Assembly: GCA_013151035.1 (NCBI GenBank)
Contig: JAADJB010000015.1
Span: 1-64,000, forward strand
DNA length: 64,000 nucleotides
Reading direction: 5' to 3'
Origin: Gammaproteobacteria bacterium
Lineage (GTDB): Bacteria; Pseudomonadota; Gammaproteobacteria; JAADJB01
Both the position numbers and the translations under genes were made by a program. Numbering within the stretch: position 1 is the stretch's first letter; the number at the start of each line of letters is the position of its first letter. This document shows, piece by piece, positions 1 through 64,000 of this stretch. The notes below the pieces were generated by a model that saw nothing but the letters and a program-made list of their open reading frames with translations, searched no databases and was not told the origin of the DNA.

Positions 1-34
1 GTAGAAGATATTGAGGCTTTGTTGCCGGGTAGTG

Positions 35-343
35 TTACGCAGGATCAGATAAGCCTTCGTTGAGCAAGAGCGTTGTTGGTTGAGCGCTTACATTGTAACC
101 GGCTACTGTGCCACAAGTCGTGTTATAGGCTACAGCACCTGTGCAAGGTGACGTAGCAACACCTAAAGCTGCGTCTATAAAATCATCTGATATTTTGGAT
201 GTAGCTATTGACCAATTTTCATAAACACCACCAGCGCTCGTAGCAATGACCGTATCGGCATAAGATAAATCGAAGGCATCAAAGCGAAGGTATTCACGAC
301 CGGTAGCCGTGTCTGTGATGAAGTTGGTTATGTCATCAGTCAC
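35..343 (-). pseudogene. Fragment of a PEP-CTERM-family-like exported protein
   Basis: The open frame (102 codons from a GTG) has the look of the N-terminal part of proteobacterial PEP-CTERM exported proteins: a 'DTATGREYLRFDAF' stretch followed by 'YENWSIATS'. In frame upstream of the GTG the reading continues (to a stop at 455-457) through 'ALSFNAVAA', which resembles the end of a signal peptide, but no ATG, GTG or TTG gives a proper signal peptide start. The C-terminal half and sorting tail are absent because the frame stops at 35. I read it as a decayed or truncated gene. The next gene on the plus strand is an intact member of a similar class. Function is unknown; the family is exported and may be anchored by exosortase. 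Confidence 0.4.
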
Positions 344-675
344 CGGTGTACCGTGTGTGATGATTGCAGCGACTGCGTTGAAAGATAAAGCAGCACCACA
401 GCGTTCACAGACAAAATATTTCAGGTCTTCGATATGAATTATTGAATCCCATGTTTAACATTATCTATGATCGACAAGCGTCACCCAACAAAACGTAAAG
501 AAGCTCAAACTTTCCAGCCCAAAATATCGAAATTATTTACACTTAAAGATATTTTATTTATAAAAAAATTCCAAGGAAACCGTAACCCGCTGTTTTAAAG
601 CAATAATTTAAAGTGGCATGTTATTTGTATCATATTAAGATGTAATAAACATTAATTCAACAAGGAGAACAAGCT

Positions 676-1290
676 ATGAACAATCCATTACTCAATATTG
701 TTGCAGCATCTCTATTAGCAGGCATGATCGGAAACGTAAATGCATCCTTGGTTAAATCCGGCAATATTATCACCGATACAATGGGAACAGCATCAAGCAG
801 TGATGATATGTATTGGCTTGATCTTAATGTCGTTTACAATAACGCCGATCTGGCGAACATAAATGCTGATCCCACTTACAATATTACCGGAGCAAGTGCC
901 TGGAATTTTGCTTCAGCAGACGATGTTATGGCTATGATTAATAACAGCCTGGCAAATGAGACATACGGCATAGATCAAGGCAATGAACTCCATTCAGTCT
1001 TTACCCCCTATTATTCCAACTCCTGGAGTTACCAGTGGTTCGGTGGAACCAATTTTTCTTTTGGTGGCCGTTTAGATGATGGCACTAATATTGTCTGGTC
1101 TTACCGGACAGGAATAGATGGTTATTATGGGGCTGATTACCCTTATGTTAGTGGGCCATCCCTGAATACATCCACAATAACAGATGGCTATTTTGTAAAC
1201 GCAACGGTAATACCCATTCCTGCTACGTTCTGGTTATTCTCTTCAGGTCTGTTGGGACTTATCGGGATAGCTCGAAAAAAGCATCACTAA
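676..1290 (+). CDS. PEP-CTERM/VPLPA-type sorted exported protein
   Basis: This 204-residue protein has a signal peptide (residues 1-23, ending NVNA) and a C-terminal tail 'IPIPATFWLFSSGLLGLIG' followed by 'IARKKHH'. The tail is the tripartite sorting signal of the VPLPA/PEP-CTERM class: a proline motif, a membrane-spanning stretch and a basic end. Such tails are processed by an exosortase/archaeosortase-like membrane enzyme, which is not in this window. The body between them carries no domain I recognise; it is rich in N, S, Y and W ('SSDDMYWLDLNVVYNN'), typical of secreted matrix-type proteins. The start is supported by AAGGAG about 8 nt upstream of the ATG. The 330 bp before it are AT-rich and hold only the fragment described above. 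Confidence 0.8.
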   Translation: MNNPLLNIVAASLLAGMIGNVNASLVKSGNIITDTMGTASSSDDMYWLDLNVVYNNADLANINADPTYNITGASAWNFASADDVMAMINNSLANETYGIDQGNELHSVFTPYYSNSWSYQWFGGTNFSFGGRLDDGTNIVWSYRTGIDGYYGADYPYVSGPSLNTSTITDGYFVNATVIPIPATFWLFSSGLLGLIGIARKKHH

Positions 1291-1401
1291 TTTGATGACG
1301 TAAGCGCTGTAGTTGAAGCCATCATCGCGCAGCACGTCACACAGGGTGATTGAATTTGATACGACAACACGGATTATCTGAAAACCACCCGAAAAACCAA
1401 A

Positions 1402-1429
1402 AAAGGGTTACGATTTCTCGCAACCCTTT
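1402..1429 (-). terminator. Rho-independent terminator after tRNA-Ala/tRNA-Glu
   Basis: On the minus strand AAAGGGTTGCGA and TCGTAACCCTTT form a 12-bp stem with one mismatch and a small loop, followed directly by a T run. It lies just downstream of tRNA-Glu(TTC), so it ends the glnS-side tRNA transcript. Confidence 0.75.
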
Positions 1430-1437
1430 GATTTAAT

Positions 1438-1513
1438 TGGCGTCCCCAAGGGGGTTCGAACCCCTGTTACCGCCGTGAAAGGGCGGTGTCCTAGGCCTCT
1501 AGACGATGGGGAC
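1438..1513 (-). tRNA. tRNA-Glu (anticodon TTC)
   Basis: A 76-nt cloverleaf including an encoded CCA. The acceptor GTCCCCA pairs with TGGGGAC, the anticodon stem CCGCC/GGCGG closes the loop CTTTCAC (anticodon TTC), and the T arm contains GGTTCGAACCC. It lies 91 bp downstream of tRNA-Ala on the same strand. Confidence 0.95.
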
Positions 1514-1604
1514 AAAGACTTCTAAATTTTAACATCGGCCGTCTAAACCGAGTGCGTATTCTACTACGCATTGCCATTCAGTAAAACTACCGATGGCAAT
1601 TATT

Positions 1605-1680
1605 TGGTGGAGCTAGGCGGGATCGAACCGCCGACCCCTTGCATGCCATGCAAGTGCTCTCCCAGCTGAGCTATAGCCCC
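1605..1680 (-). tRNA. tRNA-Ala (anticodon GGC)
   Basis: A 76-nt cloverleaf with encoded CCA. The acceptor GGGGCTA pairs with TAGCTCC (one G-U), and the stem CTTGC/GCAAG closes the loop ATGGCAT (anticodon GGC). It sits 61 bp downstream of glnS and upstream of tRNA-Glu, probably on one transcript. Confidence 0.95.
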
Positions 1681-1741
1681 AAAGTAGCGGCGAATCATAG
1701 GGTAAAACGGGGTTTTTGTCCAGTCTAATACCCCGCTTCAC

Positions 1742-3433
1742 CTATTTTTTTTGCTGTTTTTCCAGTTTTGCCCAGGAATCTCTCAGGGTAACGGTTCGAT
1801 TAAACACCAGCGCATCACCCTCATTGCTATCCCGACAGAAATAACCCTCACGTTCAAACTGAAAACGATCATCTGGCATGGCCTCAATCAAACCTGCCTC
1901 GACCCGACATCCCTCCAGCACCGCACAGGAATCCGGGTTAAGGAAATCATGAAAACCAGTATCCTCTCCGGCATTATCCGGGCTTGGATGGGTAAACAAA
2001 CGATCATACAAATTAATCGTCGCAGCCAGGCTGGTGACAGCCGAGACCCAGTGAACAACACCCTTGACCTTACGTCCCTCCGGTGCCGCCCCCAGGGTCG
2101 CCTCATCCAGTGTGCAACGCAGTTCGGTAATCTCACCCGCGGCATCCTTAATCACCTCTTCACAGCGAATCACATAGGCATTACGCAGACGCACCTCGCC
2201 CCCGGTCACCAGACGTTTAAACTTCTTGTTCGGCGCCACCTCCAAAAAATCATTGCGATCAATATAGAGTTCACGGGTAAAACTGATCGGGCGTGTCCCC
2301 ATGGTCTCATCCTGCGGGTGATTAGCCACCTCCAGGGTCTCGGTCTTGTCTTCAGGATAATTGCTCAACACCACCTTGAGTGGATGCAACACGGCCATGC
2401 GTCGTGGTGCCCGCACATTCAGGTCATCGCGGATACAACTCTCCAGCACGCCCATCTCGACCGAGTTATCCGACTTGGTGACACCAACACGATCACAGAA
2501 TTCACGGATTGAGGCGGGGGTGTAACCACGTCGTCTGAGACCGGCAATGGTTGGCATACGCGGATCATTCCAGCCTTCAACATACCCCTCTGCCACCAGC
2601 TTGGTCAGCTTACGCTTACTCATTACTGTGTATTGCAGGTTCAGACGTGAAAATTCGATCTGCTGCGGGTGACACTCGATGCTGATATTATCCAGTATCC
2701 AGTCATACAGGGGGCGATGATCCTCAAACTCCAGCGTACACAGCGAATGCGTGATCCCCTCAATCGCATCCGAGATCGGGTGGGTAAAGTCATACATCGG
2801 ATAAATACGCCACTTATCCCCGGTCTGATGATGGATCACACCATGACGAATCCGATACAAAGCCGGGTCACGCATATTCATGTTGGGTGATGTCATATCA
2901 ATTTTGGCACGCAGCACATAGGTGCCATCGGCAAATTCACCGGCCTGCATCCGTTTAAACAGATCCAGATTTTGTTCCACTGCGGCATCCCGGTTCGGGC
3001 TATTTCTGCCCGGCTCGGTCAGAGTGCCGCGATATTCCCTCACCTGCTCGGCATTCAGATCACAGACATAGGCCTTGCCCTGCTCAATCAACTCAATGGC
3101 ATAACCATAAAGCTTGTCAAAATAATCTGAGGAGAAATATAACTTGTCTTGCCAGTCGAAACCGAGCCAGCGCACATCCTGCTGAATCGAATCAACGAAC
3201 TCAATATCTTCTTTATGTGGATTGGTATCATCAAAACGCAGATGACAATGGGCATTCGGGTAATCCCTGGCAATACCAAAATTCAGACAGATCGACTTGG
3301 CATGTCCGATATGCAGATAACCATTGGGTTCGGGTGGAAAACGCGTTATTACCTTGCCACCGTGTTTACCTGTGGCGAGGTCTTCATCGATAATCTGACG
3401 AATAAAATTTGTTGGCGTTGGGTGATCACTCAT
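1742..3433 (-). CDS. glnS: Glutaminyl-tRNA synthetase
   Basis: GlnRS attaches glutamine to tRNA-Gln using ATP in the cytoplasm. At 563 residues it has the family length. The N-terminus '[17 protein letters not shown]' and '[17 protein letters not shown]' are characteristic of GlnRS; HIGH is at residues 41-44, and the KMSKS-type loop is 'VMSKRKL' near residue 272. The C-terminal anticodon-binding beta-barrel region is present ('[10 protein letters not shown]'). It lies directly downstream of gltX on the same strand, separated by 133 bp that contain two inverted copies of a short palindromic repeat. A standalone GlnRS implies direct glutaminylation rather than only the GatCAB route. Confidence 0.97.
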
Positions 3434-3452
3434 TTTTTATGTTTATCCTTTT

Positions 3453-3543
3453 GGTGCGCGGTGCGCACCCTACCAATTAATGTGCTACCGATTCGAGTAC
3501 ATACCCTACCTGATTTGGAGCGGTAGGGTGCGCAATGCGCACC
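3453..3543. repeat. Two inverted copies of a 22-bp REP-like palindrome
   Basis: The glnS-gltX gap contains GGTGCG..CGCACC followed by CTACC at 3453-3474, and its reverse form (GGTAG then GGTGCG..CGCACC) at 3522-3543, about 47 bp apart. The same unit recurs at 9794, 11220, 11263, 24915, 24946, 27853 and 56115. The paired head-to-head layout resembles REP/BIME elements of other gammaproteobacteria. The two copies can fold individually or with each other. Confidence 0.8.
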
Positions 3544-3566
3544 AGAATATCAAACCACCTTTCAGG

Positions 3567-4976
3567 TCAAGCAACACTCTCGCGTTCACTAATAAATGCC
3601 AGCGCCTTATCAACCCGTCGCAATACCGCCTCACGACCCGTTAAATACAGAGTAATATCAATACCCGGTGAGGCGGCACGTCCTGCCACGGCAACGCGCA
3701 GGGGTTGTGCCACCTTGCCCATTTTAAGTTCCAGTGTCTCGGCTACCCGCTCGACCAGACTATGCAGTGCCTCGGGACTCCACTCTACTAAATCCGCCAA
3801 ACCCTCACGCATCCGCTCCAGTCCTTCACGCGCCACCGGACGCAGATGTTTCTTCGCCGCCTTCTCTTCAAAGGCATCAAAGTCCTGATAAAAGAAGGCA
3901 CTGATCTCAGCCATCTCCACCAGACTCTTGGCACGTTCATGTTGCGCCTTAACCACCTCCATGATATCCGCGCCCTGTGAGGGATCAATACCCAGATTAC
4001 CCAGATGCACACTCAACAGGTGAGCGATACGCGCCGGATCACTAGACTTGATATAGTGCTGATTCAACCACAGCAGCTTTTCATTATTAAAACTGGAAGG
4101 TGCCTTGTTGACATCTTCAATATCAAACAACTCAATCATCTCATCCACCGAGAAGATTTCCTGATCACCATGCGACCAACCCAGGCGTACCAGATAATTC
4201 AATAATGCCTCCGGCAAGATACCCTGATCACGATAATCCACCACACTCACTGCACCATGTCGCTTGGACAACTTGGCACCATCCTCACCATGGATCATCG
4301 GCACATGGGCATAATGCGGCACATCATGTCCCAGCGCCTTGATAATATTAATCTGCCGCGGGGTATTATTCAGATGGTCATCACCACGAATAACCTGCGT
4401 GACTCCCATATCAATATCGTCCACCACCACGGTAAGATTGTAGGTTGGTGAACCATTGGTGCGTTGAATAATGAGATCATCCAGTTCCGCATTCGGATAG
4501 ATCACCTTGCCCTGCACCAGATCATCCACCACCACAGAACCATCCACCGGAGTCTTGAAACGAATAACATGCGGTTCATCGGCACTCACCATCTGGTTAC
4601 GGCAGTGACCATCATAGCGTGGCTTTTGCTTGTTCTTCATCTGCTCTTCACGCAGCGTATCCAGACGTTCCCTGGAACAGTTACAACGATAAGCCACACC
4701 CTGGCTCATCAACTGCTGAATTGCCGCCTGATAATGCTCAGAACGCTCAGTCTGATAAAACGGGCCTTCATCATATTCCAGAGCCAACCAGGTCATCCCT
4801 TCAAGAATGGCATTGACCGATTCCTGAGTCGAACGTTCAAGATCAGTATCCTCAACACGCAGGATAAACTTGCCACCATGTTTACGCGCATACAGCCACG
4901 AAAACAAGGCAGTACGCACACCACCAATATGGAGGTAACCGGTAGGACTCGGAGCAAAACGGGTTTTTATCGACAT
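3567..4976 (-). CDS. gltX: Glutamyl-tRNA synthetase
   Basis: GluRS charges tRNA-Glu and so supplies translation and 5-aminolevulinate synthesis. The 469-residue product begins '[19 protein letters not shown]', the class I signature in the HIGG form usual for bacterial GluRS, and has the KMSKS-type loop 'KLSKRHG' near residue 240. A CNC...C set near residues 98-125 matches the zinc-binding insertion of the E. coli enzyme, although the residue matching the fourth ligand His reads Asn here ('HCRN'). It is followed by glnS on the same strand, so two related class I synthetases sit together, with the tRNA-Glu gene downstream. Confidence 0.96.
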
Positions 4977-5027
4977 AAGAATGCACTGTTCACTTGAAAA
5001 GTAGTATTTTATCAGAGTCTTACTTTA

Positions 5028-5045
5028 GGGGACAGACTTAAAGTC
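5028..5045. repeat. GGGGACAGAC-type repeat, left of the toxin-antitoxin pair
   Basis: GGGGACAGACTTAAAGTC is one arm of the palindrome found complete at 5801-5825, on the other side of the toxin-antitoxin genes, and in a variant form at 17216-17246. It lies between gltX and the toxin stop. Confidence 0.6.
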
Positions 5046-5059
5046 CGCAGCTATCAGCA

Positions 5060-5494
5060 TTAAGGTTTTCTTGCCCCTGATATCGCTTGTAATGCAACGT
5101 CAAAGGTATAGACACCATCGAATACGGCTTTTAATTGATTAGCAATATTTTGTGCTTTATTAACAATAAGTAAATCAGGGAAATCAACTTCCTTGCCTCT
5201 GACTCCTGCTGTTATCGGTTGTTCTTTTGTATAATCAGTTAAAGCTCGCCAGAGCGTCTGTCCATCTTCAAAGATTACATTCAGTTCTGCAAACAATGCA
5301 TTGATAACGATTATAATCGCTTCCTTATCAAGCTTGTATTTCTTGCCTTTAAGCGTCCAGATTGTTTCTACCAACACAACATCAGTAATCAAGACTTTAT
5401 CGCCAGCGGTAATAATTGCCGCCGCCTTTTTTGATTGACTAGCATCATCATCGAGCAGATATCGCAACAATACATTCGTATCAATCGCTATCAT
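5060..5494 (-). CDS. PIN-domain toxin (VapC-like ribonuclease)
   Basis: A 144-residue PIN-domain protein. The fold's acidic metal-binding positions are visible: D5 in 'IDTNVLLRYLL', E43 in 'LVETIW', and D104/D107 in 'VDFPDLL'. PIN toxins of TA modules cleave RNA, often initiator tRNA or rRNA. Its ATG overlaps the end of the upstream antitoxin gene by 4 bp (ATGA), the usual coupled arrangement. Both genes are bracketed by GGGGACAGAC-type repeats, which suggests an acquired module. The RNA target cannot be inferred. A PIN protein outside a TA role is possible but unlikely given the partner. Confidence 0.85.
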   Translation of the reverse strand: MIAIDTNVLLRYLLDDDASQSKKAAAIITAGDKVLITDVVLVETIWTLKGKKYKLDKEAIIIVINALFAELNVIFEDGQTLWRALTDYTKEQPITAGVRGKEVDFPDLLIVNKAQNIANQLKAVFDGVYTFDVALQAISGARKP

Positions 5495-5712
5495 GTATTA
5501 ACCGCACCCTGTAACGAGGCTTCATCACTCAAGCGTTTATCCACCTTGATACCTTTTAGTACACCTTTTGCTGCGCTTGATGTTTTTTTAACAATGGTTA
5601 TGCAGCCATAATTATCAACATAACTGTTATATTCATCGCCTGGTTCAATATGCACCTGACGACACTGATCTACGGGCAAGGTGATTTGTCTTTTCGCACT
5701 CACTTTAGGCAT
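5491..5712 (-). CDS. AbrB/SpoVT-type antitoxin
   Basis: This 73-residue protein begins 'MPKVSAKRQITLPVDQCRQV', the swapped-hairpin AbrB DNA-binding fold of VapB/MazE-like antitoxins; 'IEPGDEYNSYVDNYGCITI' completes the domain. The C-terminal 30 residues would be the toxin-wrapping tail. It is the first gene of the pair and presumably represses its own promoter in the roughly 115 bp before truA's end. Confidence 0.83.
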   Translation of the reverse strand: MPKVSAKRQITLPVDQCRQVHIEPGDEYNSYVDNYGCITIVKKTSSAAKGVLKGIKVDKRLSDEASLQGAVNT

Positions 5713-5800
5713 AAAACATCCTCTTTACTATTCATTAATAGGTAAAGAACAGGGCTATCTTTACATTTTGTCAAAAGGTAAAGATCAGAGAGCCTAAAAT

Positions 5801-5825
5801 GGGGGCAGACTTTAAGTCTGTCCCC
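5801..5825. repeat. GGGGNCAGACTT palindrome, right of the toxin-antitoxin pair
   Basis: GGGGGCAGACTT and AAGTCTGTCCCC form a near-perfect 12-bp inverted repeat. It sits just beyond truA's stop codon (truA reads from the right) and could end its transcript. It matches the half-copy at 5028 on the far side of the TA genes. Confidence 0.65.
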
Positions 5826-5827
5826 GG

Positions 5828-6613
5828 TTAAGTCTGAAAACCCGGCAAGAGCAATTCACACGGAAGATTAAACTCAGCAGGATATTCCACCCCCGTCAAA
5901 TAAAGCCCGGCGGCAGGTGCAGTCATCCCCGCCTGAGTACGGTCACAGACCTTTAACAGCTCACAGACCCACTCAGGTTCACGTTCAACCCTGGCGACCT
6001 TGAGCAACACGCCGACAATATTACGCACCATGTGATGCAGGAAAGCATTAGCACAGATATCAATCATTATATATTGTCCGGCCCGTTCCACCGTTAGATG
6101 ATGAATGGTGCGTACCGGGCTATGTGCCTGACAGGCAGTGGCACGAAAAGAGGTGAAGTCATGTTCACCTAACAGATATTCAGCCGCCTGCTGCATACGC
6201 AGCACATCAAGATTCCCATGAACCCAGCTCACCTGATCACGCAACAGTGCCGGACGTGCATTACTATTAAAGATCACATAACGATAATGCCTGCGCACCG
6301 CCTTGAAACGCGCATGAAAATCCATACCCGTCGACCTCATCCAGTGAATACAAATATCCTTGGGCAGATGGGTATTAACGCCCATAATCCATGCCTTGTC
6401 TTCACGCACCACCTCGCTATCAAAATGGATAACCTGCGTTGTTGCATGCACTCCGGTATCGGTACGTCCAGCACAAACCACCTTGACCGGATGATTCGCT
6501 ACGCGAGAAAGTGCCGCCTCCACACATTCCTGAACCGTGCGCACACCACCATCCTGTGACTGCCAACCACAAAACTGACTCCCATCATATTCCACACCCA
6601 GGGCAATACGCAT
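5828..6613 (-). CDS. truA: tRNA pseudouridine(38-40) synthase
   Basis: TruA isomerises uridines 38-40 in the anticodon arm of many tRNAs. The product (261 residues from the chosen ATG) starts 'MRIALGVEYDGSQFCGWQ', and the catalytic aspartate lies in 'AGRTDTGVHA'. 'NAFLHHMVRNIVG' is the conserved C-terminal family motif. An upstream in-frame TTG would add eight residues, but the ATG at 6613 has GGAG a few bases upstream and matches the family N-terminus. The gene is followed by a GGGG..CCCC palindrome, and a 113-bp hairpin element lies upstream. Confidence 0.95.
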   Translation of the reverse strand: MRIALGVEYDGSQFCGWQSQDGGVRTVQECVEAALSRVANHPVKVVCAGRTDTGVHATTQVIHFDSEVVREDKAWIMGVNTHLPKDICIHWMRSTGMDFHARFKAVRRHYRYVIFNSNARPALLRDQVSWVHGNLDVLRMQQAAEYLLGEHDFTSFRATACQAHSPVRTIHHLTVERAGQYIMIDICANAFLHHMVRNIVGVLLKVARVEREPEWVCELLKVCDRTQAGMTAPAAGLYLTGVEYPAEFNLPCELLLPGFQT

Positions 6614-6671
6614 CACTCTCCAACCTATTAAAAACAACCCTGCAAAGGATATCTCGATCCGGTTAACTCAA

Positions 6672-6784
6672 GAGACAGGGAGTGCTTTTCTCTAACAGAG
6701 ACCGTTGCCCGCATGGACGCGGGCATCGAGCCACCATGGATGGTTTCACGCGCGTCTCTGTTAGAGAAAAGCACCCCCTGTCTC
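6672..6784 (+). repeat. 113-bp hairpin element, copy 1 of 6
   Basis: The arms 6672-6702 and 6754-6784 (31 nt each) are reverse complements except at one position. The core holds the hairpin GCCCGC-ATGGAC-GCGGGC, then ACCA-TGGA-TGGT. It is one base shorter in the core than the other copies (near CACGCGCG). It lies between divergent truA and ppc. Confidence 0.9.
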
Positions 6785-6904
6785 GAATCCAGATATCTAT
6801 CAACAAGTTACAAAAACAAAACATCAAACAAGCCCCATAATAACCCAAGACACATAAAAACCAAAAGATTGAACCTGAGTAGATCAATCAATCTCCCCCA
6901 AAAT

Positions 6905-6915
6905 TAGGGTATAAT
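6905..6915 (+). promoter_or_regulatory. Candidate ppc promoter -10 element
   Basis: A TATAAT hexamer at 6910-6915 sits about 55 bp before the ppc ATG in an AT-rich stretch. No good -35 is seen at 17 bp, so this rests on the -10 alone. Confidence 0.4.
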
Positions 6916-6968
6916 TAAAAAATCAGAGTTAACAACAGAAGGATACCGCGCTGTTGCGTGGTTTTTTT

Positions 6969-9791
6969 ATGCCTAAAAATACAATGATAACGATCCAGGA
7001 ACCTCGTGATAAAGAACTACGGGCACGCGTACGTCTGTTTGGCAACCTGCTAGGTAACGTACTCAAGCAGTATGCCGGCAGAGAGGTTTTCAATTCAGTA
7101 GAAAAACTACGCAAGGGTTATATCCAACTACGCAGTAATGAAGACCAACGTCTGCGTGATCGCCTGACACGCCTGATTATTGATATGGAACCCCAGCACA
7201 CCACCCATGTCGTCAGAGCCTTTAGCATCTATTTTAGCCTGGTCAGCATTGCTGAAGAGGCCTTCCAACACAGCCAGCGCAGGCGCATTATCCGCAAAAA
7301 TGAACCCAAATGGGTGGGCTCATTCGGGCATACCATTGATGAACTGCACCGTGATGGTGTTGATGCCGAGCAAATGGAAAAGCTACTCTCCGAGATCTGT
7401 TATATTCCGGTTTTTACCGCGCATCCTACCGAAGCCAAACGCCGCAGTATTATGGTCATATTGCAACGCATATTCCGCATCAGTGAAAAACTCAGCGACC
7501 CCCGACATAGCAAACACCAACGCGCTGATATTATCGCTAACCTTGAAAGCCAGATACAGATCCTGTGGAAAACCGATGAGGTACGCGTACGTCGTCCCAG
7601 GGTACGCGATGAAATTCGCAATGGCCTGTTCTACTTCAGAGAAAGCCTGTTCAAAGCCATACCAACCGCTTATCGCTACCTGGAAAACGCCCTTAACAAG
7701 AACTACGATCAACCCTTTAATGCCCTCAAAAAAGCCAACATCATCCGCTTTGGTTCATGGATCGGTGGTGATCGTGATGGCAATCCGAACGTTAAACCAG
7801 AGACCACCGAACTCGCTTTACGCATGCATATGCAAGAGGCATTAACAGAGTATCTGTCTCACACTCGTGCCCTCACCCGCATGCTGACCCACTCTGTCGT
7901 ATTATGTCATCCCTCCAGCGAATTCCTCACCAGCCTGGAAAAAGATAATCAAAGTTTCCCCGGCGCATTCAAAGATCATCCCCATCGTTATAGTCAGGAA
8001 CCTTATCGCCGCAAGTTGTCGATTATGAGCTATCGATTAAAAAAGAACCTGAAAAAACTGGCTATTCAACTGGATGAGAATGACAACACCGATACCTCTG
8101 ACTGGAATGAACCGTACACCTCCGAGTTTGAGTTATTGCATGACCTCCATCTAATTCATAGCTCACTGCATGGACATGGCGATGGCAATATTGCAGACCA
8201 GGAGCTCAAAGACCTGATCCGTCTGGTCGAGACCTTTGGCTTTTATCTAATGCAACTGGATATCCGTCAGGAATCAACCCGACATAGCAATGCAATTGAT
8301 GACATCTGTCAACAGATCAGCGGCGATCAGAACTATGCCAATATGGATGAAATAGCGCGTAGACACTACCTGACACAAACCATCAGCAAGGCACAGGAAA
8401 TAACACTCGACCGTAGCCGATTAAAAGAAGATACCCAGGAAATTCTCGCGGTATTCGATGTTATGGTCAAGATGCGTAAGGAGATCAGCCCGGCAGCCTT
8501 TGGCAACTACGTCATCTCCATGACCCATCACGCCAGTCATGTGCTGGAGGTGATGACCTTGGCTTCACTCTGTAATATGGCAGGCAAAAAGAATAATGAG
8601 TGGTTCTGTGATATCCAGATCAGCCCCCTGTTTGAGACCATTGAGGATCTATTTCATACCGAAGAGGTGCTCACCTGCCTGTTTGATGATCCAGTCTATC
8701 GAGAACTACTGAAGGTATCCGGCAATCGACAAGAGGTGATGCTCGGTTACTCCGACTCCTGTAAGGATGGTGGCATCCTTGCCTCCACCTGGAATCTCTA
8801 TAATGCACAGCGACAGATTCTACAGATTGCACAAGAAAAGAAGGTGGAATGTCGTTTATTTCATGGTCGCGGTGGTACCGTTGGCCGTGGTGGTGGCCCT
8901 ACCCACGAGGCCATCCTGGCACAACCCGATGGTACCGTGCATGGTCAGATCAAGTTTACCGAACAGGGTGAGGTGCTATCACATAAATACAGCCACACAG
9001 AAACCGCATCCTATGAGATATCCATGGGTATTACCGGCTTGATCAAGGCGAGCAAGAATCGAATAAAGGATATCTCCCCGGATAACCAGGAATATCTGGA
9101 TATCATGACCGAGATTACCGCCAGTGGTGAAGAGGCCTACCGCCAACTGACAGAAAAAACAGACGGCTTCCTCGACTATTTTTATGAGATCACTCCGGTC
9201 ACCGAGATCGGACTCATGAACATTGGATCAAGACCCAGCCATCGTGCCAGCGGCAACCGTTCCAAGGATTCCATACGCGCAATCCCCTGGGTCTTTGGCT
9301 GGGCACAGGCACGTCATACCCTACCTGCCTGGTTCGGTATCGGACATGCCATTAGCCGTTGGAAGGATAACGACCCGGCACGACTGGCTAAGCTGCAAAA
9401 GATGTATAAGGAATGGCCCTTCTTCCATGCACTATTGAGTAATACCCAGATGGCGTTGTTCAAGGCCGATACCAATATCGCCCAGGAATATAGTTATTTA
9501 ATGGCAGACCCTGCGTCTGCAAAACGTATCTATGCACTCATCCATGAGGAATTTGAATTAACGGTAAAACAGATCATGGAGGTTGCCGGGGTTGACCTGC
9601 TACTAGAGGAAAACCCAACATTACACCTGTCTCTTATTCGACGTAAGCCCTATCTGGATCCCTTGAACCACATACAGATTAATCTACTGAAACAGTTTCG
9701 TGGTAGTGATGAAGCAGGCAAAGAACGTTACCTGCCACCCTTGTTGCGTTCAATCAATGCCATCGCCACCGGCATGAGAAACACAGGATAA
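6969..9791 (+). CDS. ppc: Phosphoenolpyruvate carboxylase
   Basis: PEPC carboxylates phosphoenolpyruvate with bicarbonate to oxaloacetate, replenishing the TCA cycle. The 940-residue product shows all main active-site stretches in order: 'VFTAHPTEAKRRS' (catalytic His), 'GSWIGGDRDGNPNV', 'YSDSCKDGG', 'FHGRGGTVGRGGGP' and 'IGSRPSHR', with the family C-terminus ending 'IATGMRNTG'. The start is uncertain. ATG 6969 has AGAAGG 26 nt away, which is far; TTG 6954 has it about 11 nt away and would add five residues; ATG 6984 is also possible. It is convergent with sthA across a REP-like palindrome. Confidence 0.96.
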   Translation: MPKNTMITIQEPRDKELRARVRLFGNLLGNVLKQYAGREVFNSVEKLRKGYIQLRSNEDQRLRDRLTRLIIDMEPQHTTHVVRAFSIYFSLVSIAEEAFQHSQRRRIIRKNEPKWVGSFGHTIDELHRDGVDAEQMEKLLSEICYIPVFTAHPTEAKRRSIMVILQRIFRISEKLSDPRHSKHQRADIIANLESQIQILWKTDEVRVRRPRVRDEIRNGLFYFRESLFKAIPTAYRYLENALNKNYDQPFNALKKANIIRFGSWIGGDRDGNPNVKPETTELALRMHMQEALTEYLSHTRALTRMLTHSVVLCHPSSEFLTSLEKDNQSFPGAFKDHPHRYSQEPYRRKLSIMSYRLKKNLKKLAIQLDENDNTDTSDWNEPYTSEFELLHDLHLIHSSLHGHGDGNIADQELKDLIRLVETFGFYLMQLDIRQESTRHSNAIDDICQQISGDQNYANMDEIARRHYLTQTISKAQEITLDRSRLKEDTQEILAVFDVMVKMRKEISPAAFGNYVISMTHHASHVLEVMTLASLCNMAGKKNNEWFCDIQISPLFETIEDLFHTEEVLTCLFDDPVYRELLKVSGNRQEVMLGYSDSCKDGGILASTWNLYNAQRQILQIAQEKKVECRLFHGRGGTVGRGGGPTHEAILAQPDGTVHGQIKFTEQGEVLSHKYSHTETASYEISMGITGLIKASKNRIKDISPDNQEYLDIMTEITASGEEAYRQLTEKTDGFLDYFYEITPVTEIGLMNIGSRPSHRASGNRSKDSIRAIPWVFGWAQARHTLPAWFGIGHAISRWKDNDPARLAKLQKMYKEWPFFHALLSNTQMALFKADTNIAQEYSYLMADPASAKRIYALIHEEFELTVKQIMEVAGVDLLLEENPTLHLSLIRRKPYLDPLNHIQINLLKQFRGSDEAGKERYLPPLLRSINAIATGMRNTG

Positions 9792-9793
9792 TC

Positions 9794-9814
9794 GGTAGGG
9801 TGCGCATGCGCACC
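9794..9814. repeat. REP-like 21-bp palindrome
   Basis: GGTAGGGTGCGCATGCGCACC lies in the 32-bp gap between the convergent stops of ppc and sthA. It could act as a bidirectional terminator, though it has no T run. Confidence 0.7.
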
Positions 9815-9823
9815 AAAATATAA

Positions 9824-11197
9824 TTAACCTTCTTGTGGCTCCAGCTGCTTCAACACATCCTGAGCCGCAATTTTATATAGCACGCTCAGTGTTGGCACAT
9901 TGAAGACAAAACGATCCAGGTCATCCACTGTCCCGCCATAGCGAATAATCGTCATTGCGATATGAATTAATTCCGTGGCATGACTACCGATAATACAGGC
10001 ACCGAGCAGACAATGGCTACTACGATCAACCACTAGATTGATCATCCCTGCATTCTCACCCAGCATATGAGATCGTACGGCCTTATCGTAAGAGGCAGTG
10101 GCACAAACCGGATCAAAACCATGTTTGATCGCTTCTTCCGTAGTAAACCCGACACTACTCAATTCAGGAATGGTAAATACGCCGTTTGGAATGAGTGCAT
10201 CAATAGCACCCCGTTTAACACCAAACATATGCGCCGCCGCTTCTCTGCCCTGCTCCATACCCATCGATGCCAAGGAAGGAAACCCGACCACATCACCAGC
10301 GGCATAGATGTGCTCGACTTCGGTCTGCATATATTCATTCACCTCAATCGTGCCCCAATGGGTCAGCGACACACCCGCCGCCTCCAGATTAAGTTCATCG
10401 GTTGCCGGCTTTCTACCCAACGCCACAAATACCACCTCAGCGGAATCCATCGTGCCATCATCCAGATAGACCTCAACCCCCTCACCCTTATAAGTCTGTA
10501 ACGCCTCCGGACGGGCATCATTACGCACCACCATGCCACTCTCACGAAAGGCATCCTCGATAAAATCACTCATCTCATTATCAACAAAACCCAACACCCG
10601 ATCACGTCCATTGATCAGCGTCACCTGAACCCCCAAGGCCTGAAAAATAGAGGCATATTCACATGCAATCACACCACCGCCTAATACAATCATGGAAGCC
10701 GGGATATGATTGAGTGACAACAGAGTATCGGAGTTATGCACCAGATTCCCATCAACAGGTAATTCAGGCACAGAGCGAGGACTGGAACCGGTGGCAATCA
10801 AAATTCGTTCACCATGAACCTTTTCACCGGTTGATAGCCCCAGGGTATGGGCATCAATAAAACGAGCGGTAGCACAGATACGGGTAACCGCACTGTTTTT
10901 GAAATCATGCTCAATCCGCTCACGCCAACGCGCCACCAGATGCCGTTTCAGGCTCATAAAGCTACGCACAGTGGGATTATTTGAAGAGGTTGAGACAACA
11001 CCATGACGGCGACCACCCGCCAGATACAAAGCCGATTCACGCAAGGTCTTACTCGGGATCGTGCCGGTATTCACCCAGGCACCACCGGCAGGGCCATGAT
11101 CGATTACACAGACAGAGTGCCCATGATCGGCAGCAAATAATGCCGCCTTTTCACCACCGGGTCCACTACCAATAACAATTAATTCATAGCTTTCCAT
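9824..11197 (-). CDS. sthA: Soluble pyridine nucleotide transhydrogenase
   Basis: SthA is a soluble flavoprotein that transfers hydride between NADPH and NAD+, balancing the two pools. The 457-residue product has the FAD site 'VIGSGPGGEKAA' at the N-terminus, the family signature 'NTGTIPSKTLRES', the NAD(P) site 'VLGGGVIACEYASIF', and the FAD motif 'YAAGDVVGFPS'. Related dihydrolipoamide dehydrogenases have CxxxxC before PSK. SthA normally keeps only the first Cys ('GGxC'), and here that position is Trp ('GGAWVNTGTIPSK'), so no redox Cys is left at this site. A lipoamide dehydrogenase role is therefore excluded. It is monocistronic on the minus strand, with three REP-like units upstream. Confidence 0.9.
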   Translation of the reverse strand: MESYELIVIGSGPGGEKAALFAADHGHSVCVIDHGPAGGAWVNTGTIPSKTLRESALYLAGGRRHGVVSTSSNNPTVRSFMSLKRHLVARWRERIEHDFKNSAVTRICATARFIDAHTLGLSTGEKVHGERILIATGSSPRSVPELPVDGNLVHNSDTLLSLNHIPASMIVLGGGVIACEYASIFQALGVQVTLINGRDRVLGFVDNEMSDFIEDAFRESGMVVRNDARPEALQTYKGEGVEVYLDDGTMDSAEVVFVALGRKPATDELNLEAAGVSLTHWGTIEVNEYMQTEVEHIYAAGDVVGFPSLASMGMEQGREAAAHMFGVKRGAIDALIPNGVFTIPELSSVGFTTEEAIKHGFDPVCATASYDKAVRSHMLGENAGMINLVVDRSSHCLLGACIIGSHATELIHIAMTIIRYGGTVDDLDRFVFNVPTLSVLYKIAAQDVLKQLEPQEG

Positions 11198-11219
11198 TAT
11201 GCACTCCTGATAAATGACC

Positions 11220-11284
11220 GGTGCGTGGTACGCACCCTACCATGCGTGGGATGCACCCTACCGGTAGGGTGCGCAATGCGCACC
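11220..11284. repeat. Cluster of REP-like palindromes
   Basis: A complete unit lies at 11220-11241, a degenerate unit at about 11244-11262 (GCGTGGGATGCACCCTACC), and an inverted complete unit at 11263-11284. They fill the sthA-panD gap. Confidence 0.8.
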
Positions 11285-11293
11285 ATTGTTTGA

Positions 11294-11677
11294 TTACCCC
11301 ACAGCCTGCACAGGAATCTCGTTATTGGTATGAGTCACCTGATTACTCTCATCAAGATACACCAGTGTCGGCTTAAAGCTCATGGCTTCCTGTTGAGACA
11401 AACGGACATAGGCACAGATAATAACCCGATCCCCCGGATTGGCCTTGTGTGCGGCCGCACCATTAACAGAGATAATACCGGAACCATCCTCAGCCCGAAT
11501 AACATAGGTTGTAAAGCGTTCGCCATTGGCCATATTGTAAATATGAATCTGTTCATATTCACGTAGCCCGGCAGCCTTTAATAACAAGCCATCAATCGCA
11601 CAGGAACCTTCGTACTCAAGTTCAGAATGAGTTACGCGTGCCTGGTGCAATTTGGCCTTGAGCATTGTTAGTTGCAT
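11294..11677 (-). CDS. panD: Aspartate 1-decarboxylase
   Basis: PanD makes beta-alanine from L-aspartate for pantothenate. It is a pyruvoyl enzyme formed by self-cleavage at Gly-Ser, here within '[13 protein letters not shown]'. The ATG at 11677 gives '[19 protein letters not shown]', which aligns with the E. coli N-terminus; a GTG five codons earlier is less likely. The length of 127 residues is normal. '[15 protein letters not shown]' is the conserved core. It is the last gene of panB-panC-panD. Confidence 0.96.
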
Positions 11678-11719
11678 AAAATACTGGTTCACCGTTCAAT
11701 CAAGAACGATAATTATCCC

Positions 11720-12604
11720 TTATTTCAGTAAAAAATTCATCTTTAAAGCTGAATCACCGTTATGATTGGCTCGAATATTATCAATCAAGCGGGTATCCCC
11801 CAAACGAGCCGCAAGCAAAACCACCCAATCCAGGCAGTCTTCTCCCACATCAAGCAATGTTTTCGCATCACGAACAGTAAAATACTCCACTTCAAAGCCA
11901 AATGAGGTCAAATAATCCCGCATTTCCACCTCAAGTCCTGAAACATCCCTTTCACCCTGCTGCAAACGCTGATTAGCCGCCTGTAGAGATTGAAACAGGA
12001 TCGGCGCAATGGCGCGTTGTTCAGTCGACAGATAACGATTACGCGAACTCATCGCCAGACCATCTGGCTCACGTCGAGTTTCAACCGCAATAATCTCAAC
12101 AGGCATATAAAGCAGCTTCACCATACGACGAATAATGCTTAACTGCTGAAAATCCTTGCTACCCAATACAGCAACATCCGGCTGCACAATATTAAACAAC
12201 TTGGCAACCACCGTAGTCACCCCGGTAAAGTGTCCCTTGCGACTGGCACCACACAAGATCTCACTAATACCCGTCACCTCGACAATAACAGCATCCCGAT
12301 CTTCGCCATAGATCTCATCGACATCAGGCACAAATAAACAGTCAGCTCCCACCGCATGCAGTTTCTCAATATCCTGTTCCAGGGTGCGTGGATAGGTCGA
12401 GAAATCCTCACCCGCCGAAAATTGTAACGGATTAACAAAGATACTCACCACCACACGATCAGCACAACGAAACCCCTCCTCCACCAGAGCCAGATGACCC
12501 TGGTGGAGATTACCCATGGTAGGAACAAAGGCAACACGCAGCCTCTCCCCACGCCATTCGCCAAGCTGTGAACGAACTGCCGAAATAGTCTTAGCTATAT
12601 TCAT
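11720..12604 (-). CDS. panC: Pantothenate synthetase
   Basis: PanC condenses pantoate and beta-alanine using ATP, through a pantoyl-adenylate. The 294-residue product has 'VPTMGNLHQGHLALV' (the HxGH nucleotide site), 'FVNPLQF', 'KDFQQL' and the KMSKS-like 'LAMSSRNRYL'. It lies between panB and panD on the same strand, 42 bp before panD. The gap to panB holds a 33-nt-arm inverted repeat that may break the operon or process its message. Confidence 0.96.
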   Translation of the reverse strand: MNIAKTISAVRSQLGEWRGERLRVAFVPTMGNLHQGHLALVEEGFRCADRVVVSIFVNPLQFSAGEDFSTYPRTLEQDIEKLHAVGADCLFVPDVDEIYGEDRDAVIVEVTGISEILCGASRKGHFTGVTTVVAKLFNIVQPDVAVLGSKDFQQLSIIRRMVKLLYMPVEIIAVETRREPDGLAMSSRNRYLSTEQRAIAPILFQSLQAANQRLQQGERDVSGLEVEMRDYLTSFGFEVEYFTVRDAKTLLDVGEDCLDWVVLLAARLGDTRLIDNIRANHNGDSALKMNFLLK

Positions 12605-12672
12605 GTATGAACCGTCATGGGGACAGTATACCTATTTCCGTACGATGGTTTGAGGTTCGTGGAACTCTTCGA

Positions 12673-12785
12673 GGGGACACAGCAGATAAAGCCTGCTATG
12701 TCCCCGGCCTGTGCCAGCCTAAAAATAGACACCGACCCGCATCATTGAACCGGGGACATAGCAAGGCTTTATCTGCTGTGTCCCC
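12673..12785. repeat. Long inverted repeat with 33/34-nt arms, GGGGACA..TGTCCCC type
   Basis: The arms 12673-12705 and 12752-12785 are reverse complements except for one extra base. Each arm itself begins GGGGACA and ends TGTCCCC, like the 5801 palindrome. It occupies the panB-panC gap (12605-12838), which has no other feature. Confidence 0.8.
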
Positions 12786-12838
12786 TTAAGCACGTACCAC
12801 AAGCTCAGAGATGAATAGAGAACCTCTAATTATAAAAT

Positions 12839-13621
12839 TCAAAAACTATGCTCGGCTGCCGGAAACAACTCATCTTTAACCGCACGAACATAGGCCTTCA
12901 ATGCCGCTGCTATATCCTCATTCTCAGCTAGAAAATCCTTCGAAAAACGTGGCCGTTTACCCGGCGTAATCCCCAATGCATCATACAACACAAGCACCTG
13001 ACCATCACAATCAACACCCGCACCAATACCAATAACAGGGATATCCAACGCCAGACTAATCCTTTTCCCCAATGATGCTGGCACACACTCCAGCACCAAT
13101 AAAGATGCACCGGCTTGCTGTAATGCAATCGCATCATCCAGAATAATTTGTGCCTGCTCCTCACTACGCCCCTGCACATGATAGCCACCCAGTTCATTAA
13201 CCGACTGCGGCAACAAACCTAGATGAGCACACACAGGATAGCCCTGATCAACCAGTGCAGATACCACATCCATCATGGCACCCTCCAGCTTAACCATCTG
13301 CGCCCCACCCTGCTCCATTAATCGCTGTGCATTCTGTAGCGCAGACTCAACCGTTAAATAACTGTGATAAGGCAGATCCACAATATATAATGCCGAGCCG
13401 GATTGACGCGTCACACATCGCGCATGATAAATCATGTCATCCATAGTAACGGGCAGAGTAGAGTCATGCCCCTGCAACACCATACCCAGAGAATCCCCCA
13501 CTAGAATCAGCTCCACACCCGCTCGTTCCAGCAGCCGTGAAAAACTGGCATCATAACAGGTCAGACAGGTGATCTTCTCACCACGCTGCTTCATTGCCAT
13601 TAGTTGATTAATCGTTATCAT
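12839..13621 (-). CDS. panB: 3-methyl-2-oxobutanoate hydroxymethyltransferase
   Basis: PanB transfers a hydroxymethyl group from methylene-tetrahydrofolate to 2-ketoisovalerate, giving ketopantoate, the first committed step to pantothenate. The 260-residue product has 'CLTCYDASFSRLLERAGVE', 'VGDSLGMVLQGHDSTLPV' (metal-binding Asp) and 'PVIGIGAGVDCDGQVLV'. Start: ATG at 13621. It is upstream of panC and panD on the minus strand, while panE/ilvC function must come from elsewhere. A 114-bp hairpin element separates it from the kinase gene upstream. Confidence 0.96.
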   Translation of the reverse strand: MITINQLMAMKQRGEKITCLTCYDASFSRLLERAGVELILVGDSLGMVLQGHDSTLPVTMDDMIYHARCVTRQSGSALYIVDLPYHSYLTVESALQNAQRLMEQGGAQMVKLEGAMMDVVSALVDQGYPVCAHLGLLPQSVNELGGYHVQGRSEEQAQIILDDAIALQQAGASLLVLECVPASLGKRISLALDIPVIGIGAGVDCDGQVLVLYDALGITPGKRPRFSKDFLAENEDIAAALKAYVRAVKDELFPAAEHSF

Positions 13622-13640
13622 TACTGTCCCATTAACTCAA

Positions 13641-13754
13641 GAGATATGAATTGCGCTTCTCTACCAGAGACCCTTGCCCGCATGGACGCGGGCGTGGAGC
13701 CACCATGGATGGTTTCACGGCGTGTCTCTGGTAGAGAAGTGCAATTCATGTCTC
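13641..13754 (+). repeat. 114-bp hairpin element, copy 2 of 6
   Basis: The arms 13641-13671 and 13724-13754 pair over all 31 positions, with two G-U pairs. Inner hairpins are GCCCGC-ATGGAC-GCGGGC and ACCA-TGGA-TGGT. It lies between the kinase gene and panB. Confidence 0.92.
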
Positions 13755-13779
13755 AAACCCCAGGGAACCGTTGATCCAA

Positions 13780-14430
13780 CTACAAATTTGCCGGAGCAGG
13801 ATTAAAATAATGCCGACCACTGGTAGTACTACGCACCCGCTCCAGCAAGGCATCATAATCCATCTGATTCCCGGCAATATCAATATCCGTAGAATTAACA
13901 ATCAACAAGGGCCCCGCGCTGTAAGTATGAAAAAAACGTTCATAAGTATCAACTAATCGGGAAAGATAATCCTTGCCCATTTTACGCTCATAGGAAATAC
14001 CGCGTTTGCGTATACGCTTCAATAATACATTAACCGGGGCCTGCAAATAAATAACCAGATCCGGAGTGGGGCTATCCAGAGTTAGTTGAGAATACACCTG
14101 CTCATAAAGTTTATATTCTTCATCATCCAGCGTTAAACCGGCAAATAATTGATCCTTCGCCATCAGGTAATCAGCCACCCGTACCGGACGAAACATATCC
14201 CCCTGACGTAGCTCCTGCATTTGCTTGGCTCGTTGAAAAAGAAAAAACAACTGGGTGGGGAGAGCGGCATCCTTCGGGTTATTGTAAAACTTCTCAAGGA
14301 AGGGGTTCGCATCGCCACTTTCCAACAACAAGGCACTGCCAAAACTACTCGACAAACGCCGTGCCAGAGTCGTCTTGCCGACACCAATCGGTCCTTCTAC
14401 AACAATATAATCAGGCTGTTTTATAGTCAT
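13780..14430 (-). CDS. Deoxynucleoside kinase family protein (dAdo/dCyd kinase-like)
   Basis: A 216-residue P-loop kinase: Walker A 'VEGPIGVGKTTLARRL' near residue 15, 'DYLMAKDQLFAG' (the DR[S/Y]-like region) near residue 90, and the arginine-rich lid 'RIRKRGISYERKM'. This is the dGK/dCK/TK2 family, which phosphorylates deoxynucleosides in salvage. Which base it prefers cannot be told from sequence alone. It sits between folK and panB, each gap filled by a 114-bp hairpin element, so it may be transcribed with them or be insulated. Confidence 0.85.
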   Translation of the reverse strand: MTIKQPDYIVVEGPIGVGKTTLARRLSSSFGSALLLESGDANPFLEKFYNNPKDAALPTQLFFLFQRAKQMQELRQGDMFRPVRVADYLMAKDQLFAGLTLDDEEYKLYEQVYSQLTLDSPTPDLVIYLQAPVNVLLKRIRKRGISYERKMGKDYLSRLVDTYERFFHTYSAGPLLIVNSTDIDIAGNQMDYDALLERVRSTTSGRHYFNPAPANL

Positions 14431-14450
14431 AATATTGCTATCCCGCTCAA

Positions 14451-14564
14451 GAGACAGGGATTATTTCTCTTTATCAGAGACCGTCAGCCGCACGGACGCG
14501 GCTGTCGAGCCTACATGGATGTATTGACGGCGTGGCTCTGATAAAGAGGAATGATTCATGCCTC
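14451..14564 (+). repeat. 114-bp hairpin element, copy 3 of 6
   Basis: The arms 14451-14481 and 14534-14564 pair with three mismatches and several G-U pairs, the most diverged copy. Inner hairpins are CAGCCGC-ACGGAC-GCGGCTG and TACA-TGGA-TGTA, both differing from copies 1 and 2 by compensating changes. Confidence 0.9.
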
Positions 14565-14580
14565 GAACTCACACAGCATT

Positions 14581-15066
14581 TCAAGAAACCTTCTTTATAT
14601 CCGAACAATCACAATACTTTAACATCTCTTTCAATAACCCTCTCCCTGGAATATCCAGATCAGGAGCTATCTCATTGAGTGGCAACAACACAAATGAACG
14701 TTCATGCAGCCCATAATGTGGCACAGTCAGGCGTTCTGAATTTATCTCCTCGTCACCAAGCAAAAGAATATCAAGGTCAATAATACGCGCACCCCAGCGT
14801 TCTTCATCACGCATCCGCCCCTGTGTCTGCTCAATATCCTGGAGATGATCCAGTAATTCAATAGCTGATAATTCCGTTTTCAGCAACACCACCGCATTAA
14901 TATAATCCGGCTGTTCCATAGCCGCCATTGGTGCACTTTGATAAAGACTGGAGGACTTGATTAATTGACTATTGACCAGTGTCTGTAAACAACGAAGCGC
15001 TTGCCTGACCTGCATGACAGGATCATTCAGATTACTGCCTATCCCGATGTAAACGTATTGACCCAT
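14581..15066 (-). CDS. folK: 2-amino-4-hydroxy-6-hydroxymethyldihydropteridine pyrophosphokinase
   Basis: HPPK transfers pyrophosphate from ATP to 6-hydroxymethyl-dihydropterin in folate synthesis. The 161-residue product begins 'MGQYVYIGIGSNLNDP' and has the signature 'ERWGARIIDLDILLLG' with the metal-binding DLD. The chosen ATG lies 8 bp after the pcnB stop; a TTG four codons upstream would overlap pcnB. Translational coupling to pcnB is likely. Confidence 0.95.
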   Translation of the reverse strand: MGQYVYIGIGSNLNDPVMQVRQALRCLQTLVNSQLIKSSSLYQSAPMAAMEQPDYINAVVLLKTELSAIELLDHLQDIEQTQGRMRDEERWGARIIDLDILLLGDEEINSERLTVPHYGLHERSFVLLPLNEIAPDLDIPGRGLLKEMLKYCDCSDIKKVS

Positions 15067-15074
15067 TTTATGCC

Positions 15075-16424
15075 TCAAGCACTTTGAGCCTTTTTACGCC
15101 GTCTACGCCGTTTTTTTGAGTTCACCTGCGGCTGTTGAACCTGCTGAATAAAACTCTCCCGATCATTCTTGTCCAGGGTCTGAATCTCAGTCCACCAGTC
15201 ACACAATGACTTATCAACCTCTCCAGCAACTTCACGCAACAAAAGAAAATCATACGCCGCGCGGAAACGAGGATGCGTCAACAAGCGCAAAGGACGTTTT
15301 CCCGCACGTTGTTCAAAACGATGTTGTAAAGACCATATCTCACGCATCGGTAAACTGAAACGCTTGGGCAGAGAGGTTACTCGAACCTGTTCACGCACAA
15401 TCTCACTGGAGGCAATCTGCATTACCCGTGTCGAGCTCACCACCTCATCACCCGTATCTCGCGTCATCACCTCTTGCATGCGAATCTGCATGGGATGCCA
15501 TAACAAGGCAGCATATAAAAAAGCCGGGGTGACGGGTTTGCCTTGCTGAATACGCGAATCGGTATTCTTTAATGCCTGAATCAACATTCTATCGGGAAAG
15601 TGTTCAACCTCAAGTGCCAGCGATTCATCTGTCATTGGAAACAGGTATTTAAACAGATCGTAATGGCGCAATAATTCAAAGGTCTCTAATGCCGCACCCG
15701 ACATAAATAATTTCAGCACCTCTTCAAAGATCCGCGCACTTGGTATCTCTCGCAACAAGGCACCCATCTGCGGGATAGCCCGCTCAGATTCCGGGTCAAT
15801 ACGGAAACCCAGCTTGGCAGCAAAACGTATCGCACGCAGCATACGAACAGCATCTTCACGATAACGTTCTTCAGTATCACCAATTAATCTTAGTAGCCCA
15901 TCCTTGATATCCTGCATGCCACCGACATAATCAATAATCGAATAATCCTTGATATCATAATAGAGCGCATTAATCGTAAAATCCCGCCGCCAGACATCAT
16001 CATCAATAGAGCCATAGACGTTATCCCTGAGAATACGTCCCGCCTCCATTTTTTGTTCGTCTTCATTATTATTGCTGTCATCATGTGGCGCTCTGAAAGT
16101 TGCTACCTCAATAACCTCACGACCATAAATCACATGCGCCAGACGAAACCTGCGCCCGATCAAACGACAATTACGAAATAAATCCCGCACCTGCTCGGGT
16201 GAGGCATCAGTGGCAATATCAAAATCTTTGGGTTCTCGACCCAGGATCAAATCACGCACCCCACCACCCACCAGACAGGCCTGAAAGCCAGCGGAATCGA
16301 GGCGATAAAGAACCTTCAACGCATTGGGGCTGATATTTTTACGGGAAACAGAATGCTCTGAACGGGATAAAAAGACCGGATCAGCGCGATTTTTTATACT
16401 ATTGCCTTTACTGGCTACCGACAT
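15075..16424 (-). CDS. pcnB: Poly(A) polymerase I
   Basis: PcnB adds poly(A) tails that mark RNA for decay. The 449-residue product has the class II nucleotidyltransferase signature 'LVGGGVRDLILGREPKDFDIATD' region near residue 40 and 'RRDFTINALYYD'. It also has the PcnB-type 'NCRLIGRRFRLAHVIYG', which separates it from CCA-adding enzymes. The C-terminus is a basic tail (KKRRRRRRKK), as in E. coli PcnB. The start at ATG 16424 is chosen over the preceding TTG. It is first in pcnB-folK-dNK-panBCD. Confidence 0.94.
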   Translation of the reverse strand: MSVASKGNSIKNRADPVFLSRSEHSVSRKNISPNALKVLYRLDSAGFQACLVGGGVRDLILGREPKDFDIATDASPEQVRDLFRNCRLIGRRFRLAHVIYGREVIEVATFRAPHDDSNNNEDEQKMEAGRILRDNVYGSIDDDVWRRDFTINALYYDIKDYSIIDYVGGMQDIKDGLLRLIGDTEERYREDAVRMLRAIRFAAKLGFRIDPESERAIPQMGALLREIPSARIFEEVLKLFMSGAALETFELLRHYDLFKYLFPMTDESLALEVEHFPDRMLIQALKNTDSRIQQGKPVTPAFLYAALLWHPMQIRMQEVMTRDTGDEVVSSTRVMQIASSEIVREQVRVTSLPKRFSLPMREIWSLQHRFEQRAGKRPLRLLTHPRFRAAYDFLLLREVAGEVDKSLCDWWTEIQTLDKNDRESFIQQVQQPQVNSKKRRRRRKKAQSA

Positions 16425-16438
16425 CAAGGAACCTTAAC

Positions 16439-16466
16439 TTGCTCATTGGAAACTTGAAGGTATAAT
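16439..16466 (+). promoter_or_regulatory. Candidate sigma-70 promoter for tRNA-Glu(CTC)
   Basis: TTGCTC at 16439-16444 and TATAAT at 16461-16466 are 16 bp apart, 45 bp before the tRNA 5' end, which would give a short leader. Confidence 0.5.
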
Positions 16467-16511
16467 AACACCCCTTCAATAGTGTTGCAGGTTAAGATGC
16501 ATTGAAACACT

Positions 16512-16587
16512 GCTCCCTTCGTCTAGTGGCCCAGGACCCTGGCCTCTCACGCCGGTAACAGGGGTTCGAGTCCCCTAGGGAGCACCA
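16512..16587 (+). tRNA. tRNA-Glu (anticodon CTC)
   Basis: A 76-nt cloverleaf with encoded CCA. The acceptor GCTCCCT pairs with AGGGAGC, and the anticodon arm carries the loop CTCTCAC (anticodon CTC). It is a second Glu isoacceptor beside the TTC gene at 1438, and is divergent from pcnB. Confidence 0.94.
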
Positions 16588-16639
16588 ATTTTGTAACTCT
16601 TTATTATAATGACTCAATACAGCCACTCCATTAACTCAA

Positions 16640-16753
16640 GAGACAGGAATTATTCCTCTCTAACAGAGACCGTTGCCCGCATGGACGCGGGCATCGAGCC
16701 TACATGGATGTATTCACGGCGTGTCTCTGTTAGAGAGGCGTGATTCCTGTCTC
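16640..16753 (+). repeat. 114-bp hairpin element, copy 4 of 6
   Basis: The arms 16640-16670 and 16723-16753 pair with one mismatch and a few G-U pairs. Inner hairpins are GCCCGC-ATGGAC-GCGGGC and TACA-TGGA-TGTA. It sits between tRNA-Glu and the RDD gene, starting 52 bp after the tRNA. Confidence 0.92.
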
Positions 16754-16774
16754 GAACTCGCAGAGCCCACGCTT

Positions 16775-17212
16775 ATGAGTAAAACCACACCCACCGATAC
16801 CATTCAAACTGCTGGCCTATTCCCACGACTGGCCGCCATGGTCTACGATGCCTTTCTATTACTGGCGACCTTATTCCTCGCCGCAGCACTGGTATTACCC
16901 CTGGCAGAAGATGGTGCCATTTCTGCTGGTAACCCACTCTTTACCAGCTACCTGTTTATCGTGTGTTTTTTCTTTAATGCCTGGTTCTGGACGCGTTGTG
17001 GTCAAACCCTAGGGATGCGCACATGGAAGATTCGCATAGAAAGCGTAAACGGTGGCCCCATCAGCTGGTGGCAGGCACTACTACGATTCCTGATTTCACT
17101 GGTTTCAATCGCCTTTCTCGGACTGGGTTATTTCTGGATATTGATTGATAAAAAAAATCGAAGCTGGCACGATATTTATTCTGAGACTCGAATCGTTAAG
17201 GTCAGTTCATAA
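16775..17212 (+). CDS. RDD family membrane protein
   Basis: A 145-residue inner-membrane protein with the RDD pattern: 'GLFPRLAAMVYDAFLLLATL' opening (R and D in the first helix), a second helix 'SYLFIVCFFFNAWFW', 'QTLGMRTWKIRI', and a third helix ending in 'LIDKKNRSWHDIYSETRIV'. RDD proteins are small membrane proteins, some linked to ion exchange; the function here is unknown. An earlier in-frame ATG lies within the hairpin element and is rejected. The ATG at 16775 gives the family N-terminus. A strong bidirectional terminator follows. Confidence 0.88.
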   Translation: MSKTTPTDTIQTAGLFPRLAAMVYDAFLLLATLFLAAALVLPLAEDGAISAGNPLFTSYLFIVCFFFNAWFWTRCGQTLGMRTWKIRIESVNGGPISWWQALLRFLISLVSIAFLGLGYFWILIDKKNRSWHDIYSETRIVKVSS

Positions 17213-17250
17213 AGAAAGGGGACAGACCTTAGGTCTGCCCCCTTTCTTTT
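17211..17250. terminator. Bidirectional terminator of the GGGGACAGAC type
   Basis: AAAGAAAGGGG.CAGACC pairs with GGTCTG.CCCCTTTCTTT, giving a long stem with an A tract on one side and a T tract on the other. It lies between the convergent RDD gene and the REC-GGDEF-EAL gene. Its inner part is the same GGGGACAGAC palindrome seen near 5801. Confidence 0.8.
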
Positions 17251-17268
17251 CGGTTTGTATTCCGAATA

Positions 17269-19110
17269 TTAATTTTTTTCAGTCAGGAAGTTAAATACGG
17301 GATTATCCAGCGTTGAAACTATCGACTCTACATTAACCTCAGCCAGCGAGGCCTGTGGTTTGCCAACATGGAAGCCCTGCACATAATCCACACCATAACC
17401 CCTCAACAATTCCAGCACTTCCTGATTCTCAACATATTCGGCAACGGTCTTTTTACCCAGGCTACGTGCAATATCAATCATTGCCTTGACTAACACTTGA
17501 TCCGTCTGATCATTCACCAGATTAATAATAAAGGTGCCATCTATCTTCAGATAATCAACCGGGAAGTTCTTAATGTAATTGAATGAATTAAAACCGGCAC
17601 CAAAATCATCCAGGGCAAAATTACAGCCCAGAGCACGCAAACGTGCGACCATCTCACGGGTTTCAACAAAATTGGCAATCGCTGCCGTCTCGGTGATTTC
17701 AAAGATCAATCTTGCCGGATTCACCCACAACATTTCCAGCTTTTGCTTAACCAATGGCAACAAGGAACTATCCTGGAAGGCATGCCCGGACAAATTGACA
17801 TTGAAAGAAATATCAGACTGTTCCGGTGGTAGAGAGGCGAGAATATCAATCGCATTTTCAACCACCCATAGATCAATATTGTGAATCAGCCCCATACGTT
17901 CTGCCACCGGGATGAATTCATCCGGCATATAGGTCTCGCCATCTTCACCACGCATACGCAACAGACACTCATAGCGTCTGACCTTGTTATCCTTCAGACT
18001 AACAACCGGTTGAAATACCAGAAATAAATCATCATTAGCCAATGCAGCACGTATACGAGGCACCCATTGCACATCGGTGCGGAGCGTATGCACCTCAATA
18101 TCACTAGCACTGTATTTATGAACCATATTGCGACCATGTTTTTTGGCGACAAAACTGGCCTGATCTGCACGCGCCAGAATTTCACTGGAACACACATTCT
18201 CATTCGGCTCGATCATTGCCACACCAATACTGGCACTGACATGACAACCATCGGCATCGCCTTCGATACCACTTTGATCCAGATTTTTTCTAATTCGGTT
18301 AGCGGTTTCAAGCGCCTGTTCTGCAGTCAGGTTTTCAAGCAGAATAGCGAATTCATCAGAACCCGTACGCGCAATAATCTCACTCTTTTTAACTGACTTT
18401 CTCAATAAATTAGCCACCGCACCAAGCATACGATCACCCGCTTCATGACCCTGGGTATCATTAATTAGCTTGAATTGATCCAAATCGAGATAAAGCAAGG
18501 CACTGGTACGTTTGAAATTACGCGTACGAATAATAGATAGATCCAGAGATTGTTCCAGTCGACGACGATTAAACAACCCCGTCATATCATCATGCGCCAC
18601 CAGATATTGCAGACGCGCTTCCATCACCTTACGTTCGGCTAATTCGGTATTCAACTCATCCTCGTGCTGATGACATAACACCCGCTCAGATTGAAGATTG
18701 AGCGTCAGTAATACGCGTGGAATAATTTCGATACTGCGAACAGGGTTAAAAACGATATCCACCGCACCTGATTCATACGCCTTACGAGCGGTTTCTTCAT
18801 TCCACCAACCTTCACCCGCTGCAAGAACCATTACCATCATCTCAGCACTGGAACCACCCAAACCATTCTGCTGACAAAAGGTGTAGATATCAAAATCCTG
18901 TAATGAATCACTCGCCAGAACAAGATCAATCTTCCGGGCTGCCCCACGATTACTTTGTTGCAAACTCGCCAATAATTCCTGTCCACCCGCAGCGACATCA
19001 ACATGACGAAAACCACCATCGGTCAGCATGGCTTTCAAATCCACGGCATAAGCCTGGTCTTCTTCAACAATCAGGATCTGTTTCTGACGCAGTTCAGTAA
19101 TATCTGGCAT
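17269..19110 (-). CDS. REC-GGDEF-EAL protein (cyclic-di-GMP turnover/response)
   Basis: A 613-residue, three-domain signalling protein. Residues 10-140 are a receiver-like domain: the acidic pocket E16-E17-D18 is kept, but the usual phospho-acceptor Asp is Ser67 (Asp68 adjacent). A coiled linker leads to a GGDEF domain (residues 170-330) whose motif is GSDEF (250-254). The EAL domain (350-600) has ECL at 381-383 in place of EAL but keeps 'NVNLSGHAF', 'FEITETA', 'DDFGAG', 'YLKIDG', 'EYVEN' and 'VQGFHVGKP'. The EAL half therefore looks catalytically complete, so a phosphodiesterase is the likelier net activity; cyclase activity with GSDEF is uncertain. Cytoplasmic, no membrane segment. It stands alone. 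Confidence 0.88.
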   Translation of the reverse strand: MPDITELRQKQILIVEEDQAYAVDLKAMLTDGGFRHVDVAAGGQELLASLQQSNRGAARKIDLVLASDSLQDFDIYTFCQQNGLGGSSAEMMVMVLAAGEGWWNEETARKAYESGAVDIVFNPVRSIEIIPRVLLTLNLQSERVLCHQHEDELNTELAERKVMEARLQYLVAHDDMTGLFNRRRLEQSLDLSIIRTRNFKRTSALLYLDLDQFKLINDTQGHEAGDRMLGAVANLLRKSVKKSEIIARTGSDEFAILLENLTAEQALETANRIRKNLDQSGIEGDADGCHVSASIGVAMIEPNENVCSSEILARADQASFVAKKHGRNMVHKYSASDIEVHTLRTDVQWVPRIRAALANDDLFLVFQPVVSLKDNKVRRYECLLRMRGEDGETYMPDEFIPVAERMGLIHNIDLWVVENAIDILASLPPEQSDISFNVNLSGHAFQDSSLLPLVKQKLEMLWVNPARLIFEITETAAIANFVETREMVARLRALGCNFALDDFGAGFNSFNYIKNFPVDYLKIDGTFIINLVNDQTDQVLVKAMIDIARSLGKKTVAEYVENQEVLELLRGYGVDYVQGFHVGKPQASLAEVNVESIVSTLDNPVFNFLTEKN

Positions 19111-19249
19111 TAAGCCCCCTAATCAAGCGAAATAAGCTTAGTTTTATATTTTTAATTTAAAAACATTTTATATTTCATGTAGATTAAGACTATTCCTCAT
19201 GCAAAGTCAACAACTTTTGTGTTGATTAGTATTCACACTAACTATCACA

Positions 19250-19648
19250 TTAACTGGCTCCATCACCGCCACCTGCTCCTGCTCCGCCTGCTGGCGGCAC
19301 TGTTAGCACTGCTGGTTTTTTCGTTTTAGCGTATCCAGCACTAACCGAAACCCCCTTTTGTAGAAAATCCCAGCTTACAATACCGGCAGAATTATTCCCC
19401 TGATAACCCACACCAGCGTCCAGCCCGAATTGGTTATCCTGTTTGAAAGGGAAATAAGTGGCTCCCGCAGACGCCGCAAAGCGATCTCTTTTATTGGTAC
19501 TCGTTACTTTTGTAGTAAAGCCAAGCCCTTCAACACCTTTAGCGTCAAAATTAAATGTAACCCCCACAAAAACTCCTGCCTGAGCTTGATTAAAGGCACC
19601 CATTAATGACAGCGCAATAACACTTCCAGGTAATATGTTTTTTTTCAT
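19250..19648 (-). CDS. Small exported protein of unknown function
   Basis: A 132-residue protein with a clear signal peptide ('MKKNILPGSVIALSLMGAF', cleavage after QAQA). The mature part has alternating aromatic and glycine-rich strands ('VGVTFNF', 'GLGFTTKV', 'FGLDAGVGYQG', 'GVSVSAGYAKT'), suggesting a small beta-barrel or beta-sandwich in the periplasm or outer membrane. It ends with a glycine-rich tail of low complexity. The ATG at 19648 has AAGGA about 9 nt upstream. An upstream in-frame ATG would add 11 residues and spoil the signal peptide. I do not recognise the family. Confidence 0.65.
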   Translation of the reverse strand: MKKNILPGSVIALSLMGAFNQAQAGVFVGVTFNFDAKGVEGLGFTTKVTSTNKRDRFAASAGATYFPFKQDNQFGLDAGVGYQGNNSAGIVSWDFLQKGVSVSAGYAKTKKPAVLTVPPAGGAGAGGGDGAS

Positions 19649-19793
19649 AGTTATTTTCCTTAATTTGACAAATTCATGCATCCCCTTCTATCTTTTCAAA
19701 GAAAGAGGATTTATATGTTTTTTAATATACAAGGCAACATGGGGTCACGCAACCCTAAGCGACATAAAAGAAAAATTACATTATACTCAACAC

Positions 19794-20684
19794 ATGCTTA
19801 TAACACCGCGTGAATTATTGTACGGAGATATTGACCTGCCTTCCCTGCCGGAAGTTTTTATCAAATCATCCGAATTACTGGATAATCCCCGTAGTAATGC
19901 GAATGATATTGGTGAGGTTGTCGCAACTGACCCCTCATTAACCACGCGTCTGTTAAAGTTGGTCAACAGTTCTTTTTATGGTTTTGCTGCCAAGATCGAC
20001 ACCATCCCACGCGCGATTAGCCTGGTTGGCACACGAGAACTCAGAGAACTCATTCTTGCCACCTGTGCTGTTGAGGCCTTCTCGGGCTTACCTAACGAAC
20101 TCATGAGCATGAATACCTTTTGGCGACAGAGCGTCCGTTGCGCCCTTATCGCCCGAATATTGGCTAACCAAACGCATAAGGATCTAAGCGAGTCTATGTT
20201 CAGCGCGGGTCTATTGCACAACATTGGTAGCCTGATCTTATATAACCGCCTGCCAGAACTCGCACGCGAGGCCTTGTCACAGGCTGCATTCCAGAATAGT
20301 CCACTGGATCAGGCTGAGCGCAATATTATTGGCTGCGATCATGCTATGGTCGGAGCTGAGTTAATGAAGTTATGGAACCTGCCGGAGATCCTGCAGGAAA
20401 CCACACGTTATCATCATAACCCCGAAGCGGCACAACAATATCCCTTACAGACAGTAATTATCCAGATTGCCAATCGCATCATTGAGCTTGAGGAATCCAA
20501 CCAAGACATTACCCTGCTGCTGCCTCCCAGTGCCCCTTTATGGAAAAGAATCGGGCTATCCATCCCGGTATTACAGGAAACACTGCAACAGGTGGATGAA
20601 CAATTCGATGATGTATTACATCTAATTTATAAACCAGGGAAAGAGGATCATACTGCGGTAAATAAGCACCACTTTAGTGCTTAA
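19794..20684 (+). CDS. HDOD domain signalling protein
   Basis: A 296-residue single-domain HDOD protein: 'LPSLPEVFIKSSELL', 'DPSLTTRLLKLVNSSFYG', 'IDTIPRAISLVGTRELREL', and 'SAGLLHNIGSLIL', where LHNIG replaces the metal-binding HD pair. HDOD proteins act in c-di-GMP-linked and chemotaxis-related regulation, without known hydrolase activity. I chose ATG 19794 because the upstream extension is not HDOD-like; no strong ribosome site is visible. It ends 8 bp from the stop of convergent lptG. Confidence 0.88.
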   Translation: MLITPRELLYGDIDLPSLPEVFIKSSELLDNPRSNANDIGEVVATDPSLTTRLLKLVNSSFYGFAAKIDTIPRAISLVGTRELRELILATCAVEAFSGLPNELMSMNTFWRQSVRCALIARILANQTHKDLSESMFSAGLLHNIGSLILYNRLPELAREALSQAAFQNSPLDQAERNIIGCDHAMVGAELMKLWNLPEILQETTRYHHNPEAAQQYPLQTVIIQIANRIIELEESNQDITLLLPPSAPLWKRIGLSIPVLQETLQQVDEQFDDVLHLIYKPGKEDHTAVNKHHFSA

Positions 20685-20692
20685 TAATAGAG

Positions 20693-21757
20693 CTATGCCG
20701 CACGTCTAAGCATCCAGATACCAATCAGCATAAAGACAAGCGAAGGGAAAAAGGCACTCACTATCGGGTTCACACCTGAGACCTGACTGATATGACTAAT
20801 CATCTGGCTAAAGACATAAAAGAAGACCCCGACCAACACACCGACCAGAATTCTCTGCCCAACCCCGACACTACGCAACGGCCCAAACACGAAGGGAACG
20901 GCCAAAAACAACATCACCATGCCGGAAAAAGGCATTACCATACGGTTCCAGAATGCCAGCTGATAGCTTTTTGAATCCAGGTTATTCTTATCCATATAGA
21001 TAATATAGGCCCATAAATCTCGCGCAGAAAGGTAGTCCGGATCCCGTGCCAGCATATTGAGTAACACGGGATTCAACAAACTATCCCATAACACCTTGTC
21101 CTGTTTACTAATGTGAATACCCGAATCAGACAAGGCACTAAACTTAACGTCCTCCAGTATCCACTGCCCTTCGTCATAGGAAACATGCGCTGCCTGAGTG
21201 ACCATCGTCAACTTATGTTGATCATCAAACTCATAAACATAGACATCTTCCAGGTGCCCGTCTAAACCCAGATTCCTTATATTCACAAAACGTTTATCAT
21301 CCTTCACCCAGATACCATGATCACTTTGATAGGCAATCTGCTGTGACTGTGCCTGCGCCTTATTCTCACGCGCCAACTGTTCCGAGAAGGGTGCCAACCA
21401 CTCACCGACAACCGCAACCAGGATAAACATCAATAACCCGGCCTGTAACACCGAACGCACAATCCTTGCTATTGATACACCGGATGCACGCAAGACAACC
21501 AATTCATTACTACTGACCATTGAACCTAAAGCGAGCAGACTACCCAACAAAGCTGACATCGAAAATAGATCAATCGCCCTGCGGGGTATTGTCAACAACA
21601 CATATTGCACAGCATACCAGCCCGAATACAAACCTTGCCCAATATCCCTGAACTCCTTAACCAGCGCAAAAAAGACATCAATCGCCAGTAACACCAACAA
21701 GACTAATAAGGTATTAATCAGGATACGCAGACCAATATAGCGATCAAAGATCATCAT
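20693..21757 (-). CDS. lptG: LPS export permease LptG
   Basis: A 354-residue inner-membrane protein of the LptBFG transporter that extracts lipopolysaccharide and passes it to LptC. Three N-terminal helices ('ILINTLLVLLVLLAIDVFFA', 'SMSALLGSLLALGSMV'), a periplasmic beta-jellyroll (about residues 130-250) and three C-terminal helices ending 'VFMLIGIWMLRRAA' match the family. Its start overlaps the end of lptF (ATGA), so the two are coupled. Confidence 0.94.
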   Translation of the reverse strand: MMIFDRYIGLRILINTLLVLLVLLAIDVFFALVKEFRDIGQGLYSGWYAVQYVLLTIPRRAIDLFSMSALLGSLLALGSMVSSNELVVLRASGVSIARIVRSVLQAGLLMFILVAVVGEWLAPFSEQLARENKAQAQSQQIAYQSDHGIWVKDDKRFVNIRNLGLDGHLEDVYVYEFDDQHKLTMVTQAAHVSYDEGQWILEDVKFSALSDSGIHISKQDKVLWDSLLNPVLLNMLARDPDYLSARDLWAYIIYMDKNNLDSKSYQLAFWNRMVMPFSGMVMLFLAVPFVFGPLRSVGVGQRILVGVLVGVFFYVFSQMISHISQVSGVNPIVSAFFPSLVFMLIGIWMLRRAA

Positions 21758-22857
21758 CTTTGCCCCCTCCTGTACAGCTTTCTGAACAGACCATAGGCAT
21801 TAAACTCCTTCCACAGCCCATAACCCAGTAACAATGGAAAAAGATGCACCCACCACAATCCCAACCAACTTGAAACCATGCCCTTCTCTAACCAGATACG
21901 CGCCGATCCTAATAAATTGTAGTACACAATAAACACCATTATCGCAACAAACAAACGTCCATAGCGTCCATCTCTTGGTCGCACACGTGCCAACGGTACC
22001 GCTAAAAATGCCAGCACAATAATGGCAACCGGCATGGATAAACGCCACTGCAACTCAGCCCCGTCAGCCAGACGATCTGAGTGCCAAAGATCCATTGAGG
22101 CAATCGTATCGGTTTTATTTTTTGTTCCCCTGGCTCCACCGGGCAACTCAATCTTGATGGCATAGCTGGAAAAAGACATCACCCGATAACCATCCTGACC
22201 TAAATCTCCCTGAAAACGATAACCTTGTTCCATCAATAAATAATCGGCATCATTACCTTCCTCATGCCACATACGTGCCTGATCCGCTGTAATCAACTCA
22301 ATTCTTCCCTGGCTGCTGTTCTCAACAAAAAGATTTTTCATATGCTGACCATCAGCAGACATGGCGCCAACAAAGAAAACCATACGGCCACCATTTAACT
22401 CATGAAAACGTCCGGCAGTAATCCCCTTTATATTCATGGATTTTTCTGCCTGAATACGCTGACCTTTCTCAATAATGGCTGTTTTTGGGGCGAGATACAG
22501 CGTCATCCAGGCAACTAATAATGCTGCTAACAGGCTCATATATAAGATAGGACGATAGATTTCACGCATACCGACCCCACAAGCCGATAGTGCGATTATT
22601 TCACTATCTTTATACAAACGACCCAGCGCCAGCAATATCCCTAAAAAAAGAGACAGCGGTAGCAATGCGGAAAGGTAGGTAACTGACTTTAACGCAATCA
22701 ACAAAAACACCGCATCTATCGGGATTTGACCCGCAGCCGCCTCGGCAAAATAACCCGCTAGACGATTACTGACCACAATCAGCCAAAGCACAAGGGTTAC
22801 CATAAACCAGCTTTGCAATACTTCTTTCAGTAGATAACGATTAATAATACGATTCAT
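21754..22857 (-). CDS. lptF: LPS export permease LptF
   Basis: The 367-residue partner of LptG. 'MNRIINRYLLKEVLQSWF' is the family start, followed by transmembrane helices, the coupling-helix region 'YKDSEIIALSACGVGMREI', a periplasmic domain with 'NIKGITAGRFHELNGGRMVF', and C-terminal helices with 'PLARVRPRDGRYGRL'. It is divergent from pepA with an 82-bp shared promoter region, as in many gammaproteobacteria. Confidence 0.94.
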   Translation of the reverse strand: MNRIINRYLLKEVLQSWFMVTLVLWLIVVSNRLAGYFAEAAAGQIPIDAVFLLIALKSVTYLSALLPLSLFLGILLALGRLYKDSEIIALSACGVGMREIYRPILYMSLLAALLVAWMTLYLAPKTAIIEKGQRIQAEKSMNIKGITAGRFHELNGGRMVFFVGAMSADGQHMKNLFVENSSQGRIELITADQARMWHEEGNDADYLLMEQGYRFQGDLGQDGYRVMSFSSYAIKIELPGGARGTKNKTDTIASMDLWHSDRLADGAELQWRLSMPVAIIVLAFLAVPLARVRPRDGRYGRLFVAIMVFIVYYNLLGSARIWLEKGMVSSWLGLWWVHLFPLLLGYGLWKEFNAYGLFRKLYRRGQR

Positions 22858-22939
22858 TTGTGAATTTTATCCGTTTTTGGATATGAAAACAGCTCATTAA
22901 TCAAGTAAACTACCTTATCCATCGAATCAGGAGTATTTT

Positions 22940-24442
22940 ATGCAATTTAGTGTCAAGAGTGGCAACCCGGAAAAACAACGTACTGGATGTGTGGTTATCG
23001 GCGTATGTGAACCCCGTAAACTGAGCGATGATGCCAAAACCATCGACCACTTATGCAATGGTCTGTTAAGCGGCATTCTACGACGTGGCGACATGGAGGG
23101 GACAGCAGGAAAAACCATGCTGATACCCGCCCCGGCAAATAGTCCTTTTGATCGCATTCTACTAGTAGGTTGCGGCAAAGAAAGAGACCTTGACTCGACA
23201 CGATACAAGATGATCCTCGCCAACACTGCCAAGGCATTAGATGAATCCGGCACTAATGATGCGATGAGTTATCTAGCTAACATGAATATCAAGGACTGTT
23301 CACACTACTGGAAGATCCGGGAATGTGTCACGTCGACGCAAGCGACCTTGTACCGCCCTGATGCACTAAAAAGCGAGAAGGCCCCGGCAAAACGTCCATT
23401 AACACGTCTGAACATCAATGTCCCCGGACGACGTGAACTCAAAACAGGTGAACGCGCCATCCAGGATGGGATCGCCATTGCCAATGGCATCGAACAGGCA
23501 AGGATTCTGGGCGATCTTCCAGGCAATATCTGTACGCCACGTTATCTGGCAAGCCAGGCACAAAAACTGCAAAAGAGTCACAAGAAACTCAAGTTGGACA
23601 TCCTGGATGAAGCAGCAATGAAAAAGCTGGGCATGAACTCCCTACTATCCGTCTCCCAGGGCAGCAAACAACCGGGCAGACTGATTGTCATGAATTATCA
23701 GGGTGGCAATAAAAAAGATCGACCGATCGTTCTAGTTGGCAAGGGTGTGACCTTTGACTCTGGCGGTGTATCAATCAAACCATCCGCTGCTATGGATGAG
23801 ATGAAATATGATATGTGTGGTGCCGCCAGTGTATTAGGCACCATGCAGACCTGCCTGGAACTGCACTTACCTATTAATCTTATCGGTATCATACCCAGCG
23901 TAGAAAACATGCCGGGTAGCAGTGCTACTCGCCCAGGTGACATTGTCACTAGCATGTCGGGGCAGACCATCGAGATTCTCAATACCGATGCCGAAGGTCG
24001 CCTGATCTTGTGTGATGCCTTGACCTATAGCGAACGATTTAATCCCAAGACCGTCATTGATATCGCCACCCTGACTGGTGCCTGTGTCATTGCGTTAGGC
24101 AGCCATGCAACAGGCCTGCTGAGTAATAATCAACACCTCGCTGATGATCTATTAAAGGCCGGCACAAGCACCGGAGATCGTGCCTGGCAGATGCCATTGT
24201 GGGAAGATTACCAACCACAACTGGATAGCAATTTTGCCGACATGGCGAACATTGGTGGCCGCGAGGCAGGCACTATTACAGCGGCTTGTTTCCTCTCCCG
24301 TTTCACCAAAAAAATGCACTGGGCACATCTTGATATTGCCGGTACCGCATGGAAAGGCGGCAAAGAAAAAGGCGCAACAGGTCGTCCGGTCTCCCTGCTG
24401 GTTCAGTATCTAATGAACAAGGCTGGACACAAGGCTCAATAA
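22940..24442 (+). CDS. pepA: Leucyl aminopeptidase (PepA, M17)
   Basis: A cytoplasmic two-zinc aminopeptidase that removes N-terminal residues; E. coli PepA also serves as an accessory DNA-binding protein in Xer recombination. The 500-residue product has the metal/active-site stretches 'VGKGVTFDSGGVSIKPS', 'DEMKYDMCGAASVLG' and the M17 signature 'NTDAEGRLIL'. The start has CAGGAG 7 nt upstream. It is followed by holC after 4 bp and by valS, a standard gammaproteobacterial operon. Confidence 0.96.
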   Translation: MQFSVKSGNPEKQRTGCVVIGVCEPRKLSDDAKTIDHLCNGLLSGILRRGDMEGTAGKTMLIPAPANSPFDRILLVGCGKERDLDSTRYKMILANTAKALDESGTNDAMSYLANMNIKDCSHYWKIRECVTSTQATLYRPDALKSEKAPAKRPLTRLNINVPGRRELKTGERAIQDGIAIANGIEQARILGDLPGNICTPRYLASQAQKLQKSHKKLKLDILDEAAMKKLGMNSLLSVSQGSKQPGRLIVMNYQGGNKKDRPIVLVGKGVTFDSGGVSIKPSAAMDEMKYDMCGAASVLGTMQTCLELHLPINLIGIIPSVENMPGSSATRPGDIVTSMSGQTIEILNTDAEGRLILCDALTYSERFNPKTVIDIATLTGACVIALGSHATGLLSNNQHLADDLLKAGTSTGDRAWQMPLWEDYQPQLDSNFADMANIGGREAGTITAACFLSRFTKKMHWAHLDIAGTAWKGGKEKGATGRPVSLLVQYLMNKAGHKAQ

Positions 24443-24446
24443 TCGA

Positions 24447-24878
24447 ATGACCCGTGTCAGTTTCTACATCCTGAATGACGACTCCAACCGGAGTCGTTCA
24501 CTCTTTATCTGCCGTCTGGCACAAAAGGCCTACCGTAGTGGTGCTAATATTTATATCCATACCGCTTCAGCCGAACAGTCCAGTGATCTTGATACCCTGC
24601 TATGGACCTTTAATCGAGTGTCCTTTATCCCTCATGCGCGTACCGATCAAGATGAAGAACAACATGGCGAGAGTGTGTTGCTCGGTCATCAACAGGCACC
24701 TGAATCAAGCCATGATATTCTCATCAACCTCAGCCCACAGGTACCCTTGTTTTTTAGCCGCTTTGAGCGCGTGATGGAGGTTATCAATCAAGACGAAAGC
24801 ACCAAGGAGGATGGTCGAGAACGCTATCGTTTCTACAAGGAACGCGGCTATGAACTGGAATCACACACCATCAAATAA
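24447..24878 (+). CDS. holC: DNA polymerase III subunit chi
   Basis: Chi links the clamp loader (through psi) to SSB. The 143-residue protein has 'RSLFICRLAQKAYRSGANIYIH', 'LDTLLWTFNRVSFIPH' and 'VLLGHQQAPESSHDILINLS', characteristic of HolC. It follows pepA by 4 bp and is separated from valS by 196 bp containing two REP-like units. Confidence 0.93.
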   Translation: MTRVSFYILNDDSNRSRSLFICRLAQKAYRSGANIYIHTASAEQSSDLDTLLWTFNRVSFIPHARTDQDEEQHGESVLLGHQQAPESSHDILINLSPQVPLFFSRFERVMEVINQDESTKEDGRERYRFYKERGYELESHTIK

Positions 24879-24914
24879 CACCTAAATATACAACTTACCA
24901 CCGTCAAACTACCC

Positions 24915-24967
24915 GGTAGGGTGCGCACTGCGCACCAAAATTAATGGTGCGTGATACGCACCCTACC
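24915..24967. repeat. Two inverted REP-like palindromes
   Basis: Units lie at 24915-24936 and 24946-24967, in opposite orientation, 9 bp apart, in the holC-valS gap. As a pair they can form one long hairpin that may attenuate read-through into valS. Confidence 0.8.
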
Positions 24968-25074
24968 ATTTATCCAGAGACCCTTGTTCAAAAACCACTA
25001 CGAAGCACCCACACCCTACGTTATAATAATCTCTAATACACCATTACCCCCATTACAGAGATTAAATACATCGC

Positions 25075-27840
25075 ATGGAAAAAACCTACAACCCGCAAAA
25101 CATCGAACAAAACTGGTACAAGACCTGGGAGGATGCGGGTTATTTTAAGGCCGGCGGTGATGGCGCACCCTATTGCATTATGATCCCACCACCGAATGTC
25201 ACCGGTAGCCTGCACATGGGACATGCCTTCCAGGATACCCTGATGGATGCACTCACCCGTTATCACCGTATGCGTGGTGATGACACCTTGTGGCAGGCTG
25301 GCTCTGATCATGCTGGTATCGCTACCCAGATGGTAGTCGAACGACAGCTCAATGCCGATGGTAAGACCCGCCATGACCTTGGACGTGAGGCATTCATCAA
25401 AAAGATCTGGGCCTGGAAAGAAGAATCCGGCGGTACCATCACCCAACAACTACGCCGTATGGGTTCATCACTGGACTGGTCGCGTGAACGCTTCACTATG
25501 GATGAAGGTCTCTCCACCTCGGTGCGTGAGGTCTTTGTGCAACTGCACAAGGAAGGTCTGATCTATCGTGGCAAGCGTCTGGTTAACTGGGATCCGGTAC
25601 TACACACTGCGGTCTCTGACCTGGAGGTGGTTTCACAGGAAGAGACCGGACACCTGTGGCACATGCGTTATCCACTCACCGATGGCAGTGGACATCTGGT
25701 GGTTGCCACCACCCGCCCCGAGACCATGCTGGGTGATTCAGCGGTAGCCGTTCACCCGGATGATGAACGCTATCAACACCTGATCGGCAAGACCATCACG
25801 CTACCCCTGGTTGGACGCGAGATCCCGATTATCGCTGATGATTATGTTGAAATGGACTTTGGCACCGGCTGCGTTAAGATCACCCCGGCGCATGATTTTA
25901 ATGATTATGAGATGGGTAAACGTCACGACCTGCCGATGTATAACATCCTCACGATTGATGCCTGTATCAACGATGAGGCACCAAAGAAATATCGCGGTCT
26001 GGATCGCTACGAGGCACGCGATATGATCGTGCATGATCTGGATGAGATTGAGTTACTGGAAAAGATCGACGACCACAAACTCATGGTGCCTCGTGGTGAT
26101 CGTTCCGGTGTTGTGATCGAACCCTACCTGACTGACCAGTGGTATGTAAAGGTTGCACCGTTGGCTGAACCCGCCATCAAGGCGGTTGAGGATGGCAGTA
26201 TTCGCTTTGTGCCGGACAACTGGAAGAACACCTATTTTGAATGGATGAACAACATCCAGGACTGGTGTATCTCACGTCAAATCTGGTGGGGACATCGCAT
26301 ACCCGCCTGGTACGACAATGAGGGCAATATCTATGTGGGTCGCTCTGAGGCAGAGGTGCGGGAGGAAAACAATCTCGGTGATATCGAACTGAGGCAGGAT
26401 GATGATGTGCTCGATACCTGGTTCTCATCTGCACTATGGCCCTTCTCCACCCTGGGTTGGCCGGAAAAGACCCCGGAACTGGATCAATACTACCCCAACA
26501 GTGTGTTAGTCACCGGCTTTGACATTATCTTCTTCTGGGTTGCTCGCATGATAATGATGGGCATCAAGTTCATGGGTGAGGTGCCCTTCAAGGAGGTCTA
26601 TATTCATGGTCTGGTACGTGATTCCCAGGGTCAGAAGATGTCCAAGTCCAAGGGCAACGTGCTCGACCCCATCGACCTCATTGACGGCATTGAACTGGAC
26701 ACGCTGATTGAAAAAAGAACCCAGGGTCTGATGCAACCCAAGATGGCAAAGAACATTGAGAAGTCCACAAAAAAGGATTTCCCTGATGGCATCGCCGCCT
26801 TTGGTACCGATGCCCTGCGCTTCACCTTTGCCGCCCAGGCATCAACCGGACGCGACATCAATTTTGACCTGGGACGTATTGAGGGCTATCGAAATTTCTG
26901 TAATAAACTATGGAATGCTGCCCGCTTCGTATTGATGAATACCGAGGGTGAGGATTGCGGTATTAATGGCGGCGATAGCATCAAACTCAATCAAGCGGAT
27001 CAGTGGATTATCTCCCGGCTACAGACCTGCATTAGCCAGGTTGAAAAATCCATTAACGAATATCGCTTTGACCGTGTTGCCAATGCCATCTACGAGTTCA
27101 CCTGGAATGAATACTGTGACTGGTACCTGGAACTGGCTAAAACCACACTGGGCGATAGCGCAAGCAGTGATGAAGAGAAGCGTGGCACCCGCCAGACACT
27201 GGTTCGAGTACTAGAGACCCTGCTGCGCCTGGCACATCCGATCATGCCCTTCATTACCGAGGAAATCTGGCAACGCATCGCACCACTGGCCGGTATCAAG
27301 GCCGATAGTATTATGCAGCAATCTTACCCATTGGCTAATCAAAACCTGATCAACTCCGATGCCATCAATACCATTGAATGGATAATGAGCTTTGTTGTCG
27401 GTATCCGCAAGATTCGTAGCAGCATGGATATTGCCCCCGGAAAACCCCTGCCCGTGTTATTAGCCAACGCCTCCAAACAGGATCAGCAACGAGTAGATAG
27501 CTATCGCTCACAATTAAGCGCACTGGCAAGACTGGCATCTATCACCCTGCTTGAGGATGAACAAGGCGCACCGGAATCGGCAACAGCACTGGTCAATGGC
27601 ATGAAGATCCTGATCCCCATGTCTGGCCTGATCAACAAGGAAGATGAATTAAAACGTCTTGATCGCGAGATCAATAAGCTACAAAAGATCATGCAACGCA
27701 GTGCTCAGAAACTCGCCAACCCGAATTTCATTGACAAGGCACCTGCTGCGATTATCGACAAGGAAAAGGGCAAACTGGACGAGCAAGGACTGGCTCTGGG
27801 AAAATTGCAGGAGCAGAGGGAACGTATTGAGCAGATGTAA
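25075..27840 (+). CDS. valS: Valyl-tRNA synthetase
   Basis: ValRS charges tRNA-Val and edits threonine. The 921-residue product has '[19 protein letters not shown]' (HMGH signature), the editing domain with '[17 protein letters not shown]', the '[12 protein letters not shown]' loop near residue 520, and a C-terminal coiled coil (final 60-70 residues, '[32 protein letters not shown]' region) that binds tRNA. It ends convergent with the glycosyltransferase gene across one REP unit. Confidence 0.97.
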
Positions 27841-27852
27841 ATAGATCTAGTT

Positions 27853-27874
27853 GGTGCGTAATACGCACCCTACC
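27853..27874. repeat. REP-like palindrome
   Basis: GGTGCG..CGCACC plus CTACC, in the 70-bp gap between the convergent valS and TPR-glycosyltransferase genes. Confidence 0.75.
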
Positions 27875-27910
27875 GCGCCGTCATCCTCGCGCAAATAACA
27901 AACACTCATT

Positions 27911-29794
27911 TCAAACCTTCTGACACCAGCGTTGCCACATCTCTCTGAAGGCTTGTTCTATATCGTGAGCAAAGCGTTCGCCGTCACAAAGTGAGGATTG
28001 CAGCATATTCTGACGGAGTTTTTGACGAATTGTAGCGAGTGTATCGATATCCTGTGCCAGCATAACAGCCTTGGTGATATAGTCTTCATTGTCTTTTGCT
28101 ATCCATGTTGCAAGCCCCACCTGTTGCATAAAGTCAGCACTGACACGACTAGCATGCTGTTGACCATATTGACAGATTACAGGAACGCCCATATACAGGC
28201 TTTCACAGGTAGTCGTAGCTCCATTATAAGGAAAGGTATCAAGCGCAATATCAATGCGGTTATATAGTTCCATATGGTCAATCATAGATGCTGTCCAGGC
28301 AATCAACTCAATGCGATCATTACTAATCCCATGTTGGGCAAAGCCTTGGGTAAAGGTAGCGTGTACCCGGTCATCACGCAGAGCCTTATTTTTCAGGATT
28401 AGACGACTATCAGGTACAGCTTGTAACAAGGCCGACCAGGCAGCGATAACTTCATCGGTCACCTTGGCAAGATTATTAAAGGAACCAAAGGTGATGCATT
28501 GATTTTTGATGTTAGGTAGCTCACCAACATTCGGGTAATCGGGATGCGGTTGATAACATGAAAAGGCAGTAGGCAGACGCACGAGTTGTTCACTATGAGG
28601 GTTATTATCATCCTCGGGATCGACATAGGCATCGGTGATACGATAATCCATACGTTGCATACCGGTAGTATTAGGGTAACCAAGCCAGGTAACCTGTACG
28701 GGTGCTGGTTGATAAGCGAAGGTCAACAGATTATTGCCTGCCGTATGACCGGCGAGATCAACCAGGATATCAATCTTATCCTGTTGGATCAGTCGAGCAA
28801 TCGAGACATCATCCTGCCCATAAATATTACGCCAGTGATTGGCATAGCCGCGTAATTTGGCACTAACCTTGTCCTCACATTTCACATTGGCATAACAAAA
28901 ACTCTCTACATGATTTCGGTTATGATGTTGTAACAGAGGTTCGAGGAAGAAGGCTACAGAGTGTGCGCATAGGTCTGGAGAGATATAAGCAATTCGTAGC
29001 ACCTTGTCGGAATCGGCATGTTGTCTGTCATGTTCAATCGCGGTTATCCCCGCACAGTATTTTTGATCCCATTGCTGATGGGCCGCCAAGCTTGCTTGAG
29101 CATCGTAATCAGCATGGTAATTAAGACAAAACAATCGATTACTATGAATAACATGATAACCAGGCTGCATATTGAGTGCCTGTTGATAGTAGTCCTCAGA
29201 TTCTTTCAGGCGACCCTGTGTCATGCACAGATTGCCTAGGTTATTCGCAGCCATAGCATGTTGCGGATTAAATTTCAGGGTGTTTTTGTAACTCTGTTCA
29301 GCATCCCTCGTACGTCCCGCATCAGCGAGGGCAATGGCAAGGTTAAAATGCCCACTGTCAAACCCGGGATTGAGGTGTACAGCGGTTGCAAGATTATCAA
29401 TTGCCTCTTCATATCGTCCAAGTTGATGCAAGGCACTACCCATATCATGGTATGCCATAGCAATTTGGGGATGGAGTTGCAGGGTCTTCTGGTAGCTTTG
29501 TATCGCCTCTTGATATTTCTTCTGGTTGAGTTGAGCAAGACCCAGGTTGTACCACGCTATAGGGTTATTACCTTGTAACTCAATCGCCTTAAAAAAATAT
29601 CTCTCGGAATGAACAAAATCACCCATTTGACAATAAATGCCTCCCAGCATTACCCAAGCTTCATCATCTGATGGGTTAGCTTCACAAAAGGCACTACATT
29701 CTTTTTGCGCTTGAGGAAATTGCTGACTCTGGATCAGCCCCATGATCTGTTGTTTTGTAACTCCAGATGTGGAATGCTTCATATTGAATACCAT
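27911..29794 (-). CDS. TPR O-GlcNAc-transferase-like glycosyltransferase (GT41)
   Basis: A 627-residue protein: about six tetratricopeptide repeats (residues 10-230, e.g. 'NPIAWYNLGLAQLNQKKYQE', 'AMAANNLGNLCMTQGRLKES') and a C-terminal OGT/SPINDLY catalytic region ('RIAYISPDLCAHSVAFFLEP', 'DILVDLAGHTAGNN', 'VQVTWLGYPNTTGM', 'LDTFPYNGATTTCESLYMG' with 'GVPVICQYGQQHASRVS'). GT41 enzymes add a sugar to Ser/Thr of proteins. It is last of the fliC-flaG-fliD-fliS-fliT-methyltransferase run on the minus strand, so flagellin or another flagellar protein is the likely acceptor; that is inference. It is 40 bp from the methyltransferase gene. Both proteins end WCQKV. Confidence 0.86.
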   Translation of the reverse strand: MVFNMKHSTSGVTKQQIMGLIQSQQFPQAQKECSAFCEANPSDDEAWVMLGGIYCQMGDFVHSERYFFKAIELQGNNPIAWYNLGLAQLNQKKYQEAIQSYQKTLQLHPQIAMAYHDMGSALHQLGRYEEAIDNLATAVHLNPGFDSGHFNLAIALADAGRTRDAEQSYKNTLKFNPQHAMAANNLGNLCMTQGRLKESEDYYQQALNMQPGYHVIHSNRLFCLNYHADYDAQASLAAHQQWDQKYCAGITAIEHDRQHADSDKVLRIAYISPDLCAHSVAFFLEPLLQHHNRNHVESFCYANVKCEDKVSAKLRGYANHWRNIYGQDDVSIARLIQQDKIDILVDLAGHTAGNNLLTFAYQPAPVQVTWLGYPNTTGMQRMDYRITDAYVDPEDDNNPHSEQLVRLPTAFSCYQPHPDYPNVGELPNIKNQCITFGSFNNLAKVTDEVIAAWSALLQAVPDSRLILKNKALRDDRVHATFTQGFAQHGISNDRIELIAWTASMIDHMELYNRIDIALDTFPYNGATTTCESLYMGVPVICQYGQQHASRVSADFMQQVGLATWIAKDNEDYITKAVMLAQDIDTLATIRQKLRQNMLQSSLCDGERFAHDIEQAFREMWQRWCQKV

Positions 29795-29834
29795 AGTTCA
29801 TTAAGTATCCCCGTCTGCGCGAAGATAATAGCAA

Positions 29835-32039
29835 TCAAACTTTCTGACACCAGAAGTTATACATGCTAACAAAGGTCTCTGGATAATGCTGTTCATAGGT
29901 ATGCCAGCAATCCAGATCAAGCAAAGAGACCTCATCCGGGAAATGTTCAACGAATCTTCTTTTATGCAAATTCTCATGGAAGGTAAAACCAAGAAAACGG
30001 AGACCCAGTTCTTCCAACGTTGATTTGATTTCCGGGATAGTATAACGATGTTCCTGAACATGAAACAACAGATCTCTGCAATCACTCAGACTATAAAAAT
30101 CCTTTCTATTTGTCAAAAATGCGACAATCGCATTCTCACTTGAGAAGATTTCCTGCCGCATAGATCGAATATCATCCGCTTCAGAACCAATCTCATATTC
30201 ACTAATAATTGCACGTCCTGCAACAATATCCTGTCGGGCTAACTCACTATACAGACCAATACGCATCAAACCCTGGTCTTCCAACAATCCCACCAATATC
30301 CTGAATCCAGCCATGGGATTCTTCATATGATGTAACACACCAATACTCTCAATCACATGAAATCGCTCTTCAAGCTGCCCGAGATCAAGAATATCACTTT
30401 GCATAAATTCAATATTCGAAACACTTAACTTATTTGCCATACGCTTCGCATAGGCCAGACTACTCTTGCTCAGGTCAACCGCAACAATCCTGGAATTGGA
30501 ATATGCCAGCTTTGAAACCATGATAGGATGTTTACCGGTACCACAGCCTGCAACCAGGATATTTTTAGGCTGGTCAATAAAATCAGGAGGGGAAAACTGT
30601 GAAAGTTGATTCCTTAAAACCATGGAAAGATTCATTTCATTTTTTTCTTCAAGATACATCCAGCGAGGATAAGGGTTTTCTTCATACTGCGCCTGAACCT
30701 CGGAGGAAACCTTATCCTTGATTGGGATCAAGGTTCTGATTCCATCTCGCAACTTATTCTCTTCATCGGCATCATATAAATTACATTGTAAGACACCGTG
30801 TAAAACACCTGACCATACATCACGGGAGATCAATAATAATGCTTCTCGATTATTTAACGTCCATAGGGATTCATACATAGAAAACAATAAGGTGCTTATC
30901 TCTAGATCCGGAGTTACCTTTACTGAACAACCCAGAGACTCAATGGTATGACGCAAAACTTTTAGTCGCTCTGCCTCTTCAACACTCACATCCAATACAT
31001 ATTCATTGTTGATACACTGTTGTGAGATCGCAGCCATTAATGGCAAGCTCTGATTTAACGCAACCCGCTCGGTATCAAGTAACAAGTGTTTACGAACCAG
31101 GGTAAGAAACACCTCAGTAGCCTTATCGGTATTAATCACCTTAATCAGGAATTCCAGCAGCAACTCATCCTGAGACAAGACCTCTACGTCCATGTTACAT
31201 CGATCCATTTTTAAATAATCTCTGTATCCATACTTTAAGGACATTAATGAACTAATGGGTCTGGCAAGACTCTGATATTCCACCCCATCAAGCCTCATGC
31301 AAAGTAAAAAATCTTCCTCTAAAGCATCGGTATATTCATCAACTTGTAAATTTTCTACCAACCCCATCCAGTTCTTACGTGCTGTAACTAACTCAGGTTC
31401 AATCTTTATTGCCTTTTGATAACAATCCAGTGCCAATTGTTGCTTACCCTGTATAGACAAGATATCACCTAACCCCATCAGAGCTGCAGGAAATAAAGGC
31501 TCTATCTTTAACGCGGTTAGAAGAGAGGCCATTGCCAATTCATTTTGACAACTAATCGTATACATAAAACCCAGATTAGTATGTGCAACCACATGATCCG
31601 GCTTCAATTCTATTGCCCGTTGAAAGCCTTGTACGGCCTCAGCATATCGCCCTGTTTTTTTATAAAGAGCAGCTAGATCGTTGTAGGCATCGGCATTATC
31701 CGGGGTCAATTCAAGCAAACACTTGTAGTTTGACTCAGCATCAATATAAGCATCTATATCTCGATAACAATCCGCAAGCAACTTATAATATTTGGCATCG
31801 TGTGGATTGATGACAACGGCCTTCTCGACTACTTTAATCGCAGCCTTGTCCTGTTTTCTTTGATGATAAATAAAACCCAACAACACCATAGCCAAATCAG
31901 AATTGGAATGCCTGGAAAGTATCTTGGTTATTTTTTTTTCTGCACCCAACAGATCACCCTGATTAATCATGGCCTCCGCCTTTTGCAGGGATTGATCTAA
32001 TTTGTAGGAATTACCTTTTTTATTATTTTTTTTAAGCAT
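29835..32039 (-). CDS. TPR-containing SAM-dependent methyltransferase
   Basis: A 734-residue protein. Residues 15-230 are TPR units ('ADAYNDLAALYKKTGRYAE', 'VVAHTNLGFMYTIS'). The middle (about 240-460) has no motif I can name. Near residue 490 begins a class I Rossmann methyltransferase: 'ILVAGCGTGKHPI' (SAM-binding glycines), 'IVAVDLSKSSLAYAKR' (acidic ribose contact) and 'IESIGVLHHMKNP'. The C-terminal part resembles TPR methyltransferases found in flagellar and glycan clusters. Substrate is unknown: a flagellin residue or the sugar added by the neighbouring glycosyltransferase are the best guesses. It is 81 bp downstream of fliT, same strand. Confidence 0.82.
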   Translation of the reverse strand: MLKKNNKKGNSYKLDQSLQKAEAMINQGDLLGAEKKITKILSRHSNSDLAMVLLGFIYHQRKQDKAAIKVVEKAVVINPHDAKYYKLLADCYRDIDAYIDAESNYKCLLELTPDNADAYNDLAALYKKTGRYAEAVQGFQRAIELKPDHVVAHTNLGFMYTISCQNELAMASLLTALKIEPLFPAALMGLGDILSIQGKQQLALDCYQKAIKIEPELVTARKNWMGLVENLQVDEYTDALEEDFLLCMRLDGVEYQSLARPISSLMSLKYGYRDYLKMDRCNMDVEVLSQDELLLEFLIKVINTDKATEVFLTLVRKHLLLDTERVALNQSLPLMAAISQQCINNEYVLDVSVEEAERLKVLRHTIESLGCSVKVTPDLEISTLLFSMYESLWTLNNREALLLISRDVWSGVLHGVLQCNLYDADEENKLRDGIRTLIPIKDKVSSEVQAQYEENPYPRWMYLEEKNEMNLSMVLRNQLSQFSPPDFIDQPKNILVAGCGTGKHPIMVSKLAYSNSRIVAVDLSKSSLAYAKRMANKLSVSNIEFMQSDILDLGQLEERFHVIESIGVLHHMKNPMAGFRILVGLLEDQGLMRIGLYSELARQDIVAGRAIISEYEIGSEADDIRSMRQEIFSSENAIVAFLTNRKDFYSLSDCRDLLFHVQEHRYTIPEIKSTLEELGLRFLGFTFHENLHKRRFVEHFPDEVSLLDLDCWHTYEQHYPETFVSMYNFWCQKV

Positions 32040-32120
32040 TTTATACTTGATTGCCCCGTTAACTAATCATTCCTGCCAAATCAAAAAACCATTGATCCCC
32101 GCATACGTGAGGATGACGAT

Positions 32121-32444
32121 TTAATAAGCATTTGATCGATAGGCATTACTTACCTGAACATTTTTTTGCAGAGCGATAATATTATCTGAGGCCTCTTTTT
32201 TTACAACACTACCCCTATCAATCAAACCACGATCAAGTTGCAATATCTTTTTTATACAATCGATCATATCGGGTAATGCCACGCTGTTATTATTTTTCTG
32301 ATTAAAGGCCTGTTCAATCAAGGCTCTTCTCTCCTGCTCCTTGCTAATAACATCATCCCACTGATCATTCTCCGCCGCCCGCAACATCTCCTCACTTAAT
32401 TGCAAGGCAGAAACCAGTAAAGATGCATTATCAGAAGACATCAT
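32121..32444 (-). CDS. fliT: Flagellar protein FliT-like chaperone
   Basis: A 107-residue helical protein with 'LLVSALQLSEEMLRAAENDQ' then 'WDDVISKEQERRALIEQAF', the pattern of FliT (chaperone for the FliD cap, with 'W..l...e..R..li...F'). Its ATG overlaps the fliS stop. Position straight after fliD and fliS supports the call; sequence alone would be weak. Confidence 0.75.
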   Translation of the reverse strand: MMSSDNASLLVSALQLSEEMLRAAENDQWDDVISKEQERRALIEQAFNQKNNNSVALPDMIDCIKKILQLDRGLIDRGSVVKKEASDNIIALQKNVQVSNAYRSNAY

Positions 32445-32881
32445 TATCTATTCTGTTCTTCAACCTGAAGCGCATTATGTCTCAGCTTCACATCCTCAGG
32501 TATTGCCTCCCAGGCACCTTTAACCTCGTTAAGCAGGGATGAGACCTCATCCAGGATAAGGGGGTTATTCTCGACATTTGCCTCAACCAATCTTCGACCC
32601 ATATAGTCATAAAGATCATTCAGATTATTGGCAATCTCACCGCCCTGCTCCTGATCTAGACTCAGACGCAGACCATCAATAATCGATATTGCCCAACTAA
32701 TATTGGCACCCTTGTTGGCAATATCCGAACGTTCCATATAACCCTTTGCCACCGATATCTTATCCAACGCACCATCGAGTAGCATCTGAATCAAACGATG
32801 CGCATCTGCTTGGGCAACACCACTCTGCGCACCTACCTGCTGATACATCTTTGCTGCGCCACTTAGATTGGAATAACTCAT
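32444..32881 (-). CDS. fliS: Flagellin export chaperone FliS
   Basis: A 145-residue cytoplasmic chaperone that binds the flagellin C-terminus before export. Visible: 'AADAHRLIQMLLDGALDKI'-type helix (here 'ADAHRLIQMLLDGALDKIS'), 'KGANISWAISIIDGLRLSLD', 'NLNDLYDYMGRRLVEAN'. It lies between fliD and fliT. Confidence 0.93.
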   Translation of the reverse strand: MSYSNLSGAAKMYQQVGAQSGVAQADAHRLIQMLLDGALDKISVAKGYMERSDIANKGANISWAISIIDGLRLSLDQEQGGEIANNLNDLYDYMGRRLVEANVENNPLILDEVSSLLNEVKGAWEAIPEDVKLRHNALQVEEQNR

Positions 32882-32908
32882 TTTTCATTCCTCTTTATCA
32901 AAATTTAT

Positions 32909-34951
32909 TTATTTTCTACCAATAAAACTCTCAAGACTCACCAACTGTTGGCTAAGCAGTGAACTTGTCCCCTGCAATTGACTCAATAATGCATCCATTG
33001 CACTGAATTTAGCCATATATCTTGCCTCAAGAGCCGTAATCCTGCTATCCAGCTCGGTTCGTTGCACCGTTACGCCATCAATTCGACCTTGCAAGCCTTC
33101 CATCTTCAGATCCAGAATTCCATTGGTCTTCAACAAGGAATCCATCAAGGTGTTGAGCTGATCAGCATAACCGCGGGTAAAATTAGTCGAACCCCTGGCA
33201 CCTGTAGTGCCCCCATTAATCAACAACTTTAGACCTTCTGATGCCGAACCCACTGCGCCGGTCAGGAACTGCCCGGCACCAGCTGCCGTCACCCCATTAA
33301 TGGTGCCCACCACATCCTTACCATCACCACCCACAGTGGAACCAATAGAGAAACCAAGATCAGCGGCCATATTGGTATCCACTGACTGAAAATCAATCAA
33401 GGAGGCGGCACCATAACGATTTGAGGTAATCACCAGACGATTATTGGCATTGTCGTAATCAACACTTACTGCCACACTCTGTGCCAGCAATTTACTATCC
33501 GCATTAATTTGTGACTGCACCTCGGCTGCCAGATTAGCACCACTGCTATAGGCGGCATTCGTCAGCTTAATTGCATCAGAAACAACCCCATCAATCTTGA
33601 CCGTAAAGGTATCATTATTAGCATCAATAGTTAACGGGCTTGTCGCAAGGTCAGCGGCTAACACCCCTGCCCCATTATAATAACCCTTACTTGCCATCAC
33701 ACTGACATTAATATCATAAAGACCAACCTCGGTCTTATCATTAGAACTAATATACTGTACCAGCGCATCGGTTGACTGACCCATAGCAGCAAACAGAGGG
33801 GCAACCTCACTAAAATTATTATCCAGTGCCGTCTGCAACTTGGCACCATCGTAATTTAATAGACCATTGGTACTGTTTAGAGTGATACCAATATCGGACA
33901 AGGTGGTCAAGGTACCGCTAACACCCTCAATCAGATTCGAGGTGATATTCCTGATCTGCGAGCTGATACCCCGTACCATTGCATCACCCATCAAAATCGA
34001 ACCTTCACCCTTATCGACATCAAACTCGGTTAATGCATTAACAGCGCCCATCAGGCTATTAAAAGATGCCACATAGGACTCTACATTGGTCTTGACAGCC
34101 GCCTTATCCAGACTAACTGATACATTAGATGACCCTGTTGTCTTCAGATTCAGTGTCAGACCATTAACAGCATCTGTAATGACATTACTGGCACGACTCA
34201 AGGTCAAACCATCGATAGTCACACTGGCATCGACTGCCTTGACGGTTGAGCTGATATTATTCTTGGTTGCTGCGCTAAAGACTAATTGAGAGAGACCGGT
34301 ATTATCAGTGTTGTCCGCAGGCGTTCCCGTACCTTCATCAACCGTTACCTCCATACCATACTTCACACCATCCTGTGAGGACAGCACCAGCTTATAGCCC
34401 TGATCATCATTAATAATATTAGCCGTCACCCCTTGGTTAGCGGCATTAATGCTATCTCTAATCCCCTGCAGGCTGGAGTTATTATTATCAATGGTAAAAC
34501 TAACCGCAGCGGCATCAGGATTAACGGTAAAACTAGTCTCAGCCGCATTATAGGAACCAAAACGAACCGTCAGCGTACCGGTACCCACGGTATCGGTGGT
34601 CGCGGTAAAGGCACCTGAGGCGAGCTTATGGGTTAGCGCAAGATTATTGACCGTAACATTGTAATTACCTGGTGTTGCCACCACACTACTGGTCACGTCT
34701 AATACGGTAGTATCACTGGATGTTGTTGTACGAGCCTGGAAGGATGAACTCTGGGAAAGGGTCTTTAACGCCCCCTGAAAATCAGATAGGCTGCTTTTCA
34801 ATATGCCAAAGGAGGAGAGTTTTGCTTGATATTCGGTTTCACGCACATCCAGACGAATATCCGTGGGTTGACGTTCAGCCGCAATCAGCTGTGAGACCAG
34901 ACCATTGATATCTAGTCCTGAACCCAAACCCGCTGAAGATATGTTCGACAT
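32909..34951 (-). CDS. fliD: Flagellar filament cap FliD
   Basis: FliD caps the filament and guides flagellin folding. The 680-residue product starts 'SSAGLGSGLDINGLVSQLI', the conserved FliD N-terminus, with coiled-coil termini and Ser/Thr/Asn-rich middle domains. It is longer than the roughly 470 residues of enteric FliD, the extra length lying in the central D2-D3 part. It sits 87 bp after flaG. Confidence 0.95.
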   Translation of the reverse strand: MSNISSAGLGSGLDINGLVSQLIAAERQPTDIRLDVRETEYQAKLSSFGILKSSLSDFQGALKTLSQSSSFQARTTTSSDTTVLDVTSSVVATPGNYNVTVNNLALTHKLASGAFTATTDTVGTGTLTVRFGSYNAAETSFTVNPDAAAVSFTIDNNNSSLQGIRDSINAANQGVTANIINDDQGYKLVLSSQDGVKYGMEVTVDEGTGTPADNTDNTGLSQLVFSAATKNNISSTVKAVDASVTIDGLTLSRASNVITDAVNGLTLNLKTTGSSNVSVSLDKAAVKTNVESYVASFNSLMGAVNALTEFDVDKGEGSILMGDAMVRGISSQIRNITSNLIEGVSGTLTTLSDIGITLNSTNGLLNYDGAKLQTALDNNFSEVAPLFAAMGQSTDALVQYISSNDKTEVGLYDINVSVMASKGYYNGAGVLAADLATSPLTIDANNDTFTVKIDGVVSDAIKLTNAAYSSGANLAAEVQSQINADSKLLAQSVAVSVDYDNANNRLVITSNRYGAASLIDFQSVDTNMAADLGFSIGSTVGGDGKDVVGTINGVTAAGAGQFLTGAVGSASEGLKLLINGGTTGARGSTNFTRGYADQLNTLMDSLLKTNGILDLKMEGLQGRIDGVTVQRTELDSRITALEARYMAKFSAMDALLSQLQGTSSLLSQQLVSLESFIGRK

Positions 34952-35038
34952 TTATTTACTCGATACTTCACCTGTCAATGTCAGGATCAACATTGACTTT
35001 ACTTAATAATAGTCTAACTTATGCAAGGTGTATGCCAA

Positions 35039-35464
35039 TCACGCCTGTACTTGCAGTATTAAACCATCATTCTTGTTCGATGCGATCTGTTCTTCCAATG
35101 AACGCGCAATATTCAAAACCTCTTCTGAAGGGATTTGCCGAATTAACTCATCGGTCTCCCGATCAACAACTCGCACTATCGTCCTCCCCGTATCATCATC
35201 CACACTAAAATAGACATTACGCTGGATGTTCTGAACAAAATCATTAAGATCAGAAACTGCCTGACTTAACTGTTTTTTCTGACTTTCAGCACTCACTTCT
35301 TCATCAACAGACTTAGCGACTGGCATGGCATTGCCGTTATTCACGGCTCCGGATTGCCGCGCCGTATCAACTACTCCCTTACCTTCAGAGGGAGCAACCG
35401 TCTTACGAGATGGCGAAGTCAGTTGTTGCTGACTCATCACGTATGTTGTTTGCTCTATGCTCAT
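35039..35464 (-). CDS. flaG: FlaG family protein
   Basis: A 141-residue protein whose C-terminal half is FlaG: 'DLNDFVQNIQRNVYFSVDDD', 'RTIVRVVDRETDELIRQIPS', 'EEVLNIARSLEE'. FlaG influences filament length in polar-flagellated bacteria. The N-terminal half is low-complexity linker. The second ATG (35464) is chosen: GGAG lies 7 nt upstream. It sits between fliC and fliD. Confidence 0.9.
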   Translation of the reverse strand: MSIEQTTYVMSQQQLTSPSRKTVAPSEGKGVVDTARQSGAVNNGNAMPVAKSVDEEVSAESQKKQLSQAVSDLNDFVQNIQRNVYFSVDDDTGRTIVRVVDRETDELIRQIPSEEVLNIARSLEEQIASNKNDGLILQVQA

Positions 35465-35498
35465 GGGATACTCCATATAAAAGCAGATTAATAATATC

Positions 35499-35516
35499 CG
35501 GGGGGATCACCCCCCG
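35499..35516 (-). terminator. G/C hairpin after fliC (terminator or attenuator)
   Basis: CGGGGGG-TGAT-CCCCCCG on the minus strand, 7-bp stem, 18 bp after the fliC stop and before flaG. There is no T run after it, so it more likely lowers read-through or stabilises the fliC message than fully stops transcription. Confidence 0.55.
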
Positions 35517-35533
35517 AATAGATAGACTGCTTA

Positions 35534-36991
35534 TTACTGCAATAACGACAGTGCGTTCTGCGGTGTGGAGTTAGCCTGAGCCAACATGGCCGTACCTGCC
35601 TGTTGCAAAATCTGGGCACGAGTCAATGCAGCGGTCTCAGCTGCAAAGTCAGCATCCTGGATTCGACTACGAGCAGCGGACAGATTCTCTGCAATAGTCT
35701 GCACCGAGGCAACGGTAGAACTCAGACGATTCTGAATAGCACCCAGACCCGCACGCGTGGTACTGACGGTAGCCAGTGCCGCATCAATACGACTCACAGC
35801 CGTATTTGCATTTGCAGCCGAGGTTACATCTGTATTGGTCAAACTACCATTATCCAATGCAATCGCTGTACCCGCCATACCAATAATTGCATTACCCGAA
35901 TTAATCGCAATCGCACTACTGGATGTCAACGTAATGGTACCCTTGTTAGTAAAGTCAGCAGAAGCAAGGGTTGCCGCAGTCGCAGCACCACCCGCCGTCA
36001 AAACACCAGTTAATACTGCAGCATTACTGGCTCCTTGTGCAATAGTAATATCACGACCATCTACTGAACTTAAAGACACAAAACCAGAAACCACCGCAGC
36101 AGTCACACCACTAGCACCACTATTCAGATTAATCTGATCAACCATCTCAGTTGATGTAAGACCATTACCTGCTGTCAGAGACTCCGTTGCATAAATAGCA
36201 ACCGAGTTAATCGTCAGATCGTAGGTATAGGTAGACGTACCGCCATTATCGACGGCATTACCACCCGTCAGTGCAGTTGCGGCAACTGTTGCAGCCCCTG
36301 CCGAGGCGATCACATCACCCAAGCCCGAGCCATTGATTGCAATCGCCTTGGAATAAGCACTACTCGCCGTCTGTCCATTAGCAGAACCCGCAACCGATGT
36401 AGTAATATAGGTTGAATTAATCTGAGCATTGCTACCATTACTGGCATTGGTATCAACCGTACCGGTCTCAGTCGCAATCGCACCTAATTGAGTAGTCCGT
36501 GCGCCCGAGATAGTCACACCAATCGTCTGATTGGCATCAGCGCCCACCTGGAAGGCCTGTGATGTGAAACTACCATCCAGCAACTTAACATTATTGAATG
36601 AGGTGGTTGAAGACACACGCTCGATCTCGGAGATCAGTGCCTGTACCTCAAGATCCAGTGCCGCACGATCACTACCACTATTGGTAGCATTAGCGGATTG
36701 TAACGCCAACTCACGGATACGTTGCAGGTTATTGGTTACCTCAGCGAGTGCGCCCTCAGCCGTCTGTGCCAGCGAGATACCATCGTTGGCATTTCGAGTT
36801 GCCTGATTAAAACCACGAATCTGCGATGTCATTCGTTCGGAAATTGCCAGACCCGCAGCATCATCCTTAGCGGAGTTGATTCGAAGACCAGAGGATAAAC
36901 GTTCGAGGGAGGTTGCAAGAGAGGTTTGTGATTTACTTAAATTACGCTGCGCATTGAGCGAAGATATATTCGTGTTTACAAATTGAGCCAT
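35534..36991 (-). CDS. fliC: Flagellin
   Basis: The filament subunit, 485 residues. The N-terminal D0/D1 ('[20 protein letters not shown]', '[20 protein letters not shown]') and C-terminal D1/D0 ('[20 protein letters not shown]', 'NALSLLQ') are conserved. The centre (about 170-400) is a variable, Ala/Thr/Ser/Gly-rich surface domain with many possible O-glycosylation sites. A sigma-28 promoter lies about 105 bp upstream, and downstream genes include two candidate modification enzymes. AAGGAG precedes the ATG. Confidence 0.97.
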
Positions 36992-37097
36992 TTTAAATCT
37001 CCTTATCTTTATATATCAATAAGATACATAAAGAATCAGGTTAATATTCAGCGGATATGCTTGGGAAAACTCCTAGCATTCACCGCTCCCGACGTGC

Positions 37098-37124
37098 GTA
37101 ACGGCACGACTTAATAATTCTTTA
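37098..37124 (-). promoter_or_regulatory. Sigma-28 (FliA) promoter of fliC
   Basis: On the minus strand TAAA (37121-37124), a 15-bp spacer, then GCCGTTAC (37098-37105), close to the FliA consensus TAAA-N15-GCCGATAA. It leaves a roughly 100-nt leader before the flagellin ATG. Confidence 0.8.
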
Positions 37125-37203
37125 CTGTTTTTTTTATAAAAATGTGACTTATTTATCATAAAAAACTTATCTACATGATAAATATAGGATTAATTTTTAT
37201 TAA

Positions 37204-38445
37204 TTAACGTAAATAATTAAATAAAGATAGACCTTGAATACGGATATAAGACTGTTGAGCCGCCTGCAAGGATATCATTCGTTGGTTCATCTCACTGACA
37301 ACCTTAGCAAAATCAACGTCTTGCAATGAGGACATCACCTCTCTATAATTAAGCAAGGCATCCTCATTAATGTTCTCCTGCATATCAACCGCACCCATGC
37401 GTGAACCCACCTGACCGCGAAATTCCAGCAGATTATCCATCGCCTGATCAAGATCCTCAATACTATTGCTGACCTGGCCATACATCTGTGAAAAATTAGT
37501 CGGAGTCACTGGGTTACTCTCAAGCGCAGTAATCAGGTTTTGCACCGTGGCAAATACACTTTGATTGGTACTTGTCGCAACAGTAAAGGTATCACCGTCT
37601 ACCGGTGTTCCGGTGATACTCAGATCAACCCCATTAAATTGTATGCTCTGCCCCGCGACAAAATCCGGCGCATCATCAACAGGGTCATTTGGTAATGCTG
37701 GAATCAACTGCCCGGAGCTGGCACCATCAACACGATACGCCAATGCTCCGCTACTATTGGTCACCATAGTAATAGTAATATCATCAGGTGTATAGGTACC
37801 ATAATCGATCACACTACCGATACCAATAACCCCGGTACCTGTGTTCGCGGTATTTGCTTTGGTTACAAATTGACCATTACCATTACGAATATTCATCAAC
37901 ACCGCATCACCGGAATCACCCGCAACAATCTGCCGCTCTTCTGAAACCTGCAAGAAACGCTGTCCTTGATCGCCGTTATAACTCACCAGCGCATTGCTAC
38001 CGACCGAGAAAGGCTGCGTTTGTGAGCTATAACCGGAAAAGAGGTAATTACCATCACTATCTTTACTATTTGCCAGTGAGACCAGATCCTCGCGTAATGA
38101 GCGCAGTTCCTGGGCAATGGTTGCCCGGTCAGAGGATGAGAGGGTTGCGTTATTAGCGCTCAGAGCCAGTTCGCGTACTCGTTGCAGGTTATTACCCATG
38201 CCTTCCAGTATGGTCTCTTCATAAGATAGACGCGAATTAACGTAACCAATATTACGCTGAAATTGTTCGGTCGACTGTATCCTTTCTTCAAACTGTAAAA
38301 CTCTGGCACTGGACAAAGGGTCTTCCGAGGGATTCAGGATACGTTGCCCCGAGGATAATTGTTGCTGAATCCTCGATAACTCCACCTGATTCTTTTGAAT
38401 CGCTGAGACACCTTGGTTATTCAATGCGGCTGTCGAGATTCTCAT
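37204..38445 (-). CDS. flgL: Hook-filament junction protein FlgL (HAP3)
   Basis: 413 residues with flagellin-like ends: 'QLSSGQRILNPSEDPLSSAR' at the N-terminus and 'INEDALLNYREVMSSLQDVD' to 'LQAAQQSYIRIQGLSLFNYL' at the C-terminus. It joins hook to filament above FlgK. It is the last gene of the flgB-L run, 3 bp after flgK. Confidence 0.95.
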   Translation of the reverse strand: MRISTAALNNQGVSAIQKNQVELSRIQQQLSSGQRILNPSEDPLSSARVLQFEERIQSTEQFQRNIGYVNSRLSYEETILEGMGNNLQRVRELALSANNATLSSSDRATIAQELRSLREDLVSLANSKDSDGNYLFSGYSSQTQPFSVGSNALVSYNGDQGQRFLQVSEERQIVAGDSGDAVLMNIRNGNGQFVTKANTANTGTGVIGIGSVIDYGTYTPDDITITMVTNSSGALAYRVDGASSGQLIPALPNDPVDDAPDFVAGQSIQFNGVDLSITGTPVDGDTFTVATSTNQSVFATVQNLITALESNPVTPTNFSQMYGQVSNSIEDLDQAMDNLLEFRGQVGSRMGAVDMQENINEDALLNYREVMSSLQDVDFAKVVSEMNQRMISLQAAQQSYIRIQGLSLFNYLR

Positions 38446-38448
38446 AGT

Positions 38449-40347
38449 CTACCTCCGTGCCATACTCAGAATCGTCTGGAACAATGTATCGGATATGGAT
38501 ACCACCTGTGCCGCCGCTTGATACGCCTGTTGAAAACGCACCAGATCAGCTGCTTCTTCATCCAGGTTAACACCGGATACCGCACTACGCGCCTCCTGAG
38601 CTCGATCCAGCATAGCCGTTTGTGCCTCTTTAGCCAACTGTGACAAACGTGTCTTTGAACCAATATCAGCCAACATGGATGAATAGGCACCACCAATACT
38701 GTTAAGACCATTATCCAGCATACGTGTATTTTGCAATGCAGCTAGCGATAACATATTCCGATTATCGCCGGTACCGCCGGTATTGTTCTGCACGGTAAAG
38801 GTATCACCCGCTGCCGGGACTCCACTAATAGTCACCTGCCAACCATTCTGGCTAATCACACCCGAGGCAGGAAGGGCCTGATTAGCCCCCCCATTAATGG
38901 TATAGGTCGTGGCATTGGAAAAAAGTATATTCGCAGTTGTTAATACATTAGCGTTTGCAATATCAGTAATCGCACCCGAAGAGATACCGGCATTGCTGGT
39001 ATTAGCACTAGCAGAAGATGTTCGTATCGGGACAGCGGCCGCAATCTCTCTGACATCACGCAGTGCAACCGAGATATTCGTTGCGGCATTACGTGTTGGA
39101 CGAATCAGGAAACTATCTCCGGCACGAATATCAGTACCACCCGCCAGCGATATGGAAAAACCATCCGTCGTCGTCACATCAATAGGCAAACCAGCAGAGC
39201 TTGTTACCACTGAACTATCGGATAAACGCGTCAGTGTATACAGACTACCGTTATAATCCAGACGATAATCGCTCACCGTCAACATATCAGTATCGGTAAT
39301 ACTTATCCCCAGATCATAACTGCCTTTATTATTGATATTGGATATCGCAACTCCGGCATCAACCCCCGAGAAAAAATTACTACCAATAACCCCATCCAGC
39401 GACATACCATCGGCATGTTGTGCATTAAAGGCAGCTCCCAGCACCGTTGCCATCCGCCCCAGGGCATTATAGGAGGGATCCAGCACCTCATTTTTAAACC
39501 GCAACAGACCTGCCATGCTACCACCGCTAATCTGACTAGTGATTGAGGATGTGCTGACACCATTATCAAAAACAATATCGACACCCGAGGTATCAAAGGC
39601 ATCATCACTCACACCGAGGAGATTGGAGCGGTCACCCACCACCAGTCCCTGACCACTACCAACAAACACATTAACCGAACCATCCGCCTGTTCCAGAATA
39701 CGAACCGATACACTTTCCGATATTCGTTCAATCAATAAATCCCGCTGATCAATCAGATCATTAGGTAAATTATCACTGGCAAGCCCGAATGAAGAGGATA
39801 TTTGTTTGTTTAATTGCGCAACCGATTCAGCATAGATATTAATATCATTAACCGCACTGCTTATCGCTAACTTAACATCTTCCTTCAAGCCCTGCATATA
39901 GGAATCAAGACTATTAAAGCGGTTCACTAGACCTTCTGCATCCGACATCATCACATAACGTTCGGATAAGGTCGATGGATTATTAGAGACCGCCTGTACT
40001 GAATTAAAAAAAGAATTCAATGCCCCGTTCATACCAATACTGGCATCGGATAGTGAATCACTCACCCTGGATGCAAAGGCATTATAGGCACTATATTCTG
40101 CACTCGAAGAGATGTTAACACGCACTTCCTTAACCAGGTAATCATCGTATACCCGCTCAATCGAATCAACACCCACACCTCTGCCAACATAACCGGCACC
40201 AGTGTACTGCGAAGGCAAGGTCGTTAACCTGACCTGCTGTCGACTATAACCCTCAGTATTAACGTTACTGATGTTATTACCCGTGGTGGACAATGCCGAC
40301 TGGAATGCCTTAAGCCCCGTTAAACCTGTACCCAGTAAATCACTCAT
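38449..40347 (-). CDS. flgK: Hook-filament junction protein FlgK (HAP1)
   Basis: 632 residues starting 'GTGLTGLKAFQSALSTTGNN' with the rod/hook ANN motif 'ISNVNTEGYSRQQV', and ending 'VNLDEEAADLVRFQQAYQAA', both diagnostic of FlgK. The middle holds Ser/Thr-rich surface domains. The start overlaps the flgJ stop by 4 bp. Confidence 0.96.
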   Translation of the reverse strand: MSDLLGTGLTGLKAFQSALSTTGNNISNVNTEGYSRQQVRLTTLPSQYTGAGYVGRGVGVDSIERVYDDYLVKEVRVNISSSAEYSAYNAFASRVSDSLSDASIGMNGALNSFFNSVQAVSNNPSTLSERYVMMSDAEGLVNRFNSLDSYMQGLKEDVKLAISSAVNDINIYAESVAQLNKQISSSFGLASDNLPNDLIDQRDLLIERISESVSVRILEQADGSVNVFVGSGQGLVVGDRSNLLGVSDDAFDTSGVDIVFDNGVSTSSITSQISGGSMAGLLRFKNEVLDPSYNALGRMATVLGAAFNAQHADGMSLDGVIGSNFFSGVDAGVAISNINNKGSYDLGISITDTDMLTVSDYRLDYNGSLYTLTRLSDSSVVTSSAGLPIDVTTTDGFSISLAGGTDIRAGDSFLIRPTRNAATNISVALRDVREIAAAVPIRTSSASANTSNAGISSGAITDIANANVLTTANILFSNATTYTINGGANQALPASGVISQNGWQVTISGVPAAGDTFTVQNNTGGTGDNRNMLSLAALQNTRMLDNGLNSIGGAYSSMLADIGSKTRLSQLAKEAQTAMLDRAQEARSAVSGVNLDEEAADLVRFQQAYQAAAQVVSISDTLFQTILSMARR

Positions 40348-40775
40348 TGCCCAACACCCGATTTATCTGTATTAAGTAAAAACTCAGTAGCTGGTGGAGT
40401 ATCTTTAGCAACAGTTTGATAGGCCGTCACAGCATCGGTACGTCCCTGATTAGTAATACCGGAAAAACGACCACTCAATTGGTTGACCAGCATATCTGAA
40501 ATACCAATACCCTTACCACTGGTAAACTCCATCGAGATCTGTTTATCAAACATCCCTTGATAAAGTTTACTTTGATCATTATCGAACAGCCCACCCTTTT
40601 CAGTGGCATCACGCATACTCTTTAACATCATCTGCACAAACATTGCCTCAAACTGATCGGCAACCTCACGCACAGCCTCTGGATCATTATCACGCACCCT
40701 ACCACGCAGTTCCGTCAAACTATTAAAGTCTGTATAAACCGCTGGTGATGTATTAATGGGTGATGACATAGTCAA
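40344..40775 (-). CDS. flgJ: Rod-capping protein FlgJ, single-domain form
   Basis: 143 residues. 'VADQFEAMFVQMMLKSMRDA' is the FlgJ N-terminal rod-cap domain. The C-terminal muramidase domain of enteric FlgJ is missing, so a separate peptidoglycan hydrolase must open the wall for the rod. It lies between flgI and flgK. Confidence 0.92.
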   Translation of the reverse strand: MTMSSPINTSPAVYTDFNSLTELRGRVRDNDPEAVREVADQFEAMFVQMMLKSMRDATEKGGLFDNDQSKLYQGMFDKQISMEFTSGKGIGISDMLVNQLSGRFSGITNQGRTDAVTAYQTVAKDTPPATEFLLNTDKSGVGQ

Positions 40776-40788
40776 TAATTCCTTAAAC

Positions 40789-41898
40789 CTATAATATGAT
40801 CAATTCGGCATGCAAGGCACCCGCTTGTTTCAGCGCCTCAAGAATTGCCACCAAATCACTTGGTGCAGCACCTACTTGATTAACTGCCTGTACAATATCA
40901 TTTAAACTGACACCTGGATCAAACAAGAACATCCGGCTCCCTCCTTCAGCAACCGTCAACTCGCTATCCGGAACCAGTTCTGTTGTACCAGAAGAAAATG
41001 CACCCGGCTGACTCACTGTTGGGTTTTCACTCACTGTAACCGTCATACTGCCATGCGCAATAGCAACGGGTGATACACGCACATAACTACTAATCACTAC
41101 CGTTCCCGTTCTGGAATTAACAATTACACGCGCCGCTGAATCACCCGGTGTCAACGTAATATTTTCAACAAAGGATGTAAATGCAACCCGTTGGCCAATA
41201 TCCCGAGGCAGATTCAAGCGTACAGACGCCGCATCAATCGATTTTGCCGTACCCTCACCAAGGGCAGCATTAATACTCACCGCCAATCGCGTTGCCGTGG
41301 TAAAGTCAGGCCTGTTCAGATTCAGAACCAGAGAGTCGCCCAAGGCAAAGGCATTCGGTACCATGCGTTCTATCGATGCACCATTAGGGATGCGACCCAC
41401 ACTGGGCACATTCACCGTAATCTTGGATCCATCACCACCCGAAGCACTCAGGCCACCCACCACCAGGTTACCCTGGGAGATGGCGTAGACCTTGCCATCA
41501 ATAGCCTTCAACGGTGTCATTAACAAAGTCCCACCACGCAAACTCTTGGCATTACCCATTGAGGATACTGTGACATCAATAGTTTGTCCGATCTTGGCAA
41601 ATGCCGGCAGGTCTGCATGCACGGCTACAGCCGCAATATTCTTTACCTGTGGAACTTCATCCGGTGGCATCGTTATTCCAAACTGGGATAACATATTTCT
41701 CATACTCTGAATGGTAAAAGGTGTCTGAGTGGTTTGATCACCGGTACCATTCAAGCCCACAACAAGACCATAACCAATCAACTGATTACTACGCAGACCT
41801 GCAATGCGGGTTAAGTCCTTAACACGTTCTGCATTCGAGACCGATGAAACTACCGACAGGATAAATATCAACAATACATTCAGTATATTTTTTTTCAT
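40789..41898 (-). CDS. flgI: Flagellar P-ring protein FlgI
   Basis: The periplasmic P-ring subunit around the rod; 369 residues from the chosen ATG with signal peptide '[20 protein letters not shown]' ending SNA. '[20 protein letters not shown]' and '[20 protein letters not shown]' are conserved. An earlier ATG directly after the flgH stop would put six extra residues (MGDGVI) before the signal peptide, so it is rejected. Confidence 0.95.
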
Positions 41899-41916
41899 GA
41901 TTACACCGTCACCCAT

Positions 41917-42621
41917 TCAAAAAGGAGAGATCACGCTGATAAAAAATCGCGCCAACCATCCCATCGCATTGGAGTCATTCACTGCACCCTTCCCTGCATA
42001 AGTAATCCTGGCATCGGCTAACTGACTTGAGTTAATAGTATTGTATGGTGAAATATCCACTACTCGCACGATGCCGGCTATCTGTATATATTCATCACCC
42101 TGATTTAAGGTCAACCACTTCTCACCCTTAACCATCAGATTTCCATGCGGCAACACCTCCACCACCATCACTGAGATACTACCCGTCAAACTATTACTCT
42201 GACTGCTATCACCAGTACCTTCAAATTCAGTCGATGAAGCCATGTTGGTACCAAGATTACTGCTTCTACCTTTTGCATTAGGCAAGCCCGGCGTATCAAA
42301 ACGAAGACCAGCACCTAGCAAGGTGGGGTTAGTCAGGCTTGAATCATTAGTACGGCTAATTGCCGTACTGGTCTGTTTACTGGCATTTGTTCTCTCTGAT
42401 AACAACACCGTCAGGATATCACCCACACGACGCGCCTTAACATCCTCAAACAAAACCAGCTCATGCCCAGCCTGATACAGACTCCCGGCCACCGGTGGTG
42501 GAACCTGTTTTTCCTTCGGGTAAACCGGACGATAATCGGCAACCTTTGGTGGATTAGCGACACAGGCGCCTAGTGCCAGAAAAAGCATCAATAAAAATAA
42601 TCTATATATAAGATTATTCAT
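41917..42621 (-). CDS. flgH: Flagellar L-ring protein FlgH
   Basis: An outer-membrane lipoprotein forming the L-ring. The 234-residue product has a lipobox (LALGAC) after its hydrophobic signal, then 'GSLYQAGHELVLFEDVKARR' and 'VGDILTVLLSERTNASKQT'. The second of two tandem ATGs is favoured by spacing from AGAGG. It sits between flgG and flgI. Confidence 0.95.
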   Translation of the reverse strand: MNNLIYRLFLLMLFLALGACVANPPKVADYRPVYPKEKQVPPPVAGSLYQAGHELVLFEDVKARRVGDILTVLLSERTNASKQTSTAISRTNDSSLTNPTLLGAGLRFDTPGLPNAKGRSSNLGTNMASSTEFEGTGDSSQSNSLTGSISVMVVEVLPHGNLMVKGEKWLTLNQGDEYIQIAGIVRVVDISPYNTINSSQLADARITYAGKGAVNDSNAMGWLARFFISVISPF

Positions 42622-42629
42622 CATAGCCT

Positions 42630-43415
42630 CTAGAGATTATTACTCATATACTGCAACATTCTGTCTGAGGTGGAGATCGCCTTGGCATTCATCTCATAAC
42701 CACGCTGAGCCTCAATCATATTAACCAGTTCTTCAACCACATTTACATTGGATGATTCCAGTGATCCCTGTTGAACAGTACCCATACCTGCCAAGCCAGG
42801 GTTACCTGTTTGAGGAGTACCGCTGGCAGCCGACTCAATATATAAATTTTGCCCGACCGATTGCAGCCCGGCAGGATTGACAAAATCCGCCAACTGCAAG
42901 GTACCGAGCTGAGTCGGTGCAGCACTCCCCGGAACACGCACAGAAACCGTGCCATCATCACCGATAGTAATACTTTGTGCATCTGTCGGAATCGTTACTG
43001 CAGGCTGTATCACATAACCACTTGAGGTCACCACCTGACCGGTAGAATCAATCTGCATGGTACCATCGCGGGTATAGGCCAGGCTTCCATCCGGCATCAA
43101 GACCTGTAAAAAACCACGGCCAACAACGGCAACATCCAGGCTATTATTAGTCTGTACAATATTACCCTGAGTATGTATCTTTTCTGTTGCCACGGTTCTA
43201 ACACCCGTACCTAATTGCAAACCGGAAGGAAACTGTGTACTTTGTGATGACTGCGCACCCACCTGACGGACATTTTGATACAACAGATCCTCAAAGATAC
43301 CTCGACTCTTCTTGAAGCCGGTTGTATTAACATTTGCCAGATTATTCGAGATCACAGCCATTCTTGTCTGCTGCGAATCCAACCCTGTTTTTGCCACCCA
43401 TAATGCCTGATTCAT
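42630..43415 (-). CDS. flgG: Distal rod protein FlgG
   Basis: 261 residues; '[20 protein letters not shown]' then '[20 protein letters not shown]' and '[12 protein letters not shown]'. The C-terminus '[20 protein letters not shown]' is characteristic of FlgG. It builds the distal rod. Confidence 0.96.
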
Positions 43416-43447
43416 ATCACTAATCCTCTACTCTCTTTCAGGAACTT

Positions 43448-44185
43448 CTAGTTCCCCATACGCAACTGTTTTGTCGATGCCTGATCATTCTCTTTTGCGG
43501 TTTCAAGCACCTTCATTTGCACTTCAAACTGCCGGGCTAATTCAATCATATTCACCATCGCGCTCACCGCATTAACATTACTGCTTTCAAGCGAACCACT
43601 CATCACGCTAACGCTTGCATCTGAAGCCAGAGCCTCACCGTTACGGGTCCGAAAGTTACCATCAACAGACTTGAATAATTCATTATCCTGCGGATTAACT
43701 AACTTGATACGACCAATCTTTGCCATCTCATTAGCCGGTTGACCCAATGGTCGAATAGTAATGGTGCCATCATTACCCACCTCCATTTTTTCATAAGGCG
43801 GTATAATCAGTGGCCCACTATCACCCAACACAGGGTCACCTGCTACTGTGGTTAACAGCCCCGAACTGGAGATACGAAAATTACCGGCACGAGTATAGGC
43901 CTCTGAACCATCAGCCGACTGAATCGCCATCCAGCCTTCACCACTAACCGCCATATCCAGTTGACGACCGGTCGATTGCAATGAACCCTGATTAAAATTA
44001 ACAGCACCATCACCACCCGATGGATAGATACGTGTTGCTGAACTTGATGCCTTATCCGTGGTATAAACCATCAAATCTTCACGAAAACCCGTGGTGCTGA
44101 TATTCGCCAGATTATTACTATTCACCCGTTGCGACTGCATTATCTGATTAGCTCGATAAGCCGCCAGGTACATCACGCGATCCAT
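43448..44185 (-). CDS. flgF: Proximal rod protein FlgF
   Basis: 245 residues; 'MDRVMYLAAYRANQIMQSQR' and 'NSNNLANISTTGFREDLMVY' at the N-terminus, 'SAMVNMIELARQFEVQMKVL' at the C-terminus, matching FlgF. It lies between flgE and flgG. Confidence 0.94.
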   Translation of the reverse strand: MDRVMYLAAYRANQIMQSQRVNSNNLANISTTGFREDLMVYTTDKASSSATRIYPSGGDGAVNFNQGSLQSTGRQLDMAVSGEGWMAIQSADGSEAYTRAGNFRISSSGLLTTVAGDPVLGDSGPLIIPPYEKMEVGNDGTITIRPLGQPANEMAKIGRIKLVNPQDNELFKSVDGNFRTRNGEALASDASVSVMSGSLESSNVNAVSAMVNMIELARQFEVQMKVLETAKENDQASTKQLRMGN

Positions 44186-44202
44186 AACAAAACCCTCATC
44201 TA

Positions 44203-45816
44203 TTAACGAATATTAATAATCGTCTGGGTGACTGTATCTGCCGTGCTAATCACCTGGGCATTCGCCTGGAAATTACGCTGCGCAGTAATCATACTAATTA
44301 ATTGCTCGGTCAGATCCACATTGGATCCCTCCTGAGCACCCGACTGCATAGTGCCTAAACTGCCACTACCCGGAGCACCAACCAATGCCGTACCCGATTC
44401 AAAGGTCTCCGCCCAACTGGTATCACCAATCTGACGTAAACCTTGTACATTACTGAAAGTTGCCAATGCCACCTGACCCAAAGTACGAGTTTGACCATTG
44501 GTATAACGCGCCACAATCACACCCGTATCACTAAAATCAACACCACGTAAACGTCCGGTACTAAAACCATCCTGAGACAGATCAAATACACTAAAATCAC
44601 CACCGTATTGACTGGCGATCGAATAATCCAGATTCATATTCATCAAATCAGCACCACCACCTGGATTAAAGCCAGTGATGGAAACCGTAGAAGGAGGAAC
44701 GGGTGTCAACAATTCACCCGAGGTAGAAAAGGTTAGCTGATCACCAACCGGGTTACCGGAAATATCGACAGAACCCGCATTTTTCCCATCCAGATAGGTA
44801 TAACTTGCCCACTGATTAGGTGCGCCCTCTTTCCGAAAATAGACCGTCATCAAGTGCGGTGCACCTAGCGAATCATAAACCGTCAACGAGGTTGAATCGT
44901 TATAGGTGGTGGAACCTTCCGGATCAAATGTTGACTGAGCCGTACCATTGGAGGATGGTACCACTGAAGAAGCGTTAGCGACTGCTGACTGGGTTAAACC
45001 ACCGGTATTCATACTCAACACCTGCGTTCCTTGCAGACCACTAGCACCATCAGGATCCCAATTAAAATCAGCACTACTGGTAGTACCGATATCAATTGAT
45101 ACTGTGCCCGTATTGGCCTTGATTCCGCCAATCTGTAACTCAGCATCCCAAACATTATTCGCCCCCGAATAGGTATAAACAACGGTGGCAGTATTGTATA
45201 CATTACCGTAGGCATCATTTAAGGTGAAAGCAGATGAGGTCACAGGCGTATCCGCTGTCGATAACACCGGTAAAGTACCCAATGAAATAGCGGTTGATGC
45301 ATTCGCACCACCCGGTACGCTTGTATCAGCATCCATATTGACACCAACCAGCACACCGCCCGTTGCAGAAGGCGCAATATCCGCCGTATCTAACTGAAGA
45401 TCACCACGTGCCCCGGTAACATTGCCCAATAAATCGGGCAAATAGGCCGACAGACGATAACCCTGACTATTTCCCACGTAACCATCACGATCCACACCAA
45501 AACCACCGGCACGGGTATAGACATCAACACCATTATCATTCATCACAAAGAAACCCTGCCCACTAATGGCAAGATCCATATTATTCTCCGTGAAACTGAT
45601 GTTTCCCTGCGTAAACTGCTGGGTCACCGAAGACACCTGCACACCACTACCAATGGCATTAGATGAGGTACCCAAACTGGAAGCAGCATAAATATCAGAA
45701 AACTCCGCACGCGATTTCTTAAAACCGGTAGTGCTGGAGTTAGCAATATTATTAGCCGCAACACCCAACTCGGATGATGCAGAATTTAGTCCACTAAGTG
45801 CAATTCGAAAAGGCAT
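44203..45816 (-). CDS. flgE: Flagellar hook protein FlgE
   Basis: 537 residues; N-terminal 'ALSGLNSASSELGVAANNIA' and '[19 protein letters not shown]', C-terminal 'VDLTEQLISMITAQRNFQAN'. The length exceeds enteric FlgE (about 400), with extra central surface domains. It polymerises into the hook under FlgD. Confidence 0.96.
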   Translation of the reverse strand: MPFRIALSGLNSASSELGVAANNIANSSTTGFKKSRAEFSDIYAASSLGTSSNAIGSGVQVSSVTQQFTQGNISFTENNMDLAISGQGFFVMNDNGVDVYTRAGGFGVDRDGYVGNSQGYRLSAYLPDLLGNVTGARGDLQLDTADIAPSATGGVLVGVNMDADTSVPGGANASTAISLGTLPVLSTADTPVTSSAFTLNDAYGNVYNTATVVYTYSGANNVWDAELQIGGIKANTGTVSIDIGTTSSADFNWDPDGASGLQGTQVLSMNTGGLTQSAVANASSVVPSSNGTAQSTFDPEGSTTYNDSTSLTVYDSLGAPHLMTVYFRKEGAPNQWASYTYLDGKNAGSVDISGNPVGDQLTFSTSGELLTPVPPSTVSITGFNPGGGADLMNMNLDYSIASQYGGDFSVFDLSQDGFSTGRLRGVDFSDTGVIVARYTNGQTRTLGQVALATFSNVQGLRQIGDTSWAETFESGTALVGAPGSGSLGTMQSGAQEGSNVDLTEQLISMITAQRNFQANAQVISTADTVTQTIINIR

Positions 45817-45839
45817 ATCAATACTCCCTAAAAAAGGTT

Positions 45840-46517
45840 TTACATAATTTTACGTACTTCGGAGAAATCAGCTGATCGTCCTCCAGATAAATTAAGGGTA
45901 ATACTTCCCCCAGGATTCAGGTTCACACTATCAACCTCTGAGTTCGTGAGAACTTCTAATGATTCCGTTTTATCACCATAACTGGCTTGTGCTCGTAACA
46001 GGTAGGCACCCGCTGGAGCTCGACTACCATCATCCATAAGACCATCCCAGGAAAATGCCTGCTGCCCGCTCAACTGCGTTCCCATATTGATCGTCCTGAC
46101 CAACTGACCGGATTCATCATAAATGCTAACATTGACATCAGAACTGGCTGAAGGGACTTCAATAGCACCCTGCACCCCACCTGCTGCCCCTAATACACCG
46201 CTACCTGATGCCGTCATTACTGAACGACCCACCAGACCGGCGGCCTGAAAGGCCTGATTGGAATAGAGCGATTCACTTAGGCTGGCAAAAGATTCCTGCA
46301 AATCCTGAATCCCGGACACGGTTCCAAACTGTGCCATCTGTGACAGGAACTCACCATTTTCCATAGGTTTCATAGGATCCTGATTCTTTAACTGGGTTGT
46401 CATCAACTTGAGGAAATCCTCCTGACCCAATTTATCACTGGGGCCATCCTTTATTGCCAGGTCACGTTGTGACCTGAAACCTAATTGATCCAATGTCTGT
46501 GTATTGTTATTAATCAT
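45840..46517 (-). CDS. flgD: Hook-capping protein FlgD
   Basis: 225 residues; 'LGQEDFLKLMTTQLKNQDPM' and 'KPMENGEFLSQMAQFGTVSG' are the FlgD cap signature, followed by an FlgD Ig-like region ('GQQAFSWDGLMDDGSRAPAG') and a tudor-like end. It lies upstream of flgE. Confidence 0.95.
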   Translation of the reverse strand: MINNNTQTLDQLGFRSQRDLAIKDGPSDKLGQEDFLKLMTTQLKNQDPMKPMENGEFLSQMAQFGTVSGIQDLQESFASLSESLYSNQAFQAAGLVGRSVMTASGSGVLGAAGGVQGAIEVPSASSDVNVSIYDESGQLVRTINMGTQLSGQQAFSWDGLMDDGSRAPAGAYLLRAQASYGDKTESLEVLTNSEVDSVNLNPGGSITLNLSGGRSADFSEVRKIM

Positions 46518-46534
46518 AATTAACCCCTGTAGCC

Positions 46535-46921
46535 CTATTGTCCAAGACGTAAGGCACTCATTAACATCTGTTTGGTAGCATCCATTACTTCAACATTACC
46601 CTGATAATTTCTTGATGCCGAGATCATATTAACCATCTCATTCACCACACTAATGTTCGGACTAAAGACATTACCTTCTTCATTTGCCAACGGATGTCCT
46701 GGTTCATAACGCATCAATGGTGCATCCTGACTTTCAACCACATTAGCGACTGTGACACCTTTTAATGTGGATTCAAAAACAGGGTAGCGTGCCTTGTAGA
46801 CCTCTTCCGGCGTACCCGCAACAGTGTCTGCATTTGCCAGGTTACTGGCGGTAAGATTTAAACGAATCGACTGCGTGCTCATAGAAGAACCGGCAATACC
46901 AAATACATCAAATAATGACAT
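46535..46921 (-). CDS. flgC: Proximal rod protein FlgC
   Basis: 128 residues, slightly short for FlgC: 'GIAGSSMSTQSIRLNLTASN', 'NLANADTVAGTPEEVYKARY', and 'VNEMVNMISASRNYQGNVEV'. AAAGGAG precedes the ATG, 2 bp after flgB. Confidence 0.94.
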   Translation of the reverse strand: MSLFDVFGIAGSSMSTQSIRLNLTASNLANADTVAGTPEEVYKARYPVFESTLKGVTVANVVESQDAPLMRYEPGHPLANEEGNVFSPNISVVNEMVNMISASRNYQGNVEVMDATKQMLMSALRLGQ

Positions 46922-46923
46922 GC

Positions 46924-47334
46924 TTATTCTCCTTTAATTGCGCCCATCAAACCGCGAATACTGCCATTCAAAAAGGTCATCGTTGCTTGATATTGTATTG
47001 AATTTCTTGAAAATGCTGATTGCTCGATCTGGGTATTAACCGTATTACCATCAAGGGATTTCTGACTGGCCTCACGATAAAAAAGGCCATCTTTTGTTGA
47101 CGATACGAAAGGCAATGTCCCCAGATGTCCTGAACTGGTCGATTTCAACTTGATACCCGAATCACCTTGACCCCGCTGGGCATTCTTTAATGCCACCTTG
47201 AAATCCAGATCCTGAGCCTTGTAGCCAGGCGTGCTCCCATTAGCCAAATTACGCGCAAGGATCTCCGTACGACGCTCCTGTATAGCCAGGGCCTTGGTGT
47301 AGATACCTAATGTTGATTCAATACTTGCTGGCAT
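46924..47334 (-). CDS. flgB: Proximal rod protein FlgB
   Basis: 136 residues; 'ALAIQERRTEILARNLANGS' and 'TPGYKAQDLDFKVALKNA' are FlgB hallmarks, with the C-terminal 'YQATMTFLNGSIRGLMGAI'. It is the first gene of the rod-hook operon and is preceded by a sigma-54 promoter and an AGAGG ribosome site. Confidence 0.94.
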   Translation of the reverse strand: MPASIESTLGIYTKALAIQERRTEILARNLANGSTPGYKAQDLDFKVALKNAQRGQGDSGIKLKSTSSGHLGTLPFVSSTKDGLFYREASQKSLDGNTVNTQIEQSAFSRNSIQYQATMTFLNGSIRGLMGAIKGE

Positions 47335-47365
47335 AACAACCTCTGATTAACGATGTATCAGATCA

Positions 47366-47382
47366 TGCAATGCCTATGCCAA
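47366..47382 (-). promoter_or_regulatory. Sigma-54 promoter of the flgB operon
   Basis: On the minus strand TTGGCATAGGCATTGCA fits the -24/-12 consensus TGGCAC-N5-TTGCA, with GG and GC 10 bp apart. The predicted start site is about 20 bp before the flgB ATG. It implies control by an FlrC/FleR-type activator. Confidence 0.8.
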
Positions 47383-47527
47383 CAAAAACAACCGAATGAT
47401 AAACAAGGAGTTAAATGATAAAAAAGAGTATAGAAGAAAGGATGTGGCAAAAAACCGCCACCACAACGGCAATAAAAAACCATTGTTATTTTATTAAATA
47501 AAAGGGGCTAAGCCACTGAATATTGGA

Positions 47528-48358
47528 TTATTTTTTTACCTGATACAAGACACCACCGCCACTACGGATCATCTCATAGGCATCCGAATATTGACTAATG
47601 GATTCAGAGGCACCTAATAGCAAATAGCCCCCCGGATTTAAACAAGCCGCCATGCGATTAAGAATATCTGTTTTTGATTCTGCCGAGAAATAGATCAACA
47701 CATTACGGCAAAAAATCGCATCAAAGCGTCCTAACAGACTGTAACTCTGCAATAAATTGGTCTGTTGAAACTGAATACGTTTGGCAATATCCGGTTTTAT
47801 TCGACAGTAATCACCGTCATCCGTAAAAAACTTTTTCCTTCGTTCATCCGACAGCCCCCGAGCCAGAGCCATTGCATCATAACGACCCTCGCGCGCATCT
47901 TTTAATACCGATGGCGAGATGTCCGTTGCCAGAATTTTTGCGTCGGTAAAGGACCCTGGCTTACTGGCCAGGTATTCTCTCAAGATCATACTGATTGAAT
48001 AAGGTTCCTGACCATAGGAACAGGCTGCAGACCAGAATCGTGGCTGAGATATTTTTCTTGCCGCAAAATCAGGCAGTATACGAGCCTTCAACTCTTCATA
48101 GGGGTGCACATCACGAAACCAGAAGGTTTCATTCGTCGTCATTGCCTCAATAATATGTTCACGCAAAACGCGATCGCGCTTCTTATCAACCCTATCAATT
48201 AATTCAGACAAGGAAGAGATGCCATATTTTTCACTCAAGCGTGAGAGTCGACTAACAACCAGGTAGCGTTTATTCTGACCTAATACAATCCCGCACGCAT
48301 CCTCAAGAAAGCGCTGAAACGCAGCGAATTCCTGGTCTGAAAATGAGTCTTGCTGCAA
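47528..48358 (-). CDS. cheR: Chemotaxis protein methyltransferase CheR
   Basis: CheR methylates glutamates on chemoreceptors using SAM. The 276-residue product has the N-terminal helical domain ('FQRFLEDACGIVLGQNKRYL') and the Rossmann domain with 'TTNETFWFRD', 'FWSAACSYGQEPYSIS', 'ILATDISPSVLKDA' and 'IFCRNVLIYFSAES'. I place the start at TTG 48358 because GGGAGG lies 8 nt upstream; a GTG at 48385 would add nine residues with no ribosome site. It lies 71 bp after cheV. Confidence 0.93.
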   Translation of the reverse strand: MQQDSFSDQEFAAFQRFLEDACGIVLGQNKRYLVVSRLSRLSEKYGISSLSELIDRVDKKRDRVLREHIIEAMTTNETFWFRDVHPYEELKARILPDFAARKISQPRFWSAACSYGQEPYSISMILREYLASKPGSFTDAKILATDISPSVLKDAREGRYDAMALARGLSDERRKKFFTDDGDYCRIKPDIAKRIQFQQTNLLQSYSLLGRFDAIFCRNVLIYFSAESKTDILNRMAACLNPGGYLLLGASESISQYSDAYEMIRSGGGVLYQVKK

Positions 48359-48429
48359 ATTAAATACCTCCCGAAACGAAACCACAATAACACAGGATCA
48401 TTGATAAAATCCGTCTAAATTTCATATAT

Positions 48430-49365
48430 CTATCCTTCTTTATTTTTATTAACTTGTTGAAGAACGGCCTCAGCCAGTTTATCCGGGGCAAATTTAGCCA
48501 CGAACATATCCGCACCCACCTTTTTAATCATCGCCGAGTTAAAGACACCGCTTAACGAGGTATGCAATAAGACATATAAATGTTGCAGGCCAGGGTTGTT
48601 ACGTATATTGGTAGTCAGGGTATAACCATCCATCTCGGGCATTTCTACATCAGACAGTACCATAGCTAGAGAGGTTACCTTGTCAGGCTCATTTTCCAAC
48701 CAATCTTCTAACTGATCCAGCGCCTGCCGCCCATCGTTACATACTGTATATTCAATACCAATCTGATCCAGGGTGCGTTTAATCTGATTGCGGGCAACCG
48801 ATGAATCATCAGCCACCATTATGTGTGGTGTAACCTCAATGGCCTGTTCTTTTTGAGCATCCACGATATCATCAGAAACGGCATCTTCGGTACCAATAAC
48901 CTCAGAAAGCACCTTCTCGACATCAATAATCTCAATCAGCTCACCGTCTACCCGGGTAACGGCTGTTAAATAACTCTGTTTTCCGGTGCCCTTGGGCGGA
49001 GGCAGAATATCCTCCCAATTCATATTCACGATACGATCAACAGAATCAACCAGAAAGCCCTGAACACTACGATTAAACTCTGTAATAATGATAAAACCAC
49101 CGTTACCTTCAGGTAAAGCACCCTGTCCAATAGACATGGACAAATCCATGATAGGAATGGTTTGACCACGCATATTGGCAATACCACGAACCACAGGATG
49201 TGCATTGGCAATATGCGTCAATGTTGGACACTGTATGACTTCCTGAATCTTGAAGACATTAATTCCGAACAACTGTTTGCCATTCAAGCGGAACATCAGA
49301 ATTTCTAAACGATTATGCCCTGCCAACTGAGTGCGTGAATCGACCTTTGATAATACATCACTCAT
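48430..49365 (-). CDS. cheV: Chemotaxis coupling protein CheV
   Basis: A 311-residue fusion of a CheW-like coupling domain ('RLEILMFRLNGKQLFGINVF', 'RGIANMRGQTIPIMDLS') and a receiver domain ('HIMVADDSSVARNQIKRTLD', phospho-acceptor in 'AMVLSDVEMPEMDGYTL'). CheV links receptors to CheA and may buffer phosphate. The ATG at 49365 has GGGG 7 nt before it; the ATG 12 bp upstream does not. It is divergent from flgA. Confidence 0.94.
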   Translation of the reverse strand: MSDVLSKVDSRTQLAGHNRLEILMFRLNGKQLFGINVFKIQEVIQCPTLTHIANAHPVVRGIANMRGQTIPIMDLSMSIGQGALPEGNGGFIIITEFNRSVQGFLVDSVDRIVNMNWEDILPPPKGTGKQSYLTAVTRVDGELIEIIDVEKVLSEVIGTEDAVSDDIVDAQKEQAIEVTPHIMVADDSSVARNQIKRTLDQIGIEYTVCNDGRQALDQLEDWLENEPDKVTSLAMVLSDVEMPEMDGYTLTTNIRNNPGLQHLYVLLHTSLSGVFNSAMIKKVGADMFVAKFAPDKLAEAVLQQVNKNKEG

Positions 49366-49416
49366 AGTGATCCCCATATTTTGTTCGTTTGTTCGATAAC
49401 AAAGTGTAACCCTCCA

Positions 49417-49443
49417 CTAGCGACAAGAGCCAAATATTCTTTA
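49417..49443 (-). promoter_or_regulatory. Weak sigma-28-like promoter before cheV
   Basis: TAAA (49440-49443), 15-bp spacer, GTCGCTAG (49417-49424) on the minus strand; five of eight -10 positions match the FliA consensus. Confidence 0.35.
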
Positions 49444-49456
49444 GCGCATCGAATAA

Positions 49457-49473
49457 TCGGCACAGCACTTGCA
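49457..49473 (+). promoter_or_regulatory. Sigma-54 promoter of flgA
   Basis: TCGGCACAGCACTTGCA fits the -24/-12 consensus, with GG and GC in exact register. It ends about 48 bp before the flgA ATG and would drive flgA and perhaps flgM, flgN and the PilZ gene. Confidence 0.8.
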
Positions 49474-49521
49474 TGTATCTAATCATGAAACATCAACCAA
49501 GCCTAGCATAAATGATTAATT

Positions 49522-50226
49522 ATGAAGATTAAACAAGCATTTTCAATTCTTTTACTATCTGCCTGTAGCGTCAATATATACGCAGCCGTCTGGCAGAGTC
49601 ATACCTCAATCAAGGAAAAGGCTAACGCCTTCCTGAAATCCCAGCTATCAATAACAGCTGGCCAACGACTTGAAGTCCAGGTCAATCCACTGGATAAACG
49701 CCTAAAACTTGAACGTTGTAAAACACCGTTAAAGGCATCATTACCCTATGGAACAAAAAACCGTAGCACGACTAGTGTAGCCATCCATTGCGAATCAGGC
49801 AACACATGGAAAATCTATGTCACGGCACGCGTCAAAAGAATGGGTAAAACATATATAAGTCAATCATTTATAAGAAAAGGTGAAATAATATCAGCCAATG
49901 ACCTACGCTCCAGTGAAAGCGACCTCAACCTCATCCGAAGCGCTTATTTCACCCGCAAGAACGATATTATCGGCAAAGTCGCCAAACGAAACATCCCAGC
50001 CGAAAGAATGATTACACCGATGATGATTGGCAATCCCCAACTGGTTCGTAAAGGTGACCGCGTAACCTTGCTTGCTGTCAAAAGAGGCATTGAGGTTCGT
50101 ATGCAGGGTGAGGCTATTACCGCCGGTGGCTCAGGGGATCATATACGCGTGCGTGCCTTAACATCCAAACGTATCGTGGAAGGTAAAGTCATCTCCCCCG
50201 GCATTATCCAGGTGTCATTTTTATGA
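49522..50226 (+). CDS. flgA: P-ring assembly chaperone FlgA
   Basis: A 234-residue periplasmic chaperone for FlgI with signal peptide 'MKIKQAFSILLLSACSVNIY' (cleaved near YAA). The C-terminal SAF-like domain is clear: 'RKGEIISANDLRSSESDLNL', 'IPAERMITPMMIGNPQLVRK', 'GDRVTLLAVKRGIEVRMQGE'. It is divergent from cheV, under a sigma-54 promoter. Confidence 0.93.
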   Translation: MKIKQAFSILLLSACSVNIYAAVWQSHTSIKEKANAFLKSQLSITAGQRLEVQVNPLDKRLKLERCKTPLKASLPYGTKNRSTTSVAIHCESGNTWKIYVTARVKRMGKTYISQSFIRKGEIISANDLRSSESDLNLIRSAYFTRKNDIIGKVAKRNIPAERMITPMMIGNPQLVRKGDRVTLLAVKRGIEVRMQGEAITAGGSGDHIRVRALTSKRIVEGKVISPGIIQVSFL

Positions 50227-50271
50227 CGCTTCAAACGATTTAATTCGATCACATAACAAGGTAAACAATAT

Positions 50272-50463
50272 ATGTTCATTACAGATAACAGCCCAAGCAA
50301 TGTATCTCAACTAAAACACATCAAGTCTGGCATACTGAAACAAGTAATAGTTAATCAGACACGTGTGCAACAAATACAACAGACGATTGCAGAGGGCAAG
50401 TATCAGTTTAACCTAGATCGTATTGCAACACGGATAATAGCCTTTGAGTCGATGGTTAGCTAA
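50272..50463 (+). CDS. flgM: Anti-sigma-28 factor FlgM
   Basis: 63 residues, shorter than enteric FlgM (97). The C-terminal sigma-binding helices are recognisable: 'RVQQIQQTIAEGKYQFNLDR' followed by 'IATRIIAFE'. The N-terminal export region is reduced. FlgM holds FliA until export through the finished hook. Its place between flgA and flgN supports the call. Confidence 0.85.
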   Translation: MFITDNSPSNVSQLKHIKSGILKQVIVNQTRVQQIQQTIAEGKYQFNLDRIATRIIAFESMVS

Positions 50464-50472
50464 GGATTACTT

Positions 50473-50958
50473 ATGAATACTCACGAACATATCAAAAAAA
50501 TATATCAACACCTTGAAGATGAAATACGTCAGGTCGAGATATTAAAAAACGCTCTGGATCAAGAAAAAGATATTCTCAATCAGGGCAATGCCAAAGAGAT
50601 TGAACAAAGTAGCGCAAACAAGATACAGGTATTAAAAATAATTGAAGCCAGCGAACAACAACGTATCCAGATCCTGTCTGCATTAAATCTGAACCCGATT
50701 GACTCCGCCATGGATCAATACATCAAGGCATTTGATTCACAAGGTAACATTCAAAAGAAATGGCATACACTGCTGGAAATTATGGAGCAATGCCGTATCA
50801 GCAATGAAGCCAACCATATGATTATTGAAATCAATCAACAACGCACACAGCGCACTTTGAATATCCTGCAGGGTAACAACAATAATCAGCAAAACACCTA
50901 TGAATCCAGCGGTAAAAAGTCAAACTATACAACACGTCAAACTATTGCCACCGCCTGA
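50473..50958 (+). CDS. flgN: Flagellar chaperone FlgN
   Basis: A 161-residue helical protein of the FlgN family ('IKKIYQHLEDEIRQVEILKN' and 'LDQEKDILNQGNAKEIEQSS'), the export chaperone for FlgK and FlgL. It is 9 bp after flgM with AAGGA before the ATG. The last 30 residues are Asn/Gln-rich and unordered. Confidence 0.86.
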   Translation: MNTHEHIKKIYQHLEDEIRQVEILKNALDQEKDILNQGNAKEIEQSSANKIQVLKIIEASEQQRIQILSALNLNPIDSAMDQYIKAFDSQGNIQKKWHTLLEIMEQCRISNEANHMIIEINQQRTQRTLNILQGNNNNQQNTYESSGKKSNYTTRQTIATA

Positions 50959-50966
50959 TTAATTAT

Positions 50967-51704
50967 ATGTTTGGTGTTAAAAAAAAAGATAAACTCCCTG
51001 AGTACAGCCCACAATGGGAAAAGATCACCCGACCTGCTCAGATCATTAACCTGTTAAACCGTAGCAAGGAAGATCATGATCTGATAAACATCACTTTATC
51101 CGGGGATAAACAGATCTACCATAGTTCCATTCTCAGGATACAAGCCCAGGAAACAACCATCCTGCTGGATGAACTGGTACCTGCCAGTGGTCACAAACAC
51201 ATTACACCAGCCAGTCGCATCCAGGTACGTCTTCGTTGTCGCGGTGCGGAGATCCGTTTCCTGACCCGTATAAAAAAAATATCTTCACACAAAGGGATCG
51301 CTATCTATCATGCAGACCTGCCCGACAGCATTCATCACCTACAACGGCGTGAATATTTTCGTATCAAGACCCATAGTGACTCGCTGCAACTGACAATACC
51401 ATTAGCGGGCAGCAGTATCCGTGGGCAACTCAGTGATATCTCCAGAGGTGGTGTTGGTATCATTATCAGTGCAGCAACCAGTTTATCATCCGGTCAGTTT
51501 CTACCCTCCTGTCGCCTTATCCTGCCACAAGAGATCATCATCAATGGATCACTGAGTATTCGCTCATCACGTAAGGGACGGGTAAACAACACTCTACACA
51601 TCGGCGGTATACTTTCGGACATCAGCCGACAGGAACGAAACACCCTGGATCGCTATGTCACTAAATTGGAGAGAGCACTGATACGGCGCTCACAGAAGGT
51701 ATAG
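50967..51704 (+). CDS. YcgR-like PilZ flagellar brake protein
   Basis: 245 residues: an N-terminal YcgR-type split barrel (about 20-115) and a PilZ domain with both c-di-GMP motifs, 'QRREYFRIKTH' (RxxxR) and 'DISRGGVGI' (D/NxSxxG). YcgR proteins bind c-di-GMP and slow the motor. It follows flgN by 8 bp. The GGDEF/EAL proteins at 17269 and 62768 could supply the signal. The broken tRNA begins 22 bp beyond its stop. Confidence 0.88.
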   Translation: MFGVKKKDKLPEYSPQWEKITRPAQIINLLNRSKEDHDLINITLSGDKQIYHSSILRIQAQETTILLDELVPASGHKHITPASRIQVRLRCRGAEIRFLTRIKKISSHKGIAIYHADLPDSIHHLQRREYFRIKTHSDSLQLTIPLAGSSIRGQLSDISRGGVGIIISAATSLSSGQFLPSCRLILPQEIIINGSLSIRSSRKGRVNNTLHIGGILSDISRQERNTLDRYVTKLERALIRRSQKV

Positions 51705-51725
51705 GCATGATATACTTCGCAGCCT

Positions 51726-51755
51726 GTCTCCGTAGCTCAGCTGGATAGAGTATCT
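51726..51755 (+). pseudogene. Truncated tRNA-Arg: 5' 30 nt only
   Basis: GTCTCCGTAGCTCAGCTGGA and the following 10 nt match the intact tRNA-Arg(CCT) at 52978 with one mismatch (acceptor strand, D arm, start of the anticodon stem), then the sequence changes completely. The extended -10 upstream (TGATATACT at 51708-51716) also matches the one before the intact gene (TGATATAAT), so promoter and 5' half are duplicated. No 3' half follows, so it cannot be a functional tRNA. Confidence 0.85.
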
Positions 51756-51759
51756 ATTA

Positions 51760-52332
51760 TTATTCAAAAATGAATGGTGCAGTTGGATACTGACAATTAG
51801 GATTCGATTTATAAGTAAGCTGTTCAAGTAACACGGTTAGTATTTTAAAATGTGTGGATGGAGACGCTACTGCTATAGCATCAACTAGATCGATAAATGA
51901 GTGACCTGATAACTCTATCGGATTTAATATCTTTATCACGTTCAGTTCACCGTCCTCTCCATTCTCAAGCTTTCTATGTATCTCTGCACCATGCAATGCA
52001 GCAAAAGCTATAAGCAGTGCAATAGTAGCATTCTCATGATTAGTTACTTCCAACAAATCATCGGGAAGCACACCATTTGTATACTTAAACGCCTCTAAGA
52101 TAGGCTTATCTGAAACAAAATAGGTAACAAAGTTAGCTAACTTTTTGAATACACTAGCTTCATCAATTCCATCTTTATGAGGAAAATCACGCCTTATTCC
52201 TTGAGCAATCGTTCTGATCTTGGGAACATCAATCAACATTACATCTATACCAAAATCTGCTGCAAAGCCATCAATAAACGCTAAAATATTGGTGACATCG
52301 TGATCCGGCGTTTCATTAAACAAGAGTCTCAT
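51760..52332 (-). CDS. Unrecognised 190-residue protein of the tRNA-Arg island
   Basis: I do not recognise this protein. It is acidic to neutral, with no signal peptide or membrane helix, a probable mix of alpha helices and a beta start ('MRLLFNETPDHDVTNILAFI'), and a hydrophobic central stretch 'NATIALLIAFAALHGAEIHR'. It has no integrase, nuclease or helicase motif visible. It starts at an ATG with GGATGA upstream and stops within a few bases of the broken tRNA. It lies 70 bp downstream of the 67-residue gene, with a terminator-like hairpin between. Its placement in a small tRNA-bounded island suggests accessory, transferred DNA. Confidence 0.7.
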   Translation of the reverse strand: MRLLFNETPDHDVTNILAFIDGFAADFGIDVMLIDVPKIRTIAQGIRRDFPHKDGIDEASVFKKLANFVTYFVSDKPILEAFKYTNGVLPDDLLEVTNHENATIALLIAFAALHGAEIHRKLENGEDGELNVIKILNPIELSGHSFIDLVDAIAVASPSTHFKILTVLLEQLTYKSNPNCQYPTAPFIFE

Positions 52333-52355
52333 TTATTCATCCTTTTATTGCGAAC

Positions 52356-52385
52356 AAAAAAAACGCCCGTTAAGACGCTTTTTAT
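52356..52385 (-). terminator. Terminator-like hairpin with eight Ts
   Basis: On the minus strand AAAAGCGTCT and GGGCGTTTTT form an imperfect stem with G-U pairs, then TTTTTTTT. It lies between the two island genes, so the downstream 190-residue gene may be only partly co-transcribed. Confidence 0.45.
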
Positions 52386-52402
52386 TCGCCCAAAACTTTC
52401 CC

Positions 52403-52606
52403 TTAGCCAAACAAAGACGTTAATTGTCTAGCCGCAGCCTTACCAAGTTCTTCAACGTGACTTAAGCTTTCTACCTTACGAGCGACACTCTTAGCATTTG
52501 ATGCAACAAAAGACGGTGTTGTAGCTTCAATACTATCAGTTTCTCCAACTATTGTGCTTGGCTGAAACAAATACTCAAATGTCACTTTCCCATCTTCAAT
52601 TTTCAT
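52403..52606 (-). CDS. Unrecognised 67-residue protein of the tRNA-Arg island
   Basis: A small protein ('MKIEDGKVTFEYLFQPSTIV' then a Ser/Ala-rich helical second half 'SVARKVESLSHVEELGKAAA'). No family recognised. The ATG is preceded by CGGAG 9 nt upstream, a good ribosome site, which favours a real gene. Same strand as the 190-residue gene; the pair may work together. Confidence 0.6.
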   Translation of the reverse strand: MKIEDGKVTFEYLFQPSTIVGETDSIEATTPSFVASNAKSVARKVESLSHVEELGKAAARQLTSLFG

Positions 52607-52977
52607 TACTAGTTACTCCGTGTCGCTGAAAGTCTTAAATTAAATTCTGCATATTATTAGTGCCAACTAACTATCGTCAATGCCAGCATAACAAATACGG
52701 CGACGACTGTACAAGAAAACATCATTGATTAACAATATAAACCATTAATGCACCAATAAGAAAACATTATCGACAAAGCACCACATAACTTTAAAGATAA
52801 CCACACCACACAATACCCTTCAGTGATACAACCATACTTAACACACATAATACCGATACTGTAGTGCATTTTTCCAAAGTTCACAATCACCACATAGCCT
52901 CCAATAACACACCCTCAATTTCAATAAAAGCTTATATCTATCCCTAAATCCCTATGCTTGATATAATCCACGCTCTT
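52607..52977. other. AT-rich gene-free stretch with strong strand skew
   Basis: 371 bp with no open frame of note. The plus strand is rich in A and C and poor in G. It ends with an extended -10 (TGATATAAT, 52959-52967) that serves tRNA-Arg. No repeat or att-like sequence is visible beyond the tRNA halves. Confidence 0.6.
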
Positions 52978-53054
52978 GTCTCCGTAGCTCAGCTGGATAG
53001 AGTGTCTCCCTCCTAAGGAGAAAGTCGCAGGTTCGAATCCTGCCGGGGACACCA
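52978..53054 (+). tRNA. tRNA-Arg (anticodon CCT)
   Basis: A 77-nt cloverleaf with encoded CCA. The acceptor GTCTCCG pairs with CGGGGAC (one G-U), the anticodon stem TCTCC/GGAGA closes the loop CTCCTAA (anticodon CCT), and the T arm is GCAGG/CCTGC. Its 5' 30 nt are duplicated 1.25 kb upstream. Confidence 0.95.
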
Positions 53055-53063
53055 AATATAAAC

Positions 53064-53786
53064 TCACAATAAAGCCCTGATACACCACAACACCCCAAAC
53101 AACACCACCTGATGCAACATATAGATGATCAGACTATGCCTGCCGGCAAATATCAGGATATTGGCACCCGGCCATGTCGGAGACCTTAGTGGCAGGATGG
53201 AGGCATTTAACACCATACGCGCCAGAAACATTCCCCATAACACTATCCCGAACCAGGGCAGGAACGGGACATAATCCTCAGTGAGGGGTTTATAGGTCAT
53301 CAAACCCAGCCATTGTAGCCAACTATGATTAAACAGAGTGGATTCAATGCCCGTCCCTATCAGAACCAGTAATAAACCAAGAATCAAATTAATCCAGTAT
53401 AGTCTTGTAAACAATGCCCCCAAAAGACTCGCCAGCGCAATAAAATGTAGCACCCCAAAAAAAATAATACGCGAGCCAAACAGTAGCCAACTCACCAGAC
53501 TAATCAGCGCGGCATAAAACACTATCCAGCCCACACGAATCAGAAACTGTTTCCCTGAAACCCCATTCTCACGGGCCAGCACCAGACTAACACCCACCAG
53601 TGAAATAAACAGTCCCAGGATCAGGTAACGAAACCCGATCCAGAACGCACCCTGATAAAAATCCAGCACTAAAAAAGAAAAATAACTCAGATCATAAAAA
53701 AAGTGATACACAATCATCATCAAAATCGCCACACCACGAGCAAGATCAACCAGCGGATAACGACAACTATTTTCTCTATTCACCAC
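53064..53786 (-). CDS. HGSNAT-like acyltransferase membrane protein (DUF1624)
   Basis: A 240-residue integral membrane protein with about seven helices. 'YPLVDLARGVAILMMIVYHF' and 'FYDLSYFSF' are the heparan-alpha-glucosaminide N-acetyltransferase-like (DUF1624) start, with a likely catalytic His in 'MIVYHF'. 'FFGVLHFIALASLLG' and 'AGRHSLIIYMLHQ' are conserved in the family. It may transfer an acyl group across the inner membrane; the substrate is unknown. It lies between tRNA-Arg and relA, with a 114-bp hairpin element upstream. Confidence 0.85.
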   Translation of the reverse strand: MVNRENSCRYPLVDLARGVAILMMIVYHFFYDLSYFSFLVLDFYQGAFWIGFRYLILGLFISLVGVSLVLARENGVSGKQFLIRVGWIVFYAALISLVSWLLFGSRIIFFGVLHFIALASLLGALFTRLYWINLILGLLLVLIGTGIESTLFNHSWLQWLGLMTYKPLTEDYVPFLPWFGIVLWGMFLARMVLNASILPLRSPTWPGANILIFAGRHSLIIYMLHQVVLFGVLWCIRALL

Positions 53787-53805
53787 AGCGATACCGTTAA
53801 CTCAA

Positions 53806-53919
53806 GAGACATGGGTTGCTCTTCTCTCACAGAGACCGTCAGCCGCAGGGGTGCGGCTGTCGAGCCACCATGGATGGTTTCACGGCGTGTCTCTGTGAGA
53901 GAAGAGCAACCCATGTCTC
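53806..53919 (+). repeat. 114-bp hairpin element, copy 5 of 6
   Basis: The arms 53806-53836 and 53889-53919 are perfect 31/31 reverse complements. Inner hairpins are CAGCCGC-AGGGGT-GCGGCTG and ACCA-TGGA-TGGT. It lies 4 bp after the relA stop. Confidence 0.95.
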
Positions 53920-53923
53920 GATC

Positions 53924-56101
53924 TCACCCGGCACTATTTTTCCGCGCTACCGACAACACATTCGGCAATTGAGCAATCTTCGTCAACACCATGCTTAACT
54001 GGTTAATATCAGATACCTCCAGGGTCAATATCATATCAACGACTTGATCATTCGTGTTGGTCGAGGTATTCGCGCCCAGCACATTAATCTTCTCATTTGC
54101 CAGCACGGTTGTAATGTCACGTAACAAACCGTGTCTATCATAGGCCTGCAACTCAATATCCACAGGGTAAGTCTCACCGCCATCATCACCCCATGCCACT
54201 TCAATAATACGGCTCTGATCCTGCTCACCCAGCTGTAGTAAATTCACACAGTCCTGACGGTGAATACTCACCCCCCGCCCCTTGGTAATATAACCAGCAA
54301 CCGGATCATAAGGCACCGGATTACAACAACTGGCAAGCGTGGTTAACAGCCCCCCCACACCAGAAACCTGCAAACCTCTATCCGTTGCTTTCCTGGTCTT
54401 TTTATGGCTACGAATATTCAGTTTATCCGGCAGATCAAGGGCGCCGGTAATACGTTGTATCCCATTACTAATCTGCATATGAGTCACATCGCCACGACCA
54501 ATAGCGGCAAGCAACTCATCCGCACCTGGAAACTTCATCTGTTTGGCTAATGATTCAATCTTTATATCGGTAATCGCTAAACGCTGAAATTCCTTATCCA
54601 GTACACCGCGTCCGGTTTGCACATTGGTCTCATATTCCTGACCTCGAAACCAGTATTTCACCTTTGAACGCGCACGTGCAGTATTAAGGTAACCCAAATG
54701 GGGATTCAACCAATCCCGACTCGGTGTTCCGTTTCGTGCCGTCAGAATTTCAACTTGATCGCCTGTCTGCAGCTGATAGGTCAAAGGGACAATACGACCA
54801 TTAACCCTGGCTCCCCTGCAACAATGACCAATATCCGTATGAATATGGTAAGCGAAGTCCAGCGGTGTCGCCTGATGTTGAAGATCAATAATCTGACCTT
54901 GTGGTGTAAGGACATAAATACGATCAACCGAGGCCTCCGCCTTGAATTGATCAACAATATCCCCTTCATCGACATCACCTTCCTTGACCTCAAGTAACTG
55001 TCTTAACCAGGCGATTTTTTCCTCAAAACCGGCATCAAAATGAGCCCCTTCCTTATAACGCCAATGCGATGCCACACCGAGTTCAGCATGATCGTGCATC
55101 TCAAATGTTCTGATCTGAATTTCCAGTGTTTTACCACCCGGCCCAATGACTGCGGTATGCAGAGAGCGATACAAATTCTCCTTTGGATGCGCGATATAAT
55201 CATCAAACTCACGCGGGATATGCCGCCATAAACCATGCACAACACCTAGCACTGCATAACAATCTGCAACCTCAGCCACCAACACACGCACAGCACGCAC
55301 ATCAAAGATATTATAGAAATCCAGATTCTTTCTCTGCATTTTCTTCCATATACTATAGATATGTTTGGGCCGTCCGCTCACCTCATAGTGTATATCCATT
55401 ACATCCAGTTGTTCCCGTAACTGCTGCATCACCTGTTGGATATTATCTTCACGATCAGCACGCCGTTCATCCAGCAGTTTGGCAATATCATGATAGTCAT
55501 CAGGTTGTAGATAACGCAGAGATAAATCCTCCAGCTCCCATTTCACCTGCCAGATCCCCAGACGATTCGCTAGTGGCGCATAAATTTCCTGGGTCTCTCT
55601 AGCTATTAATTGTTGATCTTCCGCATCACTCTGATTCAGCGTACGCATGGTCAACAACTGATCCGCCAGCTTGATCAAAACCACCCGCACATCCTCAACC
55701 ATCGCAAGCAACATCTTACGCAGGTTCTCGGCATGCAATTTGTTTGAGCCACGCTGATAACCCTGATATTCACCGATACGTTCCATCCGCATCATACCTT
55801 CGATCAAATGAGCCACCGTATCACCAGACACAGCCTTGATCTCATCAACAGTGCAATCGGCACTACGCACTAAACCAAGAAAAAAAGCAGCGACCAGCGA
55901 CTCATGATCCAGACGCATGGCATCAACAATCTGCATTAGAGCCAAGGAACGTTGCAGACAGGCACGCGATACCCCCTCATCATCAAAATAGGGGATAACC
56001 GAATGAATAAAACCCAGTTGTTCTTCATTAAACCGATCTGACAGGCTATTAATCCAGCCACCAATATCCTGTTTAAATATCTCGTATTCCTCATTAATCA
56101 T
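53924..56101 (-). CDS. relA: GTP pyrophosphokinase RelA
   Basis: RelA makes (p)ppGpp on stalled ribosomes. The 725-residue product has a pseudo-HD domain without the catalytic HD pair ('LDHESLVAAFFLGLVRSADC'), so it is RelA-like rather than SpoT-like. The synthetase follows ('YGRPKH'-type 'SGRPKHIYSIWKKMQRKNLD', 'FDVRAVRVLVAEVADCYAVL', 'LYRSLHTAVIGPGGKTLEIQ'), then TGS ('TPLDFAYHIHTDIGHCCRGA'), helical, zinc-finger ('LTTLASCCNPVPYDPVAGYI') and ACT ('RHGLLRDITTVLANEKINVL') domains. The ATG at 56101 is chosen; a GTG ten codons upstream lies inside a REP unit. Hairpin elements flank the gene on both sides. Confidence 0.95.
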   Translation of the reverse strand: MINEEYEIFKQDIGGWINSLSDRFNEEQLGFIHSVIPYFDDEGVSRACLQRSLALMQIVDAMRLDHESLVAAFFLGLVRSADCTVDEIKAVSGDTVAHLIEGMMRMERIGEYQGYQRGSNKLHAENLRKMLLAMVEDVRVVLIKLADQLLTMRTLNQSDAEDQQLIARETQEIYAPLANRLGIWQVKWELEDLSLRYLQPDDYHDIAKLLDERRADREDNIQQVMQQLREQLDVMDIHYEVSGRPKHIYSIWKKMQRKNLDFYNIFDVRAVRVLVAEVADCYAVLGVVHGLWRHIPREFDDYIAHPKENLYRSLHTAVIGPGGKTLEIQIRTFEMHDHAELGVASHWRYKEGAHFDAGFEEKIAWLRQLLEVKEGDVDEGDIVDQFKAEASVDRIYVLTPQGQIIDLQHQATPLDFAYHIHTDIGHCCRGARVNGRIVPLTYQLQTGDQVEILTARNGTPSRDWLNPHLGYLNTARARSKVKYWFRGQEYETNVQTGRGVLDKEFQRLAITDIKIESLAKQMKFPGADELLAAIGRGDVTHMQISNGIQRITGALDLPDKLNIRSHKKTRKATDRGLQVSGVGGLLTTLASCCNPVPYDPVAGYITKGRGVSIHRQDCVNLLQLGEQDQSRIIEVAWGDDGGETYPVDIELQAYDRHGLLRDITTVLANEKINVLGANTSTNTNDQVVDMILTLEVSDINQLSMVLTKIAQLPNVLSVARKNSAG

Positions 56102-56114
56102 GCATAATATCCAA

Positions 56115-56136
56115 TGGTGCGTGATACGCACCCTAC
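56115..56136. repeat. REP-like palindrome before relA
   Basis: GGTGCG..CGCACC plus CTACC, 13 bp upstream of the relA ATG, so it would lie in the 5' leader of the relA message if the promoter is upstream. Confidence 0.75.
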
Positions 56137-56153
56137 CATTAAAATAACCACAA

Positions 56154-56267
56154 GAGTCAGGGATTGCTTTCCCTTAACAGAGACCGTTGCCCGCAGGGAT
56201 GCGGGCATCGAGCCTACATGGATGTATTCACGGCGCGTCTCTGTTAAGGGAGAGCAATCCCTGGCTC
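56154..56267 (+). repeat. 114-bp hairpin element, copy 6 of 6
   Basis: The arms 56154-56184 and 56237-56267 pair at all 31 positions, with two G-U pairs. Inner hairpins are GCCCGC-AGGGAT-GCGGGC and TACA-TGGA-TGTA. It lies 4 bp after the helicase stop and upstream of relA. Confidence 0.93.
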
Positions 56268-56271
56268 GATT

Positions 56272-59200
56272 CTAAACCAATGCACCCCAATCCCACTCTA
56301 CCCACTCATCCATAACCGGAAAATAAAGTGCCAACATAATTTCTTCGTCACCCAACACCGCCATTGCACGCGCATAACGATTCAACTGCGCCTGATAACG
56401 TTCTTTTTCACGCTCAATAAACACGTCTACATCATGCCCCACATGACTACCCGTCTTGTAATCAATAATCCAGCGCACTCCTTGTTCATCAATAAAGGTA
56501 CGATCAATCACCAGACGCGCAGGCCTGTCCTGAAGCAGAGACACCAGTGCATATTCTGCATGAATATCACGATGCTTATCACTGAACATCCATCTGCCAC
56601 GTGTACTAGTGAGCGTTTTAACCAGGGCACCCACTACCCGCTCGACAGCATTATCCAGATACAATGATGGCATACCTTCCCTTGCCAGCAGCACTCGTGC
56701 AATCGAATTATATTGTTTGATTTTGTCCTGCTGAATCAATCCACCCTCATTAATAACAAAATCCTGTAATAAACGATGGATTACCGTGCCACTAATCCTG
56801 GCATTCTCACTCGCCCAACTAAATTCGACAGCGACATTATCAACTTCAAGATCTTGCTGCTTATGAATAGATAAGCCTGGTAAAGGTTCAGGCAACACCC
56901 ATCCCTCGGCATGGCGGGAAATAGAACATAGCGGTCGCTCCATTATATCTTCATTAACGAGAGGCCATGCTATCTGTTGATCTAATGCCGCGATATAATC
57001 CTGCTCCAGCACCGGCCACAAGGTCGCCAACAGCGAGGCCTTCGGTGGTGCAGAAAGAACCCTATCCCCGTCCTTGTTCGAGGCCTTGATATGGCCCAAT
57101 AAATGCACTCTGTATTTAGCACGAGTCACCGCCACATAGACAAAGCGAGCAAACTCATGTTGCATCTTCTCCCCTTCCAGCGCTTTAATATATTCCTTTA
57201 TCGTATCTTTATCCCTGCGCGCAAAACGTTCCATTGGTCCCATCAATAAATGCGAGCCTGTCACATCATCGGCAGGGCGTTCCATCCAGTACAACAACCT
57301 GGATTCACTCGATCTTGGAGGTCTACCTAAACCGGGAATAATTACAGTATCAAATTCCAGCCCCTTGGATTTATGCAAGGTCATAATTTGCAAAGCATCA
57401 CCGGCACCGACATCAGGTGATGAAAATAAACGTCCTACCTTTTCTTCAAACACGGCAACATCATCCAGTGCCCTGGCCTCTTCCATCTGTTCAAGCAGGT
57501 AGAAAAATACTTCTGTATCCTCCAGGTCTTTTTGCTGAGCAACTGTTGCCGGACCACCCAGCGCCAGCCATAGCCCCTCAACTGCACGACGCAGGGATAT
57601 ACGCATACGTTCCCTCTGCGCCATCAGCAACAGATCAACAATTTGACCCAAACGACGACGACCATCTGTGCTCAGGCCCTCGACAGAATCCAGTTGTTGT
57701 AACACGAAAGGAATCGTCTGATAACGATTCTGATTTGCCAGAACATGCATGTCATGCAGACTCAAACCACACCAGGGTGCGCGTAATACTGCCAACCAGG
57801 CAATACGATCAGCAGGCAATAATAAACTACGAGTAATCGCCAATAGATCACGAATAACCGGACGTTGACCGAGAGATTCAATATCCAGTGCACGAAAACG
57901 TAGCCCGGCATGATGTAAGGCAGGAATGATCGATAGCAGATGACTACGATTTCGCACCAGAATAGCAGTGGTAGATAATGGGTTTTCCTGCGCAGCCCGT
58001 TGCACCAGATCAACCACTAATGCCGCTTCACCCTCATCATCCCGGTTAATAAAAGGATGAATAAAAACAGCCTGTTCCATGTCAGACTGATCATAGGCAA
58101 TCGAGGGCAAATAAGACACTGCTCCGACAGAAAAATCATCCTCTACTGCCAATATTGAAGGGAAGTGTTGATTAACCCAATCCACAACAGAACAGCTGGA
58201 ACGAAAGTTTACACTTAGCTCCCGACTATTGAGGGCAACCGAACCAATACCTTGTGTCTTTGTCTGTAGAAAAAGGCCCACCTCGGCCTCGCGAAAACGA
58301 TAGATTGACTGCATGGGATCACCCACCAGAAATAATGTCCTGCCATCATCCGGCTGCCAGCCAGCAGTGAGTTTTTCTAACAAACTATATTGATTAAAAG
58401 AGGTATCCTGGTACTCATCAACCAGGATATGTTGCATACGGTAATCCAACGCTAATAACAGATCACTCGGTTCATCCACCTTACCTAGCGCATGATTAGC
58501 CGCCAGTGACATACCAACAAAATCAATCATTCCCCTTTCCTGAAACACAATGCGCAAATGTGCATCAGCCAGACGCAAGACCTGAAACAAGGTTTGCAAG
58601 GTATGCCAATCATCATCCTGATAACCCAATGCAGGCAGGGTCGTTACGGCATGGAGTAGTTCACGAAAGGTATCGTGTTCGCTAAATTGTATAATAAAGT
58701 CCTTAAATTCCAGTTTCGTCTCTTTTTTATCCGCAGGAAAGCCATTCGCCTTTGTCACTTGCTTACGCCATGTGCCCTGCCCCGTCAATAACAGGAAAGC
58801 AAGCGCACGCCAGACCGAGTAATCTTCTTCCAGGTTCTGAGTAAAACCTGCAACCCCTTGCAGACAAGCTAATAGCGCACTGGTAGCGGGTTTACTTCCA
58901 CCCCGATTATCAGCAGCGAAACGTGCAAAGCGAAACAACTCCTGTTCCAGTTCACTCGGCAGATGTTGTTTGAGTTTATGCAGGTGCGTATCTACTTCTG
59001 CCATCAATGCTTCTTCCAGGCTAGCACGATCCAGCTCCCGATCACTTTCAATACTGATATGACGCAACCACTGATCACGCTTACCTAACATATTGATTAA
59101 TAGTTCCTGCATACGTCGCTTGTTATTATCCAGATAAGTTAGCAAATAACAGACATCTTCTGACCAGGGATCCCGGCTCTCAAAATCAGCAATCGTTCGT

Positions 59201-59664
59201 AACGCGGCCTGCTGATAAAATTCTTCAGCATCTTCACAGATAACAGGCACCGAACCAAAACCAGATAACAAGGGCATCTGCCGCACGATACTGGCACATA
59301 AGGAATCGATGGTCTGTATCATCAAACGCTGTGGTTGCTGTAATAAATCCCAACCACAACGTTGACTCTGTTGCAATACAGTTCTTGCCAGTTGCCAGGT
59401 TTTTTTATCATGTGCTTCAGCCGGTTCAGAATCGACAGATGCCGACTGCAAGGCTTGAAAAATACGTTGGCGCATTTCACCCGCAGCCTTGCGCGTAAAG
59501 GTAATGGCAATAATCTCCTCGGGCTCCTGCACCATTGCCAGCAGCACCAGAAAACGCTGGGTAATCAAACCCGTCTTACCCGAACCTGCCGGAGCTTGTA
59601 CAATATAAGAGTGTTGAGGATTCAGCACCTCATCACGCACGACCTGATCAGCAACCACTCTCAT
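56272..59664 (-). CDS. AddA/RecB-like UvrD-family helicase-nuclease
   Basis: A 1130-residue superfamily 1A helicase with C-terminal nuclease for double-strand break processing. Walker A 'QAPAGSGKTGLITQRFL', 'ITFTRKAAGEMRQRI', Walker B 'LVDEYQDTSFNQYSLLEKL', 'GDPMQSIYRFREAEVGLFL', 'IMTLHKSKGLEF', 'VYVAVTRAKYRVHLLGHI', and the PD-(D/E)XK core 'WIIDYKTGSH' near the end. The start ATG 59664 lies 4 bp after the upstream nuclease gene, with GGGGA upstream; a GTG 13 codons earlier would overlap that gene. It probably works with the neighbour as an AddAB-like pair instead of RecBCD. Confidence 0.92.
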   Translation of the reverse strand: MRVVADQVVRDEVLNPQHSYIVQAPAGSGKTGLITQRFLVLLAMVQEPEEIIAITFTRKAAGEMRQRIFQALQSASVDSEPAEAHDKKTWQLARTVLQQSQRCGWDLLQQPQRLMIQTIDSLCASIVRQMPLLSGFGSVPVICEDAEEFYQQAALRTIADFESRDPWSEDVCYLLTYLDNNKRRMQELLINMLGKRDQWLRHISIESDRELDRASLEEALMAEVDTHLHKLKQHLPSELEQELFRFARFAADNRGGSKPATSALLACLQGVAGFTQNLEEDYSVWRALAFLLLTGQGTWRKQVTKANGFPADKKETKLEFKDFIIQFSEHDTFRELLHAVTTLPALGYQDDDWHTLQTLFQVLRLADAHLRIVFQERGMIDFVGMSLAANHALGKVDEPSDLLLALDYRMQHILVDEYQDTSFNQYSLLEKLTAGWQPDDGRTLFLVGDPMQSIYRFREAEVGLFLQTKTQGIGSVALNSRELSVNFRSSCSVVDWVNQHFPSILAVEDDFSVGAVSYLPSIAYDQSDMEQAVFIHPFINRDDEGEAALVVDLVQRAAQENPLSTTAILVRNRSHLLSIIPALHHAGLRFRALDIESLGQRPVIRDLLAITRSLLLPADRIAWLAVLRAPWCGLSLHDMHVLANQNRYQTIPFVLQQLDSVEGLSTDGRRRLGQIVDLLLMAQRERMRISLRRAVEGLWLALGGPATVAQQKDLEDTEVFFYLLEQMEEARALDDVAVFEEKVGRLFSSPDVGAGDALQIMTLHKSKGLEFDTVIIPGLGRPPRSSESRLLYWMERPADDVTGSHLLMGPMERFARRDKDTIKEYIKALEGEKMQHEFARFVYVAVTRAKYRVHLLGHIKASNKDGDRVLSAPPKASLLATLWPVLEQDYIAALDQQIAWPLVNEDIMERPLCSISRHAEGWVLPEPLPGLSIHKQQDLEVDNVAVEFSWASENARISGTVIHRLLQDFVINEGGLIQQDKIKQYNSIARVLLAREGMPSLYLDNAVERVVGALVKTLTSTRGRWMFSDKHRDIHAEYALVSLLQDRPARLVIDRTFIDEQGVRWIIDYKTGSHVGHDVDVFIEREKERYQAQLNRYARAMAVLGDEEIMLALYFPVMDEWVEWDWGALV

Positions 59665-59668
59665 CACT

Positions 59669-62338
59669 TCATTCCCCAACCCGACAAAGCAATTCCAAAC
59701 CACAATATTGACAACTCTTTATCCCATCCTTTGGATCCACCGCAGCCATTCCCGCACAGAAAGCCTGCGCCAGAGATTCGATTTGTTGCTGCCAATCGGC
59801 TAATAACTCATCCCAGCTACCATATTCAGGAAATTTGTTTTTATCATCGTCATAGGCCTTCACCCCGGGCAAGATATCATCACCCTCCATCGCTCCCCGA
59901 AAACATAACTGATCCAGACTAACGAGGGCAAAACTAACACCTCGAATATCACCCTCGACCACCATAGAATACAACGGTAATTGAGGTTCTTCTGGTCGTT
60001 CACCAAACCACTGGCGAGCTTCCACTTTACCCGTTTTATAATCAATCACCACCAGTCCACCATCAGCTAACTGATCCACCCTATCGACCTTAAGATTGAC
60101 CTCGATACCAGCAACCCGTACATTAAATTGTTGCTCATTAGCCAATACATTAAAGTCACTACGCCCTTGCTCCAGTTCCAACCATGCCAACAACAGACGT
60201 AACAGACGTATCTTTTCCAGTTGCTGGAAACGCTCACTCAGAATCCGTGGTAACAAGACCGCCTCTTCTGTCAGAGCCTGATCAATACACGCCCCAATAC
60301 GCTCATTTAATGCGTCGCTAGTCAAAGAATTCAATCGTTCAAGGCTGGTAACCGTCTGCCAGAAAAGCTCCAGGCTACGATGCACAATATTACCTCGATT
60401 ACTTGCTGGTAAGACTGAACCCACCTCACCCAGAACTCTGGTATGCAAACGACGATTAGCAAAGGCTCGAAAGGGACAAAGTGCCTGATCTTTGAAGATA
60501 CCACTACCGCCTCTGATACTGGCATCATCAATCACCGGCCCTTGCTCATCAACCATCGTCTCCAGACAGGCGCTTTGATGGATACGCTCACTCCAGGTCG
60601 ACATGGAAGAAAGTTCAAGATCGTTCTCCGTAATGGGCGTTAGTCCATCAAACAGCGGACTACAGGAAAAAGACTTATCACCCTCATGCAGGGGATAACT
60701 AACAATAACCTCAGGCACTGACTGCACAATCGCCTGTATGTTCTTTTTCGCCATATCCAGAACCCGATCAGGTGAACTATGCGGCAACCGATATTCACGT
60801 TGCAATGCCAGTGGGATAAAGGCATCCGGCCGACAGGCGGGTGGCCATGCCTCGTCATGCATACCCATAATCCACACTGCATCAAAAGCAAGATGAGCAG
60901 CCTCCAGAATACCCAGAACCTGCACCGGGGCATCCCCTGTTTGCGGCTGAAATATACGTCCCCGACTCATTCGCGTTAACCAGGAAAGCGCCCGGTCAGA
61001 GGTCTGTTTTTTATTCGATACATCCAAACCACCTAATCGGGCAAGCAGCTCTTTCCAGGCGGCCACTGTCTGAAACTCAGCACTGGATAATGTACGTCCT
61101 AACGACCAACCAATATCAGATAACACCTTAATAAAGCATTCTGACCAATGACAAAGATAATCTCTGGCAGGTAAAGATTGCTTAGACAACATTAATCGCT
61201 GCAAGCACCTGACCAACACCGGGCAATAATGTGTCTTACCCTGTTGTTCGGCATAAAACACAAGCGTCGTCAGATTCAATTGTAACTCACCACGATCTCT
61301 GAGCCGGGCATAGAGCAAGGCGCGAGCATGTTGTTCCTGTTCCCAACCGGCAAGAAAAGGCGAGTGTAATAAACAGGCAATATCGTGTATCGATGATGCC
61401 CCCTTATTCAGCAACAACAAGGCCTTTAATGCGATATGAATGACAGGGTATTCATTTAATGGCAAACCCAGTGAGAGGTTATAAACCGGTATCTCCGCCA
61501 CTGCGCCCGGTTGTAGCGTCTCCGGTGCAAGAAATTCATCTAACACCCGTAACAAACGATAACGTTCAGACGATAAATCCTGAACCACGACAGCGATACG
61601 CTGTGCAGGATTCTTATCCAGACGACCTTTCAGCCAACGTGCAACAAATGATGCCTCTTGTCGGGCATCCTCAGCAGCCAGACGAACAAGCGATGACTCT
61701 ATTTTTTGTAAAGTAACCCAACGCACCTGCGCACCTGCCTGACACAACGATTGCATCAAGGCCTGCAACTGTGGGGTGAGTTCATCAAACCCTGTCAGCA
61801 GAATAGTTTTCTCAAAAGGATAATCAGCACTAGAAAAGAAATGGGTAATCTGATCGGGCAGTGCCTCTTCAGCAATCGCTGATAATGCCTGACAACGTGT
61901 ATCAAAGGTCTGACACCAGCCATAAAAGGCACGACTATCTTCATTATAGCGAAAGGCCGGATCATTGATATCCAGCGCCCATTGCTGAACGGATAACCAT
62001 GCCTTCCTTGCCAGCTTGGCTGCTCCCTCACGCTGAAGCAGGTCTTTACCCATATCGCTTTCTGCAATAAGTGCTTCCCATAACAATAATTGTTGTTCAG
62101 CAGAGAGAACCGCTAGGGGTGACACGCGATCAGCAACCAGAAGTTCTTCCCATATCTCATTGACCCAGTGCCGATAAACAACGATTGCAGGCGACTCTAT
62201 AACTCCTTGACCATAATGAGCCTGTTCATAGTCATCCCGCAAGATATTGGCATAACGCACACTGGAGGTAATAACAACCGCCCCCGCAGCCAGATTATCC
62301 CATAATTGTTCCCTGGCCACATACTCACATTGCAACAT
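59669..62338 (-). CDS. AddB-like PD-(D/E)XK repair nuclease (TIGR03623-type)
   Basis: An 889-residue partner of the helicase gene. It has an inactive helicase-like N-terminal part ('AAGAVVITSSVRYANILRDD', 'PAIVVYRHWVNEIWEELLV'), and a C-terminal RecB-type nuclease with 'LVVIDYKTGKVEARQW'. One Cys in 'QALCPFRAFANRR' and three in 'CQYCGLELLC' match the iron-sulphur staple of AddB nucleases. It resembles the 'probable DNA repair protein' family of beta/gammaproteobacteria. The second codon ATG (62338) is chosen over TTG 62341. Confidence 0.88.
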   Translation of the reverse strand: MLQCEYVAREQLWDNLAAGAVVITSSVRYANILRDDYEQAHYGQGVIESPAIVVYRHWVNEIWEELLVADRVSPLAVLSAEQQLLLWEALIAESDMGKDLLQREGAAKLARKAWLSVQQWALDINDPAFRYNEDSRAFYGWCQTFDTRCQALSAIAEEALPDQITHFFSSADYPFEKTILLTGFDELTPQLQALMQSLCQAGAQVRWVTLQKIESSLVRLAAEDARQEASFVARWLKGRLDKNPAQRIAVVVQDLSSERYRLLRVLDEFLAPETLQPGAVAEIPVYNLSLGLPLNEYPVIHIALKALLLLNKGASSIHDIACLLHSPFLAGWEQEQHARALLYARLRDRGELQLNLTTLVFYAEQQGKTHYCPVLVRCLQRLMLSKQSLPARDYLCHWSECFIKVLSDIGWSLGRTLSSAEFQTVAAWKELLARLGGLDVSNKKQTSDRALSWLTRMSRGRIFQPQTGDAPVQVLGILEAAHLAFDAVWIMGMHDEAWPPACRPDAFIPLALQREYRLPHSSPDRVLDMAKKNIQAIVQSVPEVIVSYPLHEGDKSFSCSPLFDGLTPITENDLELSSMSTWSERIHQSACLETMVDEQGPVIDDASIRGGSGIFKDQALCPFRAFANRRLHTRVLGEVGSVLPASNRGNIVHRSLELFWQTVTSLERLNSLTSDALNERIGACIDQALTEEAVLLPRILSERFQQLEKIRLLRLLLAWLELEQGRSDFNVLANEQQFNVRVAGIEVNLKVDRVDQLADGGLVVIDYKTGKVEARQWFGERPEEPQLPLYSMVVEGDIRGVSFALVSLDQLCFRGAMEGDDILPGVKAYDDDKNKFPEYGSWDELLADWQQQIESLAQAFCAGMAAVDPKDGIKSCQYCGLELLCRVGE

Positions 62339-62506
62339 CAATACATCCCCTGACCCACTATACCGTAGCGATAACGATATAATAACATCATATAATCACA
62401 TTCTATTGCAGGGCTTTAATTATCTAAATAAAAAGGGTATGCTGACGCTAACCCTATCAAGGAATTGCATTTAACCTCATCATCAACAGCAAACAGCGAG
62501 ACCAAT

Positions 62507-62755
62507 ATGATTAAAGATCTTTTTAAAAAAAATGTTGGACGTATTGATCGGCTTTTTCGTGTCATCGGTGGTAGTGCGATGATATATTTCGGTTTTTTCG
62601 GAAACAGTGCCGTCACCAGTGGTCTATCCGGCACTCTGTTAGGCCTATTTGGGATTGGCATATTTCTATCTGCGGTTTTTCAAAACTGCCCACTATACGT
62701 AGTTGCCGGTATCAACACCTGCGAAAAACAAAACAATAATAAAAACGACATTTAA
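62507..62755 (+). CDS. DUF2892 small membrane protein
   Basis: 82 residues: 'KKNVGRIDRLFRVIGGSAMI' opening, two short membrane helices and 'FQNCPLYVVAGINTC' at the end, the DUF2892/YgaP-membrane-domain pattern with two Cys. Function is unknown; such proteins often accompany rhodanese or sulphur proteins. The ATG is chosen for its family N-terminus. It lies 12 bp upstream of the GGDEF-EAL gene. Confidence 0.85.
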   Translation: MIKDLFKKNVGRIDRLFRVIGGSAMIYFGFFGNSAVTSGLSGTLLGLFGIGIFLSAVFQNCPLYVVAGINTCEKQNNNKNDI

Positions 62756-62767
62756 AAGGTATTAGCC

Positions 62768-64000
62768 ATGAGCTTACGCAACAAGCTCCTGACCTACTTC
62801 ATATCGATTATCGCCATTGTCATCCTGCTGTTTGGATGGAAGGCCTATTATATTGCCGTTGATTCAACGTCAAAAACCGAGGCCGCCTTTTTACAGGATA
62901 CCACCCGCTTTGAGGCCAATATTCTGGCGCAGGAATACAAGAGAACATTATCAACACCAACGTTACAACCTAATAGCAATGATCAACTTAAGGAGATACA
63001 GCACATCCGTTTCCTGATTGACCAACATAACAATATCCTGGATACCAATACCGCTATTACCAACCCTGTTTTTGTATCTTTATTAAAGGACTTCAGGGCA
63101 AGTAAAAAAGACAATAACCACTTGCATACAGAGGACAAACACATACTATGGGTCGCGGAATCAATCCCCGGCACCCCGTATCGACTGGTACATAGCCTAC
63201 GCAGCCAACATGGTCTTACCGATTTTTTTGATGAATTACTCAATAGCCTGGTTGTAACCGCTCTCATTATCCTCTGGATCAGCACCTGGGTAGCCCTGAT
63301 TATATCATCTACCATTGCCCGTAAAATCAAGCAACAGACAGAGGCACTCGAATACCAGGCAAAACATGATAACCTGACCGACTTACCTAACCGCACCATG
63401 CTGTACGAAGATCTAAACAAGAGTATTCTTGCTGCTCAAAAAGATAGCCAGTCCATTACTGTCATGATCATGGATCTTGATATGTTTAAGGAAGTTAATG
63501 ATACGTTAGGGCACTCAGTTGGAGACAAATTACTACTAGCCGTCGTCGATCGACTGCAAACCATGGCTCATGAAAATAAAATCATTGCCCGCCTCGGCGG
63601 GGATGAATTCGCTATCATTATTCCTGATTCAGGGCTTGATAAATCAACCGCTCTTGCGGAAGAATTAACCCAGAAACTAGAGGCGACCTTTAGCATTGAT
63701 GATCTGAAACTGGATATTGATGCCAGCATTGGTATTGCCCTGTATCCAGAACATGGAAGCGATGCAGACACCCTGATTAAATGTGCTGATATCGCAATGT
63801 ACAAGGCCAAACAAGATAACTCCGAAGTTTTTATCTATTCACCAGAATCTGATCAATATACCATTCGCCGCCTGACCATTATGGGTGACCTAAGGAGTGC
63901 TATCGAAGAGAATCAACTCACCTTATATTACCAGCCCAAGGTCGATCTGAAAACATCCACCGTACATGATGTTGAAGCACTACTAAGATGGAATCATCCA
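62768..64000 (+). CDS. Membrane GGDEF-EAL protein, cut by the window end
   Basis: 411 codons visible, no stop before the window end. Two membrane helices ('LLTYFISIIAIVILLFGWKA' and 'SLVVTALIILWISTWVALII') frame a periplasmic sensor of about 130 residues. A GGDEF domain follows ('HDNLTDLPNRTMLYEDLNKS', intact 'RLGGDEFAIIIPD') and then the start of an EAL domain ('LTLYYQPKVDLKTSTVHDVE' with EALLRW). Both signature motifs are canonical where visible, unlike the degenerate protein at 17269. The rest of the EAL domain lies outside the window. Confidence 0.93.
   Translation, partial: MSLRNKLLTYFISIIAIVILLFGWKAYYIAVDSTSKTEAAFLQDTTRFEANILAQEYKRTLSTPTLQPNSNDQLKEIQHIRFLIDQHNNILDTNTAITNPVFVSLLKDFRASKKDNNHLHTEDKHILWVAESIPGTPYRLVHSLRSQHGLTDFFDELLNSLVVTALIILWISTWVALIISSTIARKIKQQTEALEYQAKHDNLTDLPNRTMLYEDLNKSILAAQKDSQSITVMIMDLDMFKEVNDTLGHSVGDKLLLAVVDRLQTMAHENKIIARLGGDEFAIIIPDSGLDKSTALAEELTQKLEATFSIDDLKLDIDASIGIALYPEHGSDADTLIKCADIAMYKAKQDNSEVFIYSPESDQYTIRRLTIMGDLRSAIEENQLTLYYQPKVDLKTSTVHDVEALLRWNHP

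Follow-up and report, generated by a model that had tools for sequence, protein, structure and literature searches.

A previously unnamed two-gene module lies in the window, the 64,000-nucleotide stretch of gammaproteobacterial DNA analysed here, between a broken and an intact copy of tRNA-Arg(CCT). The gene pair spreads horizontally, often on phages, and a hairpin is conserved between its small and large genes. The larger protein, of 190 residues, is likely to have the Doc/Fic (Fido) fold as judged from structural modelling. We give an even chance to the reading that the pair is a phage-derived, Phd-Doc-like cassette (toxin-antitoxin or phage-exclusion) with a replaced active site, left behind in a decayed tRNA island. 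The features of the segment are collected in Table 1.

Table 1 Features of the segment between the two tRNA-Arg(CCT) copies (positions in the window).
Feature	Position	Strand	Evidence
Extended -10 (TGATATACT), original tRNA promoter now headless, right after pilZ	51708..51716	+	Sequence; promoter scan 9/12
5' fragment of tRNA-Arg(CCT), positions 1 to ~30	51726..51755	+	Direct repeat
Large gene, 190 aa, predicted Doc (Fido) fold, no Fic catalytic motif	51760..52332	-	Homologues, AF2, Foldseek, hhalign
Terminator-like hairpin and U-run, weak stem here, between small and large gene	52350..52389	-	Gap comparison; fold energy
Small gene, 67 aa, conserved partner, antitoxin-like, promoter-proximal	52403..52606	-	Homologues upstream of large gene; mirror-tree
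Candidate promoter of the pair, TTGACG-16-AATAAT, 10/12	52653..52680	-	Consensus scan alone; region total not above chance
Extended -10 (TGATATAAT) of intact tRNA, within island	52959..52967	+	Sequence
Intact tRNA-Arg(CCT), end of island	52978..53054	+	ARAGORN; Rfam RF00005

The borders of the segment carry a 31-nt direct repeat (51725-51755 and 52977-53007), identical at 30 of 31 positions, well above the chance expectation. ARAGORN found a single intact tRNA-Arg(CCT), and this tRNA alone was recognised in an Rfam scan (RF00005, 67.8 bits). The left copy was not among the ARAGORN genes. It is identical with the intact copy at 29 of 30 positions and ends in the 5' strand of the anticodon stem, so that the anticodon is not reached. 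The intact gene is apparently the sole CCT copy in the 2.4-Mb genome, where the other three tRNA-Arg matches have the anticodons CCG, TCT and ACG. The GC content is 36-38% within the island and 42-48% outside. When 44 tyrosine recombinases were used as tblastn queries, no integrase remnant was detected in the island (the best match, over 16 residues, had an E of 0.014), and no recombinase ORF is present inside the 1.2 kb. The repeat, the ARAGORN result, the GC content and the tblastn search thus bear out the preliminary description of a broken and an intact tRNA-Arg(CCT) around 1.2 kb of AT-rich DNA with no integrase. Furthermore, the fragment and the intact gene lie in direct orientation with the 5' fragment upstream, the arrangement of 5'-fragment-type islands. 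Duplication of the 5' half had been called unusual; it is, yet it is a known minority pattern, seen in 159 Islander islands as against 3760 with 3' fragments (3919 in total), in a collection that discards islands shorter than 2 kb or without an integrase (PMC4383910).

The promoter had also been described as duplicated along with the 5' part of the tRNA, which proved wrong. The common element is the extended -10 alone (TGATATACT and TGATATAAT). The spacers from the -10 to the tRNA are unlike in sequence and offset by 1 nt in length, so that the two are distinct tRNA promoters and not copies of one block. Two short repeat pairs by the intact tRNA were considered as recombinase arm-site repeats and were unconvincing. 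Elsewhere in the window, an intergenic repeat of ~120 bp, built of inverted arms of 31 nt around a conserved middle of 52 nt (GGATGGTTTCACGGCGTG...), has full copies at 53803-53922 and 56151-56270 and single-segment matches at 13707-13734 and 16706-16733. Its arms differ between the full copies and stay 94-100% self-complementary, as in a MITE/REP-like hairpin element.

As to the origin of the layout, the chances are about even that a small integrative element entered tRNA-Arg(CCT) and decayed to the present segment, a reading that we rate above tandem duplication of the tRNA. In a genome of the same class (G002), a 5' fragment of tRNA-Arg(CCT), 44 nt long and still preceded by the original tRNA promoter, is followed by 2.7 kb of DNA and an intact tRNA. 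Besides a transglycosylase (PF19489), the insert encodes a tyrosine recombinase (PF00589) that starts 135 bp from the 5' end of the intact tRNA. Indeed, 37 viral contigs match the D-arm-to-anticodon signature of tRNA-Arg(CCT); in about ten of them the tRNA is cut off just past the anticodon loop, and several contigs with such a cut-off half have recombinase-like ORFs, recognised by motif reading, at 70-150 bp. These cut-off halves indicate that phages carry the 5' half of tRNA-Arg(CCT). Archaeal integrases of the pTN3 type use the 5' half of a tRNA, and the restored tRNA runs from the promoter of the element, a situation that is rare in bacteria (PMC8371274).

In such an event, a tyrosine recombinase would have exchanged strands within the anticodon stem-loop of tRNA-Arg(CCT). 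The present promoter and 5' half of the intact tRNA would have come with the element, and those of the original gene would have been stranded behind pilZ. The 190-aa gene has its stop codon 5 nt from where the fragment ends, as expected if a deletion trimmed the left side; a later deletion may have removed the recombinase and cut the left end back to this distance. Contrary to a clean recombinase product, the fragment in the window is without the anticodon loop that such a product should keep, and no trace of an integrase is left. We infer an integrase origin of the island.

Tandem duplication of tRNA-Arg(CCT) without an integrase, in which illegitimate or homologous recombination placed the gene pair between the two copies and broke one of them, is a less probable but serious alternative. 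It has precedents. In G218, two complete tRNA-Arg(CCT) genes stand 0.87 kb apart with a HicA-HicB pair between them and no integrase (L217, G218:C4, 3651-4601). In G114 (L222) and G346 (L223/L229), a 5' fragment that ends in the T loop lies 167 and 209 bp, respectively, upstream of the intact tRNA-Arg(CCT), and in G346 the two copies have upstream sequence in common. The fragment in the window likewise has a working-looking promoter of its own, and no integrase is present. Against this, the upstream sequences of the window copies are unrelated except for the -10, in contrast to G346, and G002 and the phage contigs show that recombinases do make such a layout at tRNA-Arg(CCT). The accessory island by integration that had been proposed at the outset gains from the G002 case with its integrase and from the phage contigs with the 5' half, while the tandem-copy alternative keeps its three precedents. 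Two further candidates were set aside: the tRNA pair of G016 is actually two different tRNA-Arg genes, and the 5' fragment of G025 belongs to a tRNA-Arg(CCG) 39 bp off and has no cargo.

Since the 67-aa and 190-aa ORFs are conserved elsewhere, they are real genes, and the two unrecognised minus-strand genes of the preliminary description were confirmed as such. Searches of Pfam, PHROGs, PADLOC, NCBIfam and PDB sequences with both proteins gave nothing significant. Relatives of the 190-aa protein occur in three of 369 genomes of the class besides its own (46, 39 and 32% identity). A genome-wide scan gave eight loci, two of which coincide with the class-genome loci; the hosts are Acidiferrobacteraceae, Neomegalonema, Rhodobacteraceae, Verrucomicrobiales, Ca. 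Ruthturnera, a sponge-symbiont Cycloclasticus, an uncultured gammaproteobacterium and Ca. Thiodubiliella. Eight viral contigs, some near-identical among themselves, also carry relatives. The homologues of the large gene, at 13 or more other loci, span Gammaproteobacteria, Alphaproteobacteria, Verrucomicrobiales and phage contigs. In a profile search of 399 genomes across the phylum, the window genome was the only positive, and no homologue was found in the plasmid and named-phage collections.

At nearly all loci, a gene of 59-76 aa related to the 67-aa gene lies directly upstream of the large gene on the same strand, with 32% identity in the best case (E 9e-11 for a single comparison). The small gene is highly divergent in Ca. 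Ruthturnera, and both genes appear broken in Ca. Thiodubiliella. The pairwise distances of the small and large proteins were correlated in a mirror-tree analysis (r = 0.89; none of 2000 permutations reached this value). The pair is thus rare and co-inherited, at about 14 other loci, several of them beside phage repressors or an integrase. Two other arrangements were observed. In Ca. Ruthturnera (L047, 4920-5657), a 245-aa ORF without a useful family match lies upstream of the divergent pair and starts like the neighbouring 75-aa protein (MKEIQKRF and MKKIQKKF). In L185 (G225:C27, 536-1755), an orphan small-gene homologue of 86 aa stands by a SocA_Panacea antitoxin-like gene and an unrecognised 124-aa partner.

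The pair was found between tRNA genes and tig (L043), between dnaJ and eno (G324), by leu genes (L048) and after mutS (L044). In phage-like contigs, it follows S24/HTH repressors or has an integrase nearby (L049, L053, L054, L056, L051 and L058); an S24/HTH repressor stands upstream of the pair in L053, L054 and L051, and an integrase is a neighbour in L058. In the tree, the 190-aa protein groups most closely with phage contig L051, at a modest support of 0.76. These scattered loci, the phage contigs and the position of L051 make up a horizontal, phage-linked pattern. Of the distribution that the preliminary description had named as contrary to its reading, namely non-tRNA loci with vertical descent, the non-tRNA loci were found and the vertical pattern was not. 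The proposed setting, that of a very small cassette for defence or fitness, is now better supported by the co-inheritance, the horizontal and phage-linked spread and the predicted Doc fold. The pair matched no PADLOC model of a known anti-phage defence system.

We compared the gaps between the small and large genes. A terminator-like hairpin followed by a T-run was observed in 13 of 14 gaps, where 0.89 (sd 0.89) were expected from dinucleotide shuffles; the count includes near-identical loci (L049 and L054), so that slightly fewer than 14 gaps are independent. With a looser test, 13 were observed and 2.8 expected, and the control, a 70-nt stretch preceding the small gene, had such a hairpin in 1 of 13 cases. 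The stems are unrelated in sequence between loci, and the counted gaps measure 42-140 nt. The exceptions are L046 and G324, the latter with a gap of 6 nt and excluded from the count. The gap in the window folds at -18.9 kcal/mol (z -3.2). Its hairpin is the weakest of the set, with a short stem and G-U pairs, and the stricter scan missed it. The large gene begins soon after the hairpin, so that read-through would be the simplest route to its expression. Most transcripts would then stop at the hairpin, a putative leaky intrinsic terminator, and the small protein would be in surplus.

An AlphaFold2 model of the 190-aa protein, built from 13 sequences, had a mean pLDDT of 90.8 and a pTM of 0.88. 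In Foldseek against the PDB, ranks 1-3 were all P1 Doc chains, with a probability of 0.96-0.97 yet an E of 0.20-0.34; TM(target) was 0.60-0.63, TM by query 0.42-0.44 and the rmsd about 8 Å. The remaining listed matches had a probability of 0.06 or less, and a fold search of BFVD with the model gave nothing credible. The Doc ranking agrees with an independent, sequence-based test. In hhalign, residues 13-77 of P0001 aligned to Doc 6-67, ending at the position of the catalytic His, with a score of 25.5. None of 200 column-shuffled Doc profiles reached this score (maximum 20.0), the reversed profile gave 14.0, and P was 0.003 for this one single comparison. The P1 Doc query had been verified by a 100% match to phage records. 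No Pfam, NCBIfam, PADLOC or PHROGs family backs the Doc assignment.

The Fic/Doc motif HxFx[DE][GA]Nx[KR] is absent in all 13 members of the family. The position of the catalytic His is taken by K, R, Q or A, among others, and about 20 residues are inserted before the invariant N101, which may correspond to the Asn of the Fic motif. The invariant or near-invariant residues are K63, K64, N101, S142, H144, D148, E170, Q171, Y174, N177 and Y182. The window genome (G000, 2.4 Mb) has nine Pfam Fic matches, on C8, C15, C18, C19, C30, C33, C45 and C53; about eight Pfam Fic/Doc matches exceed the cut-off, a large number for a genome of this size.

Structure prediction and profile search, which had been recommended for both proteins, gave a confident model with Doc on top for the large protein and a poor one for the small protein (pLDDT 65, C-terminal helix only). 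The small family has a conserved N-terminal FDNL block and a NAxGV motif, beyond which the C-terminus varies. Neither a Phd or FicA signature nor a Pfam antitoxin match was found in the small protein; the FicA inhibition motif [S/T]xxxE[G/N] is not conserved, with one chance match in 12. A scan of phage contigs for the small protein gave no usable result, the alignment being too divergent.

A predicted Doc-like fold without the catalytic residues, together with the conserved hairpin, makes it probable that the pair has a new active site and acts as a toxin-antitoxin-like or phage-exclusion module. With the small gene first and the Doc-fold gene second, the small protein in expected excess and carriage on phages and islands, the pair most plausibly works, by analogy, like a Phd-Doc or FicTA module; judged by their defining sequence motifs, it belongs to neither. 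The HicAB pair in a similar tRNA setting (G218) makes a toxin-antitoxin reading more natural, without proving it. What survives in the window would be a phage-type module of promoter, small gene, leaky terminator and large gene. The large protein would be a Fido fold with an insertion in place of the catalytic loop (HxFxDxNKR) and with a new set of invariant or near-invariant residues. The small protein probably holds it in check by binding, in the manner of Phd with Doc and FicA with FicT, and would thereby neutralise a toxic activity that may act in phage exclusion or in maintenance of the element. It is possible, if somewhat doubtful, that the pair represents the first of a new class of toxin-antitoxin or abortive-infection modules carried by phages. 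In such a class, a Fido-fold effector would have given up the Fic site of nucleotide transfer for a new site formed by residues such as S142/H144/D148 and E170/Q171/Y174, and would be held by an unrelated small partner in an excess set by the conserved terminator.

We think it unlikely that the small protein is instead a substrate, either a peptide precursor or a leader-bearing cargo, of a large protein acting as modifying enzyme or chaperone, with the hairpin securing substrate excess as in many peptide operons. The conserved FDNL block and NAxGV motif before a variable C-terminus, the hairpin after the small gene, the adjoining 245-aa ORF with its similar-looking start in Ca. Ruthturnera and the orphan small gene next to the SocA_Panacea gene would fit this explanation, but no core peptide, Gly-Gly site, transporter or protease is nearby, the pair is often alone, and the predicted Doc fold argues for something other than peptide modification. 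A module for phage superinfection exclusion or immunity that is not toxic in itself, which the position beside CI-type repressors recalls (L049, L053, L054 and L056, and near L051; compare rexAB of lambda), has a similarly low probability, the pair also standing alone among housekeeping genes (dnaJ-eno in G324, leu in L048, the tRNA cluster in L043), which is less expected for a pure immunity gene.

If the Phd-Doc-like reading is right, the Pfam, NCBIfam, PHROGs and PADLOC models miss a small family of phage-linked effector pairs, in which a Doc-like fold without Doc chemistry would be combined with a conserved terminator fixing the ratio of the two proteins. The window pair and the HicAB pair of G218 suggest tRNA-Arg(CCT) as a recurrent docking site for tiny two-gene modules, which fall under the size and integrase cut-offs of island finders.

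Among known systems, Phd-Doc of P1 shares with the pair the predicted fold, the order of a small and then a larger gene, the two-gene operon and carriage by temperate phages. The large protein differs in its length (190 aa, Doc 126 aa), in being without HxFxDxNKR, in the loop insertion of about 20 residues and in an extra conserved C-terminal part; the small protein is unrelated to Phd in sequence, and a terminator-like hairpin separates the genes. The class I FicT-FicA modules (VbhTA and EcFicTA) likewise have a small upstream partner and a larger one of Fido type. Degenerate Fic motifs are known (PMC5033356, also the source of the inhibition motif), whereas here the small protein is without a conserved [S/T]xxxE[G/N] and the large one without the Fic motif. 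Like the islands with 5' tDNA fragments (Islander and pTN3-type), the segment has the fragment upstream, the intact tRNA downstream in the same orientation, cargo between them and a promoter inside; unlike them, it measures 1.2 kb, has no integrase, and its fragment ends before the anticodon loop. The HicAB locus of G218 involves a different family, and both tRNA copies are complete there, whereas the tRNA is the same, the module again has two genes within less than 1.3 kb, and no integrase accompanies it.
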